A stretch of DNA of 64,000 nucleotides from positions 7,314,001-7,378,000 of the forward strand of contig NZ_CP109199.1 of the NCBI RefSeq assembly GCF_036250065.1, given 5' to 3'. Below are positions 1-64,000 of this stretch, in pieces; the stretch's first letter is position 1; every line of letters starts with the position of its first letter. Made by a program: the position numbers and the translations under genes. Source of the DNA: Micromonospora sp. NBC_01699 (GTDB taxonomy: Bacteria; Actinomycetota; Actinomycetes; Mycobacteriales; Micromonosporaceae). A model generated the notes under the pieces. The model made no database searches and had not been told where the DNA came from. It saw nothing but the letters and a program-made list of their open reading frames with translations.

Positions 1-1
1 A

Positions 2-247
2 GGCTGGCAGCTCACCGCCAGGATGATCAGCGGCGACAGCCGCACCGCGTACGTCGGCACCGGGACCGGGCCCCTGCACCTGCGCTGGGCGCTGGGGCTG
101 ACCCTGGTGCTGCTCTGCGGTGTCGGGATCGTCTGGGCGACCGGGGCGGGCCGACTGCCGGGCCGGACCGCCCGCCGGGGCGCGGTACTGGTCGGATTCG
201 CCGGCCCGCTGGCCATCACCGCCGGTTTCCTCGCCGCCACCTTCTGA
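2..247 (+). CDS. Membrane protein, C-terminal part (gene begins before the window)
   Basis: An open frame runs from the window edge to a TGA at 245-247. The visible 81 residues contain two hydrophobic, probably membrane-spanning stretches (around LRWALGLTLVLLCGVGIVWA and GAVLVGFAGPLAITAGFLAA) and end directly after the second. No catalytic motif is visible. The gene converges with rsmI, whose stop lies 13 bp away. The function is not recognisable from this fragment; the missing N-terminal part would be needed. The ATG at 23 is probably internal, because the frame stays open upstream of it. Confidence 0.55.
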   Translation, partial: GWQLTARMISGDSRTAYVGTGTGPLHLRWALGLTLVLLCGVGIVWATGAGRLPGRTARRGAVLVGFAGPLAITAGFLAATF

Positions 248-260
248 TCGGTCGACCCGA

Positions 261-1115
261 TCAGTCGACGGTGTGCACGACCGCGTAGACCTCGCGGCGG
301 CGCAGGCCGTACCCGGTGGCGATCTCGGTGATGGCGTCGCGCCGGGAGACGCCGGCGGCCTCGCGGTCGGCGACCGCCGCGCGCAGGTCCGCGTCACTCG
401 GGCGGACGGCGGGCGTGGCACTGGCACCGGCGACCACGAGGGTGATCTCGCCGCGCGGGTCACCCTCGGTGGCCCAGGTGGCCAGCTCGCCGAGCGGCCG
501 GCGCAACACCTCCTCGTACGTCTTCGTCAGCTCGCGGCAGACGGCGGCCGGACGGTCGGCGCCGAACGTGTCGGCGAGATCGGTCAGCGTGCCGGCGACC
601 CGGTGCGGCGCCTCGAAGAAGACCAGGGTCCGTTCCTCTGCGGCGAGCGCGCGCAGCCGGGTACGGCGGGCGCCGCCGGTGCGGGGCAGGAATCCCTCGA
701 AGCAGAACCGGTCGACGGGGAGCCCGGAGAGGGCGAGCGCGGTCGTGACGGCGCTCGGGCCGGGGGCGGCGGTGACCGGCGCACCGGCGTCGACCACGGC
801 TCTGACCAGCCGGTATCCGGGGTCGGAGACGCTCGGCATGCCGCCGTCGGTGACCAGCGCGACCAGTTCGCCGGCCAGTACGGCGTCGACCAGCGCGGGC
901 GTACGGCGTTCCTCGTTGCCCTCGAAGTAGGAGATGATCCGGCCCTTGATGGTGACGTCGAGGTCCCGGGCGAGCCGGGCGAGTCGACGGGTGTCCTCGG
1001 CGGCGACCACGTCCGCGCTGCCGAGCATTTCCCGGAGCCGGCTGGAGGCGTCGGCGGGGTTCCCGAGCGGCGCACCAAGTACGACAAGTCGCCCGCTTAC
1101 CGACATATCTCCCAC
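261..1115 (-). CDS. rsmI: 16S rRNA (cytidine(1402)-2'-O)-methyltransferase RsmI
   Basis: A 284-residue SAM-dependent methyltransferase of the tetrapyrrole-methylase fold that 2'-O-methylates C1402 in the decoding centre of 16S rRNA. Family signatures are clear: the start GRLVVLGAPLGNPADAS, then AEDTRRLARL, the SDGG-like loop VTDGGMPSVSDPG, the APGPSAVTTALALSG motif and FFEAPHRVAGTL, followed by the EITLVVAGA strand. Length is normal for the family. The start is the GTG at 1115, preceded by a GAGGGGAAG ribosome site; an ATG nine bases downstream (1106) is an alternative. It is divergent from the mannosyltransferase gene, with under 90 bp between them. Confidence 0.95.
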   Translation of the reverse strand: MGDMSVSGRLVVLGAPLGNPADASSRLREMLGSADVVAAEDTRRLARLARDLDVTIKGRIISYFEGNEERRTPALVDAVLAGELVALVTDGGMPSVSDPGYRLVRAVVDAGAPVTAAPGPSAVTTALALSGLPVDRFCFEGFLPRTGGARRTRLRALAAEERTLVFFEAPHRVAGTLTDLADTFGADRPAAVCRELTKTYEEVLRRPLGELATWATEGDPRGEITLVVAGASATPAVRPSDADLRAAVADREAAGVSRRDAITEIATGYGLRRREVYAVVHTVD

Positions 1116-1200
1116 CAGAAACTTCCCCTCATCGATACACGTAAAAACGTCGGGTCGGCGTAGGACTCCGTCGCCCGCCTCCGCAGCCTACGATCGCGGG

Positions 1201-3051
1201 GTGACCATGGCGTCGACAGCGCAGACCGAAAGCCGCGACAGCGATCGCGATCACTCGGGCGGTACGGCCACCGAAGCATCGGCCGCTCCCCCGGCCGACT
1301 CGACCTCGGCCGGACCGGAGACGCCCGGCGCCGGGCCGGAAACACCCGACCGCCGTGGCCTGCCCGCGATCCTGCGCCGCCGCCTGGTCCCGTTCGACAC
1401 CAGACTTGAGCCGTACTCCTGGCTCGCCACCCTGCTGGTGGTGGCCATCGCGGCGATCCTGCGCCTGGTCGGACTGAGCCACCCCAAGGGCAAGATCTTC
1501 GACGAGACGTACTACGCGAAGGACGCCTGGGGCCTGGTCAGCAAGGGCGTCGAATGGAACTACAAGGACAACGGCGCGTCGTACGTGGTCCACCCCCCGC
1601 TGGGCAAGTGGCTGATCGGGATCGGCGAGTGGGCCTTCGGCTACTCCGACGCCGACGGCAACATCGTCTCCGCCGGGCACATCATGACCACCTCCCCCGA
1701 ATTCGGCTGGCGCTTCTCGGCGGCGATCATCGGCACCCTCTCGGTGCTGCTGATGGTCCGGACCGCACGCCGTCTGTTCGGGTCGACCGTGCTCGGCTGC
1801 GCCGCCGGCCTGCTGCTCGCCCTGGACGGCTTCCACCTGGTGCTCTCCCGCACCGCGCTGCTCGACATCTTCCTGCTCTTCTTCATCTTCGCCGCGTTCA
1901 GCGCCCTCGTCGTCGACCGCGACCACCGCCGCCGCCGCTGGCTGAGGGCTGTCGAATCGGGTCTCGACCCGAGCGCACCCGGCCGGGCCGGACGGCTGCC
2001 GCTGCGGTTCCCCGACAGTGTCCCGTGGTGGCGACTGCTCGCCGCCGTGCTGCTCGGCTGTGCGCTCGGCGTCAAGTGGAGCGCGCTCTACTTCGTACCG
2101 GTGTTCGCCCTGCTGGTCATCTTCTGGGAGGTCGGCGCCCGCCGCTCGGCCGGCGTACGACGCCCGTGGCGGGACGCCCTGCTCGGCGAGATCGGCTGGC
2201 TGGCCCTGGCCGGCGTGCTGATCGTGGCCACGTACATCGCCACCTGGTCGGGCTGGTTCGTCACCGACCAGGGCTACTTCCGGCACTGGCTGGCCGACTC
2301 GGGCAGGAACGAACTGCCGGTCATCGGGGCGTTGCAGAACCTGTGGCACTACCACGCCGAGGCGTACAAGTTCCACACCACGCTGGTCACCCCGCACGTC
2401 TACCAGTCGTGGCCGTGGCAGTGGCTGCTGCTCGGCCGCCCGGTCGCCTTCTACTGGTCCTCCGACGGCGGCTGCGGGGCGCCGAGCTGCGCCGCCGAGA
2501 TCCTGCTGCTCGGCACCCCGATCCTCTGGTGGTCGTTCCTGCCCGCACTGGCCGCCACCGCCTGGCTGGGCATCGCCCGTCGCGACTGGCGGGCCGGGGC
2601 GATCATGCTCTGCGTGGCCGGCGGCCTGCTGCCCTGGTTCTGGTACGCCTTCGACGGCCGGACCATGTTCTCGTTCTACACCGCACCCGCGCTGCCGTTC
2701 CTGATCCTCGCGGTCACCTACGTACTCGGCGCGATCATCGGCCCGGCCAGGTCACCCGTACCGGCGGCGACGGCGGTCCGAACCCCCGTCCCGGTGGCCG
2801 ACGCCGACACCGCACCGGCCCTCCTCGACCTCTCCGAGGAAACCCTGCCCGCCGACCTCACCGCCCAGCCCGGCCGTCCCACCTCCGACGACGGCGGCCT
2901 GGACCGGCGTACGGTCGGCGCCGTCATAGCCGGCGCCTACGTCCTCCTGGTAGCCATCTGCTTCGCCTACTTCTACCCCGTCTTCGTCGGCCAACTCCTC
3001 CCCTACGCCGAATGGTCCGCCCGCATGTGGCTAGCCTCCCGCTGGATCTAA
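1201..3051 (+). CDS. Dolichyl-phosphate-mannose-protein mannosyltransferase (PMT family)
   Basis: A polytopic membrane glycosyltransferase (GT39, about 616 residues) expected to move mannose from polyprenyl-phosphate-mannose onto Ser/Thr of secreted proteins. After a Ser/Pro/Ala-rich cytoplasmic tail of about 65 residues comes the first membrane helix, followed by the family signature with the catalytic acidic pair (KIFDETYYAKDAW, then HPPLGKWLIG). Many further hydrophobic segments follow, with a late WYAFDGRTMFSFYTAPALPF segment and a final helix near the C terminus. The start is GTG 1201 (GTG-ACC-ATG); ATG 1207 is the alternative. The open frame continues far upstream but overlaps rsmI, so the longer start is not credible. 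Its stop is followed at once by a C-rich tract and a long palindrome. Confidence 0.93.
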   Translation: MTMASTAQTESRDSDRDHSGGTATEASAAPPADSTSAGPETPGAGPETPDRRGLPAILRRRLVPFDTRLEPYSWLATLLVVAIAAILRLVGLSHPKGKIFDETYYAKDAWGLVSKGVEWNYKDNGASYVVHPPLGKWLIGIGEWAFGYSDADGNIVSAGHIMTTSPEFGWRFSAAIIGTLSVLLMVRTARRLFGSTVLGCAAGLLLALDGFHLVLSRTALLDIFLLFFIFAAFSALVVDRDHRRRRWLRAVESGLDPSAPGRAGRLPLRFPDSVPWWRLLAAVLLGCALGVKWSALYFVPVFALLVIFWEVGARRSAGVRRPWRDALLGEIGWLALAGVLIVATYIATWSGWFVTDQGYFRHWLADSGRNELPVIGALQNLWHYHAEAYKFHTTLVTPHVYQSWPWQWLLLGRPVAFYWSSDGGCGAPSCAAEILLLGTPILWWSFLPALAATAWLGIARRDWRAGAIMLCVAGGLLPWFWYAFDGRTMFSFYTAPALPFLILAVTYVLGAIIGPARSPVPAATAVRTPVPVADADTAPALLDLSEETLPADLTAQPGRPTSDDGGLDRRTVGAVIAGAYVLLVAICFAYFYPVFVGQLLPYAEWSARMWLASRWI

Positions 3052-3101
3052 CCCCTCCCCCTCCCCTCCCCTCCCTCCCCCCTTACCCCCACCCCTCTCC
3101 C

Positions 3102-3165
3102 CGTCGATCTAGGGCGAATACGTGTGAGTTGATCTCTGATCACCACCATTTGCCCTAGATCGACG
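3102..3165. terminator. Long palindrome between convergent genes, copy 1 of a two-copy family
   Basis: Perfect 14-bp arms (CGTCGATCTAGGGC at 3102-3115, its complement at 3152-3165) enclose a 36-nt loop containing TTGATCTCT-G-ATCACC. A polypyrimidine tract fills 3052-3100 between the PMT stop and the left arm. A second copy with the same core arm and loop lies at 21594-21657, also at a convergent junction. It is probably a bidirectional transcription terminator or a genome-wide intergenic repeat. The CTAG of the right arm supplies the stop codon of the DUF418 gene. Confidence 0.75.
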
Positions 3166-4429
3166 AGTGGTGGTGGGGCGGCGTGGGGGCGGCGTGGGGG
3201 GTGGGGGCGGCGTGGGGGGTGGGGGCGGCGTGGGGGGTGGGGGTGGGTTGGGGGGTGGGGGGTGGGGTGGTTAGGGGTGGGCGTTGGGCGTTGGTGAACC
3301 AGCGGAGGGCCCATTCGATGGGGCCGTAGCGGAAGCGGGCCAGCCACAGGCGGCTCAGTAGGAGTTGGGTGGCGAACACGACCGCGACGAAGGCGAACAG
3401 CGCCAGCGGCGAGAACCTTCCCGCGTACCCGAGGCCGATGCCACTGAAGACGATCAGGCAGACCGCCGACTGGGACAGGTAGTTGGTGAGGGCCATCCGA
3501 CCGGCCGGGGCGAGGGCGGCCCTAACCCCGGCGGTACGCGGGTTGTGCATGATCCGCAGCAGCGTGGCCACGTACGCGGCGGCCAGCAGTGGTGCCGTCG
3601 CGACGCTGGCCCCGACACCGAGGGTGCTGCCGTTGCCGCCGAGCACGGTGTAGACAACCGATCCGACCAGCCCGACGGGGAACCCGATCCACTGGATCCG
3701 GCGCAGGACGGGCTCACTGCCGGTGACCCGGCCCAGCCACTGTCGGCGGCCGGCGACCATGCCGAGCAGGAACAGCCCCAGCGCGGTCGGGCCCTGGAGG
3801 CTGACCGCCTGGAGGACCAGCAGCGGCAGGCCGGCCAGGTGCACCCCGATGTTGTCCCCCCAGCCGCCGAGCATCGCCCGGGTGGCGTGTTCGGCGTTGG
3901 CCAGCGCCTCGACCTCGCTCGGCACGAATGCCGACCGGTCCACGAACAGGACGCTGACGATCATGCTGACCAGCACGAAGGCGTACAGACCGATCGCGAC
4001 CCGGATCGCGGTCCGGTCCCGTACGTTGCGCAGCAGGAGCAGGACCAGGCACGCCACCGCGTACGTGGTGAGCACGTCGCCGCCGTTGAGGAAGACGGTG
4101 TGCAGGGCGCCGAGGACGAAGAGTCCGGCGATGCGGCGGAGCATCCGGGCCGAGAAGGCGGCTCCGGCCCTGCTCGCCGACTCCATCTGGAGGGTGAAGC
4201 TGTATCCGAAGAGGAACGAGAAGAGCACGTAGAACTTCATGTCGATGAAGACGGACGACAGTGCGCGGACGACGTTGTCCAGGCCGGAGTCGAAGTCAGG
4301 GTCGATCACCAGGTTCCCCGGATAGCCCGAGGCCATGAAGGTGACGTTGACGGCGAAGATCCCCAGGAGCGCGAAGCCCCGGACCGCGTCGACGTCGAGA
4401 ACACGTCTTACCGGACTCTGTGTACTCAC
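3155..4429 (-). CDS. DUF418 / YeiB-family membrane protein
   Basis: A polytopic inner-membrane protein of 424 residues. The N terminus LDVDAVRGFALLGIFAVNV is the conserved start of the YeiB-type family. The C-terminal half carries the DUF418 pattern GRMALTNYLSQSAVCLIVF and a late GPIEWALRWFTN motif. About nine hydrophobic stretches are visible. Members are widespread but their biochemical role is not settled; transport has been proposed. Odd feature: after the family's usual end (RWFTNAQRP) a low-complexity tail of repeated PTPHAA follows, and the stop codon lies inside the 3102-3165 palindrome. The tail is therefore probably acquired by repeat expansion and dispensable. It is divergent from the TetR gene, which may control it. 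Confidence 0.88.
   Translation of the reverse strand: MSTQSPVRRVLDVDAVRGFALLGIFAVNVTFMASGYPGNLVIDPDFDSGLDNVVRALSSVFIDMKFYVLFSFLFGYSFTLQMESASRAGAAFSARMLRRIAGLFVLGALHTVFLNGGDVLTTYAVACLVLLLLRNVRDRTAIRVAIGLYAFVLVSMIVSVLFVDRSAFVPSEVEALANAEHATRAMLGGWGDNIGVHLAGLPLLVLQAVSLQGPTALGLFLLGMVAGRRQWLGRVTGSEPVLRRIQWIGFPVGLVGSVVYTVLGGNGSTLGVGASVATAPLLAAAYVATLLRIMHNPRTAGVRAALAPAGRMALTNYLSQSAVCLIVFSGIGLGYAGRFSPLALFAFVAVVFATQLLLSRLWLARFRYGPIEWALRWFTNAQRPPLTTPPPTPQPTPTPHAAPTPHAAPTPHAAPTPPHHHSSI
3178..3282. repeat. G-rich short tandem repeat in the DUF418 3' end
   Basis: The plus strand is nearly free of A here, with runs of 4-6 G. An 18-nt unit (GGCGTGGGGGGTGGGGGC) is repeated about three times at 3188-3240. On the minus strand it encodes repeated PTPHAA at the end of the DUF418 protein. 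The G runs could form a quadruplex or pair with the C-rich tract at 3052-3100. Confidence 0.7.
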
Positions 4430-4450
4430 ACCAATCCTTCCCGTAATCTA

Positions 4451-4477
4451 TGTATCGGCTACACCGTACGAGATACA
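4451..4477. promoter_or_regulatory. Possible TetR operator / divergent promoter region
   Basis: An inverted repeat TGTATC (4451-4456) and GATACA (4472-4477), separated by 15 bp, lies between the divergent DUF418 and TetR genes. Its place and symmetry suit autoregulation by the adjacent TetR protein. The arms are only 6 bp, so this is a suggestion from position rather than a proven site. Confidence 0.35.
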
Positions 4478-4535
4478 GAGTACTGAGATCTAAGGTGTGG
4501 ACAAGACCGGGGCGAGAGATGAGGAGAAGCCGACA

Positions 4536-5291
4536 GTGACCGAGCGGGCGCTTCCACCGGTGGTGGCGCGGATGTGGGGTCGGGAGACCGCATCCCGACA
4601 CGGGCCGCGGCCGAGCATCGACCTGGCCCGGATCGTCGACGCCGCGATCGGGATCGCCGACAGCGAGGGGCTGGAGGGCGTACGGATGAGCAGCGTCGCC
4701 GCCCGGGTCGGCATGGCGACGATGTCCCTCTACCGGTACGTCGGCAGCAAGGACGAGCTGCTGACCGTGATGGTGGACGCCGCCACCGGCGAGCCACCCG
4801 CGCTCGACGGGCGGCCGTGGCGGGACTACCTGACCGCCTGGACCCGGGCCAACCGGGACCTGCTGCTCGACCGGCCCTGGCTGCTGTCGGTCGCCAGCCG
4901 CACCCCGCCCGCCGGGCCCAGGACACTGCGCTGGCTCGACCACGCACTCGCCGCACTCGACGGCACCGGACTCGACTTCGGCAGGCGGATCAACATCGCC
5001 ACCACCCTCACCGGCTATGCCGCCAGCCAGGCGAGCCTCACCCACGGCATGGTCGCGGCGGCCGGCGGCGACGGCTCGATCGACGGGTTGGCCGACTACG
5101 GCGACATCCTCGGTCAGGTCCTCGACCCGCAGAACTACCCGGAACTGACCGCCGCCGTGGAGGCGAACGCCTTCGGCGCCGCCGAGGAGTGGATCGACGA
5201 CGCCGATTTCACCTTCGGGCTCGATCTCCTCCTCGACGGCATCGAGGCCCTGATCACCCGTGGCTCCGGAGCACGGCCGGCCGGGAGCTGA
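4536..5291 (+). CDS. TetR/AcrR-family transcriptional regulator
   Basis: A one-component repressor of about 251 residues. The N-terminal helix-turn-helix is plain: IVDAAIGIADSEGLEGVRMSSVAARVGMATMSLYRYVGSKDELL is the TetR_N pattern. The C-terminal ligand domain resembles the TetR_C_1 type (RPWRDYLTAWTRANRDLLLDRPW and a late FTFGLDLLLDGIEAL). I place the start at GTG 4536 because GAGGAG at 4521-4526 is well spaced from it; the upstream GTG 4497 has no good ribosome site. The likely target is the divergent DUF418 gene and itself; the ligand is unknown. Confidence 0.9.
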   Translation: MTERALPPVVARMWGRETASRHGPRPSIDLARIVDAAIGIADSEGLEGVRMSSVAARVGMATMSLYRYVGSKDELLTVMVDAATGEPPALDGRPWRDYLTAWTRANRDLLLDRPWLLSVASRTPPAGPRTLRWLDHALAALDGTGLDFGRRINIATTLTGYAASQASLTHGMVAAAGGDGSIDGLADYGDILGQVLDPQNYPELTAAVEANAFGAAEEWIDDADFTFGLDLLLDGIEALITRGSGARPAGS

Positions 5292-5356
5292 CGACGGTCA
5301 GGGTCGGCCGGGAATGACAACGCTCAGGGTCGGCCGGGAGCTGACGACGGTCAGGC
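5278..5356. repeat. Three tandem copies of a 26-27 nt unit at the 3' end of the TetR gene
   Basis: Units begin CGGCCGGGA at 5278, 5305 and 5331. Units 1 and 3 are nearly identical and unit 2 differs at several bases. The first copy encodes the last residues and stop of the TetR protein; the others fill the gap to the convergent oxidoreductase stop at 5351. Confidence 0.75.
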
Positions 5357-6370
5357 GACGTCGATGAGGACCTTGCCGACCGCGCCGGCTTCGACCGCAG
5401 CGTGGGCCGCCGCCGTACGGTCGAGCGGGAAGTGGTGCAGCGGCAGGCCCGCCGCCTCGCCGACCCGGATCGCGCCGGCTGCCACGGCGGCCGCCACGTC
5501 CTCGACCGCGTCCCGCTTCGCCGCCTCGGGCACGGTGTAGACCAGCACGAACCGGTAGCCGACGTTCTTCAGCATCAGCGGGAGGACCGGCAGCGTCACC
5601 TCGGCGTGCTCGTCGGTGGCGTACACGGCGATCGTGCCGGCGGGAGCCGTGACGGCGTGGTTGAGAGCGGCGTTGGCGCTCGGGGCGACCTCCACGACGA
5701 TGTCGACCCCGGCGGGGGCGAACGCGCGGATCTCCTCGGCCGGATTCCCGGTGCGGTAGTTGACCACCAGGTCGGCGCCGGCCGACTGCGCCAGTCCGGC
5801 CTTGTCCGGCCCGCTCACGGTGGTCACCACGGTCGCGCCCGCCCACTTCGCGAGCTGGATCGCGGCGTTGCCGACCGCGCCCGCGCCGCCGGCGACGAGC
5901 ACTATCCGGCCGGCGAGCGCGCCCGGGGCCAGCCGCCGAGGGCCGGCGTCGCCGACGGTCAGGCAGCGGTGCGCGGTCAACGCCGGAATGCCGAGACTGG
6001 CCCCGAGGTCGAAGGAGGCGTCGTCGGGCAGGGCCACGGCCTGGCGCGCGGGCAGGGTGACGTACTCCTGGGCGGTGCCGTCGGCGCGCTGCCAGGACGC
6101 CTCCCACAGCCACACCCGCTCACCCACCCGGTCGGCGGGGACCCCCTCGCCGACCGCGTCGACGACGCCGGCGCCGTCCTGGTTAGGCACGATCTCCGGG
6201 TACGCGAGGGCGCGCCCCGCCATCCCGCGCCGGGCCTTCCAGTCGGTCGGGTTGACCCCCGACACCCTGACCCGGACCCGTACCTCACCGGCGCCGGGCT
6301 CGGGTACGGACCGTTCGATCGGATGCAGCACGTCCGGCTCACCGGGCTGCGTGTAGATGATGGCCTTCAT
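5351..6370 (-). CDS. NADPH:quinone oxidoreductase-like protein (MDR superfamily)
   Basis: A 339-residue medium-chain dehydrogenase/reductase. The N terminus MKAIIYTQPGEPDVLHPIERSVPEP and the GroES-like domain with VSGVNPTDWKARRG and PNQDGAGVVDAVGEGV are typical of zeta-crystallin/quinone reductases. The Rossmann fold follows with VAGGAGAVGNAAIQLAKWAGA. The catalytic zinc ligands of alcohol dehydrogenases are absent, as expected for quinone reductases, so an NADPH-dependent reduction of quinones or enones is likely. The substrate cannot be told. It converges with the TetR gene. Confidence 0.9.
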   Translation of the reverse strand: MKAIIYTQPGEPDVLHPIERSVPEPGAGEVRVRVRVSGVNPTDWKARRGMAGRALAYPEIVPNQDGAGVVDAVGEGVPADRVGERVWLWEASWQRADGTAQEYVTLPARQAVALPDDASFDLGASLGIPALTAHRCLTVGDAGPRRLAPGALAGRIVLVAGGAGAVGNAAIQLAKWAGATVVTTVSGPDKAGLAQSAGADLVVNYRTGNPAEEIRAFAPAGVDIVVEVAPSANAALNHAVTAPAGTIAVYATDEHAEVTLPVLPLMLKNVGYRFVLVYTVPEAAKRDAVEDVAAAVAAGAIRVGEAAGLPLHHFPLDRTAAAHAAVEAGAVGKVLIDVA

Positions 6371-6437
6371 GGGTCGAGACTATGGAGCGCTCGGCCCGTT
6401 CTCGCGCACTCGACTCGTGACCGCCCTCACAACGGCG

Positions 6438-6827
6438 TCAGGTGTTCAGGGCCGCGACGAGGCCGTCCGGGTCGTCGATCGTGATGGTGACCGCGGGGTG
6501 CCGAAGCCAGCGGCCGGGGGCCAGTCCGGGGACCGGCTCGCGGAACCGGATGCAGACGCCCGCCGCCGTTGTGGTGCCGAAGCTGAGACCCCGGTCGGCC
6601 ATCGACATGTGCGGACCCATGACCCGCCACCACCTGTACGGCCCGGTGCGCTCGGCCCCGACGATGTTCGCCCGGGGAGTCTGTAGCCGCCAGGGGCCGT
6701 ACCGGACGACCAGGGTGTCGTCGACGGTGACCCAGGCGGTGTCCGGACGGATGCCGACGAGCGACAGCGGACGCCGGAAGGAGGACGCGAACGCGAAGCC
6801 GAACCGTCGCGGCGCCGGCCCGGTCAT
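6438..6827 (-). CDS. Conserved-looking small protein of unknown function
   Basis: About 129 residues, beginning MTGPAPRRFGFAFASSFRRPLSLVG. I do not recognise a named family. The sequence alternates short strands (TAWVTVDDTLVVRYGPWRLQ, then GLSFGTTTAAGVCIRF, then AVTITIDDPDGLVAALN), suggesting a compact beta-rich fold such as a PH-like domain, but that is only an impression. No signal peptide or membrane helix is visible. The frame is open for another 86 codons upstream, but that part is Arg-rich and crosses a strong hairpin, so ATG 6827 is preferred. It lies 67 bp upstream of the oxidoreductase start on the same strand. Confidence 0.6.
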   Translation of the reverse strand: MTGPAPRRFGFAFASSFRRPLSLVGIRPDTAWVTVDDTLVVRYGPWRLQTPRANIVGAERTGPYRWWRVMGPHMSMADRGLSFGTTTAAGVCIRFREPVPGLAPGRWLRHPAVTITIDDPDGLVAALNT

Positions 6828-7018
6828 CGGGGGTCCACCCGGTGCGTACCGGGCTCGACGGAAGTGGGCGCCGGCAGTGGTCCGGAAGGCGCGGGACAGT
6901 TCGACCGTTCGGTTCGTCGCACGACGCCGGTCTACCCGGCCAGCGCCGATCAACACGCCGGGCGTCCGTCCACCCTCGCCGCGCCGGTGGCGCATCGATC
7001 GAGGGAGCCGGTAGATAG

Positions 7019-7070
7019 GTGCGCGCCCCGATCGCCTGCCACGGGGGAAGCGGGCGATTGGGGCGCGCAC
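7019..7070. terminator. Strong hairpin in the 6828-7462 intergenic region
   Basis: Arms of 18 nt (7019-7036 and 7053-7070) pair with a single G-T type mismatch around a 16-nt loop. No T tract follows, which is common for actinobacterial terminators. Both flanking genes start away from this region, so the structure does not end either of them. It may belong to a small RNA or a leader. I see no gene in the rest of 6828-7462. Confidence 0.5.
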
Positions 7071-7462
7071 GATGAGCTTAACCATGCCTGTTCACCGAAC
7101 ACAACGGGTGATGTTGAGTCAGATTTCCGACCGCCGCTCGTGCGCACAGAAGACGCAAACAGATCAGAACAGCACAAACCAGCGTCGCGCGCCGCCCGCC
7201 CCGGGCCCCTCACCGTGCCAGCCGAGCGCACATAAACGCTGGTGGAAGGGGTTGTCGGGCGATCAACGGCGGCGCTCGCCTCGATCGTCGGATTCGCTAC
7301 TGAAACATCGGCGTTACCGCTGATCGTCGGGCCCGGTTGAAGCGGATGAACGGGCGGTGAACCCGCCGTCACCGACGCCGGCGATTCCTTCCCGCGTGAC
7401 CCGCGGGTGCGCCGAACTGTCGAACCTGCGGGCCCTCCATCTTGGAACCCCGGAGGAGAACC

Positions 7463-9298
<1,836 letters not shown>

Positions 9299-9436
9299 CC
9301 GGGTCGGCGGGACCGGGGACGGGAAACAGGGTGGAAATAATTTAACAATCGTTCATGCGCGGGTGGGGCCAGATGAAATCCAGCTACGTCCATATAGGTG
9401 CCAGGCAGATCGCCTGCACCAACGGATGGAGCCGTG

Positions 9437-10093
9437 ATGACCCGTACCCCCCTGCGCTGGGCCACCACCCTGCTGGCCACCGCCACCCTCGCCGTCCTCG
9501 GCCTCGCCAACCCGGCCCAGGCCGCGACCGTCTCCCAGCCGCTGCGGACCCTGGTCGCGAACCTGACCGTGGCCAGCGAGATCCGCACCGGCTACGACCG
9601 CGACCTCTTCCCGCACTGGGTCGACGCCGACAGCGACGGCTGCAACACCCGTTACGAGGTGCTGATCGCCGAGGCGACCACCAACCCGTCGGTCGGCTCG
9701 GGCTGCACCCTCACCGGCGGTCGCTGGTTCTCGTACTACGACGGGGCGTACTGGACCAACCCGGCCGACCTGGACATCGACCACGTGGTGGCGCTGGCCG
9801 AGGCGTGGGACTCCGGCGCCCGGTCGTGGACCACCTCCCGGCGCCAGTCGTACGCCAACGACATGGGCGACGTACGGGCCCTGATCGCGGTCACCGACAA
9901 CGTCAACCAGTCCAAGGGTGACCAGGACCCGACCACCTGGGTACCGACCCGCGACGTCTGCCGCTACATCGGCGAGTGGGTGGCGGTGAAGACCCGCTGG
10001 CGGCTCACCGTCGACACCGCCGAGAAGAACGCGCTGACCAGCCGGGCCGCCTCCTGCTCCAACATCACCATCACGGTCACCCACGCCTTCTGA
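9437..10093 (+). CDS. Secreted HNH-type nuclease (DUF1524/GmrSD-C-like)
   Basis: A 218-residue exported protein. A signal peptide (TPLRWATTLLATATLAVLGLANPAQA) precedes the mature part. The conserved features of this actinobacterial family are present: GYDRDLFPHWVDADSDGCNTR, the DIDHVVALAEAWDSGA motif with the catalytic His of the beta-beta-alpha-metal fold, and a YANDMGDVRALIAVTDNVNQSKGD segment ending in the metal-site Asn. Three cysteines near the end of the mature chain could form a disulphide. Role: probably extracellular DNA degradation. The start is ATG 9437, chosen to give a normal signal peptide. Confidence 0.88.
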   Translation: MTRTPLRWATTLLATATLAVLGLANPAQAATVSQPLRTLVANLTVASEIRTGYDRDLFPHWVDADSDGCNTRYEVLIAEATTNPSVGSGCTLTGGRWFSYYDGAYWTNPADLDIDHVVALAEAWDSGARSWTTSRRQSYANDMGDVRALIAVTDNVNQSKGDQDPTTWVPTRDVCRYIGEWVAVKTRWRLTVDTAEKNALTSRAASCSNITITVTHAF

Positions 10094-10141
10094 CCCGTGA
10101 CGTACGGGGTGCCGGTGCGACCCACCGGCACCCCGTACGGC

Positions 10142-11878
10142 TCAGTCCGGTGCCGGTCGGTGCAGGACCGGTACGGCGGCGAAGGTGGTGGCCGCCGAGC
10201 GCACCTGACGCGGCCAGCGCGAGTCCGAGGCGATGCCGAACACCGCCCGCCGGATCACCGGTGCCCCGGCCAACTCGCCCAGCACCGCCAGGCACTCGGC
10301 GGCCAGCGGACGCTCACCGGCCTGCCAGTGCCGCAACAGCGCCGCCAGGACCATGTCCCGTACGCCGTCCGACATCGGGATCCCGGCACCGAGCAGGCGC
10401 CCGGCGGCCAGCACCTGCGGAACCGTCCCGCCGGCCAACCGGGTCAGCGTCGACTCGGTGGCCCGACCCGCTCGGGCCAGCGCGTACACCGCGGTCCCCC
10501 GGCTGGCCGGCTCGGCCATCAACGCCAGCCACTGCGGCTCCAGCCACGACCGGGCCACCGGCCCGGCCGCCAGGTACTCCGCCACCGACCTGGTCAGCGG
10601 CTCGGCGTCGGCGCCGCGCGGCACATACAGCCCGGTGGCGACCAGCAGGGCACGAACCCGGCCGGGCCAGTCCCGCAGCAGGCCACCCGGCGGGACCGGG
10701 GCGTGCTCGTTGGTCCAACCGACGGCCGCCGCGACCGTGGCACCGTCGCGCAGCCAACCCGCCGCCGCGGCCTCGCACAACCCCTCGACCTGCTCGTCCA
10801 GCCAGCCGGCGACCGCCGTACCCGAACCACCCCGGCGGCCGAGCGCGGCGCCGGTCTCCTCGACCGCGGCGGCGCCGCTCTCGACCAAGTGCGGGACGAA
10901 CCGGTCCAGCAGCTCCGCCGGACCCGGCGGCAACACACCCGGCCGGCGCTCCCAGCTCAGCGCGGCGAGCGTGACCAGCAACGGGTTGCCGGTCAACCCG
11001 CCCAACTCCACCCGGTCCAGGTCCACCCGGAACCGGTCCCGGTCGGTGGCGGCCCGGTCCGGATCGGCCACCCGGTCCCGGAACCAGCGCTCGGCGAACA
11101 TCGACAGGTCGGCCGGGTCGAACGGCAGCAGGTGGAACTCGGTGAAGTACGTCCGCAGCGCCGTCGCCTCCTCCGCCGCCAGCGGGCGGGTGGTGAGCAG
11201 CAACCGGTACGGGTGGTCGGCGCGGGCCGCCCACTCCCGCAACTGCCCCAGCACCCGCGACCGTACGTTCGGATCGGTGATCCGGTCCACCCCGTCGACC
11301 AGCACCAGCCACCGGCCGGACCGCCCCGGCGGCTGACCGGTCAACACCGTCGGCAACCCGAACCGGTACGCCTCGGCGAGCGCCTCCGGCAGCGACCGGT
11401 CCACCAGCGCGGTCGCCGGCAGGGTCAGCCCCACCTGCTCCGGCGCCCCGCCCCGACCCCGTCCGGTGCCGGTGAAGCCACGCGCCAGCTCGCGTACGGC
11501 GTGGCCGACGAAGGTGGTCTTGCCGCTGCCGGCGACGCCGACCAGCAGCAGGTGCTCGTCGCCGCGAAGCAGCCGCTCGGCCTCGAACGCCGGTGCCGGC
11601 CCGATCGGACCCGCACCCGACGCGACCCGCTGCCGTACGTAGATCGCGGAGAGCGCGGAGACGGAACCGTCGAGAAACTGGTACGCGTGCGCCGGCACCG
11701 TGTCGCGCTGGGCGGCCACCAGGGCGCGTACCGATTCCGTGTTCCCCGTGACGCGGCCCGGCCGCAGCCGCTGCCAGGCCGCACTGCCGCCGACCATCGC
11801 CAGTACGGCGATCGTGCTGACCACTATCGACGAGATGTTGTCGAATCGCTCCAGCCACTCGAACAGGTCGAAGCCCAT
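10142..11878 (-). CDS. Membrane-anchored NACHT-like NTPase, last gene of the pknG operon
   Basis: A protein of about 578 residues with one N-terminal membrane helix (ISSIVVSTIAVLAMVGGSAAW), then a P-loop NTPase domain. Walker A is LLLVGVAGSGKTT near residue 115. Walker B is WLVLVDGVDRI near residue 195, the NACHT-type hhhDGxD pattern. LLLTTRPL follows as sensor and then a helical, possibly repeat-like C-terminal half. The start ATG 11878 overlaps the stop of the upstream VWA gene by one base. Extending the frame upstream would overwrite the VWA gene and is rejected. Role inferred only from context: an ATP-dependent partner in PknG signalling. No direct evidence for its substrate. Confidence 0.8.
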   Translation of the reverse strand: MGFDLFEWLERFDNISSIVVSTIAVLAMVGGSAAWQRLRPGRVTGNTESVRALVAAQRDTVPAHAYQFLDGSVSALSAIYVRQRVASGAGPIGPAPAFEAERLLRGDEHLLLVGVAGSGKTTFVGHAVRELARGFTGTGRGRGGAPEQVGLTLPATALVDRSLPEALAEAYRFGLPTVLTGQPPGRSGRWLVLVDGVDRITDPNVRSRVLGQLREWAARADHPYRLLLTTRPLAAEEATALRTYFTEFHLLPFDPADLSMFAERWFRDRVADPDRAATDRDRFRVDLDRVELGGLTGNPLLVTLAALSWERRPGVLPPGPAELLDRFVPHLVESGAAAVEETGAALGRRGGSGTAVAGWLDEQVEGLCEAAAAGWLRDGATVAAAVGWTNEHAPVPPGGLLRDWPGRVRALLVATGLYVPRGADAEPLTRSVAEYLAAGPVARSWLEPQWLALMAEPASRGTAVYALARAGRATESTLTRLAGGTVPQVLAAGRLLGAGIPMSDGVRDMVLAALLRHWQAGERPLAAECLAVLGELAGAPVIRRAVFGIASDSRWPRQVRSAATTFAAVPVLHRPAPD

Positions 11879-13452
11879 CAGCCGGTCCGGCTCGCCTGGA
11901 AGTCGTACCGGCACCGCTCGCAGAACCGGCCCCGGCGTCGGGTCTGGCACTCCGGGCACTCGTCCGGCAGCGGGTCGACATTCGCGTCGGCCGGGGCCAC
12001 CGACCGTTGACCCGGCAGACCCGGCGTCCCGACACCGGCAGGACCGGGACCGGACGCGTCGTGCACGCTGAAGCCGGTCGGACCGGCGGTGTCCCAGGAC
12101 CGGGTGTGGTGGCCGGTCACCGTCGGCACCTGCCAGTGGCCGGGGTCGACGTCCGACCGGAGCCGGACCCGTCCCGCCGCGCCGTCCTCGATCTCCACCA
12201 CCCGGCCGAAGACGGCCAGCTTGTCGTGCGCACCGGCGGCGTACGCCAGTGCCACCGCCCGCCCCATCAACGCCTCCGCGTCGGCGAGCCGGCGCTCGTC
12301 GAACGCCTCCCAGGCGGCCCGGATCGCGACCGCCAACTCCTGCTGGCGGGTGTAGTGGGCCACCGTCGGATTGATCCCGGTGTAACGGGCGATGTCCTCG
12401 GTCCACTCGACCGCCACCGCCGTCTGGCCGACCTCCGCCGCCCCGACCCGGTCCGGCCGGTCCCGGTCGGGCACCGCGTCGGCCGGCTCGACCGCGCCCG
12501 GCACCAGCAGGCTCAACCAGGCCACCCGGCGGGTCTCGTTCGCCGCCATCGGCTGCACCGCCAACCCGATGTGGTAATCCCGGTGTCCCTCGCCCCAGGA
12601 CCCGATCGGATAGTCGGTGGTCTGGCCGTCGACCGGTTGGGCCAGCTCGGCGAGGTCGGCGATGGTCGGGTACACCTGCTTGACGAACCGGACCCCGGCC
12701 AGCGCCGAGGTCCGTACGCGCAACCGCACGTCCGCCGTACGCTGCCCCAGGGCGCCCGCGACGAGCTGGGTGAACTCCGCCGAGAGGCGATCCAGGTCCT
12801 CCACCGGGACGACCGGGTTCGCGCCGAGCGCGTCGGCGATCCGGATCAGCTCGGTGCCCCGCCAGGCGTGCACCCCCGGCCGCTCCGCGATCGCCCGACA
12901 GTCCACCGTGTAGTGGCCGGCGCACTCGCCCAGAACCGCGTCCAGCTCGGTGACGGGCTCGCTCTCGTTGCGCCCGTCGGTGAGCAGGATCGCGTGCCGT
13001 ACGCTGCCCGGCACCTCCTCGAAGATCCGTGCCGCCAGCCGCAGCCAACTGCTCATCGCCGTGCCACCCCCGGCACCGGTACGCCGCAGTGCCTCCTTGG
13101 CCGCGGCCCGGGTGGCATCGCTGGCGACCGTCAACCTGGCCACCCCCGGATAGATCATCTCCGCGGTGTGGGTGCCCGCCACCACGGCGAACCGGACCCC
13201 GTCCGGCAGCGCGTCGATCGCCGCGGCCGCCGCCCGGCGGGCCTGGATCAGCTTGCTCGTCGGCGAACCCATCGAGCCCGAACAGTCCAGCAGGATCACC
13301 TCGGCCAGGTGCGGCGCCACCGAACCGGACCGGCCGTCACCGGCCGCCGTACCGGTCGAGCGGACCGTGGCGACGACGTCGACCAGCGTCCCCTCGGTCG
13401 GCAGGTACATCTCGTAGTGGGTGCTGATGTCGAAACTCGGGCCAGCGCTCAC
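11878..13452 (-). CDS. VWA-domain protein with C-terminal zinc ribbon
   Basis: About 524 residues, cytoplasmic by the absence of signal or membrane segments. The von Willebrand A domain carries an intact MIDAS: DCSGSMGS (residues 56-63), a Thr in GAGGGTAMSS and the Asp of LLTDGRNES. A middle beta-rich region follows. The C terminus has a CPEC...FCERC zinc ribbon separated by about ten residues. The start is GTG 13452 behind GGGGAGG, 61 bp after pknG, and the stop overlaps the NTPase start. The same zinc-ribbon style as PknG's N terminus suggests they work together; VWA/ATPase pairs often act as chaperone-like remodelling couples, which is inference here. Confidence 0.85.
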   Translation of the reverse strand: MSAGPSFDISTHYEMYLPTEGTLVDVVATVRSTGTAAGDGRSGSVAPHLAEVILLDCSGSMGSPTSKLIQARRAAAAAIDALPDGVRFAVVAGTHTAEMIYPGVARLTVASDATRAAAKEALRRTGAGGGTAMSSWLRLAARIFEEVPGSVRHAILLTDGRNESEPVTELDAVLGECAGHYTVDCRAIAERPGVHAWRGTELIRIADALGANPVVPVEDLDRLSAEFTQLVAGALGQRTADVRLRVRTSALAGVRFVKQVYPTIADLAELAQPVDGQTTDYPIGSWGEGHRDYHIGLAVQPMAANETRRVAWLSLLVPGAVEPADAVPDRDRPDRVGAAEVGQTAVAVEWTEDIARYTGINPTVAHYTRQQELAVAIRAAWEAFDERRLADAEALMGRAVALAYAAGAHDKLAVFGRVVEIEDGAAGRVRLRSDVDPGHWQVPTVTGHHTRSWDTAGPTGFSVHDASGPGPAGVGTPGLPGQRSVAPADANVDPLPDECPECQTRRRGRFCERCRYDFQASRTG

Positions 13453-13513
13453 CGGCGCACCTCCCCGGATCGGTTCGGGTGTGGACGGCGCGACGCTGCG
13501 CGGGACCGGGGCT

Positions 13514-16063
13514 TCACAACCAGGTCCAGGGACGTACCCGGTTGGCCCGGTCGACCAGGGCGACCCGCTCCCGGCGGGACACGCTCTGCCGGGCCAGCGA
13601 GCGGTAGACCCCGGCCAGCCGCTCCCGCAGCCGCCCCTCGGCCAGCGGCACCCCGAACACCTGCTCCGGGGCGTCGCCCTGACGCGGGATCGCCCAGGCG
13701 AGCGCCACCTCCAGCACCTCGGCGGTGAGCCGGTCCCGGGCGGCACCGGGCAGGTCGAGCCCCTCCGCCGCACCGGCCGCGGCGACCAGGTCGTCCGATG
13801 CCGACTCGGCCGGACGGGCGCCGGCCAGCAGCGCCCGGACCTTCGCGATCTGCGCCGGCACCCGGTGACTGGCCGCCTCCGGCACCTCGTCCAGCGCCGC
13901 CGCAGCACCCCGCCGGTCGCCCTGCCACAACCGGGTACGGGCCAGCCCGAACAGTGCGCTCAGCGACGAGCGCTCGGTCGCCCAGACGGCCGCGTAGTGG
14001 CGTTCGGCCGTCGGCAGGTCACCGTCGAGTTCACTGGCCACCGCGTACCCGAGGCGGGCCGCCAACTCGCCCGGCAGCAGCCCGTACACGGTGTCGAAGT
14101 GCTCGCGGGCGGCGCCGATCTCGCCGGAGGCCAGCGCGACCAGCCCGTGGTGCCAGTCCAGCCGCCAGTCGTCGACCGGCGCGTCCGGCCGCGCCGCCAG
14201 CTCGGTCAGGGTGCCGGCGGCCAGCTCCGGCTGCCCGGCGTCCAGGTAGGCGCGGGTCAGCCGGAGCAGCACGTCGCGGCTTCGTTCCGGCGCCCGACCG
14301 AGCAGGCCGATCAGCTCCGCCGGCTGGACCGCGCCGACCGAGCCGAGGAAACCCGCACCGGGGTCGGCGAGATCCATCAGCGGCGCCGGGAGCGCGGTGG
14401 CGACCATCGCCGCCGGCACCGACGTGGTCAGATCGTCGTACGCGCCGAACGGGCGGGGCGCGAGGCCGAACAGCGTCGACGCCGACGACGGCACCTCCTG
14501 GCCCTGCTCGGCCAACACCTGCCGCAGTACGCCGTGCACCTGTGCGTACATCTCGGTCGCCGAGCCGAATCGGCGGGCCGGTTCGGGGTGGGTGGACCGG
14601 GCCAGCAACCGGCGGTACGACTCGTGCTCGCCGAGCAGCTGCGGCACGGTGTCCGGCAGCAGCCCGTCGGGGAAGCGGCTGACGTACTGGCTGGTGTTCG
14701 CGGCCAGGCTGAGCGCGCCCAGGGTACGCCCGACGGTGTAGAGGTCGGAGCGGACCGAGGCGGCGCGGGCCCCGTGCCGGTGCACCTCGGGCGCCTCGAA
14801 CCCACGGGTGCCCAGCAGCGGGCTGTCCAGGTCGTCGGCCCGCCGGGCGGCACCGAGGTCGAGCAGCTTGAGCCGGTTGCCGACGTGCATGACGTTGTCC
14901 GGCTTCAGGTCACAGTAGAGCCAGTCCTGCTCGTGCAGGTGCTCGAAGGCGTCCAGGATGGCCAACCCGTACGCCAGCACCTGCGGCAGCGGCAACGGCC
15001 CCGGTACGCCCCAGCCCGAGGGGCGCGGTCGCATCTCGTCCAGCGACTGCCCGCCGACGAACTCCATCACGATGTACGGCGTACCGTCACCCGCCTCCGG
15101 CGGCACGAAGTCGTAGATCTTGACGATGTTCGGGTGGTCCAGGGCGATCAGTGCCCGCCGTTCGCCGACGAACGCCTCGGCCGCGGTGGAGTCCTCGGCG
15201 GCCCGCTGGCGCTTGAGCACCCGCCAGCTCCCGTCCATGTCCTCGTCCCGGGCGGCGAAGATCCAGCCCATGCCGCCGTAGCCGATGCAGCCCCGGATCC
15301 GGTACCGCTGCTTGATCACGTCCCCGTCGTGCAGCGGCGGCACGAACGAGAACGGGGTGCCGCAGTACGGGCAGTAGCCGGTGGTGATGCCGGAGTCGGC
15401 GCCGTCGGTCCGGCCGACCGGTCGCCGGCAGGACGACCGGGCACAGATCCGGGCGTGCTCCGGCACGGCGTGTTCGGCCCGGATCGCGGTGAGCGGGTCC
15501 CGTGGTGGCACCACCGGCATCTCGACCAGCCCGAACCAGCGCCGGGTGCCGCCGCCGAAGCCCGCTGACGGCCCACCGCCCGGCCGGCCCACCGCGCCGC
15601 CGCCGGAGCCGCCGGTCGATCCGCCGCCCGACCCGGTACGCCAACCGGCACCTCCCGAGCTGACCCCGGCCGGCGCAGGTCCACTCCCACCCGCCGGGGT
15701 ACCCGACCCGGTCGCGGGCCGCCCCGCAGCGGCCGAACGCCCCGGCCCGGCCTGGCGGCCCGGAGCGGACAGGTGCCCCGAAGCGGCCGGGCGGCCCGGA
15801 GCGGACAGGTGCCCCGGAGCGGCGGGGTTTCCCGGAGCGGCCGGGCGGGCGAACGCGCTCGACCCGCCGGGCGAAGCCGGGCCGGGCCCGGTGGCCGAGC
15901 CACCGGCCGCGCCGACCGGAGCGCCGGCGCCGTTGGAGCCGACGACTCCGTCGGAGCCGGCGGAGTCGTCGCCGGACTGGCCCACGCAGCGGTGCCCCCA
16001 CTTGAGGCAGAAGCCGTCCAGGTCGACTGTGCCCGGACAGTCCCGGGCGAGACAGCCGTTCAT
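13514..16063 (-). CDS. pknG: PknG-type serine/threonine protein kinase
   Basis: A soluble kinase of about 849 residues. PknG in mycobacteria and corynebacteria phosphorylates the FHA regulator OdhI/GarA and so controls 2-oxoglutarate metabolism. Order: an N-terminal Cys cluster (residues 4-26), a Gly/Pro/Ala-rich linker to about 200, the rubredoxin-like part (CARSSC then GYCPYCGTPFSF), the kinase at about 250-510 (GYGGMGWIFAARD, catalytic Lys in WRVLKRQR, YCDLKPDNVM, LLDLGAARR), TPR repeats at about 575-835, and the family ending LVDRANRVRP. As in known PknG the RD arginine is missing. Odd: the first rubredoxin pair is spaced C-x4-C rather than C-x2-C, and the linker is unusually long. ATG 16063 overlaps the upstream stop (ATGA). 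Confidence 0.94.
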   Translation of the reverse strand: MNGCLARDCPGTVDLDGFCLKWGHRCVGQSGDDSAGSDGVVGSNGAGAPVGAAGGSATGPGPASPGGSSAFARPAAPGNPAAPGHLSAPGRPAASGHLSAPGRQAGPGRSAAAGRPATGSGTPAGGSGPAPAGVSSGGAGWRTGSGGGSTGGSGGGAVGRPGGGPSAGFGGGTRRWFGLVEMPVVPPRDPLTAIRAEHAVPEHARICARSSCRRPVGRTDGADSGITTGYCPYCGTPFSFVPPLHDGDVIKQRYRIRGCIGYGGMGWIFAARDEDMDGSWRVLKRQRAAEDSTAAEAFVGERRALIALDHPNIVKIYDFVPPEAGDGTPYIVMEFVGGQSLDEMRPRPSGWGVPGPLPLPQVLAYGLAILDAFEHLHEQDWLYCDLKPDNVMHVGNRLKLLDLGAARRADDLDSPLLGTRGFEAPEVHRHGARAASVRSDLYTVGRTLGALSLAANTSQYVSRFPDGLLPDTVPQLLGEHESYRRLLARSTHPEPARRFGSATEMYAQVHGVLRQVLAEQGQEVPSSASTLFGLAPRPFGAYDDLTTSVPAAMVATALPAPLMDLADPGAGFLGSVGAVQPAELIGLLGRAPERSRDVLLRLTRAYLDAGQPELAAGTLTELAARPDAPVDDWRLDWHHGLVALASGEIGAAREHFDTVYGLLPGELAARLGYAVASELDGDLPTAERHYAAVWATERSSLSALFGLARTRLWQGDRRGAAAALDEVPEAASHRVPAQIAKVRALLAGARPAESASDDLVAAAGAAEGLDLPGAARDRLTAEVLEVALAWAIPRQGDAPEQVFGVPLAEGRLRERLAGVYRSLARQSVSRRERVALVDRANRVRPWTWL

Positions 16064-17397
16064 GCCGGGCCTCCCTCGTTCACCGCGTGCAGGTACCGGG
16101 TGACCGCCCGGTCGGCGGCCGGGGCGTCGAACGGATCCGAACGGAGCCGACGCCGCGCCTCGTTGTACAGGTCGGTCAGCGCCAGATCCTCGGAACGCCC
16201 GGCGCTGAACGCCTTGCGCTGGAAGGCGTCGAGTCGACCCCGCAGTTCGAGCCGGAAGTCGTACAGCCGCCGCCGGTGCATGCCGGCCGCGTCCCGGGCC
16301 CGAGCGGCCAGCTCCGCTGCCGTGGTGATCGCCGCGCCGATCTCGGCCGGCTCGGGCCCCTCGTCGACCGCGTCCCACCACTCGCCCCGGCGGCACCGGC
16401 GTTCGACCGCGCGCAGCCGGATCCGCAGCGTCGCGGCCTGCGGCACCGGTACGCCGGAAACGGGCTCGGGATCACCCGGGATGGGGGTGAGTCCCCGCCA
16501 GGCGTGCCGGGTCTCGGTCTCGTCCGCGTCGAGTCGACCGATCAGCAGGCGCAACTCGTCCACCAGGCCCGGCCAGCGGCCGCGCAGTTCCTCGGCCTGC
16601 CCCACCCGTACGCCGAGGTCGGTGACCCGGCCGACGAGCCGGTCCCGGCCGGCGGCCCAGGCCACCCCGTCGGCGGCGCCCAACGGATCCCGCTCCCCGA
16701 CCCGCCGCAGCGTCTCCACCTCGGCCCGCAACCCCTCGACCAGCACCTCCGGTACGCCCACCCCGGCCGCCCGATCCCGCAGGCCGGTGAGCCGCTCGAC
16801 CACCGCATCGATCCGGCTGAGAACGGTCGCGCGGGCGGCGGCCACCGCCTCGGCGACGGCCAGGATCGCGGCGTGGTGCTCACCGGCCCGGACGATCACC
16901 TCCGGCAACGGCAGCCGGATCACCTCGACCGGTGCCCCGGTGGCGGCGGTCAGCACCACCTCGCACGGACCACGCAGCAGCGCCCACAGCTCGGCGTCGC
17001 CGGTCGGCCCCGGCGGGTCCGCCGGACCGCCCCCGACCGGCGCCGGCTCGGTCGGGCCGGCGAAGCGGCGCTGACGCAGCAGGTCCGCCCGGTCGAGCAG
17101 TTGCTGGGCGGCGGCGAGTTGGGCGGCGAGTTCGCCGATCCGCCACTGGACGTCCTGCCAGGCGCGGGCGGTGGCGCCGACCGCGTCCGGCCGCTCCAAC
17201 TGGCGGTAGCCGTCCGGGTCGTCCCGGACCACCAGCGCACCGGCCAGCCGCGCGCACTCGGCCCGCAGCCGGCACAGTTCCGCCTCCGCCCCGCCCTGCT
17301 GGTGCTGCACCTCCGGCTGCTGGTGTCCACCCTGTTGGTGCTGCATCTCCGGCTGGCGCTGTCCGCCCGGATGTTCCCGCGCACGTGGTTCGGCCAT
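16060..17397 (-). CDS. Unknown helical protein between glnH and pknG
   Basis: About 445 residues; no named domain recognised. The first 30 residues are Gln/His-rich with a repeated VQHQQGG/MQHQQGG motif. The rest is rich in Ala, Arg, Glu and Leu with long helical stretches (for example the segments around AECARLAGALVV and VLSRIDAVVERLTGL) and looks coiled-coil or helical-bundle. No signal peptide or membrane segment is visible. It starts 7 bp after glnH and overlaps pknG by four bases (ATGA), so it is very probably translated with them. A scaffold or regulator of the GlnH-GlnX-PknG chain is a plausible guess from position only. Confidence 0.8.
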   Translation of the reverse strand: MAEPRAREHPGGQRQPEMQHQQGGHQQPEVQHQQGGAEAELCRLRAECARLAGALVVRDDPDGYRQLERPDAVGATARAWQDVQWRIGELAAQLAAAQQLLDRADLLRQRRFAGPTEPAPVGGGPADPPGPTGDAELWALLRGPCEVVLTAATGAPVEVIRLPLPEVIVRAGEHHAAILAVAEAVAAARATVLSRIDAVVERLTGLRDRAAGVGVPEVLVEGLRAEVETLRRVGERDPLGAADGVAWAAGRDRLVGRVTDLGVRVGQAEELRGRWPGLVDELRLLIGRLDADETETRHAWRGLTPIPGDPEPVSGVPVPQAATLRIRLRAVERRCRRGEWWDAVDEGPEPAEIGAAITTAAELAARARDAAGMHRRRLYDFRLELRGRLDAFQRKAFSAGRSEDLALTDLYNEARRRLRSDPFDAPAADRAVTRYLHAVNEGGPA

Positions 17398-17404
17398 CGC
17401 GTCC

Positions 17405-18445
17405 TCACACACCCGGTGGCCAGGACAGGTTGGTGCCGTAGCGGGCCGGCGGTGGCCCGTTGTCCGGGTGTTCCGGCAGCCACTGCTCGTGCATCCGCAC
17501 CCACCTGCCGTCCTGCCGGATCTGCTCCAGCACATGGTTGACGAACCTGAGCAGGGCGATGTCGTCCTGCCGGGTGGCGATCGCGTGCGGTTCGTCGCTG
17601 AACCAGGTGCAGGCGGATTTCGGCTCGGCGTGCCAGTCGCAGGATCGGTCGCCGGCCGGGCGTGACGGCGGTTGGGTGACGAGCCGGGTGGTCGGGTCGA
17701 GGTCGCGGAGACCGAGCAGCACGTTGTGGTCGGTGGAGACCGCCTCGACCTGCTTCTGTTGCAGCATGACCAGGCAGTCGGTCCAGTTCGGCACCGCGAC
17801 CGGCAACGGCTTCTCCGGCCGGGCCCGGGTGTGTTCCAGCGAGGTGGTGCCGGTGGCCGCGCAGACCGGCTTGCCGCCCAGGTCCCCGATCCCCTGGTAC
17901 GGCGAGTCACCGCGTACCAGCACCGTCTGGCCCGAGTCGAGATAGTCGGTGGAGAAGGCGACCTCGGTGGCCCGTGCACAGGTGGCGGTCATCGAGTCGG
18001 CGACGATGTCGACCGTCCCGTCGTTGAGCCGCTGCTGCCGCTCGCCCGAGGTGACCACAACGAATCGCAGCGTCTCCTTCGGATCCTTGCCGGGGAACAT
18101 CGCCCTGGCGATCTCGTACAGCAGGTCGATGTCGAAGCCGGAGAACTCACCGGTGGCCGGGTGCCGATAGGTCATCCGGGTCATCGTCTGGTCCACCCCG
18201 GCCCGGATGTAGCCCTGCTCGACGTAGTTGCGCGGCGGGGTCGGGTCCGGCAGCAGGCTCAGCCGCGCGTCACACTCCGGCGGGTTGATCGCGCTGGGCG
18301 TCGGCGCCGGCCACTGCGCCCCGGCCGGGGACGGCGAAGCGGTCGGCGGCGGCTGGTAACTGCTCGCGCAGCCACCGGCGGCGAGCAGGGCCGCCAGCGC
18401 GAGTACGGCGGTGGCGCGCCGGGGTCCGGCCGGGTATCTCGTCAC
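17405..18445 (-). CDS. glnH: GlnH-type amino-acid-binding lipoprotein
   Basis: A 346-residue extracytoplasmic solute-binding protein (SBP_bac_3 family) anchored by a lipobox (LLAAGGC near residue 26). After a Pro/Ser linker the binding fold starts (YVEQGYIRAGVDQTM, then GEFSGFDIDLLYEIARAM, DGTVDIVADSMTATCARATEVAFS). In mycobacteria GlnH senses Asp/Glu and signals through GlnX to PknG rather than serving an importer. No ABC permease or ATPase lies nearby, which fits that role. The start is GTG 18445, overlapping the glnX stop as GTGA. The C-terminal half has an insertion with a Cys pair (RSCDWHAEPKSACTWF), possibly a disulphide loop. Confidence 0.92.
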   Translation of the reverse strand: MTRYPAGPRRATAVLALAALLAAGGCASSYQPPPTASPSPAGAQWPAPTPSAINPPECDARLSLLPDPTPPRNYVEQGYIRAGVDQTMTRMTYRHPATGEFSGFDIDLLYEIARAMFPGKDPKETLRFVVVTSGERQQRLNDGTVDIVADSMTATCARATEVAFSTDYLDSGQTVLVRGDSPYQGIGDLGGKPVCAATGTTSLEHTRARPEKPLPVAVPNWTDCLVMLQQKQVEAVSTDHNVLLGLRDLDPTTRLVTQPPSRPAGDRSCDWHAEPKSACTWFSDEPHAIATRQDDIALLRFVNHVLEQIRQDGRWVRMHEQWLPEHPDNGPPPARYGTNLSWPPGV

Positions 18446-19803
18446 TGGTACTCCCTCACCCGTACCCCGATGCCGACCGCCACCGCGGCGGCGGCGACCA
18501 GGCAGAGCAGCAGGGTGACCACACCCAGCGATGTCGGTGCCGGTGGAGTGTTGGTCAGCTCCTGGTAGATCTCCCGGTCGACCCGGGCTATCTCCTTGGT
18601 CAGCTCGGCGTCGTAGTGCTGGAAGGCGGCGGCGACCTCACCGCCGGGCAGCGCCGCGGCAACCGCGGCCCGGTGCGCGCCGAGCCGCTCGTTCTCCTCG
18701 ATGTAGCGCTGGTGGGCGGTGCACCAGCCGCCGACCAGCACCCGCATCTGGTCGGTGAAGCCGGCCCCGGTCGAGCCGCAGTGCGCGTCCCGCTCGAAGC
18801 GCTGGTTCAGCGCGACCATGCCGAACTGGTTGCTGTTGCCGCCGAGTCGCAGGTGGACGTCGGCGCGGGCGCGAAGGGCGTCGCGCTGAATCTCGATCAG
18901 CTTCCGGTGCTGTTCGAGCTTGTGGCCGGCGACCGTCAGCCGCTCCTCGGCCTGCGGCCAGTGTCGCCAGGAGACGACCAGCCAGCCGGTGGTGGCGAGC
19001 ATGGCGGCCATGGCCAACGCCAGCCCCGGACTGACCCGGCGCTTGGTACGTCGGCGCAGGTAGCGCTGGCTCCACCAGAGCGCGACCAGGGTGAGCAGGG
19101 TGATCCCGATCGACCCGAAGAGCGCGAGCTGTCCGCCCCGGCGGGCCTCGCTCAGCCGGGTCGACTCGTCCTCCCAGAGTTGCAGGGCGGCCGGGAGCAG
19201 TACGCCGCGCAGGTAACCGGACGCCTCCCGCAGGTACGCCGAGCCGAGCAGGGCGTCGAACTTCCGGTCGGTCGGCTCGGCGCCCAGCTGCTGGGCGCGC
19301 TGCACGAGATCGGTGTAGACCGGCAACTGGTTGGCCACCCGGGCCAGCCCGGCGGCCCGGTCCGGGTCACCGGCGGTCAGCCCGGCCGATTCCGCCAGCA
19401 GCCGGCGTACCTGGCCGAGCGCGTCCTCGTAGCTGGCGTTGAGCTGGTCCCGCTGGCCGGAGTCGGGTGGGGCGAGGAACCGGCCGGTGGCGGCGGCGTC
19501 GGCCTCGGCCAGCCAGCGGTGCATCGCCTGGGCATTGCCGCTCATCTGGGCGGCGCTGGTGACCATCACCTCGCCGGCGTTGACCGCGGCCCGGACGGCC
19601 AGCCCGGCGATGCCCGCGGTCAGCGCGAACAGCAGCACCAGCAGCACACCGACCAGGACGAACCGGTTGGGGGTCGGGGTCAGCAACTCACGCAACCGGC
19701 GACGGCGGACGCCCCGTTGCCGGCGGCCGGTCGGCCAGCGCCGCCCGGTCGGCGCGGTGGCGGGACCCGGCCGCGGATCGGGGTCCAACTCGGTCAGCGT
19801 CAT
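18442..19803 (-). CDS. glnX: GlnX-type transmembrane signalling protein
   Basis: A membrane protein of 453 residues with four predicted helices: after a 45-residue cytoplasmic N terminus (FVLVGVLLVLLFALTAGIAG), two central ones (LFGSIGITLLTLVALWW and LALAMAAMLATTGWLVV) and one at the end (LGVVTLLLCLVAAAAVAVGI). Two large extracytoplasmic helical domains lie between them, as in mycobacterial GlnX, which relays GlnH ligand status to PknG. The start is ATG 19803 behind AAGGGG; upstream in-frame starts lack a ribosome site. First gene of the six-gene leftward operon. Confidence 0.88.
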   Translation of the reverse strand: MTLTELDPDPRPGPATAPTGRRWPTGRRQRGVRRRRLRELLTPTPNRFVLVGVLLVLLFALTAGIAGLAVRAAVNAGEVMVTSAAQMSGNAQAMHRWLAEADAAATGRFLAPPDSGQRDQLNASYEDALGQVRRLLAESAGLTAGDPDRAAGLARVANQLPVYTDLVQRAQQLGAEPTDRKFDALLGSAYLREASGYLRGVLLPAALQLWEDESTRLSEARRGGQLALFGSIGITLLTLVALWWSQRYLRRRTKRRVSPGLALAMAAMLATTGWLVVSWRHWPQAEERLTVAGHKLEQHRKLIEIQRDALRARADVHLRLGGNSNQFGMVALNQRFERDAHCGSTGAGFTDQMRVLVGGWCTAHQRYIEENERLGAHRAAVAAALPGGEVAAAFQHYDAELTKEIARVDREIYQELTNTPPAPTSLGVVTLLLCLVAAAAVAVGIGVRVREYQ

Positions 19804-20012
19804 CGTCACCACCCCTTGTCGACCGGTGCGGCGGGTCGGTGGTGATCCGACCCACATCCGCACGCAATGCTACTGAGGGCATGCGACAGGTGAGGGCCCG
19901 CGCCACGGCCGCGCCGGATCGTCCGTTCGTCCGACATGCACTGACAGCGCAGATATCGAAACAGTCGGATGGGATGAGCACGGGCCGGCGGGACGGTGGG
20001 CAGACTGACCCG

Positions 20013-21536
20013 ATGAGCCCATCCCATGATCGGCGCCCGAGCCGCCTCTGCGCGGCGTTCGTCGTACTCGGGCTGCTCCTGGCCGGGGGCTCGTGTGGCC
20101 GGGGGGACGCGCCGGAGCGTACCGGTCCGTCCTGGGTGACCGGGTCGCGGGCGGTGACGGGCGGGCCGACCGCGCCCACCTCGGCCGCCGCGCCCGACAC
20201 CCGGTGGTCGGACCCGGCCGGGGTGGGCCAGCCGTACGGCGGGAAGGTCCCCGGCCTGCTCACCTTCCGTGGCAATCCGACCCGAACCTGGTACGGAACC
20301 GGGCCGCTGCCGCGCACCGCCCCCCGGCAGGCGTGGACGTTTCCCCGCAGCGGCGGACTCTGCGCCGAGTCCACCGACGACAAGGGCACCCGGCAGTGGT
20401 GCGGATCCGGTTGGACCGGTCAACCGGCCGTGTTCGAACGAGCCGGCCGCACCTGGGTGGTGTTCGGCGCGTACGACCGCAAAGTGCACTTTCTCGACGC
20501 GGTGACCGGCGAGCGGCTGCTGCCCGACTTCCCCACCGGCGACATCATCAAGGGCTCGGTCACGGTCGACCCGGACGGCTTCCCGCTGGTCTACACCGGT
20601 TCCCGGGACAACTACTACCGGATCCTCGCGATCGACCGCGACAAGCCCACCGAGCTGTGGAAACTGTCCGCCAAGGCGGTCTCACCGACATTGTGGAACG
20701 ACGACTGGGACGGTTCGGCCATCGTCATCGACGACTACCTGTTCGAGGGCGGCGAGAACAGCCAGTTCCACATTGTGAAGCTCAACCGGGGCTACGGCCC
20801 GGACGGGAAGGTGACGGTCGCGCCGAAACTGGTGTTCCACGCCCCCGGCTGGGACGCGCAACTGCTCCGCGACGTCGGCGACAACATGGTGTCGATCGAG
20901 AGTTCGGTCGCGGTGTACGGCGACACCGTCTACTTCGCCAACTCCGGCGGCCTGGTGCAGGGCTGGGACATCGGCGGCCTGAAGGAGGGCCGTACGCCGA
21001 AACGGGTGTTCCGGTTCTGGATGGGTGACGACACCGACGCCACGGTGGTGGTCGACGCCGACGGCGCGCTCTACGTCGGCGCCGAGTACGAGCGCGGTAC
21101 CGCCCGCTCCCGTGAGGTCGGCCAGATGGTCAAGCTCGATCCCCGGCGTGCGGGAAACCCGCTGGTCTGGCGGGTATCCGACACCGACAGCCGGCCCGCC
21201 GGGGTCTGGGGCACCCCGGCCCTGCACCGGGACGTGGCCATCTTCGACACCAACGGTGGCGAGGTGCTCGGCGTCGACCGGACCACCGGTACGGTCCGCT
21301 GGCGGTTCGACCTGCCCGGACCGACCTGGCAATCCCCGGTGGTGGTCGACGACGTCCTGCTGATCGGCGACTGCGCCGGTGTCCTGCACGCCTACGACAT
21401 CACCGACACCACCACCCTGCCGAAGCCCCTCTGGCAGCTCAAACTCGGCGGCTGCATCGAGTCCACCCCCGCCGTCTGGCACGGCCACATCTACGTCGCC
21501 ACCCGCGCCGGCGCCTTCCACGCCCTCACCCCCTGA
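20013..21536 (+). CDS. PQQ-like beta-propeller lipoprotein
   Basis: About 507 residues, exported. The N terminus has a signal peptide with a lipobox-like end (LLLAGGSC). The mature part is a PQQ/quinoprotein-type propeller: repeated blade motifs such as GRTWVVFGAYDRKVHFLDAVTGE, DGFPLVYTGSRDNYYRILAID, AVYGDTVYFANSGGLVQGWD and GGEVLGVDRTTGTVRWRF. No dehydrogenase active-site Cys pair typical of PQQ enzymes is apparent, so a binding or scaffold role is more likely. The start could be ATG 20013 (short n-region, preferred) or ATG 19974. Divergent from glnX; convergent with the next gene across palindrome copy 2. Confidence 0.82.
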   Translation: MSPSHDRRPSRLCAAFVVLGLLLAGGSCGRGDAPERTGPSWVTGSRAVTGGPTAPTSAAAPDTRWSDPAGVGQPYGGKVPGLLTFRGNPTRTWYGTGPLPRTAPRQAWTFPRSGGLCAESTDDKGTRQWCGSGWTGQPAVFERAGRTWVVFGAYDRKVHFLDAVTGERLLPDFPTGDIIKGSVTVDPDGFPLVYTGSRDNYYRILAIDRDKPTELWKLSAKAVSPTLWNDDWDGSAIVIDDYLFEGGENSQFHIVKLNRGYGPDGKVTVAPKLVFHAPGWDAQLLRDVGDNMVSIESSVAVYGDTVYFANSGGLVQGWDIGGLKEGRTPKRVFRFWMGDDTDATVVVDADGALYVGAEYERGTARSREVGQMVKLDPRRAGNPLVWRVSDTDSRPAGVWGTPALHRDVAIFDTNGGEVLGVDRTTGTVRWRFDLPGPTWQSPVVVDDVLLIGDCAGVLHAYDITDTTTLPKPLWQLKLGGCIESTPAVWHGHIYVATRAGAFHALTP

Positions 21537-21593
21537 CCCCCCTCCCCTCCCCTCCCCCTCCCCCTCCCCTCCCCCTCCCCGCGCCCTCTCCGC

Positions 21594-21657
21594 CCGCGAT
21601 CTAGGGCATATGGTGGCTTGTTGATCTCTAATCACCCCCATACGCCCTAGATCGCGG
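21594..21657. terminator. Long palindrome between convergent genes, copy 2
   Basis: Perfect 14-bp arms (CCGCGATCTAGGGC at 21594-21607, its complement at 21644-21657) flank a 36-nt loop with TTGATCTCT-A-ATCACCCCCAT. The arm core GATCTAGGGC and most of the loop match copy 1 at 3102-3165. A polypyrimidine tract (21535-21592) lies between the propeller stop and the left arm, again as in copy 1. Confidence 0.75.
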
Positions 21658-21668
21658 AGCGGAGCGGG

Positions 21669-22580
21669 TCAGGGGAGGAGGATTAGTTTGCCTCGGAAGT
21701 GGGCGGACTGGCTTCGGCGGTGGGCGGTGGGGGCTTGGGCCAGGGGAAAGGTTTCGGCTACGGGGAGGGTGAAGGCGTCCTGTTCGATCAGGCGGGCCAC
21801 CTGGTCCAGGGCGGGGAACGGGTTCTTGCTGCGACCGCTTGAGCAGCGGACGCCGTACTTCTCGGCGTCGGGGTCGGCGATGGTGAGCACGTTGTCGGTG
21901 CCGTGGGCCAGCTCGATCAGGTCGGGCAGGCCGCCCTTGCCGGCCACGTCCAGCGCCCGATCCAGACCGGTCGGGGCGATCTCGCGTACGCGCTCGACCA
22001 GGCCCTCGCCGTAAGTGACCGGGGCGATGCCGAGCGAGCGGAGGAAGTCGTGGTTGGGCTCGCTGGCGGTGCCGATCACGGTTGCCCCGCGCAGTGCGGC
22101 GAACTGGACAGCGGCCAGTCCGACGCCGCCGGCGGCACCGTTGACCAGCACGGTCTGCCCTCCGGTGACCCCGAGCGCGTCCAGGGCGCGCAGCGCCGTC
22201 TCGGCCGCCGTCGGCAGCGCCGCCGCCTCCGGCCAGGGCAGCGCGGGCGGCTTGTGGGCGAACATGTCCTGTGCCATCACGGCGTACTCGGCGTACGCGT
22301 CGCGGGTGGCGAAGCCGAACACCTCGTCGCCGACCGAGACCCCGGTGATCCCGTCGCCGATCTCGTCGACCACACCGGCCACCTCGCTGCCCGGAATGCT
22401 GGGCAGGGTCAGCGGCATGAACTCCCGCAGGGCGCCGCTGCGGACCTTCCACTCCCACGGGTTGACCCCGATCGCCCGGACCACCACCCGGATCTGACCC
22501 GCTCCGGCGTGCGGTTCCGGCACCTCGGCCACGTACAGCACGTCCGGGTCTCCGTACTCGCCGAACTGAACGGCCTTCAT
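21669..22580 (-). CDS. NADP-dependent oxidoreductase (quinone reductase-like MDR)
   Basis: A 303-residue zinc-independent member of the medium-chain reductases. Start MKAVQFGEYGDPDVLYVAEVPEPHAG, the GroES-like part with AIGVNPWEWKVRSGALREFMP and PGSEVAGVVDEIGDG, and the Rossmann motif VNGAAGGVGLAAVQFAALRGA are typical. A late TLPVAETFPLAQAPTAHRRSQSAHFRGKLILL follows the family's usual ending (substrate-domain helix, then the GK-hhL strand). It is a second homologue of the 5351-6370 enzyme but not a close copy. Substrate unknown. Confidence 0.9.
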   Translation of the reverse strand: MKAVQFGEYGDPDVLYVAEVPEPHAGAGQIRVVVRAIGVNPWEWKVRSGALREFMPLTLPSIPGSEVAGVVDEIGDGITGVSVGDEVFGFATRDAYAEYAVMAQDMFAHKPPALPWPEAAALPTAAETALRALDALGVTGGQTVLVNGAAGGVGLAAVQFAALRGATVIGTASEPNHDFLRSLGIAPVTYGEGLVERVREIAPTGLDRALDVAGKGGLPDLIELAHGTDNVLTIADPDAEKYGVRCSSGRSKNPFPALDQVARLIEQDAFTLPVAETFPLAQAPTAHRRSQSAHFRGKLILLP

Positions 22581-22788
22581 GTCGGAACTCCCTCGTCAGA
22601 TCGTCGCTGATCACCGGCGCCGCCGGTGGCGGTACGCGGGTCGGCACTTACACCGCCCCGTGGCGAGAATCCTGCCCGACCGGGCCGGATCCGGGGGCCG
22701 ACACACACCGAAAAAGACCCGGCCCGGGGCCGCCGTCAAAGGCGACCCCGGACCGGGCCGGGCACTACTTCTTCAGTACGTCGTCAGG

Positions 22789-25700
22789 TCAGAGCCGGGC
22801 GCACTGCCCGCTCGCCGGACCGCGTACGTTGTTCGGCCGGCCGTCGTTGCCCGGCGCGGGCGTGTTGCCCGAGCAGGAGAGCGGACCGTTGACCGCGTTC
22901 GCCGCCACCAGCACCGGCTGGCTGCCGGAGTTGCCGGTCACGGTGACCGGGCCGGCGATGGTGAGCATGTCGAGGCGTACCCCGCCGGTGTTGTTGGTCG
23001 CCGTGACCGGGCCGCTGATCCGGCCCTTCTCGATCAGCACCGCGCCGGTCGCGCCGGTCACCGTCACCGGACCAGAGATCGTGGTGCCGGTGAGGGTGAA
23101 CAGCACCGGGCGGTTGGCCGTGACCGGACCGGAGATGGTGCTGTTGGTGCTGATCAGCGACGCGCCGGCGGCAACCGTGACCGGGCCGGAGATGGTGGCG
23201 CCATCCAGGCAGGTCAGGCCCGCGGTGACGGTCAGCGGCCGGCTGTAGCGGCCGGTGATCGTCGTGGTGCACTGCGGGCCGGGCTGGCCGATCGCCGATC
23301 GCGGCGCCGCGTCGGCGGTCACCGGCGAGTTCGCGGCGAGGTAGTCGGTCAGCATGGTCAGGTCGTTGTCACCGGTGGTGACCCGGTTGATGCCGCCGGC
23401 CAGGGCGAGGAAGTTGTCCCCACCCGCCGCCAGGAAGGAGTTCACCGTCACCCGGTAGCTGGCCGTCGGGTTGATCGCCACGCCGTTGAGCTTCATCGAC
23501 GTGATCCGCGAGCCCTGTGCCGCAGTCGGGAGGTAGGTGTAGCTGAACCCCTTCGAGACACCGAGCCAGAGCAGCGGACGGGACGCGCCCGCCGGCTGCC
23601 ACTGCTGCTCCAGCGCCTGCTTGATCTCGGCACCGGTGTACGTCTTGGTCACCACGTCGTTCGAGAACGGCTGGACCGAGAACGCCTCGGAGTAGGTGAC
23701 CACCCCGTCGGTGCCGTACACCAGGTCGGCGCGGAGGCCGCCCGGGTTCATCAGCGCGATCTGCGCGCCACCCCGGCCGGCGTCCTTGGTGCCGTCGAGC
23801 TGCACGTCGGCGATGAAGTTGCCGAGCGCCGACTCCTTGCTCCGATCCTCCAGGCCGTTGGTGGTGGCCCGGCGGATGTCGGCCGTGATCGAGCCGAGCG
23901 GCTGCTGGCCGAGCACGTCGGCGTTGGCCTTGGCGGTCGCCACGAGCTGGGCGATCGCCGGGTCGGCCGGTGCGCCGACGACGTCGAGCAGGCCGGCGTC
24001 GGAGGCGGTGATCGCCTTCGTCGTCGGGTCGATGCTCAGCTTCACCTGGGCGAGCTTGCGGCCGTACTCCTGGGCCTCGACGACCGGCCGGAGCCGGTCC
24101 GTGCCGGGGATCGGCATCTCGAAGGCGTACGGCTGGTGGGTGTGCCCGCTGACGATGGCGTCGATGTTCGCGCTGGCCCGGACGAAGGCACCGAACACCG
24201 GGTCGGCGGCGAGCGCCTCCGGGGTGGCGATGTTCTCCAGTGCCGCACCCTCGTGCGCGACGAGGACCACGACGTCGGCCTCACCGTTGGCCGGGTTGCC
24301 GTCCTTCAGCTCGGCGGCGACCGCCTCGGCCTCCGGAACCGGCGACCTGAACGTGATGCCGGCGATCCCGTCCGGGTTGACCAGCGACGCGGTCTGCTCG
24401 GTGACGACACCGATGATGCCGACGCGTACGCCGCCGACCGTCTTGACCTCGTACGCGGGCAGGGCCCGCTCGTTGCCCCGGTACACGTTCGCACCCAGGT
24501 ACGGGAAGTCGGCCCGGTCGTTGACCCGGCCGGCGAGGTCGGCGAAGCCCTTGTCGAACTCGTGGTTGCCGACCGAGGCGGCGTCCAGGCCCATCAGGTT
24601 CAGCGCGTCCAGGGTCGGGTTGTCCCCGTCGATGGCCGAGATGAACGTCGACGCGCCGATGTTGTCGCCGGCCGACACGAACACGGTGTTCGGGTTCTGC
24701 TCACGCAACTGGTTGACCAGTCCGGCGAGCTGGGCGGCGCCGCCGACCGGTCGGCCGTCCGGCGCGTTGCCGGGCGATTCGAGCCGACCGTGGAAGTCGT
24801 TGATGCCCAGCAGTTGCAGTTCGATCGGACCGGCCGGGGTGGTGTCCAGGCCGACGACGATCGGGTTGTGGTCGCTGGCCCGGTACGGGTTCGGCGCGTA
24901 GAACGCCGGGTGGCCGTCGTACTGGAAGGCGAACGACTCGTGCGAGTTGATCTGCCACACGTCGATGCCGGTGACCCGCGCGGCCAGCGACGGCGACGCG
25001 ATGGCGTGGTCCAGCGAGCCGGACTCGCCACCGAAGACGTAGCTCGCCTCGTGGGTGCGGTTCAGGTACGAGTACTGGTTGTCGTAGAGGACCTGCATCG
25101 GGTCCTCAAGGGTGTAGGAGTTGAAGTCGCCGAGCAGCAGCACGTCGTCGCTGCCACTGTCGGTCTTCAACTGCTCCACGAAGGTGACCAGCGCCCGCGC
25201 CTGGCGGACCCGGTCACCGTTGAACTGGCCCTGGCCGTCCCCGGCGTCGGCGTTGTCGCCGGTCGCCGAGTCCGAGGCGCTCTTGGACTTCAGGTGGTTG
25301 ACGACGACGGTGAAGGTGACCCCACCGGAGGTGAAGCTCTGCGCGATCGGCTCACGCGCGTTGAACCAGACGCTCTCGTCGTTGACCGAGCGGGACTCGC
25401 CCTTCGGCGTCACCTTGGCCGGCTTGAAGATGATGGCCGTGGTGATGAAGTCCTGCGCGGTCGCGGGCGGCAACTGCGCCGGCGTACGGACGTAGTCCCA
25501 GGTGCCCGCACCGGCGGCGGTGTTCAGGGCGGCGACCAGCCGCTTGAGCGCCTGCTGCGGGTCGGCGGTGTTGAACCGTACCGAGTTCTCGATCTCCTCC
25601 AGCCCGACCACGTCGGCGCCGAGCGCGTTGATCGCCGAGACGATCTTCGCCTCCTGCTTCAACAGGCCGGCCTCGTCCACGGCGCCGCGCGCATCGCCAC

Positions 25701-27171
25701 CGAAGTGGACGAAGTAGTTCAGCACGTTGAAGCTCGCCAGGCGGATGTCGCCGCCGACGTTCTCCGGTGCCGCCGTACGCGGGTTGGTCGACTTGAAGGT
25801 GGTGCGACCGGCCGGCGGGGTGCTGGCGGCGACCGGGGTGGTCGGCTGGAGCCGCCACTCGTTGAAGCCGTACGACAGCACCGTCGGGCCGAACGCCTCG
25901 ACCTGGTCACCCACGCGCAGCGGGCTGGTCGGCGAGAAGTACGGCGGCAGGGTGTTGTCGGTCGACAGGTTGGTGGTACGACCGTCGTCGATCAGCAGCC
26001 GGGCGGACTTGTTCCATGCGGCGACCGCCTGGGCGTCCTCGGTGCCGGGGCGGGCCAGGTCGGTCGGGATCGCGGCGGGGTATTCACCGGCGGTGAGCAC
26101 GACCTCGCCGTACCGGTTGGTGTTGTAGACCTCGGAGACCGCGTACGGGCCGACCGGGGCGACCAGCATCGACTCGACCGACTCGCGGCCGGCCGGGTCG
26201 AGCGGCAGGCTGAACGCGGCCGGGGTCGGCAGCGCCGCACCCTGCTCGCAGACCTGCACGTCGGCCTTGGCGGCGATGCTGAGCTGGGTGAGCCCGTTGA
26301 ACTCGCTGGCGGTGCCGCTGACCCGGATCCGGTCGCCGATCGCGACCGCCGGGTGGTTGGCGGCGTTGCTGGTCAGGTAGACGAAGATGCCGTCGGAGGC
26401 GGTGCCGGCGGCCGGTGCGCCGCCACCGGTGCCGGCGGTCTGCACCGAGACGCCGTTGTAGCCGCCGGTGCGGTAGTCACCGGTCACCACACCCTCGACG
26501 GTGACCCGGGTGCCGGCCAGCGGGGTGGCGTCACCGGTGCCCTGGACCTGGGCGATCGTGTTGGTGACGGTGACCGTGCAGCCGACCGGGTCGGGATCGG
26601 GGTCGGGGTCCGGGTCGCCACCGGCGTTGCGTACGCCGAAGGTGTTCGCGGCCGCGGCCTGCCACGCGCCGCCGACCTTTTGCAGCGAGAAACCGACCGG
26701 GCTGGTAGATCCCTCGGACACGCCGATGTCGGTGCCGGTCAGACCGTTCGCGGGGCCGCCGACGGCGGCGAAGGTGCCCTCGTAGGTGAGGTACTCGGCG
26801 ACGGTGCCACCGGGGGCGACCAGCGCGATCCCGTCGGGCGAGCCGTTCTGGAGGCCGTCGACCGGGTAGGTCGCGACCACCACGCCGGCGGCCGGGACGA
26901 CGCCGCTGAGCGTACGGGTGTTGTAGACGGCTCCGTTGTTGCCGTTGTAGAGGACGATCTGCCAGCCGGCCAGGTCGAACCCGGCGGCGGCCTCGATCTC
27001 GATCGCCTCGCCGGAGTCGGTGCCGGCGTTGTCGTAGTGGATTTCGCTGATGAACGGGGTCGCCGTCGGCTCGGCGGCCACCGCGGCGGTGCCACTGGCC
27101 AGGCCGAGCGCACCAGTGGTGAGGAGTACGCCCAGCGCGTTCAGTGAGCGCGTGCGTCTGTTCCGGCGCAT
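22789..27171 (-). CDS. Giant secreted ExeM/NucH-like nuclease fused to a 5'-nucleotidase
   Basis: An exported protein of about 1460 residues. Order: signal peptide 1-33; lamin-tail domain about 35-150 (TPFISEIHYDNAGTDSGEAIEIEA); an Asp-Pro linker; an OB-fold region about 200-305; an endonuclease/exonuclease/phosphatase domain about 475-770 (RLASFNVLNY, GLEEIEN, VVNHLKSK, LLGDFNSY, SDHNPIV); a 5'-nucleotidase metallophosphatase about 780-1030 (GINDFHGRLE, GNHEFDKG, SGHTHQPY); its C-terminal domain about 1085-1260; and a tail about 1300-1440 with repeated ISGPVTV turns, like a small parallel beta-helix. Probably degrades extracellular DNA to nucleosides and phosphate. ATG 27171 follows GGAGG; longer upstream frames lack a ribosome site and would hide the signal peptide. 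Confidence 0.92.
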   Translation of the reverse strand: MRRNRRTRSLNALGVLLTTGALGLASGTAAVAAEPTATPFISEIHYDNAGTDSGEAIEIEAAAGFDLAGWQIVLYNGNNGAVYNTRTLSGVVPAAGVVVATYPVDGLQNGSPDGIALVAPGGTVAEYLTYEGTFAAVGGPANGLTGTDIGVSEGSTSPVGFSLQKVGGAWQAAAANTFGVRNAGGDPDPDPDPDPVGCTVTVTNTIAQVQGTGDATPLAGTRVTVEGVVTGDYRTGGYNGVSVQTAGTGGGAPAAGTASDGIFVYLTSNAANHPAVAIGDRIRVSGTASEFNGLTQLSIAAKADVQVCEQGAALPTPAAFSLPLDPAGRESVESMLVAPVGPYAVSEVYNTNRYGEVVLTAGEYPAAIPTDLARPGTEDAQAVAAWNKSARLLIDDGRTTNLSTDNTLPPYFSPTSPLRVGDQVEAFGPTVLSYGFNEWRLQPTTPVAASTPPAGRTTFKSTNPRTAAPENVGGDIRLASFNVLNYFVHFGGDARGAVDEAGLLKQEAKIVSAINALGADVVGLEEIENSVRFNTADPQQALKRLVAALNTAAGAGTWDYVRTPAQLPPATAQDFITTAIIFKPAKVTPKGESRSVNDESVWFNAREPIAQSFTSGGVTFTVVVNHLKSKSASDSATGDNADAGDGQGQFNGDRVRQARALVTFVEQLKTDSGSDDVLLLGDFNSYTLEDPMQVLYDNQYSYLNRTHEASYVFGGESGSLDHAIASPSLAARVTGIDVWQINSHESFAFQYDGHPAFYAPNPYRASDHNPIVVGLDTTPAGPIELQLLGINDFHGRLESPGNAPDGRPVGGAAQLAGLVNQLREQNPNTVFVSAGDNIGASTFISAIDGDNPTLDALNLMGLDAASVGNHEFDKGFADLAGRVNDRADFPYLGANVYRGNERALPAYEVKTVGGVRVGIIGVVTEQTASLVNPDGIAGITFRSPVPEAEAVAAELKDGNPANGEADVVVLVAHEGAALENIATPEALAADPVFGAFVRASANIDAIVSGHTHQPYAFEMPIPGTDRLRPVVEAQEYGRKLAQVKLSIDPTTKAITASDAGLLDVVGAPADPAIAQLVATAKANADVLGQQPLGSITADIRRATTNGLEDRSKESALGNFIADVQLDGTKDAGRGGAQIALMNPGGLRADLVYGTDGVVTYSEAFSVQPFSNDVVTKTYTGAEIKQALEQQWQPAGASRPLLWLGVSKGFSYTYLPTAAQGSRITSMKLNGVAINPTASYRVTVNSFLAAGGDNFLALAGGINRVTTGDNDLTMLTDYLAANSPVTADAAPRSAIGQPGPQCTTTITGRYSRPLTVTAGLTCLDGATISGPVTVAAGASLISTNSTISGPVTANRPVLFTLTGTTISGPVTVTGATGAVLIEKGRISGPVTATNNTGGVRLDMLTIAGPVTVTGNSGSQPVLVAANAVNGPLSCSGNTPAPGNDGRPNNVRGPASGQCARL
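22835..23225. repeat. Degenerate tandem repeats encoding ISGPVTV turns
   Basis: Within the 3' end of the nuclease gene a motif of roughly GTGACCGGGCCGGAGATGGTG form (plus strand CCGGTCACGG and variants) recurs about every 60-75 bp, six times or more. It encodes the I-S/A-G-P-V-T-V turns of the C-terminal domain. Confidence 0.6.
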
Positions 27172-27465
27172 CAAACTAAGCCTCCGTAAAGGGGGGTAGA
27201 CGCGCTGGAGCATATGCGGAAACAGTGTCGTTACATGAACTGACGGGTGTACGGAACGATGTAAATTTTTGGCGTCGCCGGCCTGCGAAAAAGGGGCTAT
27301 CCGGTCGGTCCGATCCGTCACTCGCATAACGCCCGGCGCAAATGGTGACGTACGGGTTGTCCTGCTGTTCATGTTGACAACCCGGTCCACTCCCCCGTTC
27401 ACGAACCGTCCCCGTCGCCCGGAGGAAGGCGACGGGGACGGGGACGGGGGCTGGTGGCCGGTGGA

Positions 27466-29385
27466 CTACCGCAGGGCGAGGGTGCGGGCGTCGGCGGCGA
27501 TCACGCTGGCCACCTCGGCCGGGACGAGCTTGCCGGCCTGCCGGTCGGCGTAGGCGGCGAGTTCGGCGTACCTGCCGTCGACCAGCTTGGCGGTCATCGT
27601 GCCGATCGCGGCCGGGTCGGCGGCCGAGGTGAGGATGAGGTAGCCGAGACCGGCCTGGCTCACCGTCACGGTGAAGGTGCTGGTCGCGGTCGCGGTGCCC
27701 TCGGGCCCGGTGACCTCGGTGCCGATGGTGTGCCGGCCGGCGGTCAGCTTGGCGAGGTCGAGCTTGCGGCCGGCGGCCGACTTCTTGCCGTCGACGGTGA
27801 CGGTCACGGTGTCGGCGTTGGTCGCGGCCACCGCGATCACCGGCGACTGCGCCCGGTCGAGCCGCGCACCGTCGACCGGCGAGGTGATCTCGACGGTCGG
27901 GTCACCGGAGGCCCGCTGCATGAACGCGGAGTTCCAGCCGACCAGTTCGGCCGTCCGGTTGGTGATGATCGCGTCGGTGCCGATGCGCTCCAGCCGCTGC
28001 CACAGGCCGGCGGAGTCCATCGTCCACGCCATCACGGCGACCCCGGCGGCGTGCAGCGGGGCGATGATCTCCGGCTTGGCGAGCAGCACGTTGCCGTCCG
28101 GGTTGTACGCGGTCAGGTGCAGTTCCTTCGAGATCGCCACCGGGTCGGCGTCGAGGCTGGTGCGCAGCAGGCCGAGCGGGAGTTCGGGGGCGAGCTGGTA
28201 GGTGTACCTCAGCGCGTCGACCTCGAAGCTCTGGACGAAGACCCGGCTGGTCATCTGCTCGTCCCGGATCACCTTGACGATCGTGGCGACCTCGTCCAGC
28301 GTGTGCCTGCCCTTGATCTCCAGCAGCAGGCTGCCGCCGCGCGTACGCAGGTCGGCGAGCTGCTCGGCGAGGGTCGGCACCCGCTCGCCGACGTACTGCG
28401 GGCCGAACCAGGAGCCGGCGTCCAGCGCCTTGATCTGGGCGGCGGTCAGGTCCCGGATGTTGCCGGTGCCGTCGGTGGTCCGGTCGACGGTGCCGTCGTG
28501 CAGGATGAACGGAATCCCGTCCTTGCTCGGCTGGACGTCGTTCTCGATCCAGTCGGCCCCGCCCTTGCGGGCGATCTCTTGGGCGACCAGGGTGTTCTCC
28601 GGCGCGGCGGCCGACGCGCCCCGGTGGGCGATGACCGTGAACGGGCTGCCCTCGGGGCGGATGTAGCCGTTGGGCGGCAGCTCGGTCACGGTGACGTCGT
28701 CGTACGAGACGGTGGCGCCGTTGACGAAAAGTGCCTGCCCACCGTCGGCGGAACGGACCAGGCTGTTGGTGCGCATCGCTTCCCGTCCGTCGAAGATCCA
28801 GCGGGCCTGGTTGCCGTGCACCTCGACCGCGACCCGGATGTCCCGACCGGTGCCGGCCGCGTACGGGGCGGCGGCGGTGTTCGGGACGACCCAGGTGTTC
28901 GCGGTGGTCCGCTGGGCGAATTCGAGCCCGTTGGCGGCGTTGGTGCCGCTGCGCATGGTGGCGATCCACCACGGGGTGGCGCCGTCGGCCGGGACGTCGA
29001 GGCCGAGTGAGGCCCAGCGGGTGGCGGCGGAGACCGTTTCGAAGCGCATGGTGGCCTCGAACCGGAAGTCGTTCAGGTGCCGACCAAAGGTGATCTTGTT
29101 GTTGTCGGCCGAGCTGGCGGAGGTGCCGTACAGCCGGCCGTTCTCCACCTTCCAGGCGCCGTCGACCACGCGCCAGCCGGCGGGCAGGGACCCCGAGGAG
29201 AAGTTCTCCGAGACGACGACGTCGCCCGGTTCGGCCGCGGCCGGCGTCGAGGCGGTGCCGACCACGAGGGCACCGCCGGTGACGGCGAGCACCGCGAGCA
29301 GGGCAACGGCACGGGTACGCGTACCGGCGAGCCCCGTCGCGGCACCGCGCAACGGTGATGATGCAGGAAGGACAGTCATGATCAT
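27466..29385 (-). CDS. Secreted glycerophosphodiester phosphodiesterase with accessory domains
   Basis: About 639 residues, exported (signal peptide ending near TASTPAAAEP). A concanavalin-like N-terminal domain about 55-235 (VVSENFSSGSLPAGWRVVDG, ending VSYDDVTVTELP) precedes the GDPD TIM barrel about 245-490. The barrel has the conserved HRG and EN in IAHRGASAAAPENT, the metal ligands in WIENDVQPSKDG and the His of FILHDGTVDRTTDG. An Ig-like module (VEITSPVDGARLDRA...) follows and a short helical C-terminal domain ends the protein. It hydrolyses glycerophosphodiesters to glycerol-3-phosphate, and with the upstream nuclease suggests phosphate scavenging. The start is ATG 29385 or ATG 29379. 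Confidence 0.93.
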   Translation of the reverse strand: MIMTVLPASSPLRGAATGLAGTRTRAVALLAVLAVTGGALVVGTASTPAAAEPGDVVVSENFSSGSLPAGWRVVDGAWKVENGRLYGTSASSADNNKITFGRHLNDFRFEATMRFETVSAATRWASLGLDVPADGATPWWIATMRSGTNAANGLEFAQRTTANTWVVPNTAAAPYAAGTGRDIRVAVEVHGNQARWIFDGREAMRTNSLVRSADGGQALFVNGATVSYDDVTVTELPPNGYIRPEGSPFTVIAHRGASAAAPENTLVAQEIARKGGADWIENDVQPSKDGIPFILHDGTVDRTTDGTGNIRDLTAAQIKALDAGSWFGPQYVGERVPTLAEQLADLRTRGGSLLLEIKGRHTLDEVATIVKVIRDEQMTSRVFVQSFEVDALRYTYQLAPELPLGLLRTSLDADPVAISKELHLTAYNPDGNVLLAKPEIIAPLHAAGVAVMAWTMDSAGLWQRLERIGTDAIITNRTAELVGWNSAFMQRASGDPTVEITSPVDGARLDRAQSPVIAVAATNADTVTVTVDGKKSAAGRKLDLAKLTAGRHTIGTEVTGPEGTATATSTFTVTVSQAGLGYLILTSAADPAAIGTMTAKLVDGRYAELAAYADRQAGKLVPAEVASVIAADARTLALR

Positions 29386-29577
29386 GGACGCTACGAAGCG
29401 CAGCCGAAGTCATGATCAATAAGGAGTGGCCGCCGCCGGAACGCCGCGTGTAGACCCCGCCACCCCGATCCCGTACCCGGTGGGTATCGCCGCTGGTTCG
29501 ATGTCCGCCCGTAACGGTCCCCCGGCCGATAGTGTCCGTTGGAGGGGCTACCCGGACGAGCACCGGAGGTGGGCATC

Positions 29578-31131
29578 ATGAACGGTGCGGAGGCGGTCCT
29601 GCGTACGCTCGCCGGGTCGGGGATCGAGGTCTGCTTCGCCAACCCCGGCACCACCGAACTGCACCTGGTCCGGGCACTGGACACGGTCCCCGAGGTACGG
29701 CCCGTACTCGGGCTGTTCGAGGGTGTCGTCACCGGCGCCGCCGACGGGTACGCCCGGATGGCCGGCCGACCGGCCGCGACCCTGCTGCACCTGGGACCCG
29801 GTCTCGGACACGGGATGGCGAACCTGCACAACACCCGCCGGGCCAACTCGCCGATGGTCAACATCGTCGGCGACCACCCCAGCCGGCACCGGGTGCAGGA
29901 CCCACCGCTGGAGTCGGACATCGCCGCCGTCGCCGGGACCCTTCGCGGCCCGGTCCGGCGCCCCGAGAACCCGGCCGGCGCCGGTCCCGACGCCGCGTCC
30001 GCGTACGCCGAGGCGCTCGAATCGCCGGGACAGATCGCCACGCTGATCATGCCGGCGGACGTCTCCTGGAGCGACGGTGGTTTGGTCGGTGAGCCGGTGC
30101 CGGCGCGGCCGGTGCCGACCGTCGACCCGGCGGTGATCAACCGGATCTGCACGGTGCTGCGCGGCGGCGAACGCGCCGTGCTGGTCGTCGGCGGACCGGC
30201 CGGACGGGAGGCGGGGCTGCGCGCCGCCGGCCGGATCGCCGCCAGCACCGGGGTTAAAGTGCTGCTGGAGACGTACACACCGAGGCTGGAGCACGGGGCC
30301 GGGGTGCCGTCGTTCGAGCGGTTGGCGTCCTATCCGGAGCAGGTCGCGGCGCAGCTCGACGGGGTCGAGCAGGTGATCGTCGCGGGCACGAAGGTGCCGG
30401 TGTCGTTCTTCGCCTACCCCGGCAAGCCGAGCTGCCTGGTGCCGCCGGGCGCGAACACCCAGATCCTGGCCGAGGTCGGTCAGGACGCCGTCGCCGCGCT
30501 GACCGCCCTCGCCGACCTGCTCGATCCGGCCAGCGAACCCGAGCTGCCCGGATCGGCCCGGCCGCCGCTGCCCACCGGCCCGCTCACCGCCACCAACTGG
30601 GCCGAGGTGATCGGCGCGCTGCTGCCCGAACGGGCGATCGTCGTCGACGAGACGATCAGCTCCCGAGGCGCGCTGGCCGCCGCGACCGTCGGCGCACCCC
30701 GGCACGACGTGCTGACCCAGTGCGGCGGCGCGATGGGCGAGGGGATGCCACTGGCGATCGGCGCCGCCATCGCCGCACCGGATCGCCCAGTGGTCACCCT
30801 GGAGGGCGACGGCTGCGCGGTCTACACCCTCTCCGCGCTCTGGACCCAGGCGCGGGAAAACCTGGACATCACCAACGTGGTCCTGACCAACCGCTCCTAC
30901 GCCATCCTGCGCGAGGAGTGGCAGCACCTGGTCGGCACGGACGTCGACCCGGAGTCCAACAGCCTCTTCGACCTCACCGGGCCGACCATCGACTACGTCA
31001 AACTCGCCGAGGGCTTCGGGGTCCCGGCCAGCCGGGCCACCACCGCCGAGGAACTCGCCGAACAGTTCTCCCGCGCGCTGCGCGAACCCGGCCCACACGT
31101 GATCGAGGCGATCTTCCCACCGGTCGCCTGA
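29578..31131 (+). CDS. Thiamine-diphosphate enzyme, acetolactate synthase/benzoylformate decarboxylase-like
   Basis: A 517-residue ThDP-dependent enzyme. The N-terminal domain has the catalytic Glu in LFEGVVTGAADGYARMAG. The middle NAD/FAD-like domain follows, and the C-terminal ThDP domain has the metal motif GDGCAVYTLSALWTQARENLDITNVVLTN (GDG ... N). The family covers acetolactate synthase large-subunit-like proteins, MdlC and related decarboxylases. No small regulatory subunit or ilv gene lies nearby, so a branched-chain biosynthetic role is unlikely and the 2-oxoacid substrate is unknown. ATG 29578 follows GGAGGTGGGC. It converges with the acyltransferase gene, whose stop is 9 bp away. 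Confidence 0.88.
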   Translation: MNGAEAVLRTLAGSGIEVCFANPGTTELHLVRALDTVPEVRPVLGLFEGVVTGAADGYARMAGRPAATLLHLGPGLGHGMANLHNTRRANSPMVNIVGDHPSRHRVQDPPLESDIAAVAGTLRGPVRRPENPAGAGPDAASAYAEALESPGQIATLIMPADVSWSDGGLVGEPVPARPVPTVDPAVINRICTVLRGGERAVLVVGGPAGREAGLRAAGRIAASTGVKVLLETYTPRLEHGAGVPSFERLASYPEQVAAQLDGVEQVIVAGTKVPVSFFAYPGKPSCLVPPGANTQILAEVGQDAVAALTALADLLDPASEPELPGSARPPLPTGPLTATNWAEVIGALLPERAIVVDETISSRGALAAATVGAPRHDVLTQCGGAMGEGMPLAIGAAIAAPDRPVVTLEGDGCAVYTLSALWTQARENLDITNVVLTNRSYAILREEWQHLVGTDVDPESNSLFDLTGPTIDYVKLAEGFGVPASRATTAEELAEQFSRALREPGPHVIEAIFPPVA

Positions 31132-31140
31132 CGAGGCTTC

Positions 31141-33294
31141 TCAGTTCAGCAGAGCGTCGAGTTCGGCGCCCAGCCGTGGGGTGAGACTGCGGGCGTAACT
31201 CGCGGTCAGGTGGCTGCTGTCCCGGTAGACCAGCACCCCGCCGATCACCGGCGCACACCGGTCGGCCGGGCAGATAGCGTCGGTCAGGTCGACCAGCCGC
31301 ACCCCGGACAACCCCCGCACCGCTTCCACCTGGGCCGGACCGGCGCTCCGGTCCACCGCCAACTCCCGCGACGCGGCACACTTGCTGAGCCTCGTCCGGT
31401 TCGCCGACACGCACTCGGCAACCCGTACGTTCAGGTGCGGGGTGTCGCGCAGCACCACCGTACGGACCCCGGCGTCGGTCATCGCCGTCCAGGTCCGGCG
31501 CATCGCCTCGACCGTGGCGTCGTACCCGGCGGCGCCGTTGAGCAGGGTGTCGTCGCGGATCGGCACGTAGTAGGCGCCACTGGTCAACAGCAGGTCGGGC
31601 CGGGCCGCACCGGTCAGCTCCGCGCGTACGCTCCGGTTCCACTCGGCACAGGCCGGCGTCGCCCGCGCCAACACCGAAATCTCCAGGTCGAGGAACGGGC
31701 AGGACTGCTTCAGGTACGTCACCAGCCGCCATTTCCGCTCGGTGGCAACCGCCTGCAACGCCGGGATCCAGTTGCCGGCGTGCGAGTCCCCGACGACCGC
31801 CACCGTAAAATCGGCCTCCCGGTCGCCGTAGACACAGTTCACAATCGCGGTCTTGCTCCCCTCGGAAAAACATTTGTGCCGGTAGACGTCCGGCAGGTCA
31901 TCCTTGGCGGCCAGCGGATCCGGGACGATGCTGTCCACCCGGTCCACCGGCACCCCGTCCCTGCTGGTCCGGGGCGTGTCACCGAGGATCGCCGCGCCCG
32001 GCGGCCCGACCGGCGCCGGCGCGGAGGCACCTGTCCACGGGACCGTGTCACTCGCCGCCAACTGGCGCGGCGGCGGCCAGACGGCGAACTGGAACAACAA
32101 CCCGGCCAGCACCGGTACGGCGGTGAAGAACAACCCCAACCGCAACGCCCGTACGGGATAGAACGTCAGCCGCTTCGACCGGCGTACCGGGTTTTCGAGG
32201 TAGTGGTACGTCGCGGCTGCCGGCAGCGCGGAGAACAGGACGACCGCCAGTCCGGCGCTCACACTCAGCTCACCGAACCGGGCCTGCGCGGCAATCAGCA
32301 GCGGCCAGTGCCACAGGTAGAGCGAATATGAGAGGGCGCCGACCGCGCGTACGGGACGCAGGCCGAGCAGCAGTTCGGGGCCGGCACGGCCGGCGGTGCC
32401 GGCGGCGATCACGGCGGCGGCGCCGAGCGTCGGCAGCAGCGCGAGGTAACCGGGGAACGCCATGCTCGGCGTGATCCACACTGCGGAGACGGCGATTGCC
32501 GCGAGCCCGGCCCAGCCGAGGGCGGCGGCGACCGGTCGGGGCAGCCGGGACAGCCGGAAACTGAGCAGGGCCAGGCCACCGCCGAGGGCCAGCTCCCACA
32601 TCCGGGTGGTGGTGACAAAGTAGGCGCGGGACGGGTCAGACTGGGTCAAATGGATCGACCAGGCGAATGACGGGACCGCGATCAGGGCCAGGGCGAGCAG
32701 GAGCCAGCGACGCCGACTGACGCCCGTACGGCCGAGGTTGTCGCCCTTGCTGGCGCGGCGCCGGCTCCAGCCCGACCAGCCGACGACGATCAGCAGCAGC
32801 GGCCAGACCAGGTAGAACTGCTCCTCGACCGCGAGCGACCAGTAGTGCTGGAGAATGCTCGGCGCGTCCCCTACGGCGAGGTAGTCGACCGCCTGCTCGG
32901 CCAGCCGCCAGTTCATCGCGTAGAGCCCGCTGGCGACCACGTCCCAGCCGGTGTCCGCCCAGCGGGTTTTCGGCAGGAAGAACAGCGCCAGCAGCAGCGA
33001 CGTGCCGAGCACCAGACCGGCGGCGGGCAACAGCCGCTTCGCCCGCCGGGCGTAGAAGCCGACCAGCGAGATCTTGCCGGTACGTTCCAGCTCCGCGACC
33101 AGCAGCCCGGTGATCAGAAACCCGGAAATGACAAAGAAGACGTCCACACCGACGAAGCCGCCGGGCAGAAAGTCCAGGCCCGCGTGCGACAACAGCACGA
33201 GTACGACCGCCAGCGCACGCAGTCCCTCGATGTCACCGCGATAGCCGGCCCGGATGTCGGTATTCGTCTCCGGTCGACTGTCCAGTCGTGTCAT
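31141..33294 (-). CDS. Acyltransferase 3 (OafA/YrhL) fused to a SGNH hydrolase domain
   Basis: A 717-residue membrane protein that O-acylates cell-envelope glycans. The N-terminal acyltransferase-3 part starts with the diagnostic YRGDIEGLRALAVVLVLLSHAG and FLPGGFVGVDVFFVISGFLI, with about ten membrane helices to residue 400. The C-terminal extracytoplasmic SGNH domain has VAVVGDSHAGNW (nucleophile Ser) and the D..H pair in RDSSHLTASYA. Intact fusion proteins of this kind modify surface polysaccharides or peptidoglycan; the acceptor is unknown here. It sits just left of the CRISPR island and its upstream region abuts the trailer end of array 1. Confidence 0.94.
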   Translation of the reverse strand: MTRLDSRPETNTDIRAGYRGDIEGLRALAVVLVLLSHAGLDFLPGGFVGVDVFFVISGFLITGLLVAELERTGKISLVGFYARRAKRLLPAAGLVLGTSLLLALFFLPKTRWADTGWDVVASGLYAMNWRLAEQAVDYLAVGDAPSILQHYWSLAVEEQFYLVWPLLLIVVGWSGWSRRRASKGDNLGRTGVSRRRWLLLALALIAVPSFAWSIHLTQSDPSRAYFVTTTRMWELALGGGLALLSFRLSRLPRPVAAALGWAGLAAIAVSAVWITPSMAFPGYLALLPTLGAAAVIAAGTAGRAGPELLLGLRPVRAVGALSYSLYLWHWPLLIAAQARFGELSVSAGLAVVLFSALPAAATYHYLENPVRRSKRLTFYPVRALRLGLFFTAVPVLAGLLFQFAVWPPPRQLAASDTVPWTGASAPAPVGPPGAAILGDTPRTSRDGVPVDRVDSIVPDPLAAKDDLPDVYRHKCFSEGSKTAIVNCVYGDREADFTVAVVGDSHAGNWIPALQAVATERKWRLVTYLKQSCPFLDLEISVLARATPACAEWNRSVRAELTGAARPDLLLTSGAYYVPIRDDTLLNGAAGYDATVEAMRRTWTAMTDAGVRTVVLRDTPHLNVRVAECVSANRTRLSKCAASRELAVDRSAGPAQVEAVRGLSGVRLVDLTDAICPADRCAPVIGGVLVYRDSSHLTASYARSLTPRLGAELDALLN

Positions 33295-33498
33295 ATCGGC
33301 TTACCCCTCCAGGCCCCGCCCCGGTGCCGGCGACGGAACCTGGGCGCGGAGGGGACGACCCAGGAGGCTCGGTAACGGGTACAACGGGTTTCAGGGGCAT
33401 GTTAGTAGTCAATAACCCCTGGTCAGCTCATTATGGACAATGACCGAGGTTTCATGTTTCCGGCTGTGGCTGGCAATACAGCCGCCCCGAAAAGGTCC

Positions 33499-35481
33499 GG
33501 CGTGATCCGCGCCCGGTCCGAAGACCGGGCACAGCCACATCCATCCCTTCCGGGCGGTGCGCGTGGTAGTAGGCGTTGCGATCCTCGCCCGGTCCGGAAA
33601 CCAGGCGCAGCGGTTGGCCCTCGTCCACAGGCCGACCTCGTCCTGCGGTTGCGATCCTCGCCCGGTCCGGGAACCGGGCGCAGCTAGGACCAGCCTTCCT
33701 CTTGCCAGGACTCGTACTGGTTGCGATCCTCGCCCGGTCCGAAAACCGGGCGCAGCCTCGTGAAGAGGAACATGAACATCGTCGGCTGCGCGACGTTGCG
33801 ATCCTCGCCTGGTCCGGGGACCGGGCGCAGCTCGATCGCCAATGTAAACGGGTGGTTCGAAAAACCTGTCGTTGCGATCCTCGCCTGGTCCGGGAACCGG
33901 GCGCAGCGCGGCCGGCTCGATCCGCAACTGACGATGGTTCTGGACGTTGCGATCCTCGCCCGTCCGGGAACCGGGCGCAGCACTCGTACAGCCTCGACGT
34001 GGTGGAGCCGCGCGAGTGGTTGCGATCCTCGCCCGGTCCGGGAACCGGGCGCAGCGGACGAGCGTCGTCCGTCGATTCGGTTCGTGCTCGGCTGCGTTGC
34101 GATCCTCGCCCGGTCCGGGAACCGGGCGCAGCGCGCGAACGCTTCCGGAAGTCCTTCGCTCCGACCACCGGAGTTGCGATCCTCGCCCGGTCCGGGAACC
34201 GGGCGCAGCGGTGCCGCACCGACCGTGTAGCCGAACTCCCGCACCAGGTTGCGATCCTCGCCCGGTCCGGGAACCGGGCGCAGCGGGGCGGTCACCCGCT
34301 CCTGCTGACTGCCTCGATCGCTGTTGCGATCCTCGCCCGGTCCGGGAACCGGGCGCAGCCGTCGGTAAGGCTCAGCGCCGCATGATCCGGGACCTGTTGC
34401 GATCCTCGCCCGGTCCGGGAACCGGGCGCAGCGACGACATCAACCGGATCAAGGCCAGCTCGCAGGGGGCGTTGCGATCCTCGCCCGGTCCGGGAACCGG
34501 GCGCAGCCTCGATCGCGGATCGGTGATCAGGTCGTGTCGGCTGCGGTTGCGATCCTCGCCCGGTCCGGGAACCGGGCGCAGCCAGCGGGTTGCACCTGGC
34601 ACTGCGTACCGATCGCCTGTCGGCGGTTGCGATCCTCGCCCGGTCCGGGAACCGGGCGCAGCGTGTTCACCGGCGCGAGGTCGCTGCGGGAGGTCACCGC
34701 GTTGCGATCCTCGCCCGGTCCGGGAACCGGGCGCAGCTCAACCCGTTCGAGCCGAACCGCGAGGCCGGCATGGGCGTTGCGATCCTCGCCCGGTCCGGGA
34801 ACCGGGCGCAGCTGCCGCGCCAGCGGGGCCGTCGTGCTCGACCTGGACCGGTTGCGATCCTCGCCCGGTCCGGGAACCGGGCGCAGCCGCCCACGTCTTG
34901 AGCCAGTACCGGTCCGGCTGGCCCTTGTTGCGATCCTCGCCCGGTCCGGGAACCGGGCGCAGCGGGGTACCGATCCCGACACCGGGCGGGGAGCGAACCG
35001 GTTGCGATCCTCGCCCGGTCCGGGAACCGGGCGCAGCTACCGCGACTTCTTCCACTCGGCTGAACCGGATTGGGGTTGCGATCCTCGCCCGGTCCGGGAA
35101 CCGGGCGCAGCCACGTCATCGGCCGCAGCCGACTGTGCCGCACGTGTGTTGCGATCCTCGCCCGGTCCGGGAACCGGGCGCAGCTCTCCCGCGCGCGATC
35201 GCGAAGAGAGACCTGAGACTAAGTTGCGATCCTCGCCCGGTCCGGGAACCGGGCGCAGCGAGATGGCCACCGGGCCGTCCGTACCGCCATTGATGGAGTT
35301 GCGATCCTCGCCCGGTCCGGGAACCGGGCGCAGCTAGAGGAGGAGGTCGGCGGCCGAATGCCGACACCGGAGGTTGCGATCCTCGCCCGGTCCGGGAACC
35401 GGGCGCAGCTCGTTCGGCGCGGTCCTGCCGGCTCGCGAGCGGGTGTTGCGATCCTCGCCCGGTCCGGGAACCGGGCGCAGC
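33499..35481 (-). CRISPR. CRISPR array 1: 27 repeats of 37 nt, 26 spacers
   Basis: The plus-strand repeat begins GTTGCGATCCTCGCCCGG and ends CCGGGCGCAGC; intact copies start at 33575, 33648, 33720 and so on to 35445. The first copy (33499-33535) is degenerate, and copies 2-7 hold single changes, including two (33795, 33871) with CCTGG like array 2. Spacers are 36-43 nt. Degenerate repeats at the left and a conserved leader at the right mean transcription is leftward, so the crRNA-sense repeat ends GGATCGCAAC. An 8-bp stem (CGCCCGGT/ACCGGGCG) leaves an 11-nt handle, as expected for Cas5c processing. No cas genes are adjacent except a cas2 fragment. Confidence 0.98.
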
Positions 35482-35610
35482 TGCTCACGAGCAGGATAAA
35501 TAGCTGAGCGACGATGCGTCCGCCACCCACACGTGGTCCGATTTATTCACTCCATCCCGATTCTATGGTTCGGAATCCCTCACGGATCCATGTGAGCTTG
35601 AGGTTCCTAG
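35482..35610 (-). promoter_or_regulatory. Leader of CRISPR array 1
   Basis: This 129-nt stretch aligns without a gap to the array 2 leader at 41683-41811, with about 84 identical positions by hand count. Conserved blocks are GAGCGACGA, TCCGATTT, TGGTTCGG and TGTGAGCTTG. It should hold the promoter and the integration-anchoring sequence. It directly abuts the last repeat at its full 37-nt end. Confidence 0.85.
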
Positions 35611-35645
35611 ATCAGGAACGGGCGAACAAGTCGATGGCACGGCAA
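35607..35645 (-). pseudogene. Remnant of a cas2 3' end beyond the array 1 leader
   Basis: From CTAGATCA (35607) the sequence continues to match the 3' end of cas2 at 41808 onward (CTAGATCA-n-GAA-n-GGG, then TCGANGGCNCG with a one-base shift) for about 38 bases before similarity is lost. It would encode only the last dozen or so codons and has no open frame. It shows that array 1 once bordered a cas2 gene, or was copied together with one. Confidence 0.55.
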
Positions 35646-35887
35646 CCCGAATGCTAGCTCGCGTTACCTAAGGCGACTGTCGCTAAGTCACGGACTGCAC
35701 CCCCTCAGTACCCCCACACATTACTGACTAGAGGGTCATCCGAGGCAATCAGGGCAAATAACACTCATCCGGCGTCCCCACTAATAGCGAACGGGACTGG
35801 ATGGTTAAGTGCCCGGTTTTGCACTGCGAGTCGACCCACGCTGCTGCACATCAACCCCAAGCAGATCATTTGGTACCACATATTCCC
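35646..35887. other. Intergenic stretch without a recognisable gene
   Basis: About 240 bp between the cas2 remnant and the cysteine hydrolase stop. It is clearly richer in A+T than the flanking chromosome and contains no convincing frame, repeat or hairpin. Together with the leader it probably represents decayed DNA of a former cas region. Confidence 0.4.
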
Positions 35888-36433
35888 CTACGCCTTGAGG
35901 AGTGCAGGGGGAATGTCGGCCAGCTCAATCACCTGGCCGGCGCCAATGAAGCGCCGAGCCACCAGCAGCCCCGCCTCATGGGCATCGATGCCAGCATGGC
36001 TGGCAGATGCATCTGCAATCAGCCACGGGGTCAGATCGCGCTCGAACGCGTCCACGGCACCTTTGAGTACGCAGCTTTCGGTAGCGATCCCGCAAAAATA
36101 GAAATGTTTCCAACCCTGCCACTCGAACAGCCGCACACCCTCCGCGGTGAACGGGGTATAAATTCTTTTGTCGAGGACCGTTCCTCGTTCTAAGTATGGA
36201 AGCAAATCAGGCACGATGTCCGTTTCAGGAGCAGACTGAAGCTTTTGCCAGCCGAAGAAGCGTTCAAACGGGCTACCAGCATAATTCAGATAGCGAGTGA
36301 AGAGTGTGTCACCCCCGGCGTTCTGCCATTGGGCGACCAGGTCAACTACGATCGGGACGATGTGCACCGACTGCTCACGAACGAATCCGTTCTGCATGTC
36401 GGTCACCACCAGGACCGACCCTTCCGTCGTCAT
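35888..36433 (-). CDS. Isochorismatase-like cysteine hydrolase
   Basis: About 181 residues of the nicotinamidase/isochorismatase fold. The catalytic triad is visible: Asp in VLVVTDMQNGF, Lys in TVLDKRIYTPF and Cys in FCGIATESCVLKGAVDAF, followed by ADASASHAG. It probably hydrolyses a small amide or ureide; which one cannot be told. ATG 36433 is preferred over the frame's earlier ATG 36457. It lies alone between array 1 and the CRISPR remnant and has lower G+C than the neighbours, consistent with acquisition. No link to CRISPR function is known. Confidence 0.85.
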   Translation of the reverse strand: MTTEGSVLVVTDMQNGFVREQSVHIVPIVVDLVAQWQNAGGDTLFTRYLNYAGSPFERFFGWQKLQSAPETDIVPDLLPYLERGTVLDKRIYTPFTAEGVRLFEWQGWKHFYFCGIATESCVLKGAVDAFERDLTPWLIADASASHAGIDAHEAGLLVARRFIGAGQVIELADIPPALLKA

Positions 36434-36528
36434 TGCCCCAACCTCGATCGGCGTCACGAAGAATTGCGATGGCTTGCGCTAGCGTGGGCATGAGAATCGC
36501 TCGTTCAAAGAATCCCGCTGGTCTACAT

Positions 36529-36758
36529 GTTGCAATCCTCGCCTTGGTCTCCGGAAATCGGGGACCGAGCGCAGGATCCGGGCCACCCCTGCCGTCCGCG
36601 TGGAAGCCCCGGTTGCGGTTCTCCCCTGATCTGGGACCGAGCGAAAACGAAATACACCAATTCGGACACCAGTACGGCGTCGATGTTACGATCCGGCGAA
36701 GCACGACGGGCAGTTCGCCCGACTGCCCTCCTCGCCCGGTCCGAAAGCCGGGCGCAGC
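36529..36758. CRISPR. Decayed CRISPR remnant (3-4 degenerate repeats)
   Basis: Repeat-like pieces remain at 36529-36574 (GTTGCAATCCTCGCC ... GGGGACCGAGCGCAG, with an internal insertion), 36612-36643 (GTTGCGGTT ... GGGACCGAGCG) and 36721-36758 (TCCTCGCCCGGTCCGAAAG, CCGGGCGCAGC). A GTTACGATCC piece at 36685 may belong as well. They show the same plus-strand polarity as both arrays. There is no clean leader and the spacing is irregular, so the locus is probably inactive. Confidence 0.65.
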
Positions 36759-36780
36759 TTGTCGTGAGGACTGACGGGGA

Positions 36781-36863
36781 TGACGAAAGAACGTCATTCT
36801 CTATTTCTCTTTCAAGAGTTCGCTTCTCTTGAGAAGGAATAAGGGAATGACGTTCCTTCGTCA
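36781..36863. repeat. AT-rich imperfect inverted repeat with 38-nt arms
   Basis: Arms 36781-36818 and 36826-36863 match at 31 of 38 positions when one is reverse-complemented, around a 7-nt loop. The perfect inner block GAACGTCATTC/GAATGACGTTC is included. The base composition contrasts sharply with the host. It lies 43 bp beyond the DUF397 stop and could end that transcript, or be a small non-autonomous (MITE-like) insertion. Confidence 0.65.
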
Positions 36864-36905
36864 CTGTCGTCAACCCGCCGGGCACGTGGTGCCCGCTACG
36901 GGCGT

Positions 36906-37094
36906 TTACTGCTGCTTTGCCAGACCGACGAACGCACGCCACGCATCCGGCCCGAAGGTCAGCGTGCCGCCGTCACGGTCCTTGGTGTCCCGCACCAGCA
37001 CGATGCCCGCGAGGTTGTCGGCAACCTCGACGCACGCGCCACCGTTCGTTCCCGACCTGGTCGACTTACGCCACGTGGCGCCGGTCATGTCCAT
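36906..37094 (-). CDS. DUF397 domain protein
   Basis: A 62-residue DUF397 protein: GATWRKSTRSGTNGGACVEVAD, then VLVRDTKDRDGGTLTFGPDAWRAFVG, the complete domain. Such proteins are nearly always paired with an XRE/DUF5753 regulator, as here, where they overlap. Some pairs behave as toxin-antitoxin-like or developmental switches (the BldB/AbaA-type systems in Streptomyces). ATG 37094 is listed; ATG 37088, overlapping the upstream stop as ATGA, is equally possible. Confidence 0.9.
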   Translation of the reverse strand: MDMTGATWRKSTRSGTNGGACVEVADNLAGIVLVRDTKDRDGGTLTFGPDAWRAFVGLAKQQ

Positions 37095-37885
37095 GATTTC
37101 GCCGCTTCCTTGAGAACTTCCATGGTCTGGCTGCGCGGGAGCGCCTCGTATCGGAGTGCGTCCCACGACACCCCCAGGCTAGCAACGTCAGCCGGCCGCT
37201 CAACGATCTGTGCCGTCAGTTGGTTATCGACGTAGCCGGCCCGGTGTGCGTCGGGGAGGTCGGCGATAATAAATGCCCCTTGCAGACCTGAGTACAGCCC
37301 AAGGGCTGTGGGGATGACCTGCACGTGAATCTTGGGCTCCTCGACGCAGGCCAACAAGTGTTCGACCTGCTCAGCCATGATCTTCCGGCTTCCCGCCATC
37401 CGGGTCAGGACCATCTGGTCAATCACGACGAACAAGTCCGGCGCGCTAGGGCCAGCCAAGATTGCCTGACGCTCGATCCGAGCGGCGACCTGAGGGTCAA
37501 CCTCGTCGCGATGCAGCCGATGACTGGCCCCAAAGATCGCTCGCGCGTACGCCTCGGTCTGCAACAGGCCGGGAACGAAAGCGTGCTCGTACCAGCGCAG
37601 TGCGGTCGCCTCGCGCTCCAAGACCATCCACTCGCGCAGCCAGACCGGAGCATCACTGTCCTTGACCAGTTCCTCCCACATCACCTGGAAGTGGTCATCG
37701 AGATCGAGCGCAGCATCCACGAGGCGCAAGTAGTCGAGGGTCACGGGCTTGCTGCCCGTCTCGATGGCGCTGACCTGGGTATCGGAATAGTGGATCCGCT
37801 CCCCGAGCTGGGCCTGGGTCAGTCCTGCCTTGAGCCGCTTCCGCTTCAGGTCGCGAACCAGGTACTCCGACGCTGAAATTCCCAC
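37085..37885 (-). CDS. XRE-family regulator with DUF5753 domain
   Basis: About 266 residues. The N-terminal helix-turn-helix is clear (LKRKRLKAGLTQAQLGERIHYSDTQVSAIETGSKPVTLDY). The C-terminal DUF5753 domain follows with the marker LRWYEHAFVPGLLQTEAYARA and YVDNQLTAQIVERPADVASLG. Start GTG 37885 follows GGAAGGTTGGGGAA; an upstream TTG is less likely. It is the partner of the overlapping DUF397 gene and probably represses its own promoter. These pairs are a hallmark of filamentous actinomycetes. Confidence 0.92.
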   Translation of the reverse strand: MGISASEYLVRDLKRKRLKAGLTQAQLGERIHYSDTQVSAIETGSKPVTLDYLRLVDAALDLDDHFQVMWEELVKDSDAPVWLREWMVLEREATALRWYEHAFVPGLLQTEAYARAIFGASHRLHRDEVDPQVAARIERQAILAGPSAPDLFVVIDQMVLTRMAGSRKIMAEQVEHLLACVEEPKIHVQVIPTALGLYSGLQGAFIIADLPDAHRAGYVDNQLTAQIVERPADVASLGVSWDALRYEALPRSQTMEVLKEAAKSWT

Positions 37886-38137
37886 GCGTTCCCCAACCTT
37901 CCTCAAATCGAAGATCCACCTCCCGTCGACCAGCGCTGGCCACCGGCACTCCCCGAAGTGGACTGAACTATTCCGACAGTAAGGGTTCCGATATCAGGCT
38001 GTCATCAAGCGGGACCGCTCGAATCCACACCCCTCGGATGTCGCCCACACCCACAAGGACGGGCGGGACTGCGCAGGGCCACTCCGGCGATGGACGGAGT
38101 GGCCCTGCTCCCAACGTTCGAGATGGAGGCGCACCCC

Positions 38138-38332
38138 GTGAGCGACGACGAGATCAACCCAACCACCCAACCGGAAATCTCCGGTGAGGGGGTGCCTGAC
38201 CTGCCCCCGGCCCCTGGCGCGCGACGCCGGGTGCGAAACCGGGGCCGGTACGACGGCGACCGCCGGAACCTGCCGATGGAGTTCCTCGCCATCGGGATGT
38301 CCGGACGCGTCCGGCGGAATCCCGTCGCCTGA
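38138..38332 (+). CDS. Small protein 1 of a six-gene mini-cassette (unknown)
   Basis: A 64-residue acidic-then-basic peptide (start VSDDEINPTTQPEISGEGVPDLPP, end FLAIGMSGRVRRNPVA). GTG 38138 lies 8 bp after GGAGG. The Pro-rich middle and Arg-rich end give no fold hint. It is divergent from the XRE gene. First of six short genes running rightwards to 39450, most of which overlap or nearly touch their neighbours; this contiguity is the main reason to believe them. Confidence 0.55.
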   Translation: MSDDEINPTTQPEISGEGVPDLPPAPGARRRVRNRGRYDGDRRNLPMEFLAIGMSGRVRRNPVA

Positions 38333-38335
38333 CCG

Positions 38336-38560
38336 ATGGGCGGGGAATTGAGCATCGAGACGTTGAAGTGGATCGCTCGGAGTGAGGTCATGCGGCACCG
38401 CAATTCGCGCCTCTGGCGACCGGTCTGCCTGCACTGCACCCAGTACGGATGTCCGTACATGGATCGGGCGATCGAATTCCTCCAGGCCCTCGCGCGGGAC
38501 GCGAGCACCGATACGCGGGCCAGCACCGGGAACGGGACGGGGGTGGGGAGTGATGAGTAG
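38336..38560 (+). CDS. Small Cys-containing protein 2 of the mini-cassette
   Basis: A 74-residue protein with LWRPVCLHCTQYGCPYMDRAIEFLQALARD, a CxxC plus a third Cys that could bind zinc. It starts 3 bp after the previous stop and its stop overlaps the next ATG. Function unknown. Confidence 0.5.
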   Translation: MGGELSIETLKWIARSEVMRHRNSRLWRPVCLHCTQYGCPYMDRAIEFLQALARDASTDTRASTGNGTGVGSDE

Positions 38561-38723
38561 GCAGGATGAGCCGTTGACGAGGGCCGGGATCTGGTGGGCC
38601 GCCGGGATGACACTCCAGGGTCATGTCAATGGTCGGCGGTGTCCGCAGTGTCGGGCGGAGGGGTGCGAGCAGTTGGCCTGGGCGCGACGCGAGCGACGCA
38701 CGCTGGCGCCGGTGGTCCGGTGA
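38553..38723 (+). CDS. Small CxxC protein 3 of the mini-cassette
   Basis: A 56-residue protein (SRQDEPLTRAGIWWAAGMTL, then CPQCRAEGCEQLAWARRERR) with CxxC and a third Cys, possibly zinc-binding. ATG 38553 overlaps the previous gene by 8 bp, and its TGA overlaps the next GTG (GTGA). Function unknown. Confidence 0.5.
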   Translation: MSRQDEPLTRAGIWWAAGMTLQGHVNGRRCPQCRAEGCEQLAWARRERRTLAPVVR

Positions 38724-38935
38724 CGGACGGGCCGCTTCCCCCGGTGACGGAGGGGTCGCTGTGCATGAGCTGCGGTGGCAGCAGCAACAGATGCCACCGG
38801 TGCGGAGGCTGGGTCAAGCCGAAGTCGAAGTCGTGGCTGCCGTGGGCACCGTGCTCGTGCCCGTGCTGGTCACGAAAGACACGACCGCCAGCCCCACCGG
38901 TACCGATCAACTTGATCGGTACCCGTCGTGACTGA
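38720..38935 (+). CDS. Small Cys-rich protein 4 of the mini-cassette
   Basis: A 71-residue protein with two closely spaced CxxC-type pairs (LCMSCGGSSNRCHRCGGW), a likely zinc ribbon, followed by a Trp/Pro/Lys-rich stretch with a further Cys pair. GTG 38720 is coupled to the previous stop (GTGA) and the stop overlaps the next GTG. Function unknown. Confidence 0.5.
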   Translation: MTDGPLPPVTEGSLCMSCGGSSNRCHRCGGWVKPKSKSWLPWAPCSCPCWSRKTRPPAPPVPINLIGTRRD

Positions 38936-39155
38936 GCCGGACCGTTCGGCGCTGACGAAGGTGACGGTCAACCTAATCCCGCGCGCGGTCGACGCACTCG
39001 ACTCAGCTTGTCTGCGTACCAGGGGCACCAAGACCGACACGATCAACCGGGCGCTGGTCGCCTACAACCTGGTCCTCGACCTGATCGACCACGGGGACGG
39101 AAGCCTCACTCTGCGAAATCCCGACGGATCCCTCGAACGGGTGCACCTGATCTAA
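38928..39155 (+). CDS. Small ribbon-helix-helix-like protein 5 of the mini-cassette
   Basis: A 75-residue protein. KVTVNLIPRAVDALDSACLRTRGTKTDTINRALVAYNLVLDLID resembles the beta strand and two helices of an RHH (MetJ/Arc type) DNA-binding fold: a strand with alternating polar residues, then two helices with TKTDTINRAL. It could be the regulator of the cassette. GTG 38928 overlaps the previous stop. No partner toxin is recognisable. Confidence 0.6.
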   Translation: MTEPDRSALTKVTVNLIPRAVDALDSACLRTRGTKTDTINRALVAYNLVLDLIDHGDGSLTLRNPDGSLERVHLI

Positions 39156-39171
39156 CCGGAGGCGACAAACC

Positions 39172-39450
39172 ATGGAGTACGACCAGCCACCCGAAGGCCA
39201 AGGCGCCCTACACCGACCCAACCAGGACTGGTACTGCACCGACGACGGCGAGGAATGGCCCTGCCCGGTCTACAGACGCCGCATGTGGTCGTGGTACCCA
39301 CGCCGACAGGACCGCCTCCGACTACACATGATCATGGCCAGCTTCCGCGACAGCGCCCTGATCAGCGGCATGTCCCGCCCCATCGCCGACGCACGATTCC
39401 TGAGCTGGATCAACGGCCCACCCGTCCGACAGGTCAAACGGTCCATCTGA
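39172..39450 (+). CDS. Small protein 6 of the mini-cassette
   Basis: A 92-residue protein with an acidic, aromatic start (MEYDQPPEGQGALHRPNQDWYCTDDGEEWPC) and a basic helical middle (VYRRRMWSWYPRRQDRLRLHMIMASFRDSAL). It has a good ribosome site (GGAGG, 10 bp before ATG 39172). Function unknown. It is followed at once by a strong terminator, so it is the last gene of the run. Confidence 0.6.
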   Translation: MEYDQPPEGQGALHRPNQDWYCTDDGEEWPCPVYRRRMWSWYPRRQDRLRLHMIMASFRDSALISGMSRPIADARFLSWINGPPVRQVKRSI

Positions 39451-39454
39451 CCGC

Positions 39455-39507
39455 CCGCCCCGCGACTGGCGCGTCTCTCGTACGCGACAGTCTCGGGGCG
39501 GCCTTTT
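39455..39507 (+). terminator. Rho-independent terminator after the mini-cassette
   Basis: An 8-bp GC stem (39455-39462 with 39494-39501), continued inward by CGACTG/CAGTCT and GCG/CGC pairs, is followed by CCTTTT. It separates the cassette from the trailer end of array 2. Confidence 0.75.
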
Positions 39508-39562
39508 CATAGTCGTTACCGGGAGATTCTGAAAAGCAGGCGCACTCCTCGCCCATATGCCC

Positions 39563-41682
39563 GCCACGATCCTCGCCCGATCCGGAAACGGGCACAGCAT
39601 CCATTGCACGGTATCGAGCGTACCCAGCATCGAGTCGTCGCGATCCTCGCCTGGTCCGGGAACCAGGCACAGCGCTACCGGCTCTGTTGGATTGGCATTT
39701 GTTCACGACCTTTTGTGATCCTCGCCTGGTCCGGGCGCCGGACGCAGCTGGCCCGATTTCGGCAACAACGAGCCGGCCATCCGTCGTATTGCGATCCTCG
39801 CCTGGTCTGGGACCGGGCGCAGCCGATGTGCTCGGATCGGTGCCCGTTCACGGTCACGACGCCGTTGCGATCCTCGCCTGGTCTGGGGACCGGGCGCAGC
39901 CCCACGTAGTCGCGGCGCTGGTCGTCGGCACCGATGTTGCGATCCTCGCCTGGTCTGGGGACCGGGCGCAGCTACCCGGACCGGCCTGCTCCACTGGCGG
40001 CAGATCACGGCGTTGCGATCCTCGCCTGGTCTGGGGACCGGGCGCAGCTCCCACCGAAGAGGCCACGAGTCAACAAACCCGGCGTTGCGATCCTCGCCTG
40101 GTCTGGGGACCGGGCGCAGCCTGCTGGCGTGCGTCACTGACGTTCCGGGCGACATTGGTTGCGATCCTCGCCTGGTCTGGGGACCGGGCGCAGCCCGGCA
40201 CCGGCTGGGTCGCACCGGCGCACGAAACCGTTGCGATCCTCGCCTGGTCTGGGGACCGGCGCAGCCCGGCCGGGCCCGGCCTCCATGAGCGCGCTGCCGT
40301 AGTTGCGATCCTCGCCTGGTCTGGGGACCGGGCGCAGCTCCGTCTCGGCAGAAGTTCCTGACCAAGACCTGGGGGCGGTTGCGATCCTCGCCTGGTCTGG
40401 GGACCGGGCGCAGCGAGCGTCCATGATGGCCGCCCATGCGGCTGCTTACACGTTGCGATCCTCGCCTGGTCTGGGGACCGGGCGCAGCTGGACCAACACC
40501 CCCAGCCCAACCCCCGCAATCCTGATGTTGCGATCCTCGCCTGGTCTGGGGACCGGGCGCAGCCACTCGTCGGTAGTGAGGCCATCCTCGTCAAGGGGCG
40601 GAGTTGCGATCCTCGCCTGGTCTGGGGACCGGGCGCAGCTCCTCAACCACCGTCTCCTGACCGAGGTCCGGCAGGACCGTTGCGATCCTCGCCTGGTCTG
40701 GGGACCGGGCGCAGCCGTAGGTAGGTAGGCACCACCGGCCACACGCCCCCGGGTTGCGATCCTCGCCTGGTCTGGGGACCGGGCGCAGCCTGCCGTCGCC
40801 GGATCAGTACGGCCCTGCGGCAGCAGTTGCGATCCTCGCCTGGTCTGGGGACCGGGCGCAGCCAGACCAGGCCGCCGCGCGGTGACGTTCGGCCGTGGAC
40901 GTTGCGATCCTCGCCTGGTCTGGGGACCGGGCGCAGCAGGCGCTGACGTAGCCGGACTCGCCTTCGTGGTCAAAGTTGCGATCCTCGCCTGGTCTGGGGA
41001 CCGGGCGCAGCCCGGCGGTACCAGCATCGAATACATCCCGCTGCTCATGTTGCGATCCTCGCCTGGTCTGGGGACCGGGCGCAGCCGGCGGGCTCCGGCT
41101 CGGTCGGTCGTACGTTCACCCCACCGAGTTGCGATCCTCGCCTGGTCTGGGGACCGGGCGCAGCCCTGGCTCGATGCCACCAACGGCAGCACCCGTGAGG
41201 TTGCGATCCTCGCCTGGTCTGGGGACCGGGCGACCGAGTAGTAGGCGTGGAAGATGCCCTGCATCAGGCTGTGAGGTTGCGATCCTCGCCTGGTCTGGGG
41301 ACCGGGCGGAACTCCTTCCAGGCTTCCTGGCGCCAGCGGGCCATGTGAGGTTGCGATCCTCGCCTGGTCTGGGGACCGGGCGAATTCGTCGATCCGGCCG
41401 AACAGCAACATCGTGCACAATGAGGTTGCGATCCTCGCCTGGTCTGGGGACCGGGCGCGATCAGCTCGGTCAACGCGGTGGTGTCGAGTTCGTAATGAGG
41501 TTGCGATCCTCGCCTGGTCTGGGGACCGGGCGGCCGAAGATCCACAGGCCGAGGAAGGTGGATTCGAGGAAGAGGTTGCGATCCTCGCCTGGTCTGGGGA
41601 CCGGGCGCACCGGCACCCCGCGCCGACCAACTGGCCGCCCTGCGTAGAGGTTGCGATCCTCGCCTGGTCTGGGGACCGGGCG
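39563..41682 (-). CRISPR. CRISPR array 2: 29 repeats, the seven leader-proximal ones in altered register
   Basis: The plus-strand repeat begins GTTGCGATCCTCGCCTGG and ends ACCGGGCGCAGC (37 nt) in copies 5-22. Copies 1-4 (39563-39823) are degenerate, marking the old end. From copy 23 (core from 41200) the repeat stops at ...GGACCGGGCG and lacks CAGC. Copies 24-29 (41272, 41346, 41421, 41496, 41571, 41646) instead begin TGAG or AGAG before GTTGCG, so the unit remains 37 nt. TGAG is the end of the spacer at 41165-41199. Spacers are mostly 37-39 nt. Transcription is leftward from the leader beside cas2; crRNA-sense repeat 3' end GGATCGCAAC. Confidence 0.98.
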
Positions 41683-41807
41683 GGTTCACGAACAGCACAT
41701 ATAGACGAGCGACGAAGGAATGTGCTGCTGTTTGTGATCCGATTTGTTCATCTCATCCGGGTTTCTTGGTTCGGGACCTTCGGCGATTCTGTGTGAGCTT
41801 GGGGTTC
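41683..41807 (-). promoter_or_regulatory. Leader of CRISPR array 2
   Basis: It fills the gap between the first repeat and the cas2 stop. It aligns gaplessly with the array 1 leader, except that in array 1 the repeat's last four bases CAGC lie between GGGCG and the leader, while here they are missing. It should carry the array promoter and the Cas1-Cas2 anchor. Confidence 0.85.
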
Positions 41808-42098
41808 CTAGATCACGAAGGGGCCGCGTGGGTCGACGGCGCGTGGCTTGCCGAGGTGTTCGACGTCGTCCAGTGCGCTCGCCGGCAGCCGGTAGATCCG
41901 TACGCTGTCGCGTACCGGGTCGATGACGGCTTGGAGTTCGGCGACCAGTCGTACCTTGTCGGGGTCGCGGCAGACGATTTCGAACACCGACTTCTGCACC
42001 CGGTGTCCGTACGCTTCGCAGATCTTCGCGACCGCGCGGAGTCGGCGCTGGCCCTGCGGTGTGACGGTCTCGACGTCGTACGTGACCAGCAGATCCAC
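41808..42098 (-). CDS. cas2: CRISPR-associated endonuclease Cas2 (type I-C)
   Basis: A 96-residue ferredoxin-fold protein, structural partner of Cas1 in spacer integration. VDLLVTYDVETVTPQGQRRLRAVAKICEAYGHRVQKSVFEI is the Cas2 pattern, with the conserved Asp after the first strand and the QKSVFE strand. GTG 42098 lies one base after the cas1 stop. The TAG stop is at the edge of the CRISPR leader. Confidence 0.97.
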   Translation of the reverse strand: MDLLVTYDVETVTPQGQRRLRAVAKICEAYGHRVQKSVFEIVCRDPDKVRLVAELQAVIDPVRDSVRIYRLPASALDDVEHLGKPRAVDPRGPFVI

Positions 42099-42099
42099 C

Positions 42100-43128
42100 T
42101 CAGCTCACCATCCACGGCTGGTACGCGACCAGATCACCTCGCAGATGACGGGCAAGGAGCCTGGCCTGCACCAACGGTAGCAACGCCCCCGGCACCTCGC
42201 GCCCCAACTGGACGTGTTGCCAACTCCGCTGACGACTCTGCTGCCACGCACCGAGCACCGACTTACGTCCCCCGTCCGTCAGCCGGTACCCGCCGTTGGG
42301 CAGCGCTTCGAAGTCGTCGCGGGTCAGCTCCCGCCGGTTGAGCAGGGTGAGCGCGAGGCGGTCGGCGAGCAGCGGGCGGAACTCCTCCATCAGGTCCAGG
42401 GCGAGCGACGGCTTACCGGAACGCACCCCGTGCAGGAAGCCGATGTACGGGTCGAGCCCGACCTGCTCAAGCGCGCCCTGCACCGCCACCCGCAGCATCC
42501 CGTACAGGAAGGAGAGCAGGCAGTTCAGCGGGTCTGTGGGTGGGCGTTTGTTCCGCCCGGACGCCTTCCATTCCTTGCTCTCCGTCAACAGGTACGGCAT
42601 GGCGGCGAAGTAGTCGCGGGCGGCGATGCCCTCCACGCCCAGCACCTCGTTGGCGCTGGCCGCGGTGCCGAGCAGCCCGAGCCGTTCGGCCAGCAACTCG
42701 GCGCTCGCCCGCAGGGCGACCTGTCGGTGACCGGAGGTGTCCCGGGCGGTCCGGAGCAGCACCTGCCGACTGTTGTGAATTTTGCCGGCCACCATCGCAA
42801 CCGCGATTTGTAGCCGCTGTTCGACCGAGTCGGCCACCCGGTGCTGGGCCTGGCGCAGCAGCGGATTTCCGGTGGTGGGGCCGACCGTACGGGCCCGGAA
42901 GCGCCCGTTCCCGGTGAGCCAACTGATGGATCTGCCGTCGTCGGCGCAGCGGAGGATCAGGTCGTCGGTGACGTTGACGCCACCGAAGACAACGAAGTGA
43001 TCGATCCGGACGAGCGGGAGGAGCCGCCGTCCGGTCTGGTCGGGGTGGAAGACGCGTACGGTGTCGCCGTCGAGGTGCAGGCTGGTGCCGGGTGTCTGCA
43101 CGTAGAGGGTGTTGAGCAGCTCAGTCAC
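42100..43128 (-). CDS. cas1: CRISPR-associated integrase Cas1 (type I-C)
   Basis: A 342-residue integrase that inserts new spacers at the leader end. The N-terminal beta domain (LNTLYVQTPGTSLHLDGDTVRV) and the helical catalytic domain are complete. The metal ligands are in place: Glu in NEVLGVEGIAARDYF, His in IGFLHGVRSGKPSLALDLMEEFRP and the acidic residues at DLMEE. GTG 43128 overlaps the cas4 stop by 8 bases. This enzyme presumably carried out the register-shifted integrations in the neighbouring array. Confidence 0.97.
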   Translation of the reverse strand: MTELLNTLYVQTPGTSLHLDGDTVRVFHPDQTGRRLLPLVRIDHFVVFGGVNVTDDLILRCADDGRSISWLTGNGRFRARTVGPTTGNPLLRQAQHRVADSVEQRLQIAVAMVAGKIHNSRQVLLRTARDTSGHRQVALRASAELLAERLGLLGTAASANEVLGVEGIAARDYFAAMPYLLTESKEWKASGRNKRPPTDPLNCLLSFLYGMLRVAVQGALEQVGLDPYIGFLHGVRSGKPSLALDLMEEFRPLLADRLALTLLNRRELTRDDFEALPNGGYRLTDGGRKSVLGAWQQSRQRSWQHVQLGREVPGALLPLVQARLLARHLRGDLVAYQPWMVS

Positions 43129-43765
43129 GCCACTGTCCCAATGGTCGCGGGGTCAACAGGTCGGGAATCGCTTGCCTGCGGCCGTCGGTGAGTTCGGGCA
43201 GGCAGTCCTCGCGCAGAGAGCATTTCCGGCAGCGGGCGTCGTTGCGCGCCGCCGGCAGCGTCCCGGTGACGATCAGCTCCCGTACGGCCTCGGCCGCGCG
43301 AACAACCTGGTCGAGCAGTTCGGCGGTGATGGGTACGGGGTGCCGGCGCCGTTCGGCGACCGAGTAGACGTATCCGGTCGGCACGGCAAAGCCAGCCTCG
43401 ATCAGGCAGAGCGCCTGGCCGGCGAGTTGCAGTTCGGCGGGACCGCCGGGCAGGTAGCGCCCGACCTTGTACTCGACCGGCGTCGCCGTACCCTGCTCGA
43501 ATTCGACCACGTCGCAGATGCCGCGTAGGCCGTGGACGTGGCTCCAGACCTGGAGGGAGCGCACGACGGTGAGCCCTCGGCGGCGCTGGATTCCGGGCAG
43601 GTCGACGGCGGTGTGGCTGAGGTCGCCGCGTACGGTTTCCGCGCTTTCCGACCAGACGCCCTCGACGTGGATGAGGGCGGTCTGCCGGTGGCAGTAGTCG
43701 TAGTGTTCCAGCGCGGACAGCGGCACCTCCCGGAGGCCGCTGTCCGCCTGGGAATCGTCCGTCAC
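43121..43765 (-). CDS. cas4: CRISPR-associated exonuclease Cas4
   Basis: A 214-residue Cas4 that trims and selects PAM-containing prespacers with Cas1-Cas2. The four cluster cysteines are visible: one in LSALEHYDYCHRQ and three in CRKCSLREDC near the C terminus. The RecB-like nuclease motif has the Asp of GICDVVEFE and the Glu-x-Lys of VEYKVGR. GTG 43765 overlaps the cas7 stop (GTGA). The longer in-frame extension would overlap cas7 and is rejected. Confidence 0.95.
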   Translation of the reverse strand: MTDDSQADSGLREVPLSALEHYDYCHRQTALIHVEGVWSESAETVRGDLSHTAVDLPGIQRRRGLTVVRSLQVWSHVHGLRGICDVVEFEQGTATPVEYKVGRYLPGGPAELQLAGQALCLIEAGFAVPTGYVYSVAERRRHPVPITAELLDQVVRAAEAVRELIVTGTLPAARNDARCRKCSLREDCLPELTDGRRQAIPDLLTPRPLGQWRD

Positions 43766-44625
43766 GGCCAGAGGTCGACCAGCTTGGTCAGCTCGACGCC
43801 GTCGGGCAGCCCCGACTCGTCCAGCTGACGGGCGTAGTCGGTGTGTGCGCGGGGCGCCTTCTCCTTGTTGATCCGTTCGAGGGTGATCCGCTGGGTGAGG
43901 CTGGCCGACGGGGCGACCCCGAACGCGTCCGGGTGGCTGAAGACGTACAGGCCGCAGAGTTTCATTTCGCCCCGGGTGGCGGCCCGGTCGTGGTCGAACA
44001 TGACGCTGATCGACTGCCAGAGCGCGGCCAGATCGTCGCTGGTGACACCGGTCTTTGCGGCGCGGGGTGCCGAGTAGAACGCGTGCGCCCGGTAGAGGCC
44101 GTACGGCACGGTCCACTTCGAGCCGATTTCCGTACGCTCGCCTTTGTCTATGTCGTCCTGGCGGGTCTGGGTGACCCGGGTGATGGTGTGGTCGGTGGGC
44201 AGGATCGGGTCGATGCTGCGCGAGAAGGTGAGCTGCAACGGCCCACGGACCTGGCCGGCGCCCCCGCCCTTGCCGGTGCTGAGCACCCCGCCGAACATCC
44301 GGATGTCGAAGTAGTGCTCGCAGAGCCAGCGCTGGGCCTCGTCGGCCTTGCCAGGATTGGCCTTGAGCGCGGCCTCGATCCGGGTGTTGAGGGCGAAGCC
44401 GGCCTCGACGAAGATGCCGTAGCGCGGGTCGTCGCCACGCAGCAACGACACCGTGTCCCGGATCTTGCGCTTGATCGCCACGTCGGTGACGAGCCCCTGG
44501 CCGCTCTCGTCATCCGTACGCGGCTGGTTGCCCGCGTCCGGGTCGCCGTTCGGGTTGCCGTCGGCGACGTCGAACAGCAGTACGGCGTCGTGTCGCCGGG
44601 TCGGGTCCAGGTGGGCGGCGGTCAT
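43762..44625 (-). CDS. cas7c: Cascade backbone protein Cas7 (Csd2, type I-C)
   Basis: A 287-residue RAMP protein that coats the crRNA spacer as the repeated backbone of Cascade. The N terminus DAVLLFDVADGNPNGDPDAGNQPRTD is the Csd2/Csh2 signature, then VTDVAIKRKIRDTVSL and IRMFGGVLSTG. ATG 44625 overlaps the cas8c stop (ATGA). Complete length for the subtype. Confidence 0.97.
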   Translation of the reverse strand: MTAAHLDPTRRHDAVLLFDVADGNPNGDPDAGNQPRTDDESGQGLVTDVAIKRKIRDTVSLLRGDDPRYGIFVEAGFALNTRIEAALKANPGKADEAQRWLCEHYFDIRMFGGVLSTGKGGGAGQVRGPLQLTFSRSIDPILPTDHTITRVTQTRQDDIDKGERTEIGSKWTVPYGLYRAHAFYSAPRAAKTGVTSDDLAALWQSISVMFDHDRAATRGEMKLCGLYVFSHPDAFGVAPSASLTQRITLERINKEKAPRAHTDYARQLDESGLPDGVELTKLVDLWP

Positions 44626-46445
44626 GCGCTCTCGTCTCCTTCGGGCTTCGGTGCCTCTTGCGCCGGCTCCGGGGGCAGGTCGGTCTTCTTCTTGCTGGCG
44701 GCTGCGGCGATCCGCTCGGCTCGCAGGTCCGCACGTTGCTGGTGGTAGCCGAGGATGAACTCGGCCTTGTCGGTGAGCACGGCACCGCTCGGGATCGCGT
44801 CGAGCCGCATGAACAGGTCATCGAGCCGCCGCTCGTACGCCTCCGACCAGTTCGGTCGGTGCAGCGGCCCACGGAGCCGCTTGAGCCAGGCGGTGGTGTT
44901 GCGTCGGCCGGAGATGAGCACCACCTGCGGGTTGTCGATGGCCCGGCTGAAGTAACGCTCGGCGAACGTCGTGTTCAGCTTCTGATCGGCGACCCGGAAC
45001 ACGGTTCGTTGCAGGTCGTCCATCACCGCCATGATCCGGCCGGACACGTAGGCCGGGTGCTTTTTGTCCACACTCAAGGTTGGCGTCAGCCTCTCTCGGT
45101 CGTCTTGGCTCAGGTACGGATGGCGGCGCAGGGCGAGCCGGATCAGTCCGGCGCGGGCCGCGTCGAGCCGCCCGTCGAGACGAATCCGGTTGATCACGTG
45201 GTGGAGCAGTTTCGGTGGCAACGGGCGGCCGAGCAGGGCGGCACCGATCAGGCGGTGGAACATGTCCGGCGGGCGATGCTCCCCGGACGCGCCGAACTTC
45301 GTCCAGGACCCGTTGGCCCCGTTACGACCGGCCTCGAACCGCCCGGCCACCCTGGCAAGGTGCGGTATGCCGGGGTAGACCACCTCGCCGGTCCAGGCGT
45401 CCACCATCGGGTAGTCGGCGAACCACTTGCGGATGTTGTCCTGGATGGCGCGAATCGGCTGCTCGACCCAGTCTCGTACCACCACTCGGGCGACGTTGCC
45501 GCCGACCGTCACCGAGCAGTACGTGGAGGAATCGTCAACGCTTCTGTCCGAGCCTGTGGCGGGTCCGGCGAGCATTTCCTGGATCGCGGTCGGATCGGGT
45601 TGCTCGACCCAGGCCCACGGGTCGTAGGTCGAGCCGCCCAGCACCCACCAGGCCAGCCGGGCGTTCTGTCCGGAGAACGCGGTGCTGTGTCGCGGGTCGG
45701 AGAGCAGCCCGGTCAACGCCGTCATGAACTTCAGCCCGCAGTCGGCGCAGATCGGCGTGTTGGTCAGGAACTTTTGCAACTCGTAGCCGTGCACCGCCTC
45801 GTTCATGCTGACGAGCGAGGCACCCTGGGTAGCTCCCGGCAGCCAGCGTTGCGGGATCTGCTGCGGGATCGTCTTCAGCAGGGGCTGGACCTGCCCGCAG
45901 ACCAGGCACATGCCGACCCGCCCGGAACCTTTGCGGTCACCGGCGATACCGGCCCAAAAGCGGATGGCCTGTTCGGTTTCGGCGGCATAGGCGCCGGCCA
46001 CCCGGAACGTGATCAGGTCGGGCCGGGCCCAGCCGTCGGGCGGTTCGAGCTTGCGATCGTGGCCGTCCCGGTAGAACGCGGCGATGGCGGGGCCCGGTCC
46101 GGTCGGCTCGGCCGCTGCCCACTGGTCGATCAGCTCACGGAACGCGTCGTACTGTTTCGCCACCCGTTCGGGCTTTGCGCCCTCGGAGAGCCAGCCGAAG
46201 ACGTACTCGCCGTTGTCGACTCCGAGCACGGGGGCAATCCCCACGGTACGGGTGACGGCCGGCACCAGGCGCAGGGTGCCGTACTTCCGCTGCGGATCGG
46301 TCGGCTCCGCCGTGTTGACGAAGTCGCCGGTGGGAGTGCCGTCAGCGCTGAGGTTGAGGATCCAGCGCACCGCCTTGCGGGCGTAGAACGGTGGGATCAC
46401 GTCGTCGCTGGTCTCGGCGTACTCGACCAGGCGTTGCAGGAGCAC
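44622..46445 (-). CDS. cas8c: Cascade large subunit Cas8c (Csd1, type I-C)
   Basis: A 607-residue large subunit expected to recognise the PAM and recruit Cas3. The start LLQRLVEYAETSDDVIPPFY is the typical Csd1 opening. A zinc-binding pair CLVCGQ ... CADCG lies in the middle and IRLDGRLDAARAGLIRLALRR near the C-terminal part. In type I-C an internal start often yields a small Cas11 subunit; the gene is long enough for this, but I cannot identify the site with confidence. GTG 46445 overlaps the cas5 stop by one base. Confidence 0.95.
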   Translation of the reverse strand: MLLQRLVEYAETSDDVIPPFYARKAVRWILNLSADGTPTGDFVNTAEPTDPQRKYGTLRLVPAVTRTVGIAPVLGVDNGEYVFGWLSEGAKPERVAKQYDAFRELIDQWAAAEPTGPGPAIAAFYRDGHDRKLEPPDGWARPDLITFRVAGAYAAETEQAIRFWAGIAGDRKGSGRVGMCLVCGQVQPLLKTIPQQIPQRWLPGATQGASLVSMNEAVHGYELQKFLTNTPICADCGLKFMTALTGLLSDPRHSTAFSGQNARLAWWVLGGSTYDPWAWVEQPDPTAIQEMLAGPATGSDRSVDDSSTYCSVTVGGNVARVVVRDWVEQPIRAIQDNIRKWFADYPMVDAWTGEVVYPGIPHLARVAGRFEAGRNGANGSWTKFGASGEHRPPDMFHRLIGAALLGRPLPPKLLHHVINRIRLDGRLDAARAGLIRLALRRHPYLSQDDRERLTPTLSVDKKHPAYVSGRIMAVMDDLQRTVFRVADQKLNTTFAERYFSRAIDNPQVVLISGRRNTTAWLKRLRGPLHRPNWSEAYERRLDDLFMRLDAIPSGAVLTDKAEFILGYHQQRADLRAERIAAAASKKKTDLPPEPAQEAPKPEGDESA

Positions 46446-47143
46446 TAGGCCACCAGACCTTCGGGCAGTGCCAGCTCGATTCCGTGCTCCGGGACGGCGA
46501 GGACCCCGTCGATGACACGGGCGGCGAACCACTCCATCCGGGGCTGACCGCCCTTACCGTCCCGGTGGATGGAGTGCAGCATGATGCCGACCTCCTCGTT
46601 GACGTGCGCTCGCTCCGTGTCGTCCGGCCAGCCGAACTCGGCACTGAACTCCCGCACGCCCAGGTACGGCTGCTGGAAGCAGGCGCCCTTACGCACCCGC
46701 CGCCGCAACTGGTCCCGGTACGCCGCCACCGACTTGTCGGCGTGCGCCGCAAGCTCGATATGGGCGTGGATCCGGTACGCCACATCGCGCAGGCACACCG
46801 CGTTGCGCTGGTCCCGCCGGGCCGCCGTGTCGACCCGCCGGGATCCCTTGATCGCCTCGGCCAGGGGCGCGACGTCCGAGGTCTCGTTGCGCCGGATGGT
46901 GAACTGCTTGATCGGCTTCAGCACCTCGATCGCGACGATCCGGTAGCGCATCTCGGGCTTCCAGAAGATCGCTTCCAGTACGCCAACCGCGGCCGACGGT
47001 GTCATCACCGGGTAGGTGACCCGTTCGACCTTCAACTCTGGCCGAGAGAACAGCGCCGCCTCGGCGCTGACCTGCACCACCACCGGCAGATCCCCCTCGG
47101 GACTCCGCCGCAGCGTCACCCCGTTGACCACTTCCGCTGTCAC
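46445..47143 (-). CDS. cas5c: crRNA-processing Cascade protein Cas5 (Cas5c/d, type I-C)
   Basis: A 232-residue RAMP that, in type I-C, replaces Cas6 as the pre-crRNA endonuclease and stays on the 5' handle. FSRPELKVERVTYPVMTPSAAVGVLEAIFWKPEMRYRI is the family's N-terminal pattern, with later IHRDGKGGQPRMEWFAARVIDGVL. GTG 47143 follows GGAGG by 8 bp; an upstream TTG is less likely. First gene of the tight cas5-cas2 run. Confidence 0.93.
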   Translation of the reverse strand: MTAEVVNGVTLRRSPEGDLPVVVQVSAEAALFSRPELKVERVTYPVMTPSAAVGVLEAIFWKPEMRYRIVAIEVLKPIKQFTIRRNETSDVAPLAEAIKGSRRVDTAARRDQRNAVCLRDVAYRIHAHIELAAHADKSVAAYRDQLRRRVRKGACFQQPYLGVREFSAEFGWPDDTERAHVNEEVGIMLHSIHRDGKGGQPRMEWFAARVIDGVLAVPEHGIELALPEGLVA

Positions 47144-47900
47144 AGACCCGACCTCCAGATCAGGGATCAACGCGCGTCAGGACGGCGCCTACTCGCTACA
47201 CGACCACTCATACACCACAAGATTCATGCGCTGTAAGACTGGATGATGGGTACGACAATTTTCAGAAGACCATCATCATGATCGACAACGTTTCATAACA
47301 GGCGTCACGCAGACCCGCTTGTCGGCTTCCCGACTATTGCAAATCCCGAGCGTAACCTCAACCGACCAACGGCCGACGCACGGTCTGTCGACTTAGCCAG
47401 GAAGACAACGATCGGTCAACCCCATATCCAGAAAGGACGGACAGCGTGTGCGTCGGCCCGAACGACGCACGGACCGATGCCCCGTCGACCTCCAGGCCAA
47501 CTTCATTGCAGCGCAACGCACCGCATTCACAACGTTTCGACCCTCGACGCACGAAGCTTCGCCGCAGGCGCCCCTCGACTAGTGGACGCATGAAGATCAC
47601 TGGGGGACAGACCGGCGCCGACTAGCGAGCCCACGACGCTGCCTCCCAGCTCACAAACCTTAGCCCAACCCCCTACCTAGATGATGGTGTCAATCTAGGA
47701 TTCGTTGTAAATGCAGTGTCCTGCGAAGCAATAGCGATCCACGGTTGCCGAATGCTCACACTGTGTGCCATCCTGTTTGCCATCTAGCCGGATTGGCGGT
47801 GACGACCATGACTTGAGGGACCCGAATAAGAGGCGGTCCGCTGCACGAACAGCGGACCGCCAGCTCCCACCACAAAGTCCCAGAGCAGTAAGGAGATTTC
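47144..47900. other. Intergenic region upstream of cas5
   Basis: About 750 bp with no convincing gene. It is AT-richer than the chromosome, particularly at 47240-47350 and 47640-47790. It must hold the promoter of the cas5-cas2 run and that of the small membrane protein gene. Apart from the hairpin at 47832-47861 I see no clear repeats. Confidence 0.5.
47832..47861. terminator. Perfect 12-bp hairpin upstream of the small membrane protein gene
   Basis: GGCGGTCCGCTG (47832-47843) pairs fully with 47850-47861 around the loop CACGAA. It lies 39 bp before ATG 47901, so it is either a terminator of something to its left or a structured 5' leader. Confidence 0.55.
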
Positions 47901-48107
47901 ATGAGCTTGAATCAGGTTCCCCGCAGCCTGCCGCCTGATCCCCCACAACATCCGGCCGACCCCGAAGGCTTGCCACCCCGCTGGGCTCTGATCGTGAGCC
48001 TTAGCATTGCCGTCGGACTAGCCATAGGAGGTACCACAGGTGCTGCGGCAGGAGTCTTCGCAGGGATCGTCACCCTCGGTGTACTGCATCGCGTGTTGAG
48101 GCGGTAG
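47901..48107 (+). CDS. Small membrane protein inserted between cas5 and cas3
   Basis: A 68-residue protein: Pro-rich soluble start (NQVPRSLPPDPPQHPADPEG), then one or two hydrophobic segments (RWALIVSLSIAVGLAIGGTTGAAAGVFAGIVTLGVLHRVL) rich in Gly and Ala, and a basic end. It has a strong ribosome site, AAGGAGAT, before ATG 47901. It runs against the cas genes and is framed by two strong hairpins, so it is an independent unit. No known family recognised. A defence-related or phage-derived role can only be guessed. Confidence 0.6.
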   Translation: MSLNQVPRSLPPDPPQHPADPEGLPPRWALIVSLSIAVGLAIGGTTGAAAGVFAGIVTLGVLHRVLRR

Positions 48108-48111
48108 GAAT

Positions 48112-48164
48112 CTGAGTTGTCGGTTGGGCGAGACATGCGGATGCTCGCCCAACCGACAACTCAG
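48112..48164. terminator. Perfect 21-bp hairpin between the small gene and cas3
   Basis: 48112-48132 and 48144-48164 are perfect complements around an 11-nt loop. It sits 4 bp past the small gene's stop and 31 bp past the convergent cas3 stop, as a bidirectional terminator would. Confidence 0.8.
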
Positions 48165-48195
48165 CTACTACATCAGCTCATTCCGGCTCCCGGCA

Positions 48196-50466
48196 TTACA
48201 GGACAAAGCACTCTAGGTTAGGATCGAGTTCGATTCCCGTGCGTTGGTCGTACTCGCCGCACCACTCGGCCAGCGCGCCACGATGCACATCGGTGCCGAG
48301 GATCGGTTTCATCAGCGCGCTCACACCCGGCTTCCTCAGCGCGCTCTGATGCACGTTGGTCGTGTACGGCTGGAGGAGCCGCAACTTCGCCATGTCGGGG
48401 ACCGGCGAGTTTCGCAGCTCTTCCACCACCCGCTCAACCTCAAGCTGCTTTTCCGGGGTCTCCGCGCCCTGTGGCGTCACTACGGCGACACCGCCATCAT
48501 CGATCATCCGGAACGCCAACTTCGGGTCGCGCCGATTTTTACCGGCCTCCACCATCGGGCCGTCAGAGACGGTCTCGAACTCCCACCGGGCACGAGCCTT
48601 CTGGATCAACTGCCCGACGTGCTGCGCATCCGCCAGGTTGAGCGCGTCGTACACGTCCCGGTAGTAACGCTCCAACGCGGCAAGGTCGTCGGGATCGTTC
48701 TTGTCCTGCCCAAAATGCTGGTCGGCGCACCCGATCAGGGTCTTGTACGTCGGCGGGTGGCTCCCGTCCTCCGGCGCGAAGATCACCACTCGACCACCCT
48801 GCGGGAGCCGCCCTTCCCGGTTCGCCCGCCCAGCGGCCTGGAGCAACGAATCCGCCGGTGCCATCGCCCGGAACACCACCGGGAAATCCACGTCCATCCC
48901 GGCCTCGATGAGCTGGGTGGAGACGAGCAGCACCCGCTCACCGTCCTTGAGCATCCGCCGTACCCGTGTCAGCACCCGTTGCCGATGGTCCGGACACATC
49001 CGGGTGGACAGATGCCAGGCCACGCCCTCCGGCTCGGTGTCTCGCCAATGGTCGAAGACGGTCTTGGCGTTCGCGGTGGTGTTGACGACCACCAGCGCCG
49101 CTGGCTCGGCCGCCGCCTGCTCGGCGATGCCGGACAGGGTCGGCCTTGGCTCGTCGAGCTGCCAGTCGAACCGTACCCGTCGCAGGTCTTTGACCAGCTT
49201 GGGCGTGTCGTGGATCAGGTCGGTGCACGGTACGCCCTTGAATTCGTCCAGGGCCCAGAAGCTCGGTTGGGTCGCGGAGGAGAGCAGCACGGTCGCGCCG
49301 AAGTGCTGGACCAGCAGCCGCAACCCGTCGAGGATCGGTGCGAGCATCGGGTGTGGCAGTGCCTGGACCTCGTCCAACACGATCACCGAATTGGCGAGTC
49401 GGTGCACCCGCCGCATCGCAGCGGGCTTGCGCGCGTAGAGCGACTCGAACAGCCGGACGAACGTCGTGACGACAAACGGCGCATCCCAGTTCTCGGCCGC
49501 CAGCCGGGCCCAACGCCTGGCCGCCTCGTCGTCGAAGTTGGCCTGGCTGTGGTGCTCCAGGACAACCGGCTCCGCCCCGTCCTCATCGAGCATCCGTCGA
49601 TAGACGGCGGCATTCTGCTCGGTGATGGTGAGAAACGGTACGGCGACGATGACCCGCTGTTTGCCGTACTTCGCCGCGTGCCGGAGCGCGAACCCGGCAC
49701 CCGCGAGAGTCTTGCCCGCCCCGGTCGGTGCGCCCAGTCGAAACACCCCCGGCCGATTCTCGGCCGCACCCAGGCAGTCCGCGTAGACCCGTTCACGGAG
49801 TACGCCGATCGGCGTGTTCCCACGTCCGGCCACCTCGTCGCCCCGGCGCTGCTCGAACAACTTGTGGAGGCGCTCGAAGTCGGCATCGTCACGGACCTGC
49901 GGCCCGGAGAGCTGCCGGAAGTGAGCGCTGGTGTCGAGGCTGTCCGCGTCCACCAGGGCGCTGTAACACAGCCGCAGCGCCATCTCCCCCACCAGCGGGT
50001 CCCGCCATGCCTCGGGTACGAACCCGGCCAGGCTGGCCGGCAGGTCCGGCAGCAGCCCGGACAGCTCGGTCTCGGCCGAGGCGATGTGCTCCGAATACCT
50101 GACAAGCCGTTTCTTCAGTTCGCCGGTTAGCCGTGGACCGTCGACCAGGCCGCCATGGTGGCCGTAGATCCCGTTCGCGAAGCCGCCGAGCCCCCGCTCC
50201 CCGGCGATCCGGGTGCCCAGTGCCTTGTGGTCGATGCCCACCGCCGTACCGGTGTTCGCCACCGCCGCCAATTTGTCCTGCCATCCGCAGGCGGCTTTGC
50301 CCACGTCGTGCAGCGCCCCCAACCAGTACGCCACGTCGCCGCCGCCGAAGGGCGCCGCGAACCGTTTGGCCAGCTCGGCGGTGCCCCGAAGATGGTCCGC
50401 GAGGCCGTGCCACCGCGGAATTCCCGGGGCAGGGCTGTGCGCCCAGAGCGGCCGACCAGCTGACAT
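48196..50466 (-). CDS. cas3: CRISPR-associated helicase-nuclease Cas3 (type I-C)
   Basis: A 756-residue effector that Cascade recruits to unwind and degrade target DNA. The N-terminal HD nuclease has HGLADHLRGTAELA, the HD pair in LGALHDVGKAA and the later GHHGG. The SF2 helicase follows with Walker A LGAPTGAGKT, the DEVQ box (VIVLDEVQALPHPML), SATQP and the C-terminal motifs VSTQLIEAGMDVDFP and QAAGRANREG. All motifs look intact. It is separated from cas5 by about 1 kb, so it has its own promoter, probably in 50467-50588. Confidence 0.96.
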   Translation of the reverse strand: MSAGRPLWAHSPAPGIPRWHGLADHLRGTAELAKRFAAPFGGGDVAYWLGALHDVGKAACGWQDKLAAVANTGTAVGIDHKALGTRIAGERGLGGFANGIYGHHGGLVDGPRLTGELKKRLVRYSEHIASAETELSGLLPDLPASLAGFVPEAWRDPLVGEMALRLCYSALVDADSLDTSAHFRQLSGPQVRDDADFERLHKLFEQRRGDEVAGRGNTPIGVLRERVYADCLGAAENRPGVFRLGAPTGAGKTLAGAGFALRHAAKYGKQRVIVAVPFLTITEQNAAVYRRMLDEDGAEPVVLEHHSQANFDDEAARRWARLAAENWDAPFVVTTFVRLFESLYARKPAAMRRVHRLANSVIVLDEVQALPHPMLAPILDGLRLLVQHFGATVLLSSATQPSFWALDEFKGVPCTDLIHDTPKLVKDLRRVRFDWQLDEPRPTLSGIAEQAAAEPAALVVVNTTANAKTVFDHWRDTEPEGVAWHLSTRMCPDHRQRVLTRVRRMLKDGERVLLVSTQLIEAGMDVDFPVVFRAMAPADSLLQAAGRANREGRLPQGGRVVIFAPEDGSHPPTYKTLIGCADQHFGQDKNDPDDLAALERYYRDVYDALNLADAQHVGQLIQKARARWEFETVSDGPMVEAGKNRRDPKLAFRMIDDGGVAVVTPQGAETPEKQLEVERVVEELRNSPVPDMAKLRLLQPYTTNVHQSALRKPGVSALMKPILGTDVHRGALAEWCGEYDQRTGIELDPNLECFVL

Positions 50467-50588
50467 GAACGATCCTCACGGACGGAAGGGACGGAACGGG
50501 CGGAGTCGGATCAGCCCGCCCATCCAATCGGAGACGTTCGGCACGCTCAAGCCCCGACCGCCCACTGTCGAGTAACCGTCACCGGTCC

Positions 50589-51737
50589 TCAGCGGGGCGC
50601 GACCGACAGCTGTCGCCCGGCCAGCTCGGGTGGGAGCGGGAGGTGCAGCAGTTCGTTGCCCGCCATGTCGATCTGGATCGCGATCGGATCCCCGCCACCG
50701 TCGGTCACGTACGCCAGCCGGTCGTCGGCCGTCCAGAAGGCGTCCGCGCTGGGCAGCTTTCCCAGCACCGTACCGGCGGTGGCGTCGACGAGCAGCGGCT
50801 CCTGTTCCTGGATCACCACGGAATCACCGTCCGGTGACCACGAGTACGGTCCGGCCACGTCGCCCTTGATCGGCAGGAACCGGGTCGGCTGGCCGGTGTC
50901 GACCGAGAAGAGCTGGAGCCCGCGCCGTGGGGGTCGGGCATCCTTCGTGCGCTCCACCGTCAGATCGGTCTGCTGGAGCGCGATCTCCCTGCCGTCCGGC
51001 AGCCAGGTGAACTGGCAGTAGTCGGTGCAGGGATAGGTCGTCTCGTCGGCCAGGAACTGGCGTACCTGCCGGGTCGCGGCGGTGAGGATGACGGCGCCGA
51101 GGCTGCCCACCGGCTGCTCGCCCACGACCGTCAGCAGCAGTTTGCCGCCGTCCGGCGACCACTGCGGATCGACGTTGTGGGTGCCGGTCCGGACCCAGTC
51201 GATCGTACCGGTCGAGACGTCCAGCAGCCCGGTCTCGCCCCGTCGGTCATAGTCGTAGACGGCGGCGAGGTTGCCGCTCGGCGCCGCCCACAGCTCGTCG
51301 TAGGCGCTGTAGGAGACGTACGCGTTCCGTGCGCGGTCGAGCACGTAGGCGGGTTGGCGCGGGGAGCCGGTGGTGGTCGCGCCGGTCATCACCCAGCCGT
51401 CGGTGAGTCCGAGCGGCCGGTTCCGCCACGCACTGCCCGCCTCCGGCGCGGGCGGTCGCGACGGCGACACGGGAAGCCTGGTCGAGCGATCGGACGGCGG
51501 GGCGACGATGTGTGGTCCGGTGGGCTGCGGCTCCGAACCGGGGCGCAGCCAGAGGAAGGGTGCCGCGATCACCCCGAACGCGACCATTCCGGCGGCGACG
51601 GCGCCGACGAGGCGGCGGCGTTGCCGTACCCGGCGGCTCCGGGCCATCGCGAGCGGCGCCAGGTCGATCACGGTACGGGCTTCACCGGCCAGTCCGCGTA
51701 CGGCCCGCCGCAGGGCCTCGTCAGTCGCGTGGCTCAT
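50589..51737 (-). CDS. Membrane-anchored propeller-like protein paired with the ECF sigma factor
   Basis: About 382 residues. A 45-residue cytoplasmic N terminus (SHATDEALRRAVRGLAGEA) precedes one membrane helix (LVGAVAAGMVAFGVIAAPFLWL). The extracytoplasmic domain has TolB/WD40-type blade motifs (VDPQWSPDGGKLLLTVV, FTWLPDGREIALQ, YSWSPDGDSVVIQ). ATG 51737 overlaps the sigma-factor stop (ATGA). The arrangement suits a sensor or anti-sigma partner, but the usual zinc-binding anti-sigma motif is not visible, so the role is inferred. Confidence 0.82.
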   Translation of the reverse strand: MSHATDEALRRAVRGLAGEARTVIDLAPLAMARSRRVRQRRRLVGAVAAGMVAFGVIAAPFLWLRPGSEPQPTGPHIVAPPSDRSTRLPVSPSRPPAPEAGSAWRNRPLGLTDGWVMTGATTTGSPRQPAYVLDRARNAYVSYSAYDELWAAPSGNLAAVYDYDRRGETGLLDVSTGTIDWVRTGTHNVDPQWSPDGGKLLLTVVGEQPVGSLGAVILTAATRQVRQFLADETTYPCTDYCQFTWLPDGREIALQQTDLTVERTKDARPPRRGLQLFSVDTGQPTRFLPIKGDVAGPYSWSPDGDSVVIQEQEPLLVDATAGTVLGKLPSADAFWTADDRLAYVTDGGGDPIAIQIDMAGNELLHLPLPPELAGRQLSVAPR

Positions 51738-52306
51738 CGCGCCGTCTCCCAACGGGTCCGAGGATCGGTGCGTTCGGTCTGCCTGTGCTGCTGAGTCGGG
51801 TCGTCCCGGCTGGTCAGGGTGTCGAAGGCGGGCACCAGGTCCCGCAGTTTGCTCAGGGCCCGGGAGGACTGGCTCGCCACCGTGCCGACCCGGCAGCCGA
51901 GCAGCGCGGCGGTCTGTTCCACGCTGAGGTCTTCGAGGTAGCGCAGCACCAGGACCGCCCGCTGCCGGGGTGGCAGGAGCTTCAGCGCCTCGCGCAACAT
52001 CATCTGCAACACGGCGTCGTCGGCGGTGTCGCGACCGGACGCGGGTTCCGGGGTGGCCGTGAGCGGCACCTCCGGTCGCCGCTTGCGGCGCCGCCAGCCG
52101 GAGACCTGGTCGTTGTAGAGGATCCGGCGTACGTACGGCTCGGCGTCGCCACGAATCTTCGGCCAGCGGGCGTACGCCTTGGCCAGTGCGTCCTGGAGCA
52201 GATCCTCGGCGGCGTACTGGTCACCGGCGAGGGCGTACGCGACCCGCAGCAGAGCCTGACCGCGTTCGCTGACGAATGCGGTGAACTCGCGTTCGGAACC
52301 CTCCAC
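51734..52306 (-). CDS. RNA polymerase sigma factor, ECF SigE-like
   Basis: A 190-residue group-IV sigma factor. Region 2 (FTAFVSERGQALLRVAYALAGDQYAAEDLLQDALAKAYARWPKI) and region 4 (MLREALKLLPPRQRAVLVLRYLEDLSVEQTAALLGCRVGTVASQSSRALSKLRDL) are complete. The type is the actinobacterial SigE-family subgroup typically followed by a membrane protein, as here. GTG 52306 follows GGAGGTGGGCT. The regulon is unknown. Confidence 0.93.
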   Translation of the reverse strand: MEGSEREFTAFVSERGQALLRVAYALAGDQYAAEDLLQDALAKAYARWPKIRGDAEPYVRRILYNDQVSGWRRRKRRPEVPLTATPEPASGRDTADDAVLQMMLREALKLLPPRQRAVLVLRYLEDLSVEQTAALLGCRVGTVASQSSRALSKLRDLVPAFDTLTSRDDPTQQHRQTERTDPRTRWETAR

Positions 52307-52383
52307 AGCCCACCTCCGCCACTACGACGCTGGCAGACCGGGAAAGTTTGCTCACCCCGCGAAGACCGGTTCCTCGGGAAGGT

Positions 52384-52920
52384 TCAGCTCATCATGGCGA
52401 GCAGTTTGGTGACCGTGTTCCAGTTGCGGGCGGTAGCGGCGCAGCCGAGTCGCTTTTCGAAGAACGCGTACGTCAGTTTCGCCGTCTGCTGCCCGGCCGG
52501 GTACCAGACGTAGACCTCCCGCTCCCCGACCCCGCACTCCTCGGGCGCGTACGCGGTGAAGTCGATGGCGGCGAGCTTCGCCGGATCGGGGCGCTCGGCG
52601 AGGAAGCAGACCAGCAGCCTCGACGGTTCGTCGGTCCGGTCCGGCAGCGGGTTGTCGGCCACGATCCGGGCCAGCTCGGCCCGGTCCCGCACCACACACC
52701 TGATGCTGCGCCCGAGTTCCGCCTCGATCGCCCGCTCGATCTCGGTGGCCAGCTTCGCCGGATCGGTCCCGCCGGTACGGAACACCGCGTTGCCGCTCTG
52801 CAACAGCGTCGCGACGTCGGTGTAGCCGAGCCCGGTCAGCAGTGCCCGCAGGTCCGCCATGGCGACCCGGTTGTTGCGGCCGACGTTGATGCCTCGCAGC
52901 AGCACCGCGTACGACTTCAC
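52384..52920 (-). CDS. DUF1697 domain protein
   Basis: A 178-residue DUF1697 protein. The family opening is clear (YAVLLRGINVGRNNRVAMADLRALLTGLGYTDVATLLQSGNAVF), and so is the end (KLTYAFFEKRLGCAATARNWNTVTKLLAM). Cytoplasmic, function unknown. It lies upstream of the sigma factor on the same strand with a 77-bp gap. Confidence 0.93.
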   Translation of the reverse strand: MKSYAVLLRGINVGRNNRVAMADLRALLTGLGYTDVATLLQSGNAVFRTGGTDPAKLATEIERAIEAELGRSIRCVVRDRAELARIVADNPLPDRTDEPSRLLVCFLAERPDPAKLAAIDFTAYAPEECGVGEREVYVWYPAGQQTAKLTYAFFEKRLGCAATARNWNTVTKLLAMMS

Positions 52921-53117
52921 CCGAGCCTCCCCCGACGACGCCCACCGATCCTGCCCCGAACCGTATCGGACCAGGCTGACATCGGGCTCGGGGCACCACC
53001 GGACCGACCGCTCGGTGACATCCCGGAGTTCCCCCCGAAGCGCTCCGACAGCCCTTCAGCCGAGCGGTTCTTCCGTGCTCGACTGGCCGCTCATCCATCG
53101 ATCGGAGCTGTTGCCGC

Positions 53118-54722
53118 ATGCGAGGAACAATCCGTACGACCATCGGTGTACTGGCCCCCCTGGTCCTCCTGCTCGGCGCTACCGCCGTACCCGCCGTCGC
53201 CGTACCCGCCGGCGCGGTGGCGGCGGGTACGGCGACGAACGGTTGGCGGCCTCCGCCGCTCGACTGGCAACCGTGCCCGGACCGGCCGGACGACGCCGCC
53301 CTGCGCTGCGCCACCCTCGCCGTGCCGGTCGACTGGTCCCGCCCGCGTGGCGCAACCTTCCCGCTGGCGCTCGCCAAACGGGCCGCCACCGGGCCGGGAT
53401 CGCGGATCGGCCCGCTGCTGGTGAACCCCGGCGGGCCGGGCGACTCCGGGGTCGACGCCGTGGTCGGACGCTACGAGCGGTACGGCAGCCCGGAGATCCG
53501 GTCCCGCTTCGACCTGATCGGCTTCGACCCGCGCGGCATCGCCCGCAGCAACCCGATCCGCTGCTCCGGCGCGCTCCTCGCCGAGCGGCCGTTCGCCGTC
53601 CCGGCGAACCAGTCGGAGTACCGCGCGCTGGTCGCGTACAACCACCGGTTGTACGACGACTGCAAGGCGAACACCGGCCCGTTGTTCGACCACGTCGACT
53701 CGGTCAACGTGGCGCACGACATGGACGCGATCCGGGCCGCGCTCGGCGTACGCCAGATCAGCTACTACGGCGCCTCGTACGGCACCCTGATGGGCCAGAT
53801 GTACGCCGAGAACTACCCGAACCGGGTACGGGCGCTGGTAATGGACAGCACCATGGACCACAGCGGCGGCACCGGTGCGTTCGTCCGGAACGAGTCGATC
53901 GGCGCGGAGAACTCGTTCGCGCAGTTCGTGGCCGGGTGCGGCCGGGACCCGAGCTGTGCCCTGCACGGGCAGGACGTACCCGGAATCTTCGCGTCGTTGA
54001 TGCGTCGCGCGGACGACGGCACCCTGGTCGACCCCGTGACCGGCCAGAGCCTGACCTGGCACGACCTGAGCGGTCGGGTGCTGAGGACGTTCTACGGCCC
54101 CGACTGGAACGGACTCGCCGACCTGCTCGTCGCCCTGTCCGGCAGCACACCCACCCCGGTCGGGTCCGCTACCCGACCGGCCGGGACGGCGGCGGACGAA
54201 CTGGTGAAGTTTCCGCTGCCGGTGATGTGCCAGGACTGGGCGTTGCCGGTCGGCGGCCTGGCCGGCTTCCACCGGTACGTCGACCTGGCCCGAGAGGTGT
54301 CGCCGAACATGCGGGGTTCGGCGCCCGCCATCATGGCCCTGGGCGTCTGCCTCGGCTGGAAGGGCGAGGTGAGCAACCCGCAGCACCGGCTCCGCGTACG
54401 CACCGAACTGCCCCTGCTGGTCGTCAACTCGCTGCACGACCCGATCACCCCGTACGAGTGGGCGGTGGGCGTCGCGGACCAACTGGGGCGCAACGGTCGG
54501 CTGGTCACCTTCGAGGGTCCGGGGCACGGGGTCTACCCCGGCACGCCGTGCACCACCTCGTACGTCGACCGGTACCTGGTCGACCGTACGCTCCCGCCGT
54601 CCGGCGCGACCTGTGCGGCTCCTCCGACGCCGGCCCGGATGGGCGCCGACGCCGAGCGCCGGGACGCCCTACCGGGTCTGCCGGGGCCGGTCCGGCCCGG
54701 TTGGGCAGCCGTCGTGTCGTGA
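53118..54722 (+). CDS. Secreted alpha/beta-hydrolase, tripeptidyl aminopeptidase-like
   Basis: A 534-residue exported serine peptidase of the Streptomyces TAP/SlpD type. A signal peptide (LAPLVLLLGATAVPAVAVPAGA) comes first, then LDWQPCPD and a disulphide-prone ALRCATLAVPVDW. The oxyanion segment LLVNPGGPGDSG and the nucleophile elbow YYGASYGTLMGQMY follow. The TAP-like C-terminal domain carries the catalytic Asp near LVVNSLHDPITPYE and the His in FEGPGHGVYPG. It removes N-terminal tripeptides or short peptides outside the cell. Divergent from DUF1697. Confidence 0.93.
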   Translation: MRGTIRTTIGVLAPLVLLLGATAVPAVAVPAGAVAAGTATNGWRPPPLDWQPCPDRPDDAALRCATLAVPVDWSRPRGATFPLALAKRAATGPGSRIGPLLVNPGGPGDSGVDAVVGRYERYGSPEIRSRFDLIGFDPRGIARSNPIRCSGALLAERPFAVPANQSEYRALVAYNHRLYDDCKANTGPLFDHVDSVNVAHDMDAIRAALGVRQISYYGASYGTLMGQMYAENYPNRVRALVMDSTMDHSGGTGAFVRNESIGAENSFAQFVAGCGRDPSCALHGQDVPGIFASLMRRADDGTLVDPVTGQSLTWHDLSGRVLRTFYGPDWNGLADLLVALSGSTPTPVGSATRPAGTAADELVKFPLPVMCQDWALPVGGLAGFHRYVDLAREVSPNMRGSAPAIMALGVCLGWKGEVSNPQHRLRVRTELPLLVVNSLHDPITPYEWAVGVADQLGRNGRLVTFEGPGHGVYPGTPCTTSYVDRYLVDRTLPPSGATCAAPPTPARMGADAERRDALPGLPGPVRPGWAAVVS

Positions 54723-54889
54723 CCGTCGTCCGATAACTGCTCCCCGGGCGGCTCGATGATCACGTAGGCTCCCTCCGCTCGCGGGAGCCAATCCGTCGAT
54801 GATGCCGCACCACGCCCATGACCAGCGGCAATATCAGGTTGGTCGGCGCCGCCCGGGGCGCTGACGGTCCCGTGGAGGAAACACCGCTC

Positions 54890-56152
54890 ATGTATCAGTC
54901 GGCCTCGTACGCGGCGGCGCGACGCCGGTCGCGGCGGCTGAAGCTGCTGCTGCCCGCCGCGCTGGCGCTGGTGCTCGTCGCGATCGGGCTGCTCGTCAGC
55001 CAGCCGCTCTGGCACGACCCGCCGCGCCCGACCGCCGACCGGACCCTGCCCGCCTCGACCCGGATCCCCGGCACCCCGCCGGAGCTGCCCTGGCCGTCGA
55101 CCGGGCAGGCCGCCGTCTCCGTCGAGGGCGTCGGTGACCTGGGCAGCCACGGCAATCCGACCCCGGTGGCGATCGGCAGCGTGGCGAAGGTGATGACCGC
55201 GTACGTGGTGCTGACCGACCATCCGCTCGGCGTGGGCGAGTCCGGGCCGAGCCTGACCGTCAGCGCGGCCCAGGCGGCGGCATACCCGGCGGAGAAGGCG
55301 CGCGGCGAGTCGCTGATCCGGGTCGCCGCCGGGGCGAAGTTCACCCAGCGGCAGGCGTTGCAGGCGGTGATGCTGCCGTCGGCGAACAACATGGCCCGGA
55401 TCCTCGCCGCCTGGGACGCGGGCAGCGTGCCCGCGTTCGTCGACAAGATGAACGCGATGGCGACCGGGCTCGGCATGTCCAACACGCGTTACACCGACCC
55501 GGCCGGGCTCGCCCCGGACACCGTGAGCACCGCCGTCGACCAGGTCATCCTGACCCGCAAGGCGATGGCCCTGCCGGCGTTCGCGGAGATCGTCGCCCAG
55601 TCGAAGGCGACCGTGCCGGTGGAGGGGACGATCACCAACTACAACGACCTGCTCGGTCGGGACGGCGTGGTGGGGGTCAAGACCGGCTCCACCGACGAGG
55701 CCGGCGGCTGTTTCACCTTCGCCGCCGTCGCGAGGGTCGGCACCACCACCGTGCTCGTGGTCGGTGCGGTGCTCGGGCAGCCGGGCGCGCACACCCCGGA
55801 ACAGCTCCGGGCGGTGTTCCGGGCGACCACCCCGCTGGTCCGGTCGGCCGCCGCCGCGCTGGGCGTACACACGGTGGTCACGGCCGGGCAGGAGGTGGCG
55901 GCCGTACGGGGTCCGCTGGATACCGCCGGTACGACGCTGCGGGCGACGCGGAACGTGGACGTGATCGGCTGGCCGGGGCTGGAGGTCCGGCTCGGCGCCG
56001 AGATTCCGCCCGTACCGAGGCAGCTCGCGGCCGGCGCCGAGCACGGTCGGGTGACCGCGACGGTTGGCGAGCAGCCACCGGTGGGTGGGCCGCTGCAAAC
56101 CACCGACCAGCTCGAACCGCCGGGGGTCTGGCACCGCCTGACCCACCGCTGA
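54890..56152 (+). CDS. D-alanyl-D-alanine carboxypeptidase (class C PBP, S11 family)
   Basis: About 420 residues, membrane-anchored by one N-terminal helix (LKLLLPAALALVLVAIGLLVS). The penicillin-binding motifs are all there: SxxK in IGSVAKVMTAYV, SxN in MLPSANNMARI and KTG in GVKTGSTDEAGG. It trims the terminal D-Ala from peptidoglycan stem peptides. ATG 54890 follows GAGGAA by 9 bp; an earlier ATG at 54818 lacks a ribosome site. A family-typical C-terminal beta domain appears reduced. Confidence 0.92.
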   Translation: MYQSASYAAARRRSRRLKLLLPAALALVLVAIGLLVSQPLWHDPPRPTADRTLPASTRIPGTPPELPWPSTGQAAVSVEGVGDLGSHGNPTPVAIGSVAKVMTAYVVLTDHPLGVGESGPSLTVSAAQAAAYPAEKARGESLIRVAAGAKFTQRQALQAVMLPSANNMARILAAWDAGSVPAFVDKMNAMATGLGMSNTRYTDPAGLAPDTVSTAVDQVILTRKAMALPAFAEIVAQSKATVPVEGTITNYNDLLGRDGVVGVKTGSTDEAGGCFTFAAVARVGTTTVLVVGAVLGQPGAHTPEQLRAVFRATTPLVRSAAAALGVHTVVTAGQEVAAVRGPLDTAGTTLRATRNVDVIGWPGLEVRLGAEIPPVPRQLAAGAEHGRVTATVGEQPPVGGPLQTTDQLEPPGVWHRLTHR

Positions 56153-56176
56153 GCCGCGCGGTCGGGCCGGGGCGGA

Positions 56177-56689
56177 TCAAGGACCAGCGGTGAGGTCGCG
56201 CTGGAAGAGCACGGTGTCTATCCAACGGCCGTGTTTGAAGCCGACCGACCGCAGCCGGCCGACCTCGGTGAAGCCGTGCCGGCGGTGCAGGGCCGCGGAG
56301 GCGTCGCTGCCGGTGTCGGCGATCACCGCGACAACCTGCCGTACGCCGACCGCCGCGCACTCGTCCAGCACCGCGCCGAGCAGCAGCGAACCGAGGCCCC
56401 CACCGGTGGAGTCCGGGGCGAGGTAGATCGTGTTCTCGACCGAGTGCCGGTACGCCGGCTTGGGGCGCCACTGGGCGGCGTACCCGAATCCGGCCACCCG
56501 CCCACGGACCTCGACCACCAGGAACGGCAGCCCGGCCGCGCGCAGCGTCTCCGCCTTCCGCCCCCAGTCGGTCACCGTCAGCGGCACCTCATCGAAGGTG
56601 GCCACGCTCTCGGTCACGTAGTGGGCGTAGATCCGCGCCACCTCGTCAAGATCCGCCGGCTCGACCGGCCGGACCGCCCTCGTCGGCAT
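56177..56689 (-). CDS. GNAT acetyltransferase, phosphinothricin-type
   Basis: A 170-residue N-acetyltransferase. RPVEPADLDEVARIYAHYVTESVATFDEVPL and WRPKPAYRHSVENTIYLAPDSTGGGLGSLLL are the pattern of the PAT/Bar-like subgroup, including the acetyl-CoA loop (STGGGLGSLLL) and GFTEVGRLRSVGFKHGRW. Such enzymes acetylate L-phosphinothricin, methionine sulfone or related amines; the natural substrate is unknown. ATG 56689 follows GGGGA. It converges with the carboxypeptidase gene. Confidence 0.9.
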   Translation of the reverse strand: MPTRAVRPVEPADLDEVARIYAHYVTESVATFDEVPLTVTDWGRKAETLRAAGLPFLVVEVRGRVAGFGYAAQWRPKPAYRHSVENTIYLAPDSTGGGLGSLLLGAVLDECAAVGVRQVVAVIADTGSDASAALHRRHGFTEVGRLRSVGFKHGRWIDTVLFQRDLTAGP

Positions 56690-56742
56690 GATCGTCCCCT
56701 TGTTGGTCATCGTCGCGGCAGCCGGCGGGGCATCGCGACGCC

Positions 56743-57678
56743 TCAGAGATCGGACGGGTCGGTGTTCGCCCCGCAGAGCAACACCGCTACCCGCTCGTCC
56801 GGCTCCGGCCGGTAGGCACCGGCGGCGAGGGCGGCGTACGCGGCGGCGGCGCCGTGCTCGACCACTATCCGCCACCGGTCCCAGAGCTGCCGCCGGGCGT
56901 CGACCAGGTTGTCGTCGGTGACCAGCACGCTGTGTACGCCGGTCCGGACCGCTACCGCGTACGCGATGTCGCCGACCCGCCGGGCGCCGAGCGAGTCCGC
57001 CGCGATCCCCGACACCGGTACGTCGACCGGCCCGCCCCGCTCCAGCGCGTGATGCAGGGTCGGGACGGTGACCGGCTCCACCGCGACGACCCGGGCCAGC
57101 CCCTCGGCGGCGGCCGCGACACCGGCCATCAGCCCGCCACCGCCCACCGCGACGAGGATGGTGTCGACCTCCCCGTCGAGCTGCTCGATCAACTCGCTGC
57201 CGGCGGTGCCCGCACCGGCGACGATCTCCGGCTGGTCGTACGCGTGGCAGTAGACCGCTCCGGTCTCGGCGACCGCCTTCTGCGCGGCCTCGTACGCCTC
57301 GGCGTACTCGTTGCCGTGCTGGACCACGGTCGCGCCGTACGCCCGCAGTTTGGCCACCTTCACGGCCGGCGCGGTCAGCGGCACGAACACCGTGGCCGGC
57401 ACCCCGAGCGCCCGCGCCGCGTACGCGTTGGCCAGCCCGGCGTTGCCACCGGAGGCGACGATGATGCCCACCGCCGGATCGAGTTCGCCGGACTCCCGCG
57501 CGGCCAACACCCGGTTGACCGCACCCCGCGCCTTGAACGAGCCGGTGTGCTGCATGAACTCGCACTTGAACCAGCCCGCCCCGGCCCGGTCCCCCGGATC
57601 GACCCGGATCAGTGGGGTACGCCTTACCCGTCCGGCGATCCGGGCCGCCGCCGCGTCGACCTCTACTCGGGTGATCAC
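56743..57678 (-). CDS. PLP-dependent serine/threonine dehydratase-like enzyme
   Basis: A 311-residue fold-type II PLP enzyme. The Schiff-base Lys is in HTGSFKARGAVNR, the substrate loop in VASGGNAGLANAYAARAL, and the glycine-rich phosphate loop in VAVGGGGLMAGV. CGANTDP near the end positions the pyridine. The length without an ACT domain suits catabolic dehydratases or serine racemase-like proteins. It probably deaminates a hydroxy-amino acid. It lies 53 bp upstream of the GNAT gene on the same strand and may be cotranscribed. Confidence 0.9.
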   Translation of the reverse strand: MITRVEVDAAAARIAGRVRRTPLIRVDPGDRAGAGWFKCEFMQHTGSFKARGAVNRVLAARESGELDPAVGIIVASGGNAGLANAYAARALGVPATVFVPLTAPAVKVAKLRAYGATVVQHGNEYAEAYEAAQKAVAETGAVYCHAYDQPEIVAGAGTAGSELIEQLDGEVDTILVAVGGGGLMAGVAAAAEGLARVVAVEPVTVPTLHHALERGGPVDVPVSGIAADSLGARRVGDIAYAVAVRTGVHSVLVTDDNLVDARRQLWDRWRIVVEHGAAAAYAALAAGAYRPEPDERVAVLLCGANTDPSDL

Positions 57679-57829
57679 GACTGGCCGCCTCCTCGTTGCG
57701 CCGGATGCCGAACCCCGATGCTAACCAGGCCCCGAGCGCGCCCGGCCATTGCCTGCGTTGCGGCAATGCACTTCAATGCCTTGTGATCCCGCGCGTGGGG
57801 CGCGGGCGCAACGGGGAGGAAGGGCGACT

Positions 57830-59737
57830 TTGCTCAAACTTGGGGCACACCGGGCGGCGGTTTCGCTGCTCGCCCTATCGCTGGCGGCGACCGGCGTGGC
57901 GGTCATCGGCAGCACGGGCACCGCCAGCGCGGCGCCGCATTACAGTTCGCCGGGCAAGGTGCAGGTCGGCTACACCGACTCGGCCACCCCGAAAATCGCG
58001 CACGACGAGGGCGGCAGCGTGAACATGCCGCTCGGCACCTGGCAGGACGAGGCCGGCGGGCAACACACCTCGCGGATCTACGCCACCTTCGACCTGAGCG
58101 CGTACGAGGGCAAGAAGATCTACGGCGGCTCGGTCTTCATCCGCGAGTACAGCGCGGCCGACTGCACGAAGCGGGCGATCGAGATCTGGCGTACCAAGCC
58201 GGTCGACGCCACCCCCACCTGGAAGCGGCCACCCGCGCCGCTGGCGAAGATCGACGAGATCCTCACCCCGCAGGCGTGCCCGAGCGCGTACATCACCTTC
58301 GACATCGCGGCGGCGGTGCAGGACGCGATCCAGAAGCGGCAGCGTCGCATCACGTTCGAGATCCGGGTCCCGGAACAGTACGAGGCCGACCCGAGCTACG
58401 GCCGCAGGCTGTACTGGTACTCCTCGGTGAGCATGAACGTGCAGTACAACTCGCTGCCGACGGTCGACAACAACAACCTCTACAACGGCGGCTTCCCGTG
58501 TACGGCACTCAAGCCGTACCCCCGCCTCAGCGGCCTCGCCAATGTGATCAACGTGGTCGGCTCCGACGCGGACGAGCAGGACCGGGGTCGGATCGATACC
58601 ACCGTCGCCATCTGGCCCACCGGCCAGCCGGAGAACCGCACCGAGTTCACCGACGAGTACGGCACGTCCGGCCGGGCGAACTCGCCTCGGATACCGGAGA
58701 CCGCACTGGTCGACGGCACCTCGTACGTCTGGCAGGCCAGCGTCGGCGACGGCAGGGACGTCTCGGCCTGGTCGAAGAAGTGCTACTTCACCTACGACCG
58801 CACCCGCCCGACCAGCCCGACGATCACCTCCTCGAACTACCCGGAGGATGACAGCGGCGAGCAGACCCCGATCGGTGTGCCGGGTGTGTTCACCTTCTCC
58901 GGCAACGGGGACAAGGACGTCGCCGGGTTCGCCTACTCCTGGTCGGAGCTTGGCGTACCGGCCTGCTCGTACAGCGGCGAGTTCGGGCAGTTGGAGTGCA
59001 CCAGCCCGTTCGACGGCCCCGACACCGTACGGGCCAACCGGCCGGGCGGCTCGGCCACAGTCACCCTGAGCCCGGACCGCTACGGCCCCCAGCGGCTGTA
59101 CGTCCGCACGTTGGACCTGGCCGGAAACGTCTCGCCGACCGTGACGTACGACATCTTCGTCCCCAGTACGGCGCCGACGGTCACCGCGCTCAGCGGTCCG
59201 CCGGAGTGGAACCAGGAGGTACGACTGAAGTTCTCGCCCGCGGCCGGACTGACCGTCAACGGGTACGAGTACACACTGGACAACGGGGAGCCGCAGCGGC
59301 TCTACCCGGACAGTGAGGGGTACGCCTACCTCTCGTTCCAGGCCAGCAACGTCTACGGCCACCAGGTGACGGTGCGCAGTCACGGCGACAACGGGTTCGT
59401 CTCGTCGGAGGGGAACTGGTCCGTCAACTTCGGCCCGTGGCCCGGCGTACGGTCCGAGGTCTATCCGGCGGGCTGGGAGCCGGCCGGCGGTGTCGGCGTG
59501 CCGGGTGAGTTCGCGTTCTCGCCCCCGCCCGGCTGGACCGAGGTGGCGGCCTACCGGTACACCTTCGACGGCGGCGAGTCGACCGAACTGGCGGCCGGCC
59601 CCGACGGCCGGGCGACCATCACCTGGACGCCCACCGCAGCCGGTTGGATGACCCTGATCGTGTACGCGGTCCGCGCCGACGGCACCGTCAGCGACGACTC
59701 CAACTGGTATTCGTTCCTGGTGGCCGACACCGCCTGA
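57830..59737 (+). CDS. Secreted DNRLRE-domain protein with Ig-like repeats
   Basis: About 635 residues, exported. Start TTG 57830 follows GGAGGAAGG and gives a normal signal peptide (LKLGAHRAAVSLLALSLAATGVAVIGSTGTASA). A DNRLRE domain about 40-200 (VQVGYTDSATPK, RIYATFDLSAYEGKKIYGGSVFIREYSAADCTKRAIEIWRT) follows. Several beta-sandwich segments to the C terminus come next (TRPTSPTITSSNYPEDD, STAPTVTALSGPP, then PGEFAFSPPPGW). Likely a surface or matrix-binding protein; related modules occur in polymorphic toxins and lytic enzymes. No catalytic domain is evident. Confidence 0.82.
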   Translation: MLKLGAHRAAVSLLALSLAATGVAVIGSTGTASAAPHYSSPGKVQVGYTDSATPKIAHDEGGSVNMPLGTWQDEAGGQHTSRIYATFDLSAYEGKKIYGGSVFIREYSAADCTKRAIEIWRTKPVDATPTWKRPPAPLAKIDEILTPQACPSAYITFDIAAAVQDAIQKRQRRITFEIRVPEQYEADPSYGRRLYWYSSVSMNVQYNSLPTVDNNNLYNGGFPCTALKPYPRLSGLANVINVVGSDADEQDRGRIDTTVAIWPTGQPENRTEFTDEYGTSGRANSPRIPETALVDGTSYVWQASVGDGRDVSAWSKKCYFTYDRTRPTSPTITSSNYPEDDSGEQTPIGVPGVFTFSGNGDKDVAGFAYSWSELGVPACSYSGEFGQLECTSPFDGPDTVRANRPGGSATVTLSPDRYGPQRLYVRTLDLAGNVSPTVTYDIFVPSTAPTVTALSGPPEWNQEVRLKFSPAAGLTVNGYEYTLDNGEPQRLYPDSEGYAYLSFQASNVYGHQVTVRSHGDNGFVSSEGNWSVNFGPWPGVRSEVYPAGWEPAGGVGVPGEFAFSPPPGWTEVAAYRYTFDGGESTELAAGPDGRATITWTPTAAGWMTLIVYAVRADGTVSDDSNWYSFLVADTA

Positions 59738-59753
59738 GTTCCCGGGCTTGCAT

Positions 59754-59805
59754 GATCGCGAAGAGTTTGGCCGGCGATGTCAGCCAGGCCGAACTCTTCG
59801 CGATC
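59754..59805 (+). terminator. Hairpin terminator after the DNRLRE gene
   Basis: Arms 59754-59772 and 59787-59805 (19 nt) pair with a single T-G type mismatch around a 14-nt loop, 16 bp beyond the stop codon. Confidence 0.8.
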
Positions 59806-59955
59806 GGGAACAACTCGACTCACCGGCCGGATGTCCCAATGTCTCTATCATTGCGCCACGCGGGTACGGGCGACCGCGTTCGGGCTCGGAGCCGATCTGC
59901 CGGGGACGACCCAGACAAGCAAAAAGCCAGCGTTTCCGCTGGCCAGAAATGGTGA

Positions 59956-60032
59956 TGGTGGAGCTGAGGGGACTCGAACCCCTGACCCCCTCGATGCGAA
60001 CGAGGTGCGCTACCAGACTGCGCCACAGCCCC
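59956..60032 (-). tRNA. tRNA-Ala (anticodon CGC)
   Basis: On the minus strand all four arms fold. The acceptor pairs GGGGCTG with CAGCTCC and includes the G3-U70 pair that marks alanine tRNAs. The anticodon loop TTCGCAT between CCTCG and CGAGG gives CGC. The T arm has TTCGAGT between AGGGG and CCCCT. CCA is encoded. It reads GCG codons, very common in this DNA. No integrase or duplicated 3' end lies nearby, so it is not used as an attachment site in this window. Confidence 0.95.
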
Positions 60033-60160
60033 TCAACCGACTCGCGCCGGACGACCGACCCGCCGTCCGAATCTCAACGGCGAACCGGCGCCAAGGCTAA
60101 CAGGTACGGCACCCACCGAGCCAATCCGCCCCCCGGCAAGCCGAATCCGACCGAGCAGGC

Positions 60161-60973
60161 TCAGGCGGAGTGCGAGCCGCGACCGGCCTCGTAGGGGCGA
60201 CCACGCAGGCCACCCGAGCGGCGGTAGGAGACCGAGGCACGCGCCCGGCCCCCGCTGGCCGCCGCCGGCAGGTCCTCCCGCCGGTCCAGGCCCATCGCGG
60301 CCCGGCGTACCGCCTCGCGCTGGGCGGCCAGGCGGCGCTGCGCCTCCCGGCGGGCAGCCGCGCGGCGGGCCTGTTCGCGGCGCACCTCGGCCTGTCGGGC
60401 GGCGAGCCAGGCCGCCTCGCGGGCCTGGATCCGACGGCGTCGGCGTCCGGCGATGGCGCGGTTGCGCAGGTGTACGACGTACGCGGCGAGCAGTGCGCCG
60501 GTTACCGCGAAGCTGATCCAGAAACCGGGGCTGACCGCGATGACGCCGATCAGCTCGGCGAGGTTGAGCAGGAGCAGTGCGGCGAAGACCCGGCGGCGCC
60601 GGTAGACGGCGGGAGTGTGCCGGTGGACCCGGCGGCGGCGACGGGGGCGGGGGCCCGATCGGGGCACGGAACGCAGCCGGCTGGCCCGTCGGCCGGTGGC
60701 CGGGGGTGCGGAGACGGGGTCGGGCATTCCGTACACCGGGTTGTTGCCACCGGACAGATCGCCGCGCAGAGTAACCGTAAGAACACGCGACGGATTGAGC
60801 GGCTGCCGGCCCGGAACAGTACGGCGTCGCCGGCGGCGCGCAAGCACCCGCGCCGTCGACTGCGCCCGCTCCGCCACCAGCCGCTCGGTGGCGTCGTACC
60901 GGCGAACGAGCGCCGGTGCGAAAGCGAGCAGACCCGCGGCGGCGAGGACGGCGAGGAGCACCGAGGCCGGCAC
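60161..60973 (-). CDS. sepX: Glp receptor / SepX-like divisome membrane protein
   Basis: About 270 residues. N-terminal helix (VPASVLLAVLAAAGLLAFAP), a long Arg/Pro-rich cytoplasmic stretch, two further helices (RRVFAALLLLNLAELIGVIAVSPGFW and SFAVTGALLAAYVVHL) and a strongly basic, Ala/Arg-rich C terminus. The layout and its place beside rimJ-like, glp and galU genes match SepX/GlpR, which stabilises division septa in Streptomyces and binds the gephyrin-like Glp in Corynebacterium. The start is GTG 60973 (GGGAGG 7 bp before); GTG 60991 is possible. The identification rests mainly on synteny and topology. Confidence 0.75.
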   Translation of the reverse strand: MPASVLLAVLAAAGLLAFAPALVRRYDATERLVAERAQSTARVLARRRRRRTVPGRQPLNPSRVLTVTLRGDLSGGNNPVYGMPDPVSAPPATGRRASRLRSVPRSGPRPRRRRRVHRHTPAVYRRRRVFAALLLLNLAELIGVIAVSPGFWISFAVTGALLAAYVVHLRNRAIAGRRRRRIQAREAAWLAARQAEVRREQARRAAARREAQRRLAAQREAVRRAAMGLDRREDLPAAASGGRARASVSYRRSGGLRGRPYEAGRGSHSA

Positions 60974-61145
60974 CCTCACCCCTCCCGTCACCCACGTCGG
61001 GTAACCCCGCCGGCCGTCCGGACCCCCGCCGAGCTGGCAGGGTCGTTACGACCGCCGGACAGTTACCACACATCCAGTTACTTCAGGTTACGGGCGGTGC
61101 ACCAGGATCAACGTGCGCCGCGCCGATTACCACCAGCAACAATGA

Positions 61146-61787
61146 TCAAGAAGCGACGGTACGGAGCCGGTGCCAGCGGGCCAGCAGACCACCCTCGGCC
61201 GCGACCTCCTCGCTGGTCATGGCGTACCCGATGTGGTCGCGCCAGGCGCCGTCGATGTGCATGTAACGCGGGTGGTACGACTCCTCACGGAAGCCGAGCT
61301 TCTCCACCACCCGGCGGGACGGGCCGTTCTCCGGCCGGATGTTGACCTCGATCCGGTGCAGCCCACCGGGGCCGAAGGCGTGGTCGGCGACGAGCGCCAG
61401 CGCGGTCGGGATCACCCCGCGCCCGGCCACCCGCGCGTCCACCCAGTAGCCGACGTACGCGGAGCAGAACGCCCGGCGGACGATGTTGCCGAGGTTGATG
61501 TGCCCGACCAGCCGCTCCCGCCCGTGCTCGCGCAGGCAGACCGCGAACGGCATGCTCTCGCCACGGCGGGCCGAACGGCGCTGGTCCCGGTAGACGTACC
61601 GGAACGCGATCGGCGAGTTCAGTTCGTTCCAGCCACCCTGCGGGGCGGTCTCCCACGGCGCCAGCCACGCCTGGTTCGCCCGGCGCACCTCCGACCAGGA
61701 CGCGGCATCCCCGCGCTTGTACGGCCGCAGCAGCACCGCGCCGTCGGCCAGCGCCACCGGCCAGCCCGGTGTTCCGATCAGGCTCAT
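61146..61787 (-). CDS. RimJ/RimL-like GNAT acetyltransferase
   Basis: A 213-residue N-acetyltransferase: VLLRPYKRGDAASWSEVRRANQAWLAPWE, then LVGHINLGNIVRRAFCSAYVGYWVDARVAGRGVIPTALALVADHAF and IEVNIRPENGPSRRVVEKLGFREE are the RimJ/RimL pattern with the acetyl-CoA loop RVAGRG. Probable substrate: a protein N terminus. ATG 61787 overlaps the glp stop (ATGA), so it belongs to the glp operon; this order is conserved around glp/sepX in actinomycetes. Confidence 0.92.
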   Translation of the reverse strand: MSLIGTPGWPVALADGAVLLRPYKRGDAASWSEVRRANQAWLAPWETAPQGGWNELNSPIAFRYVYRDQRRSARRGESMPFAVCLREHGRERLVGHINLGNIVRRAFCSAYVGYWVDARVAGRGVIPTALALVADHAFGPGGLHRIEVNIRPENGPSRRVVEKLGFREESYHPRYMHIDGAWRDHIGYAMTSEEVAAEGGLLARWHRLRTVAS

Positions 61788-63115
61788 CGGCGCCGGTCCA
61801 GCAGCAGCACGTCCACGGTGGAGCCGGCGGCCGCCGTCGTGACCCGCTCCCCGAGCACCAGCAGGCCGTTCGCCTCGGCCAGCCCGGCCAGGGTGTGCGG
61901 ACCGCCGCGCAGCGGCTGGACGGTGTAACCGCCGCCGCGCCGCTCGGCGACGTGCGCGGGGCGGAACTCGCGCAGCCCGCCGGGGGACGACACGGTCTCC
62001 AGCAGGTGCGCGCGTACGCTCGGCCGGAACACCGGCTCGGCGCCAGCGAGCAGCTGGATCGCCGGGCGGGCCAGCATCTCGAAGCCGATCAACGCGGCAC
62101 CGGGTTCACCGGGCAGACAGACCACCGGAACCTCCTCGGCACCGACCGTACCGAATCCGAGGGCACTACCGGGGTACAGGGCCACCTCGGTGAAGGTCAC
62201 CGGCCCGGCCCGGCCGGCGTCGCGGCGGGACAGGATGCGCCGGACCATGTCGCCGGGGCCGGTGCCGGTACCACCGGTGGTGATGATCAGATCCGCCCGC
62301 AGGGTCTGGTCCTCCAGCAGGCCGCGCAGCCCCTCCGGGTCGTCGTCGCAGATCCCGACCCGGTACGCGAGCGCCCCGACCTCGGCCGCGGCGGCGGTCA
62401 GCGCGTGCGAGTTGGTGTCCACCACCTGACCGGGCTGGCTCGGTCGGCCCACCTCGACGAGTTCGTCACCGGTCGCCACGATCACCACCCGAGGGCTCGG
62501 CCGGACCACCACGTGCCCGATACCGGTGGCGGCGAACACCGCGACCAGCGCCGGTGAGACGTACGTGCCGGAGCGGGCGAGCAGTGCCCCGGCCGGCATC
62601 TCCTCCCCGGCCCGGCGCAGGCCGTACCCGCGTTTCGGCACCCGGAAGATCTCCACCGCGGCCATGCCCTGGTCGGTCCACTCGACCGGGACGACGACGT
62701 CGGCGGCGATCGGCAGCGGGGACCCGGCCGCCACCGAGAAGCAGGAGCCGGGGGTGAGCCGGACCGGGCGCCAACTCGCCGCCCCCAGGTCGCCGACGAC
62801 GTTGAGCCGCACCGGGCGGGTGTCGCCGGGGCGGCCACGACCGGGTGCGCCGGTGCCGGGCGGGATGAAGCCGCCGCCCCGCCCGGCACCGGCGAGGTCC
62901 TCCCAGCGGGCCGCGTACCCGTCGATCGCGGCCTGGTCGAACGCCGGGTACGGATGCGGCGCGAGAACGTCCTCGGCGAGCACGTTCCCGTACGCCTGGG
63001 TGAGGTCGAGGTCGAGCGGGGGCAGCGCTCGCAGCCTGCGCAGCGTGCTGCCCAGGTATTCGGCGAGCGGCGTCAGCTCGTTAGCGGCCGCCTCGGCATC
63101 GGCCGTGGCTGTCAT
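61784..63115 (-). CDS. glp: Gephyrin-like molybdotransferase Glp (MoeA family)
   Basis: A 443-residue MoeA/gephyrin-E-type protein. LTPLAEYLGSTLRRLRALPPLDLDLTQAYGNVLAEDVLAPHPYPAFDQAAIDGYA opens the family. Then come VPVEWTD, the domain III motif VVDTNSHALTAAAAEVGAL, ITTGGTGTGPGDMVRRIL and VVCLPGEPGAALIGFEMLARPAI. Family members insert molybdenum into molybdopterin; the Glp paralogue beside galU and sepX has taken up a division role, and its location favours that here. The usual GGxSxG motif reads GGTGTG, a deviation at the catalytic/binding loop that fits a non-enzymatic Glp. ATG 63115 overlaps galU (ATGA). Confidence 0.88.
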   Translation of the reverse strand: MTATADAEAAANELTPLAEYLGSTLRRLRALPPLDLDLTQAYGNVLAEDVLAPHPYPAFDQAAIDGYAARWEDLAGAGRGGGFIPPGTGAPGRGRPGDTRPVRLNVVGDLGAASWRPVRLTPGSCFSVAAGSPLPIAADVVVPVEWTDQGMAAVEIFRVPKRGYGLRRAGEEMPAGALLARSGTYVSPALVAVFAATGIGHVVVRPSPRVVIVATGDELVEVGRPSQPGQVVDTNSHALTAAAAEVGALAYRVGICDDDPEGLRGLLEDQTLRADLIITTGGTGTGPGDMVRRILSRRDAGRAGPVTFTEVALYPGSALGFGTVGAEEVPVVCLPGEPGAALIGFEMLARPAIQLLAGAEPVFRPSVRAHLLETVSSPGGLREFRPAHVAERRGGGYTVQPLRGGPHTLAGLAEANGLLVLGERVTTAAAGSTVDVLLLDRRR

Positions 63116-64000
63116 GTATTGCGCCCGCCGAACGCCTCCGAGTTGACGAAGTCGGCGAGCCACTGCCGGAACTCCCGGCCCAGGTCGTCGCGCTGGCTGG
63201 CGAGTTGCACCACCGCCTGGAGGTAGCCCAGTGGCATGCCGGTGTCGAACCGGGTGCCCCGGTAGACGATGGCGTGCACCGGGGTGCCCTCGTCCAGCAG
63301 CGTCGCCATCGCGTCGGTGAGCTGGATCTCGCCGCCGCTGCCCGGCCCGGTACGCCGGATCGCCTCGAAGATCTTGCCCGGCAGGATGTACCGGCCGAGT
63401 ACGGCGAGGTTGCTCGGCGCGTCCTCCGGTGCCGGCTTCTCCACCAGGCCGGTCACCCGGACCACCTCGCCGAGGTCGGTCAGCTCCGGCTCGGCGGGGG
63501 CGACCGAGGCGATGCCGTACCGCTTGGTCTCCTCCGGCGGCACCTCCATGAACGCCAGCACGATGCCGTCGGTACGGGCCTGTAGGTCGAGCATGGCCGG
63601 CAGCAGCGGCTCGGCCAGGTCCACGAACTCGTCGCCGAGCAGTACGGCGAACGGCGCCTCGGTGCCCACGTGCGCCTCGGCGCAGCCGATCGCGTGGCCG
63701 AGCCCGAGCGGCTCGTGCTGCCGGGAGGTGAAGATCTCGACCAGCTGGCTGGGCTTGCGTACCGCTTCCAGCCGCTTCAGGTCACCCTTCTTCTCCAGGT
63801 GCGCCTCCAGCGACGGCGAGCGGTCGAAGTGATCCACCATGGAAGTCTTGCCCCGGCCGGTGACCAGCAGGACGTCACGGATACCGGCTGCGGCGGCCTC
63901 CTCGATGATGTACTGAAGTACCGGGCGGTCCACCACCGGCAGCAGTTCCTTGGGAACCGCCTTGGTGGCGGGCAGGAATCGGGTGGCCAGACCCGCGGCG
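63112..64000 (-). CDS. galU: UTP--glucose-1-phosphate uridylyltransferase GalU, C-terminal part
   Basis: The frame stays open to the window edge; the first visible residues AAGLATRFLPATKAVPKELLPVVDRP are the nucleotide-binding start of GalU. Only the first few residues and the start codon are missing. Further markers are EEAAAAGIRDVLLVTGRGK, LGLGHAIGCAEAHVGTEAPFAVLLGDEF, GIVEKP-like VTGLVEKPAPEDAPSNLAVLGRYIL and GGEIQLTDAMATLL. It makes UDP-glucose for glycans. Its TGA overlaps the glp ATG, so it heads the galU-glp-rimJ-sepX operon. Confidence 0.95.
   Translation of the reverse strand, partial: AAGLATRFLPATKAVPKELLPVVDRPVLQYIIEEAAAAGIRDVLLVTGRGKTSMVDHFDRSPSLEAHLEKKGDLKRLEAVRKPSQLVEIFTSRQHEPLGLGHAIGCAEAHVGTEAPFAVLLGDEFVDLAEPLLPAMLDLQARTDGIVLAFMEVPPEETKRYGIASVAPAEPELTDLGEVVRVTGLVEKPAPEDAPSNLAVLGRYILPGKIFEAIRRTGPGSGGEIQLTDAMATLLDEGTPVHAIVYRGTRFDTGMPLGYLQAVVQLASQRDDLGREFRQWLADFVNSEAFGGRNT

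Follow-up and report, generated by a model that had tools for sequence, protein, structure and literature searches.

How does the integrase of a type I-C CRISPR system decide where the repeat that it copies should end, and what does an array record once its register has been broken? Both questions are raised by one array in the window, by which we mean the whole 64-kb stretch of DNA analysed here, from a host genome consisting of one contig of 8.28 Mb. A type I-C CRISPR-Cas locus lies on the window's minus strand, in the order cas3-cas5c-cas8c-cas7-cas4-cas1-cas2; next come a leader and array 2, and about 4 kb beyond array 2 lies array 1, which has a leader of its own. The genes, all on the minus strand, are cas3 (48196..50466, with HD and helicase domains), cas5c (46445..47170), cas8c (csd1, 44622..46532), cas7 (csd2, 43762..44625), cas4 (43121..43744), cas1 (42100..43128) and cas2 (41808..42098), which the leader of array 2 adjoins. 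Matches to TIGR01863 (244.7 bits), TIGR02589 (263.2), TIGR01876 (132.2) and, for cas1, TIGR03640 (427.0) all lie above the cut-offs and place the locus in type I-C. All seven genes can be aligned to relatives over most of their length. Because the alignment of cas8c begins only at residue 29, its true start may be near 46448. The possibility that the gap between cas3 and cas5 marks a broken operon was rejected, as several relatives have gaps there too.

Four bases lost at the leader junction of array 2

The original repeat of array 2, read leader-first on the minus strand, is GCTGCGCCCGGTCCCCAGACCAGGCGAGGATCGCAAC (37 nt), and repeats 1-22 form the old-register part of the array (39563..41164). 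From the founder repeat 23 (41200..41232) onward, the leader-proximal bases GCTG (CAGC on the plus strand) are gone from all seven leader-side repeats. The six newest repeats each consist of 33 nt of the old repeat plus four further bases at the distal end. These are CTCA in four of the six, namely repeat 24 (41272..41308, the first post-shift copy), repeat 25 (41346..41382), repeat 26 (41421..41457) and repeat 27 (41496..41532), and CTCT in the two newest, repeat 28 (41571..41607) and repeat 29 (41646..41682). The spacer next to the founder (41165..41199) natively starts with CTCAC, from which the copied CTCA(C) derives. Since the spacer-derived distal bases offset the lost GCTG, the period of the array is still about 75 after the shift (76, 74, 75, 75, 75 and 75). 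The initial annotation had described the loss of CAGC from repeat 23 and the appearance of TGAG or AGAG on the six later repeats, TGAG being taken from the spacer at 41165-41199, and both observations are confirmed.

Which side of the junction lost the bases can be judged from the leaders. Those of arrays 1 and 2 align without gaps, with 84/129 identities at offset 0 versus 24-36 at offsets 1-6. The leaders of close relatives end in variants such as TGCTCGTGAACC (L040) and TGCTCGCGAACC (L042), with GCTG directly after, while the leader of array 2 (41683..41811, minus strand, between cas2 and the newest repeat) ends in TTCGTGAACC directly on CGCCC. Given the gapless match and the near-identical leader ends before GCTG, the loss therefore concerns repeat bases: the leader end of array 2 looks intact and four bases of the repeat appear to be missing. 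Off-register integration without a deletion was rejected as the cause of the shift, since GCTG would then remain in the leader. Array 1 (33499..35481, minus strand, 27 repeats), whose GCTG junction is intact and whose repeats are unshifted, serves as an internal control.

Placement of the far cut

The post-shift part of array 2 was searched against 61 genomes, including the host's own. In the host genome, each of the six post-shift spacers has one place outside the arrays (6/6), a finding absent from the initial annotation, and five of the six protospacers are exact with TTC directly 5'. From the first acquisition after the shift onward, and all on the minus strand of the array, the exact matches are S6 (41233..41271; 38 nt, C1:3995740-3995781, a PMT_2 mannosyltransferase gene), S5 (41309..41345; 36 nt, C1:5846214-5846259), S3 (41458..41495; 37 nt, C1:2711789-2711825, an ArsR-type regulator gene), S2 (41533..41570; 39 nt including the adjoining base of repeat 28, C1:3736922-3736962, the gene for cytochrome bd oxidase subunit I) and S1 (41608..41645; 38 nt, C1:6020592-6020629, an M48 peptidase gene). 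The remaining spacer, S4 (41383..41420), matches C1:5515388-5515427 at 36/38 nt, without TTC there. Overall, the targets are scattered over 2.7-6.0 Mb; a family was recognised in four of the six, leaving two without one. A second place in the host genome matches the cytochrome bd spacer at 95%. Phage and plasmid searches with the arrays returned mostly weak matches, plus the conserved cytochrome bd gene.

When TTC is taken as the boundary of the acquired sequence, the length of each repeat copy is defined: from S6 to S1, 38, 38, at most 37, 38, 36 and 37 nt. Repeats 24 and 25 were thus copied with CTCAC and repeat 27 with CTCAT, whereas the copy of repeat 28 stopped at CTC and its final T is a protospacer base. 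The extra C at S6 and S5 could instead be the final base of TTC; the T at S3 could not. That single 36-nt copy would have let a spacer T into the repeat, and CTCT is thus probably a captured spacer base rather than a point mutation. The initial annotation's idea that TGAG was captured once and then copied is borne out by the nested CTCA copies and needs this refinement for the CTCT pair. The nested copying and the self-protospacers together make a chance origin of the pattern very unlikely on sequence grounds.

Could CTCA and CTCT be untrimmed PAM-side remnants of each new prespacer? The core CTC is similar to the I-C PAM, TTC. Nevertheless, the corresponding host bases in the five exact cases (CCTT, GCTT, GGTT, TTCT and GTTC) differ from CTCA or CTCT, and the true TTC adjoins the acquired sequence. 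The A and T variants are, moreover, nested by age, and the loss of GCTG would be left unaccounted for. We regard this explanation as hardly credible.

We surveyed other type I-C arrays for similar breaks. Cas1 searches covered 3, 354, 397 and 396 genomes in overlapping sets, with an additional contig scan from which the best 80 loci were kept; the loci examined were the cas1 places with the better I-C scores, and arrays were called automatically. Beside I-C-like cas1 genes this yielded 99 non-redundant arrays with at least 6 copies; the repeat is 37 nt long in 70 of these arrays. Breaks were detected by a split test combined with inspection, sliding windows of four copies being too noisy. A register break of more than 1 nt was found in one of the 99 arrays (L042, in genome G353), which together with the window array makes the only two such arrays known here. 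Another 28 arrays beside more distant cas1 genes, below the I-C cut-off, gave no convincing edge shift. A group of candidates (L033/1, L036, L061, L063, L064, L069, L127, L128, L151 and L161, some of them inspected in part) was rejected as substitutions, degenerate old ends or reversed orientation, and L220 because its signal was a run of N. L046 carries two extra G at the junction, without a clear matching change in the copies.

L042 is a register break independent of that in the window. Its first 26 repeat bases are present at the leader junction as a tandem duplicate of 26 bp. The five repeats added since then measure 26 + 11 = 37 nt and end inside the former repeat. Four of the five post-shift spacers match the chromosome of G353 exactly over 36-37 nt, each with TTC directly 5'; because TTC sits exactly 5' of the protospacer, the copy length is defined as 37 nt in all four of these cases. 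The initial annotation had proposed searching other I-C arrays for matching shifts, and L042, with its 26 added bases and 37-nt copies, agrees with its expectation.

L043 behaves differently from both. The newest six or seven repeats of this array have a 1-nt deletion on the leader side and are now 36 nt long. The base after CAAC is variable (T, T, G, C, T, C, T), hence not fixed, and the native distal edge has therefore been kept. In L053 the first base is variable in repeats 2 and 4, and a C after CAAC is common to the three newest repeats. L053 may be a second 1-nt case with the native edge kept; it is ambiguous, a compensated 1-nt shift being possible as well, and in view of the base shared by the three newest repeats we dropped it as a clear case.

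Taken together, these arrays constrain how the repeat is measured. Copies in array 2, L042 and L043 all start with the base right after the leader and contain no leader bases, in agreement with the initial annotation's proposal of leader-anchored integration. On the other hand, its fixed 37-bp measure, with a total length that always stays at 37 nt, does not hold: the PAM-defined copies are 37 nt in 4/4 L042 cases, 36-38 nt in the window, where 3-5 bases of the first spacer were drawn into later repeats, and 36 nt in L043. Its further claim that length rather than the distal edge sets the cut survives for the loss of 4 bases and the gain of 26, and fails for L043, where the kept edge and the shrinkage to 36 nt show that a pure length rule is wrong. 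As a whole, that earlier reading is partly supported. Comparison of the window array with L042 points to a far cut whose distance is counted from the leader, and the sequence of the distal edge apparently plays a part if that edge is no more than about 1 nt away. In mechanistic terms, Cas4-Cas1-Cas2 would attack the leader junction first, as a complex spanning about 37 bp, and the second attack would land at about 37 bp, tuned by the local sequence within about 1 nt only. A hairpin-based ruler was also considered and set aside; it fits L042 and does not fit the window, where the distance from hairpin to cut rose from 11 to 14-16.

The main competitor on this point holds that a motif within the distal part of the repeat positions the far cut and that the pattern in the window is accidental. 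Rulers of that kind are reported for types I-E, I-B and II-A (PMC6895254); L043 behaves in this way, and L053 may. An internal motif leaves the distal edge unmoved by upstream indels, and this holds for the 1-nt deletion of L043 and for neither of the larger changes. An internal ruler would give 33-nt repeats that keep the native edge once 4 nt are deleted, and a distal-motif ruler 63-nt repeats once 26 bp are duplicated; neither is seen. We therefore consider a distal motif quite improbable.

Self spacers on either side of the register break

The new spacers were compared with spacers from elsewhere. The comparison set comprised 137 spacers: 22 pre-shift spacers of array 2, 26 of array 1, 11 pre-shift spacers of G353, 12 of its second array, 7 of L043, 4 of L053 and 55 of intact arrays. 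Among the pre-shift spacers of array 2, founder spacer included, none of 22 has a full-length self match (best 40 of 154 candidates scored). Array 1 has one self match in 26, a 43-nt spacer matching at 42/43 with CAG in place of TTC (best 40 of 233 candidates scored), and the pre-shift spacers of G353 have 0/11, one of them a partial interval (best 40 of 442 candidates scored). The other 78 spacers were searched jointly in 14 genomes (matches listed to E 1e-6, best 21 of 237-691 candidates per genome). In that search, no self match was found for the second array of G353 (0/12), L043 (0/7) or L053 (0/4), and among the five most recent spacers from each of 11 intact arrays (n=55) none matched the main chromosome exactly with TTC. 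An intact array of genome G231 gave one exact chromosomal match, with GCC instead of TTC, and genome G207 gave two matches with TTC, one exact and one with one mismatch, on a 79.7-kb contig that looks like a plasmid. The newest G231 spacer also matched 6958134-6958169, the position of a spacer in another array of the same genome, and this was left uncounted.

Exact main-chromosome matches with TTC occur in 9/11 post-break spacers versus 0/137 comparison spacers (Fisher p about 8e-13, assuming independent spacers, an assumption that the G353 cluster violates). Counting any self match, near and plasmid-like ones included, the figures are 10/11 versus 4/137 (p about 1e-11, on the same treatment of spacers as independent, which again does not apply to the G353 cluster). 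The self search scores the best candidates per genome, so that weak matches could escape it.

The two broken arrays differ in how their guides would fail. With an 11-nt handle, as in type I-C, the handle of window crRNAs would be separated from the acquired guide by CUCA or CUCU, and in the shifted register the three host nucleotides beside the guide are TCA, GAG, CGC, GGC, GCC and CCA, with TTC in none. In G353, register and PAM are correct and the handle AGGATCGCAAC is replaced by GCTGCGCCCGG; as these guides are in register and PAM-adjacent, the predicted blindness of this array would come from the altered handle. Cascade would then be unable to license a self target either with a shifted guide, as in the window, or with a replaced handle, as in G353. 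We infer the blindness of shifted arrays from register, apparent PAM and survival. A blind array would retain self spacers that would be lethal in an intact one, and what it records would reflect, almost without selection, the DNA that the adaptation machinery samples.

Our best explanation is thus a type I-C array with an indel at its leader junction, a leader-anchored and slightly elastic ruler, and a resulting blindness that lets self spacers be tolerated (probability roughly 0.8). The self matching of the new spacers probably arises because a misaligned array can attack nothing. Several observations count against this explanation, namely the inexact S4 without TTC, the 1-nt case of L043, the junction G's of L046 and the 4/137 self spacers in intact arrays.

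Self spacers could also be tolerated whatever the register, if interference were dead or blocked throughout the genome by an anti-CRISPR or by silenced cas genes. Many self spacers of a I-C system are reported to be tolerated via AcrIC11 in Xanthomonas albilineans (PMC10810201), self spacers are described in a third of 75 Salinispora strains (PMC4223832), and the other arrays may have ceased acquiring earlier. Against this, in two genomes the self spacers begin where the register breaks, the remaining arrays there contain only 1/26 (without TTC) and 0/12, and the cas genes (in G353, those other than cas2) can be aligned to relatives over most of their length. Breaks inside single arrays of two genomes, along with self-poor second arrays, speak against a genome-wide block as the sole cause, which we judge unlikely.

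All four G353 targets lie in one 6-kb region of metabolic and transport genes; the chance of four random positions lying so near one another is about 2e-9. A prophage origin was judged unlikely, as genes for an acyl-CoA dehydrogenase, a sugar transporter, an AMP-binding protein, a short-chain dehydrogenase and a phosphotransferase lie there. The newest G353 spacer has no good match in its own genome and none in phages. This clustering suggests priming or a local source of DNA. It could also be taken to mean that self spacers are kept for their usefulness, for instance in regulating the targeted genes, since four spacers point in register and with TTC at one region. By contrast, the window targets are spread over 2.7-6.0 Mb in genes that are unrelated where a family is recognised (4/6), and, with the register shifted, the apparent PAM beside the window guides is wrong, which leaves usefulness a very improbable motive for retention.

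A broader reading can be put forward tentatively, with somewhat less than even confidence. Type I-C adaptation may have little or no built-in choice between self and non-self, and register-broken arrays may record unselected acquisition. Near-exclusive self recording once the array is blind (10/11 post-shift spacers in two genomes) would then mean that ordinary arrays are foreign mostly through the death of cells that record self. The contrast between the scattered targets of out-of-register guides and the 6-kb cluster hit by in-register guides with a replaced handle would, on the same reading, show that a crRNA with a wrong handle can prime acquisition without killing. A visible array defect is here tied to a change of recording, in which self goes from undetected to almost the whole record, and the old question of the respective shares of choice at acquisition and of survivorship becomes testable in public genomes, where arrays with a register break offer a simple screen for unselected spacer records.

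Comparison with known systems

The window array and L042 amount to two natural, independent tests of repeat sizing by a Cas4-containing I-C integrase, with the answer that sizing is leader-anchored and elastic by about 1 nt. The I-C Cas4-Cas1-Cas2 complex described in PMC6519985 uses the PAM 5'-GAA-3' (= TTC), with Cas4 cutting directly at the PAM. That system resembles the present one in its gene order, in the leader beside cas2 and in the GAA/TTC cut at the PAM; here, the choice of the second site can in addition be read from natural indels. The repeat-size rulers of type I-E (Goren 2016, via citing papers), I-B and II-A (PMC6895254) are likewise based on distance, and extra spacer bases can likewise be drawn into the repeat. 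As described there, however, the I-E, I-B and II-A rulers are motifs within the repeat, and the cut moves with upstream indels. The I-C answer differs from these internal rulers: in the window array and L042 the cut stays about 37 nt from the leader after the loss of 4 and the gain of 26 bases, and only L043 resembles the I-E, I-B and II-A cases. In type V-A, second-site integration is reported to depend on a ruler as well as on the repeat end that faces the spacer (2026, PMC13034035).

A survey from 2010 put the share of self spacers at 0.4% of all spacers; mutations in the adjacent repeats count among the reasons given why self spacers may be ineffective (both from PMC6990116). Other self-targeting arrays, including those treated in PMC6990116 and the I-C/I-F1 arrays of Xanthomonas albilineans (PMC10810201), also hold many self spacers in a living cell; unlike in those accounts, a register break here splits pre-shift from post-shift spacers, and does so in two genomes. 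In the literature searched, judged mostly by title and the opening of the abstract, we found no earlier account of an array that broke register in nature and then recorded self. A parallel is offered by cleavage-dead Cas9 in type II-A (Wei 2015, as summarised in PMC6990116), where plasmid-derived sequences dropped from 68% to 4% of the new spacers. There too, the bias towards foreign DNA is lost without cleavage, in a laboratory system rather than, as here, in a natural I-C array.

Repeats of the window's own genome

Repeat 10 of array 2, the array with the 4-nt deletion at its leader junction, carries an internal 1-nt deletion (window positions 40230-40265). Since the newer repeats of this array are without it, the deletion probably arose after repeat 10 had left the leader position. 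Repeats of the same family as those of the cas-locus arrays also occur far from the cas locus in this genome, as a mini-array of two repeats and a single degenerate repeat (L211 and L212, at C1:5203900-5204900 and C1:5011700-5012400).

Spacers matching resident DNA

Spacer 15 of array 1, the unshifted array, is of unusual length (43 nt; window positions 34583-34625) and is identical at 42 of 43 positions to the strain's own chromosome at C1:2014384-2014425. The place of the PAM at this self match is occupied by CAG, not by the canonical TTC. The comparison genome G207, which has an intact array, apparently targets a resident replicon, the 79.7-kb contig C2 (L214): the two newest spacers of that array match it, one exactly and the other with 1 mismatch, both with a TTC PAM. 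For G353, the relative with a shifted array, the targets of four self spacers lie inside 6 kb and on the same strand (L202, C1:3336000-3355500), and this clustering suggests priming or a local hot spot of acquisition.

Junctions, gaps and distal edges in other loci

The gap between cas7 and cas4 in G353 measures about 0.87 kb (L210, 11899-12768); the corresponding gap in five relatives is about 24-45 bp. In the shifted array of G353, an old internal repeat lacks the handle together with half a spacer (L042, 2437-2480), and a deletion of this kind could have produced the 26+37 junction of this genome as well. The leader-repeat junction of a comparison type I-C array, L046 (on the reverse strand; positions 1432-1456 when the sequence is oriented by cas1), contains two extra G, and a G precedes nine of the ten newest repeats; these repeats were possibly lengthened by 1 nt. 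In a second such array, L151, the last repeat base has changed from C to A in repeats 1-30, the 30 newest of 38. The register is unchanged despite this substitution at the distal edge, which therefore had no effect on the position of the cut.
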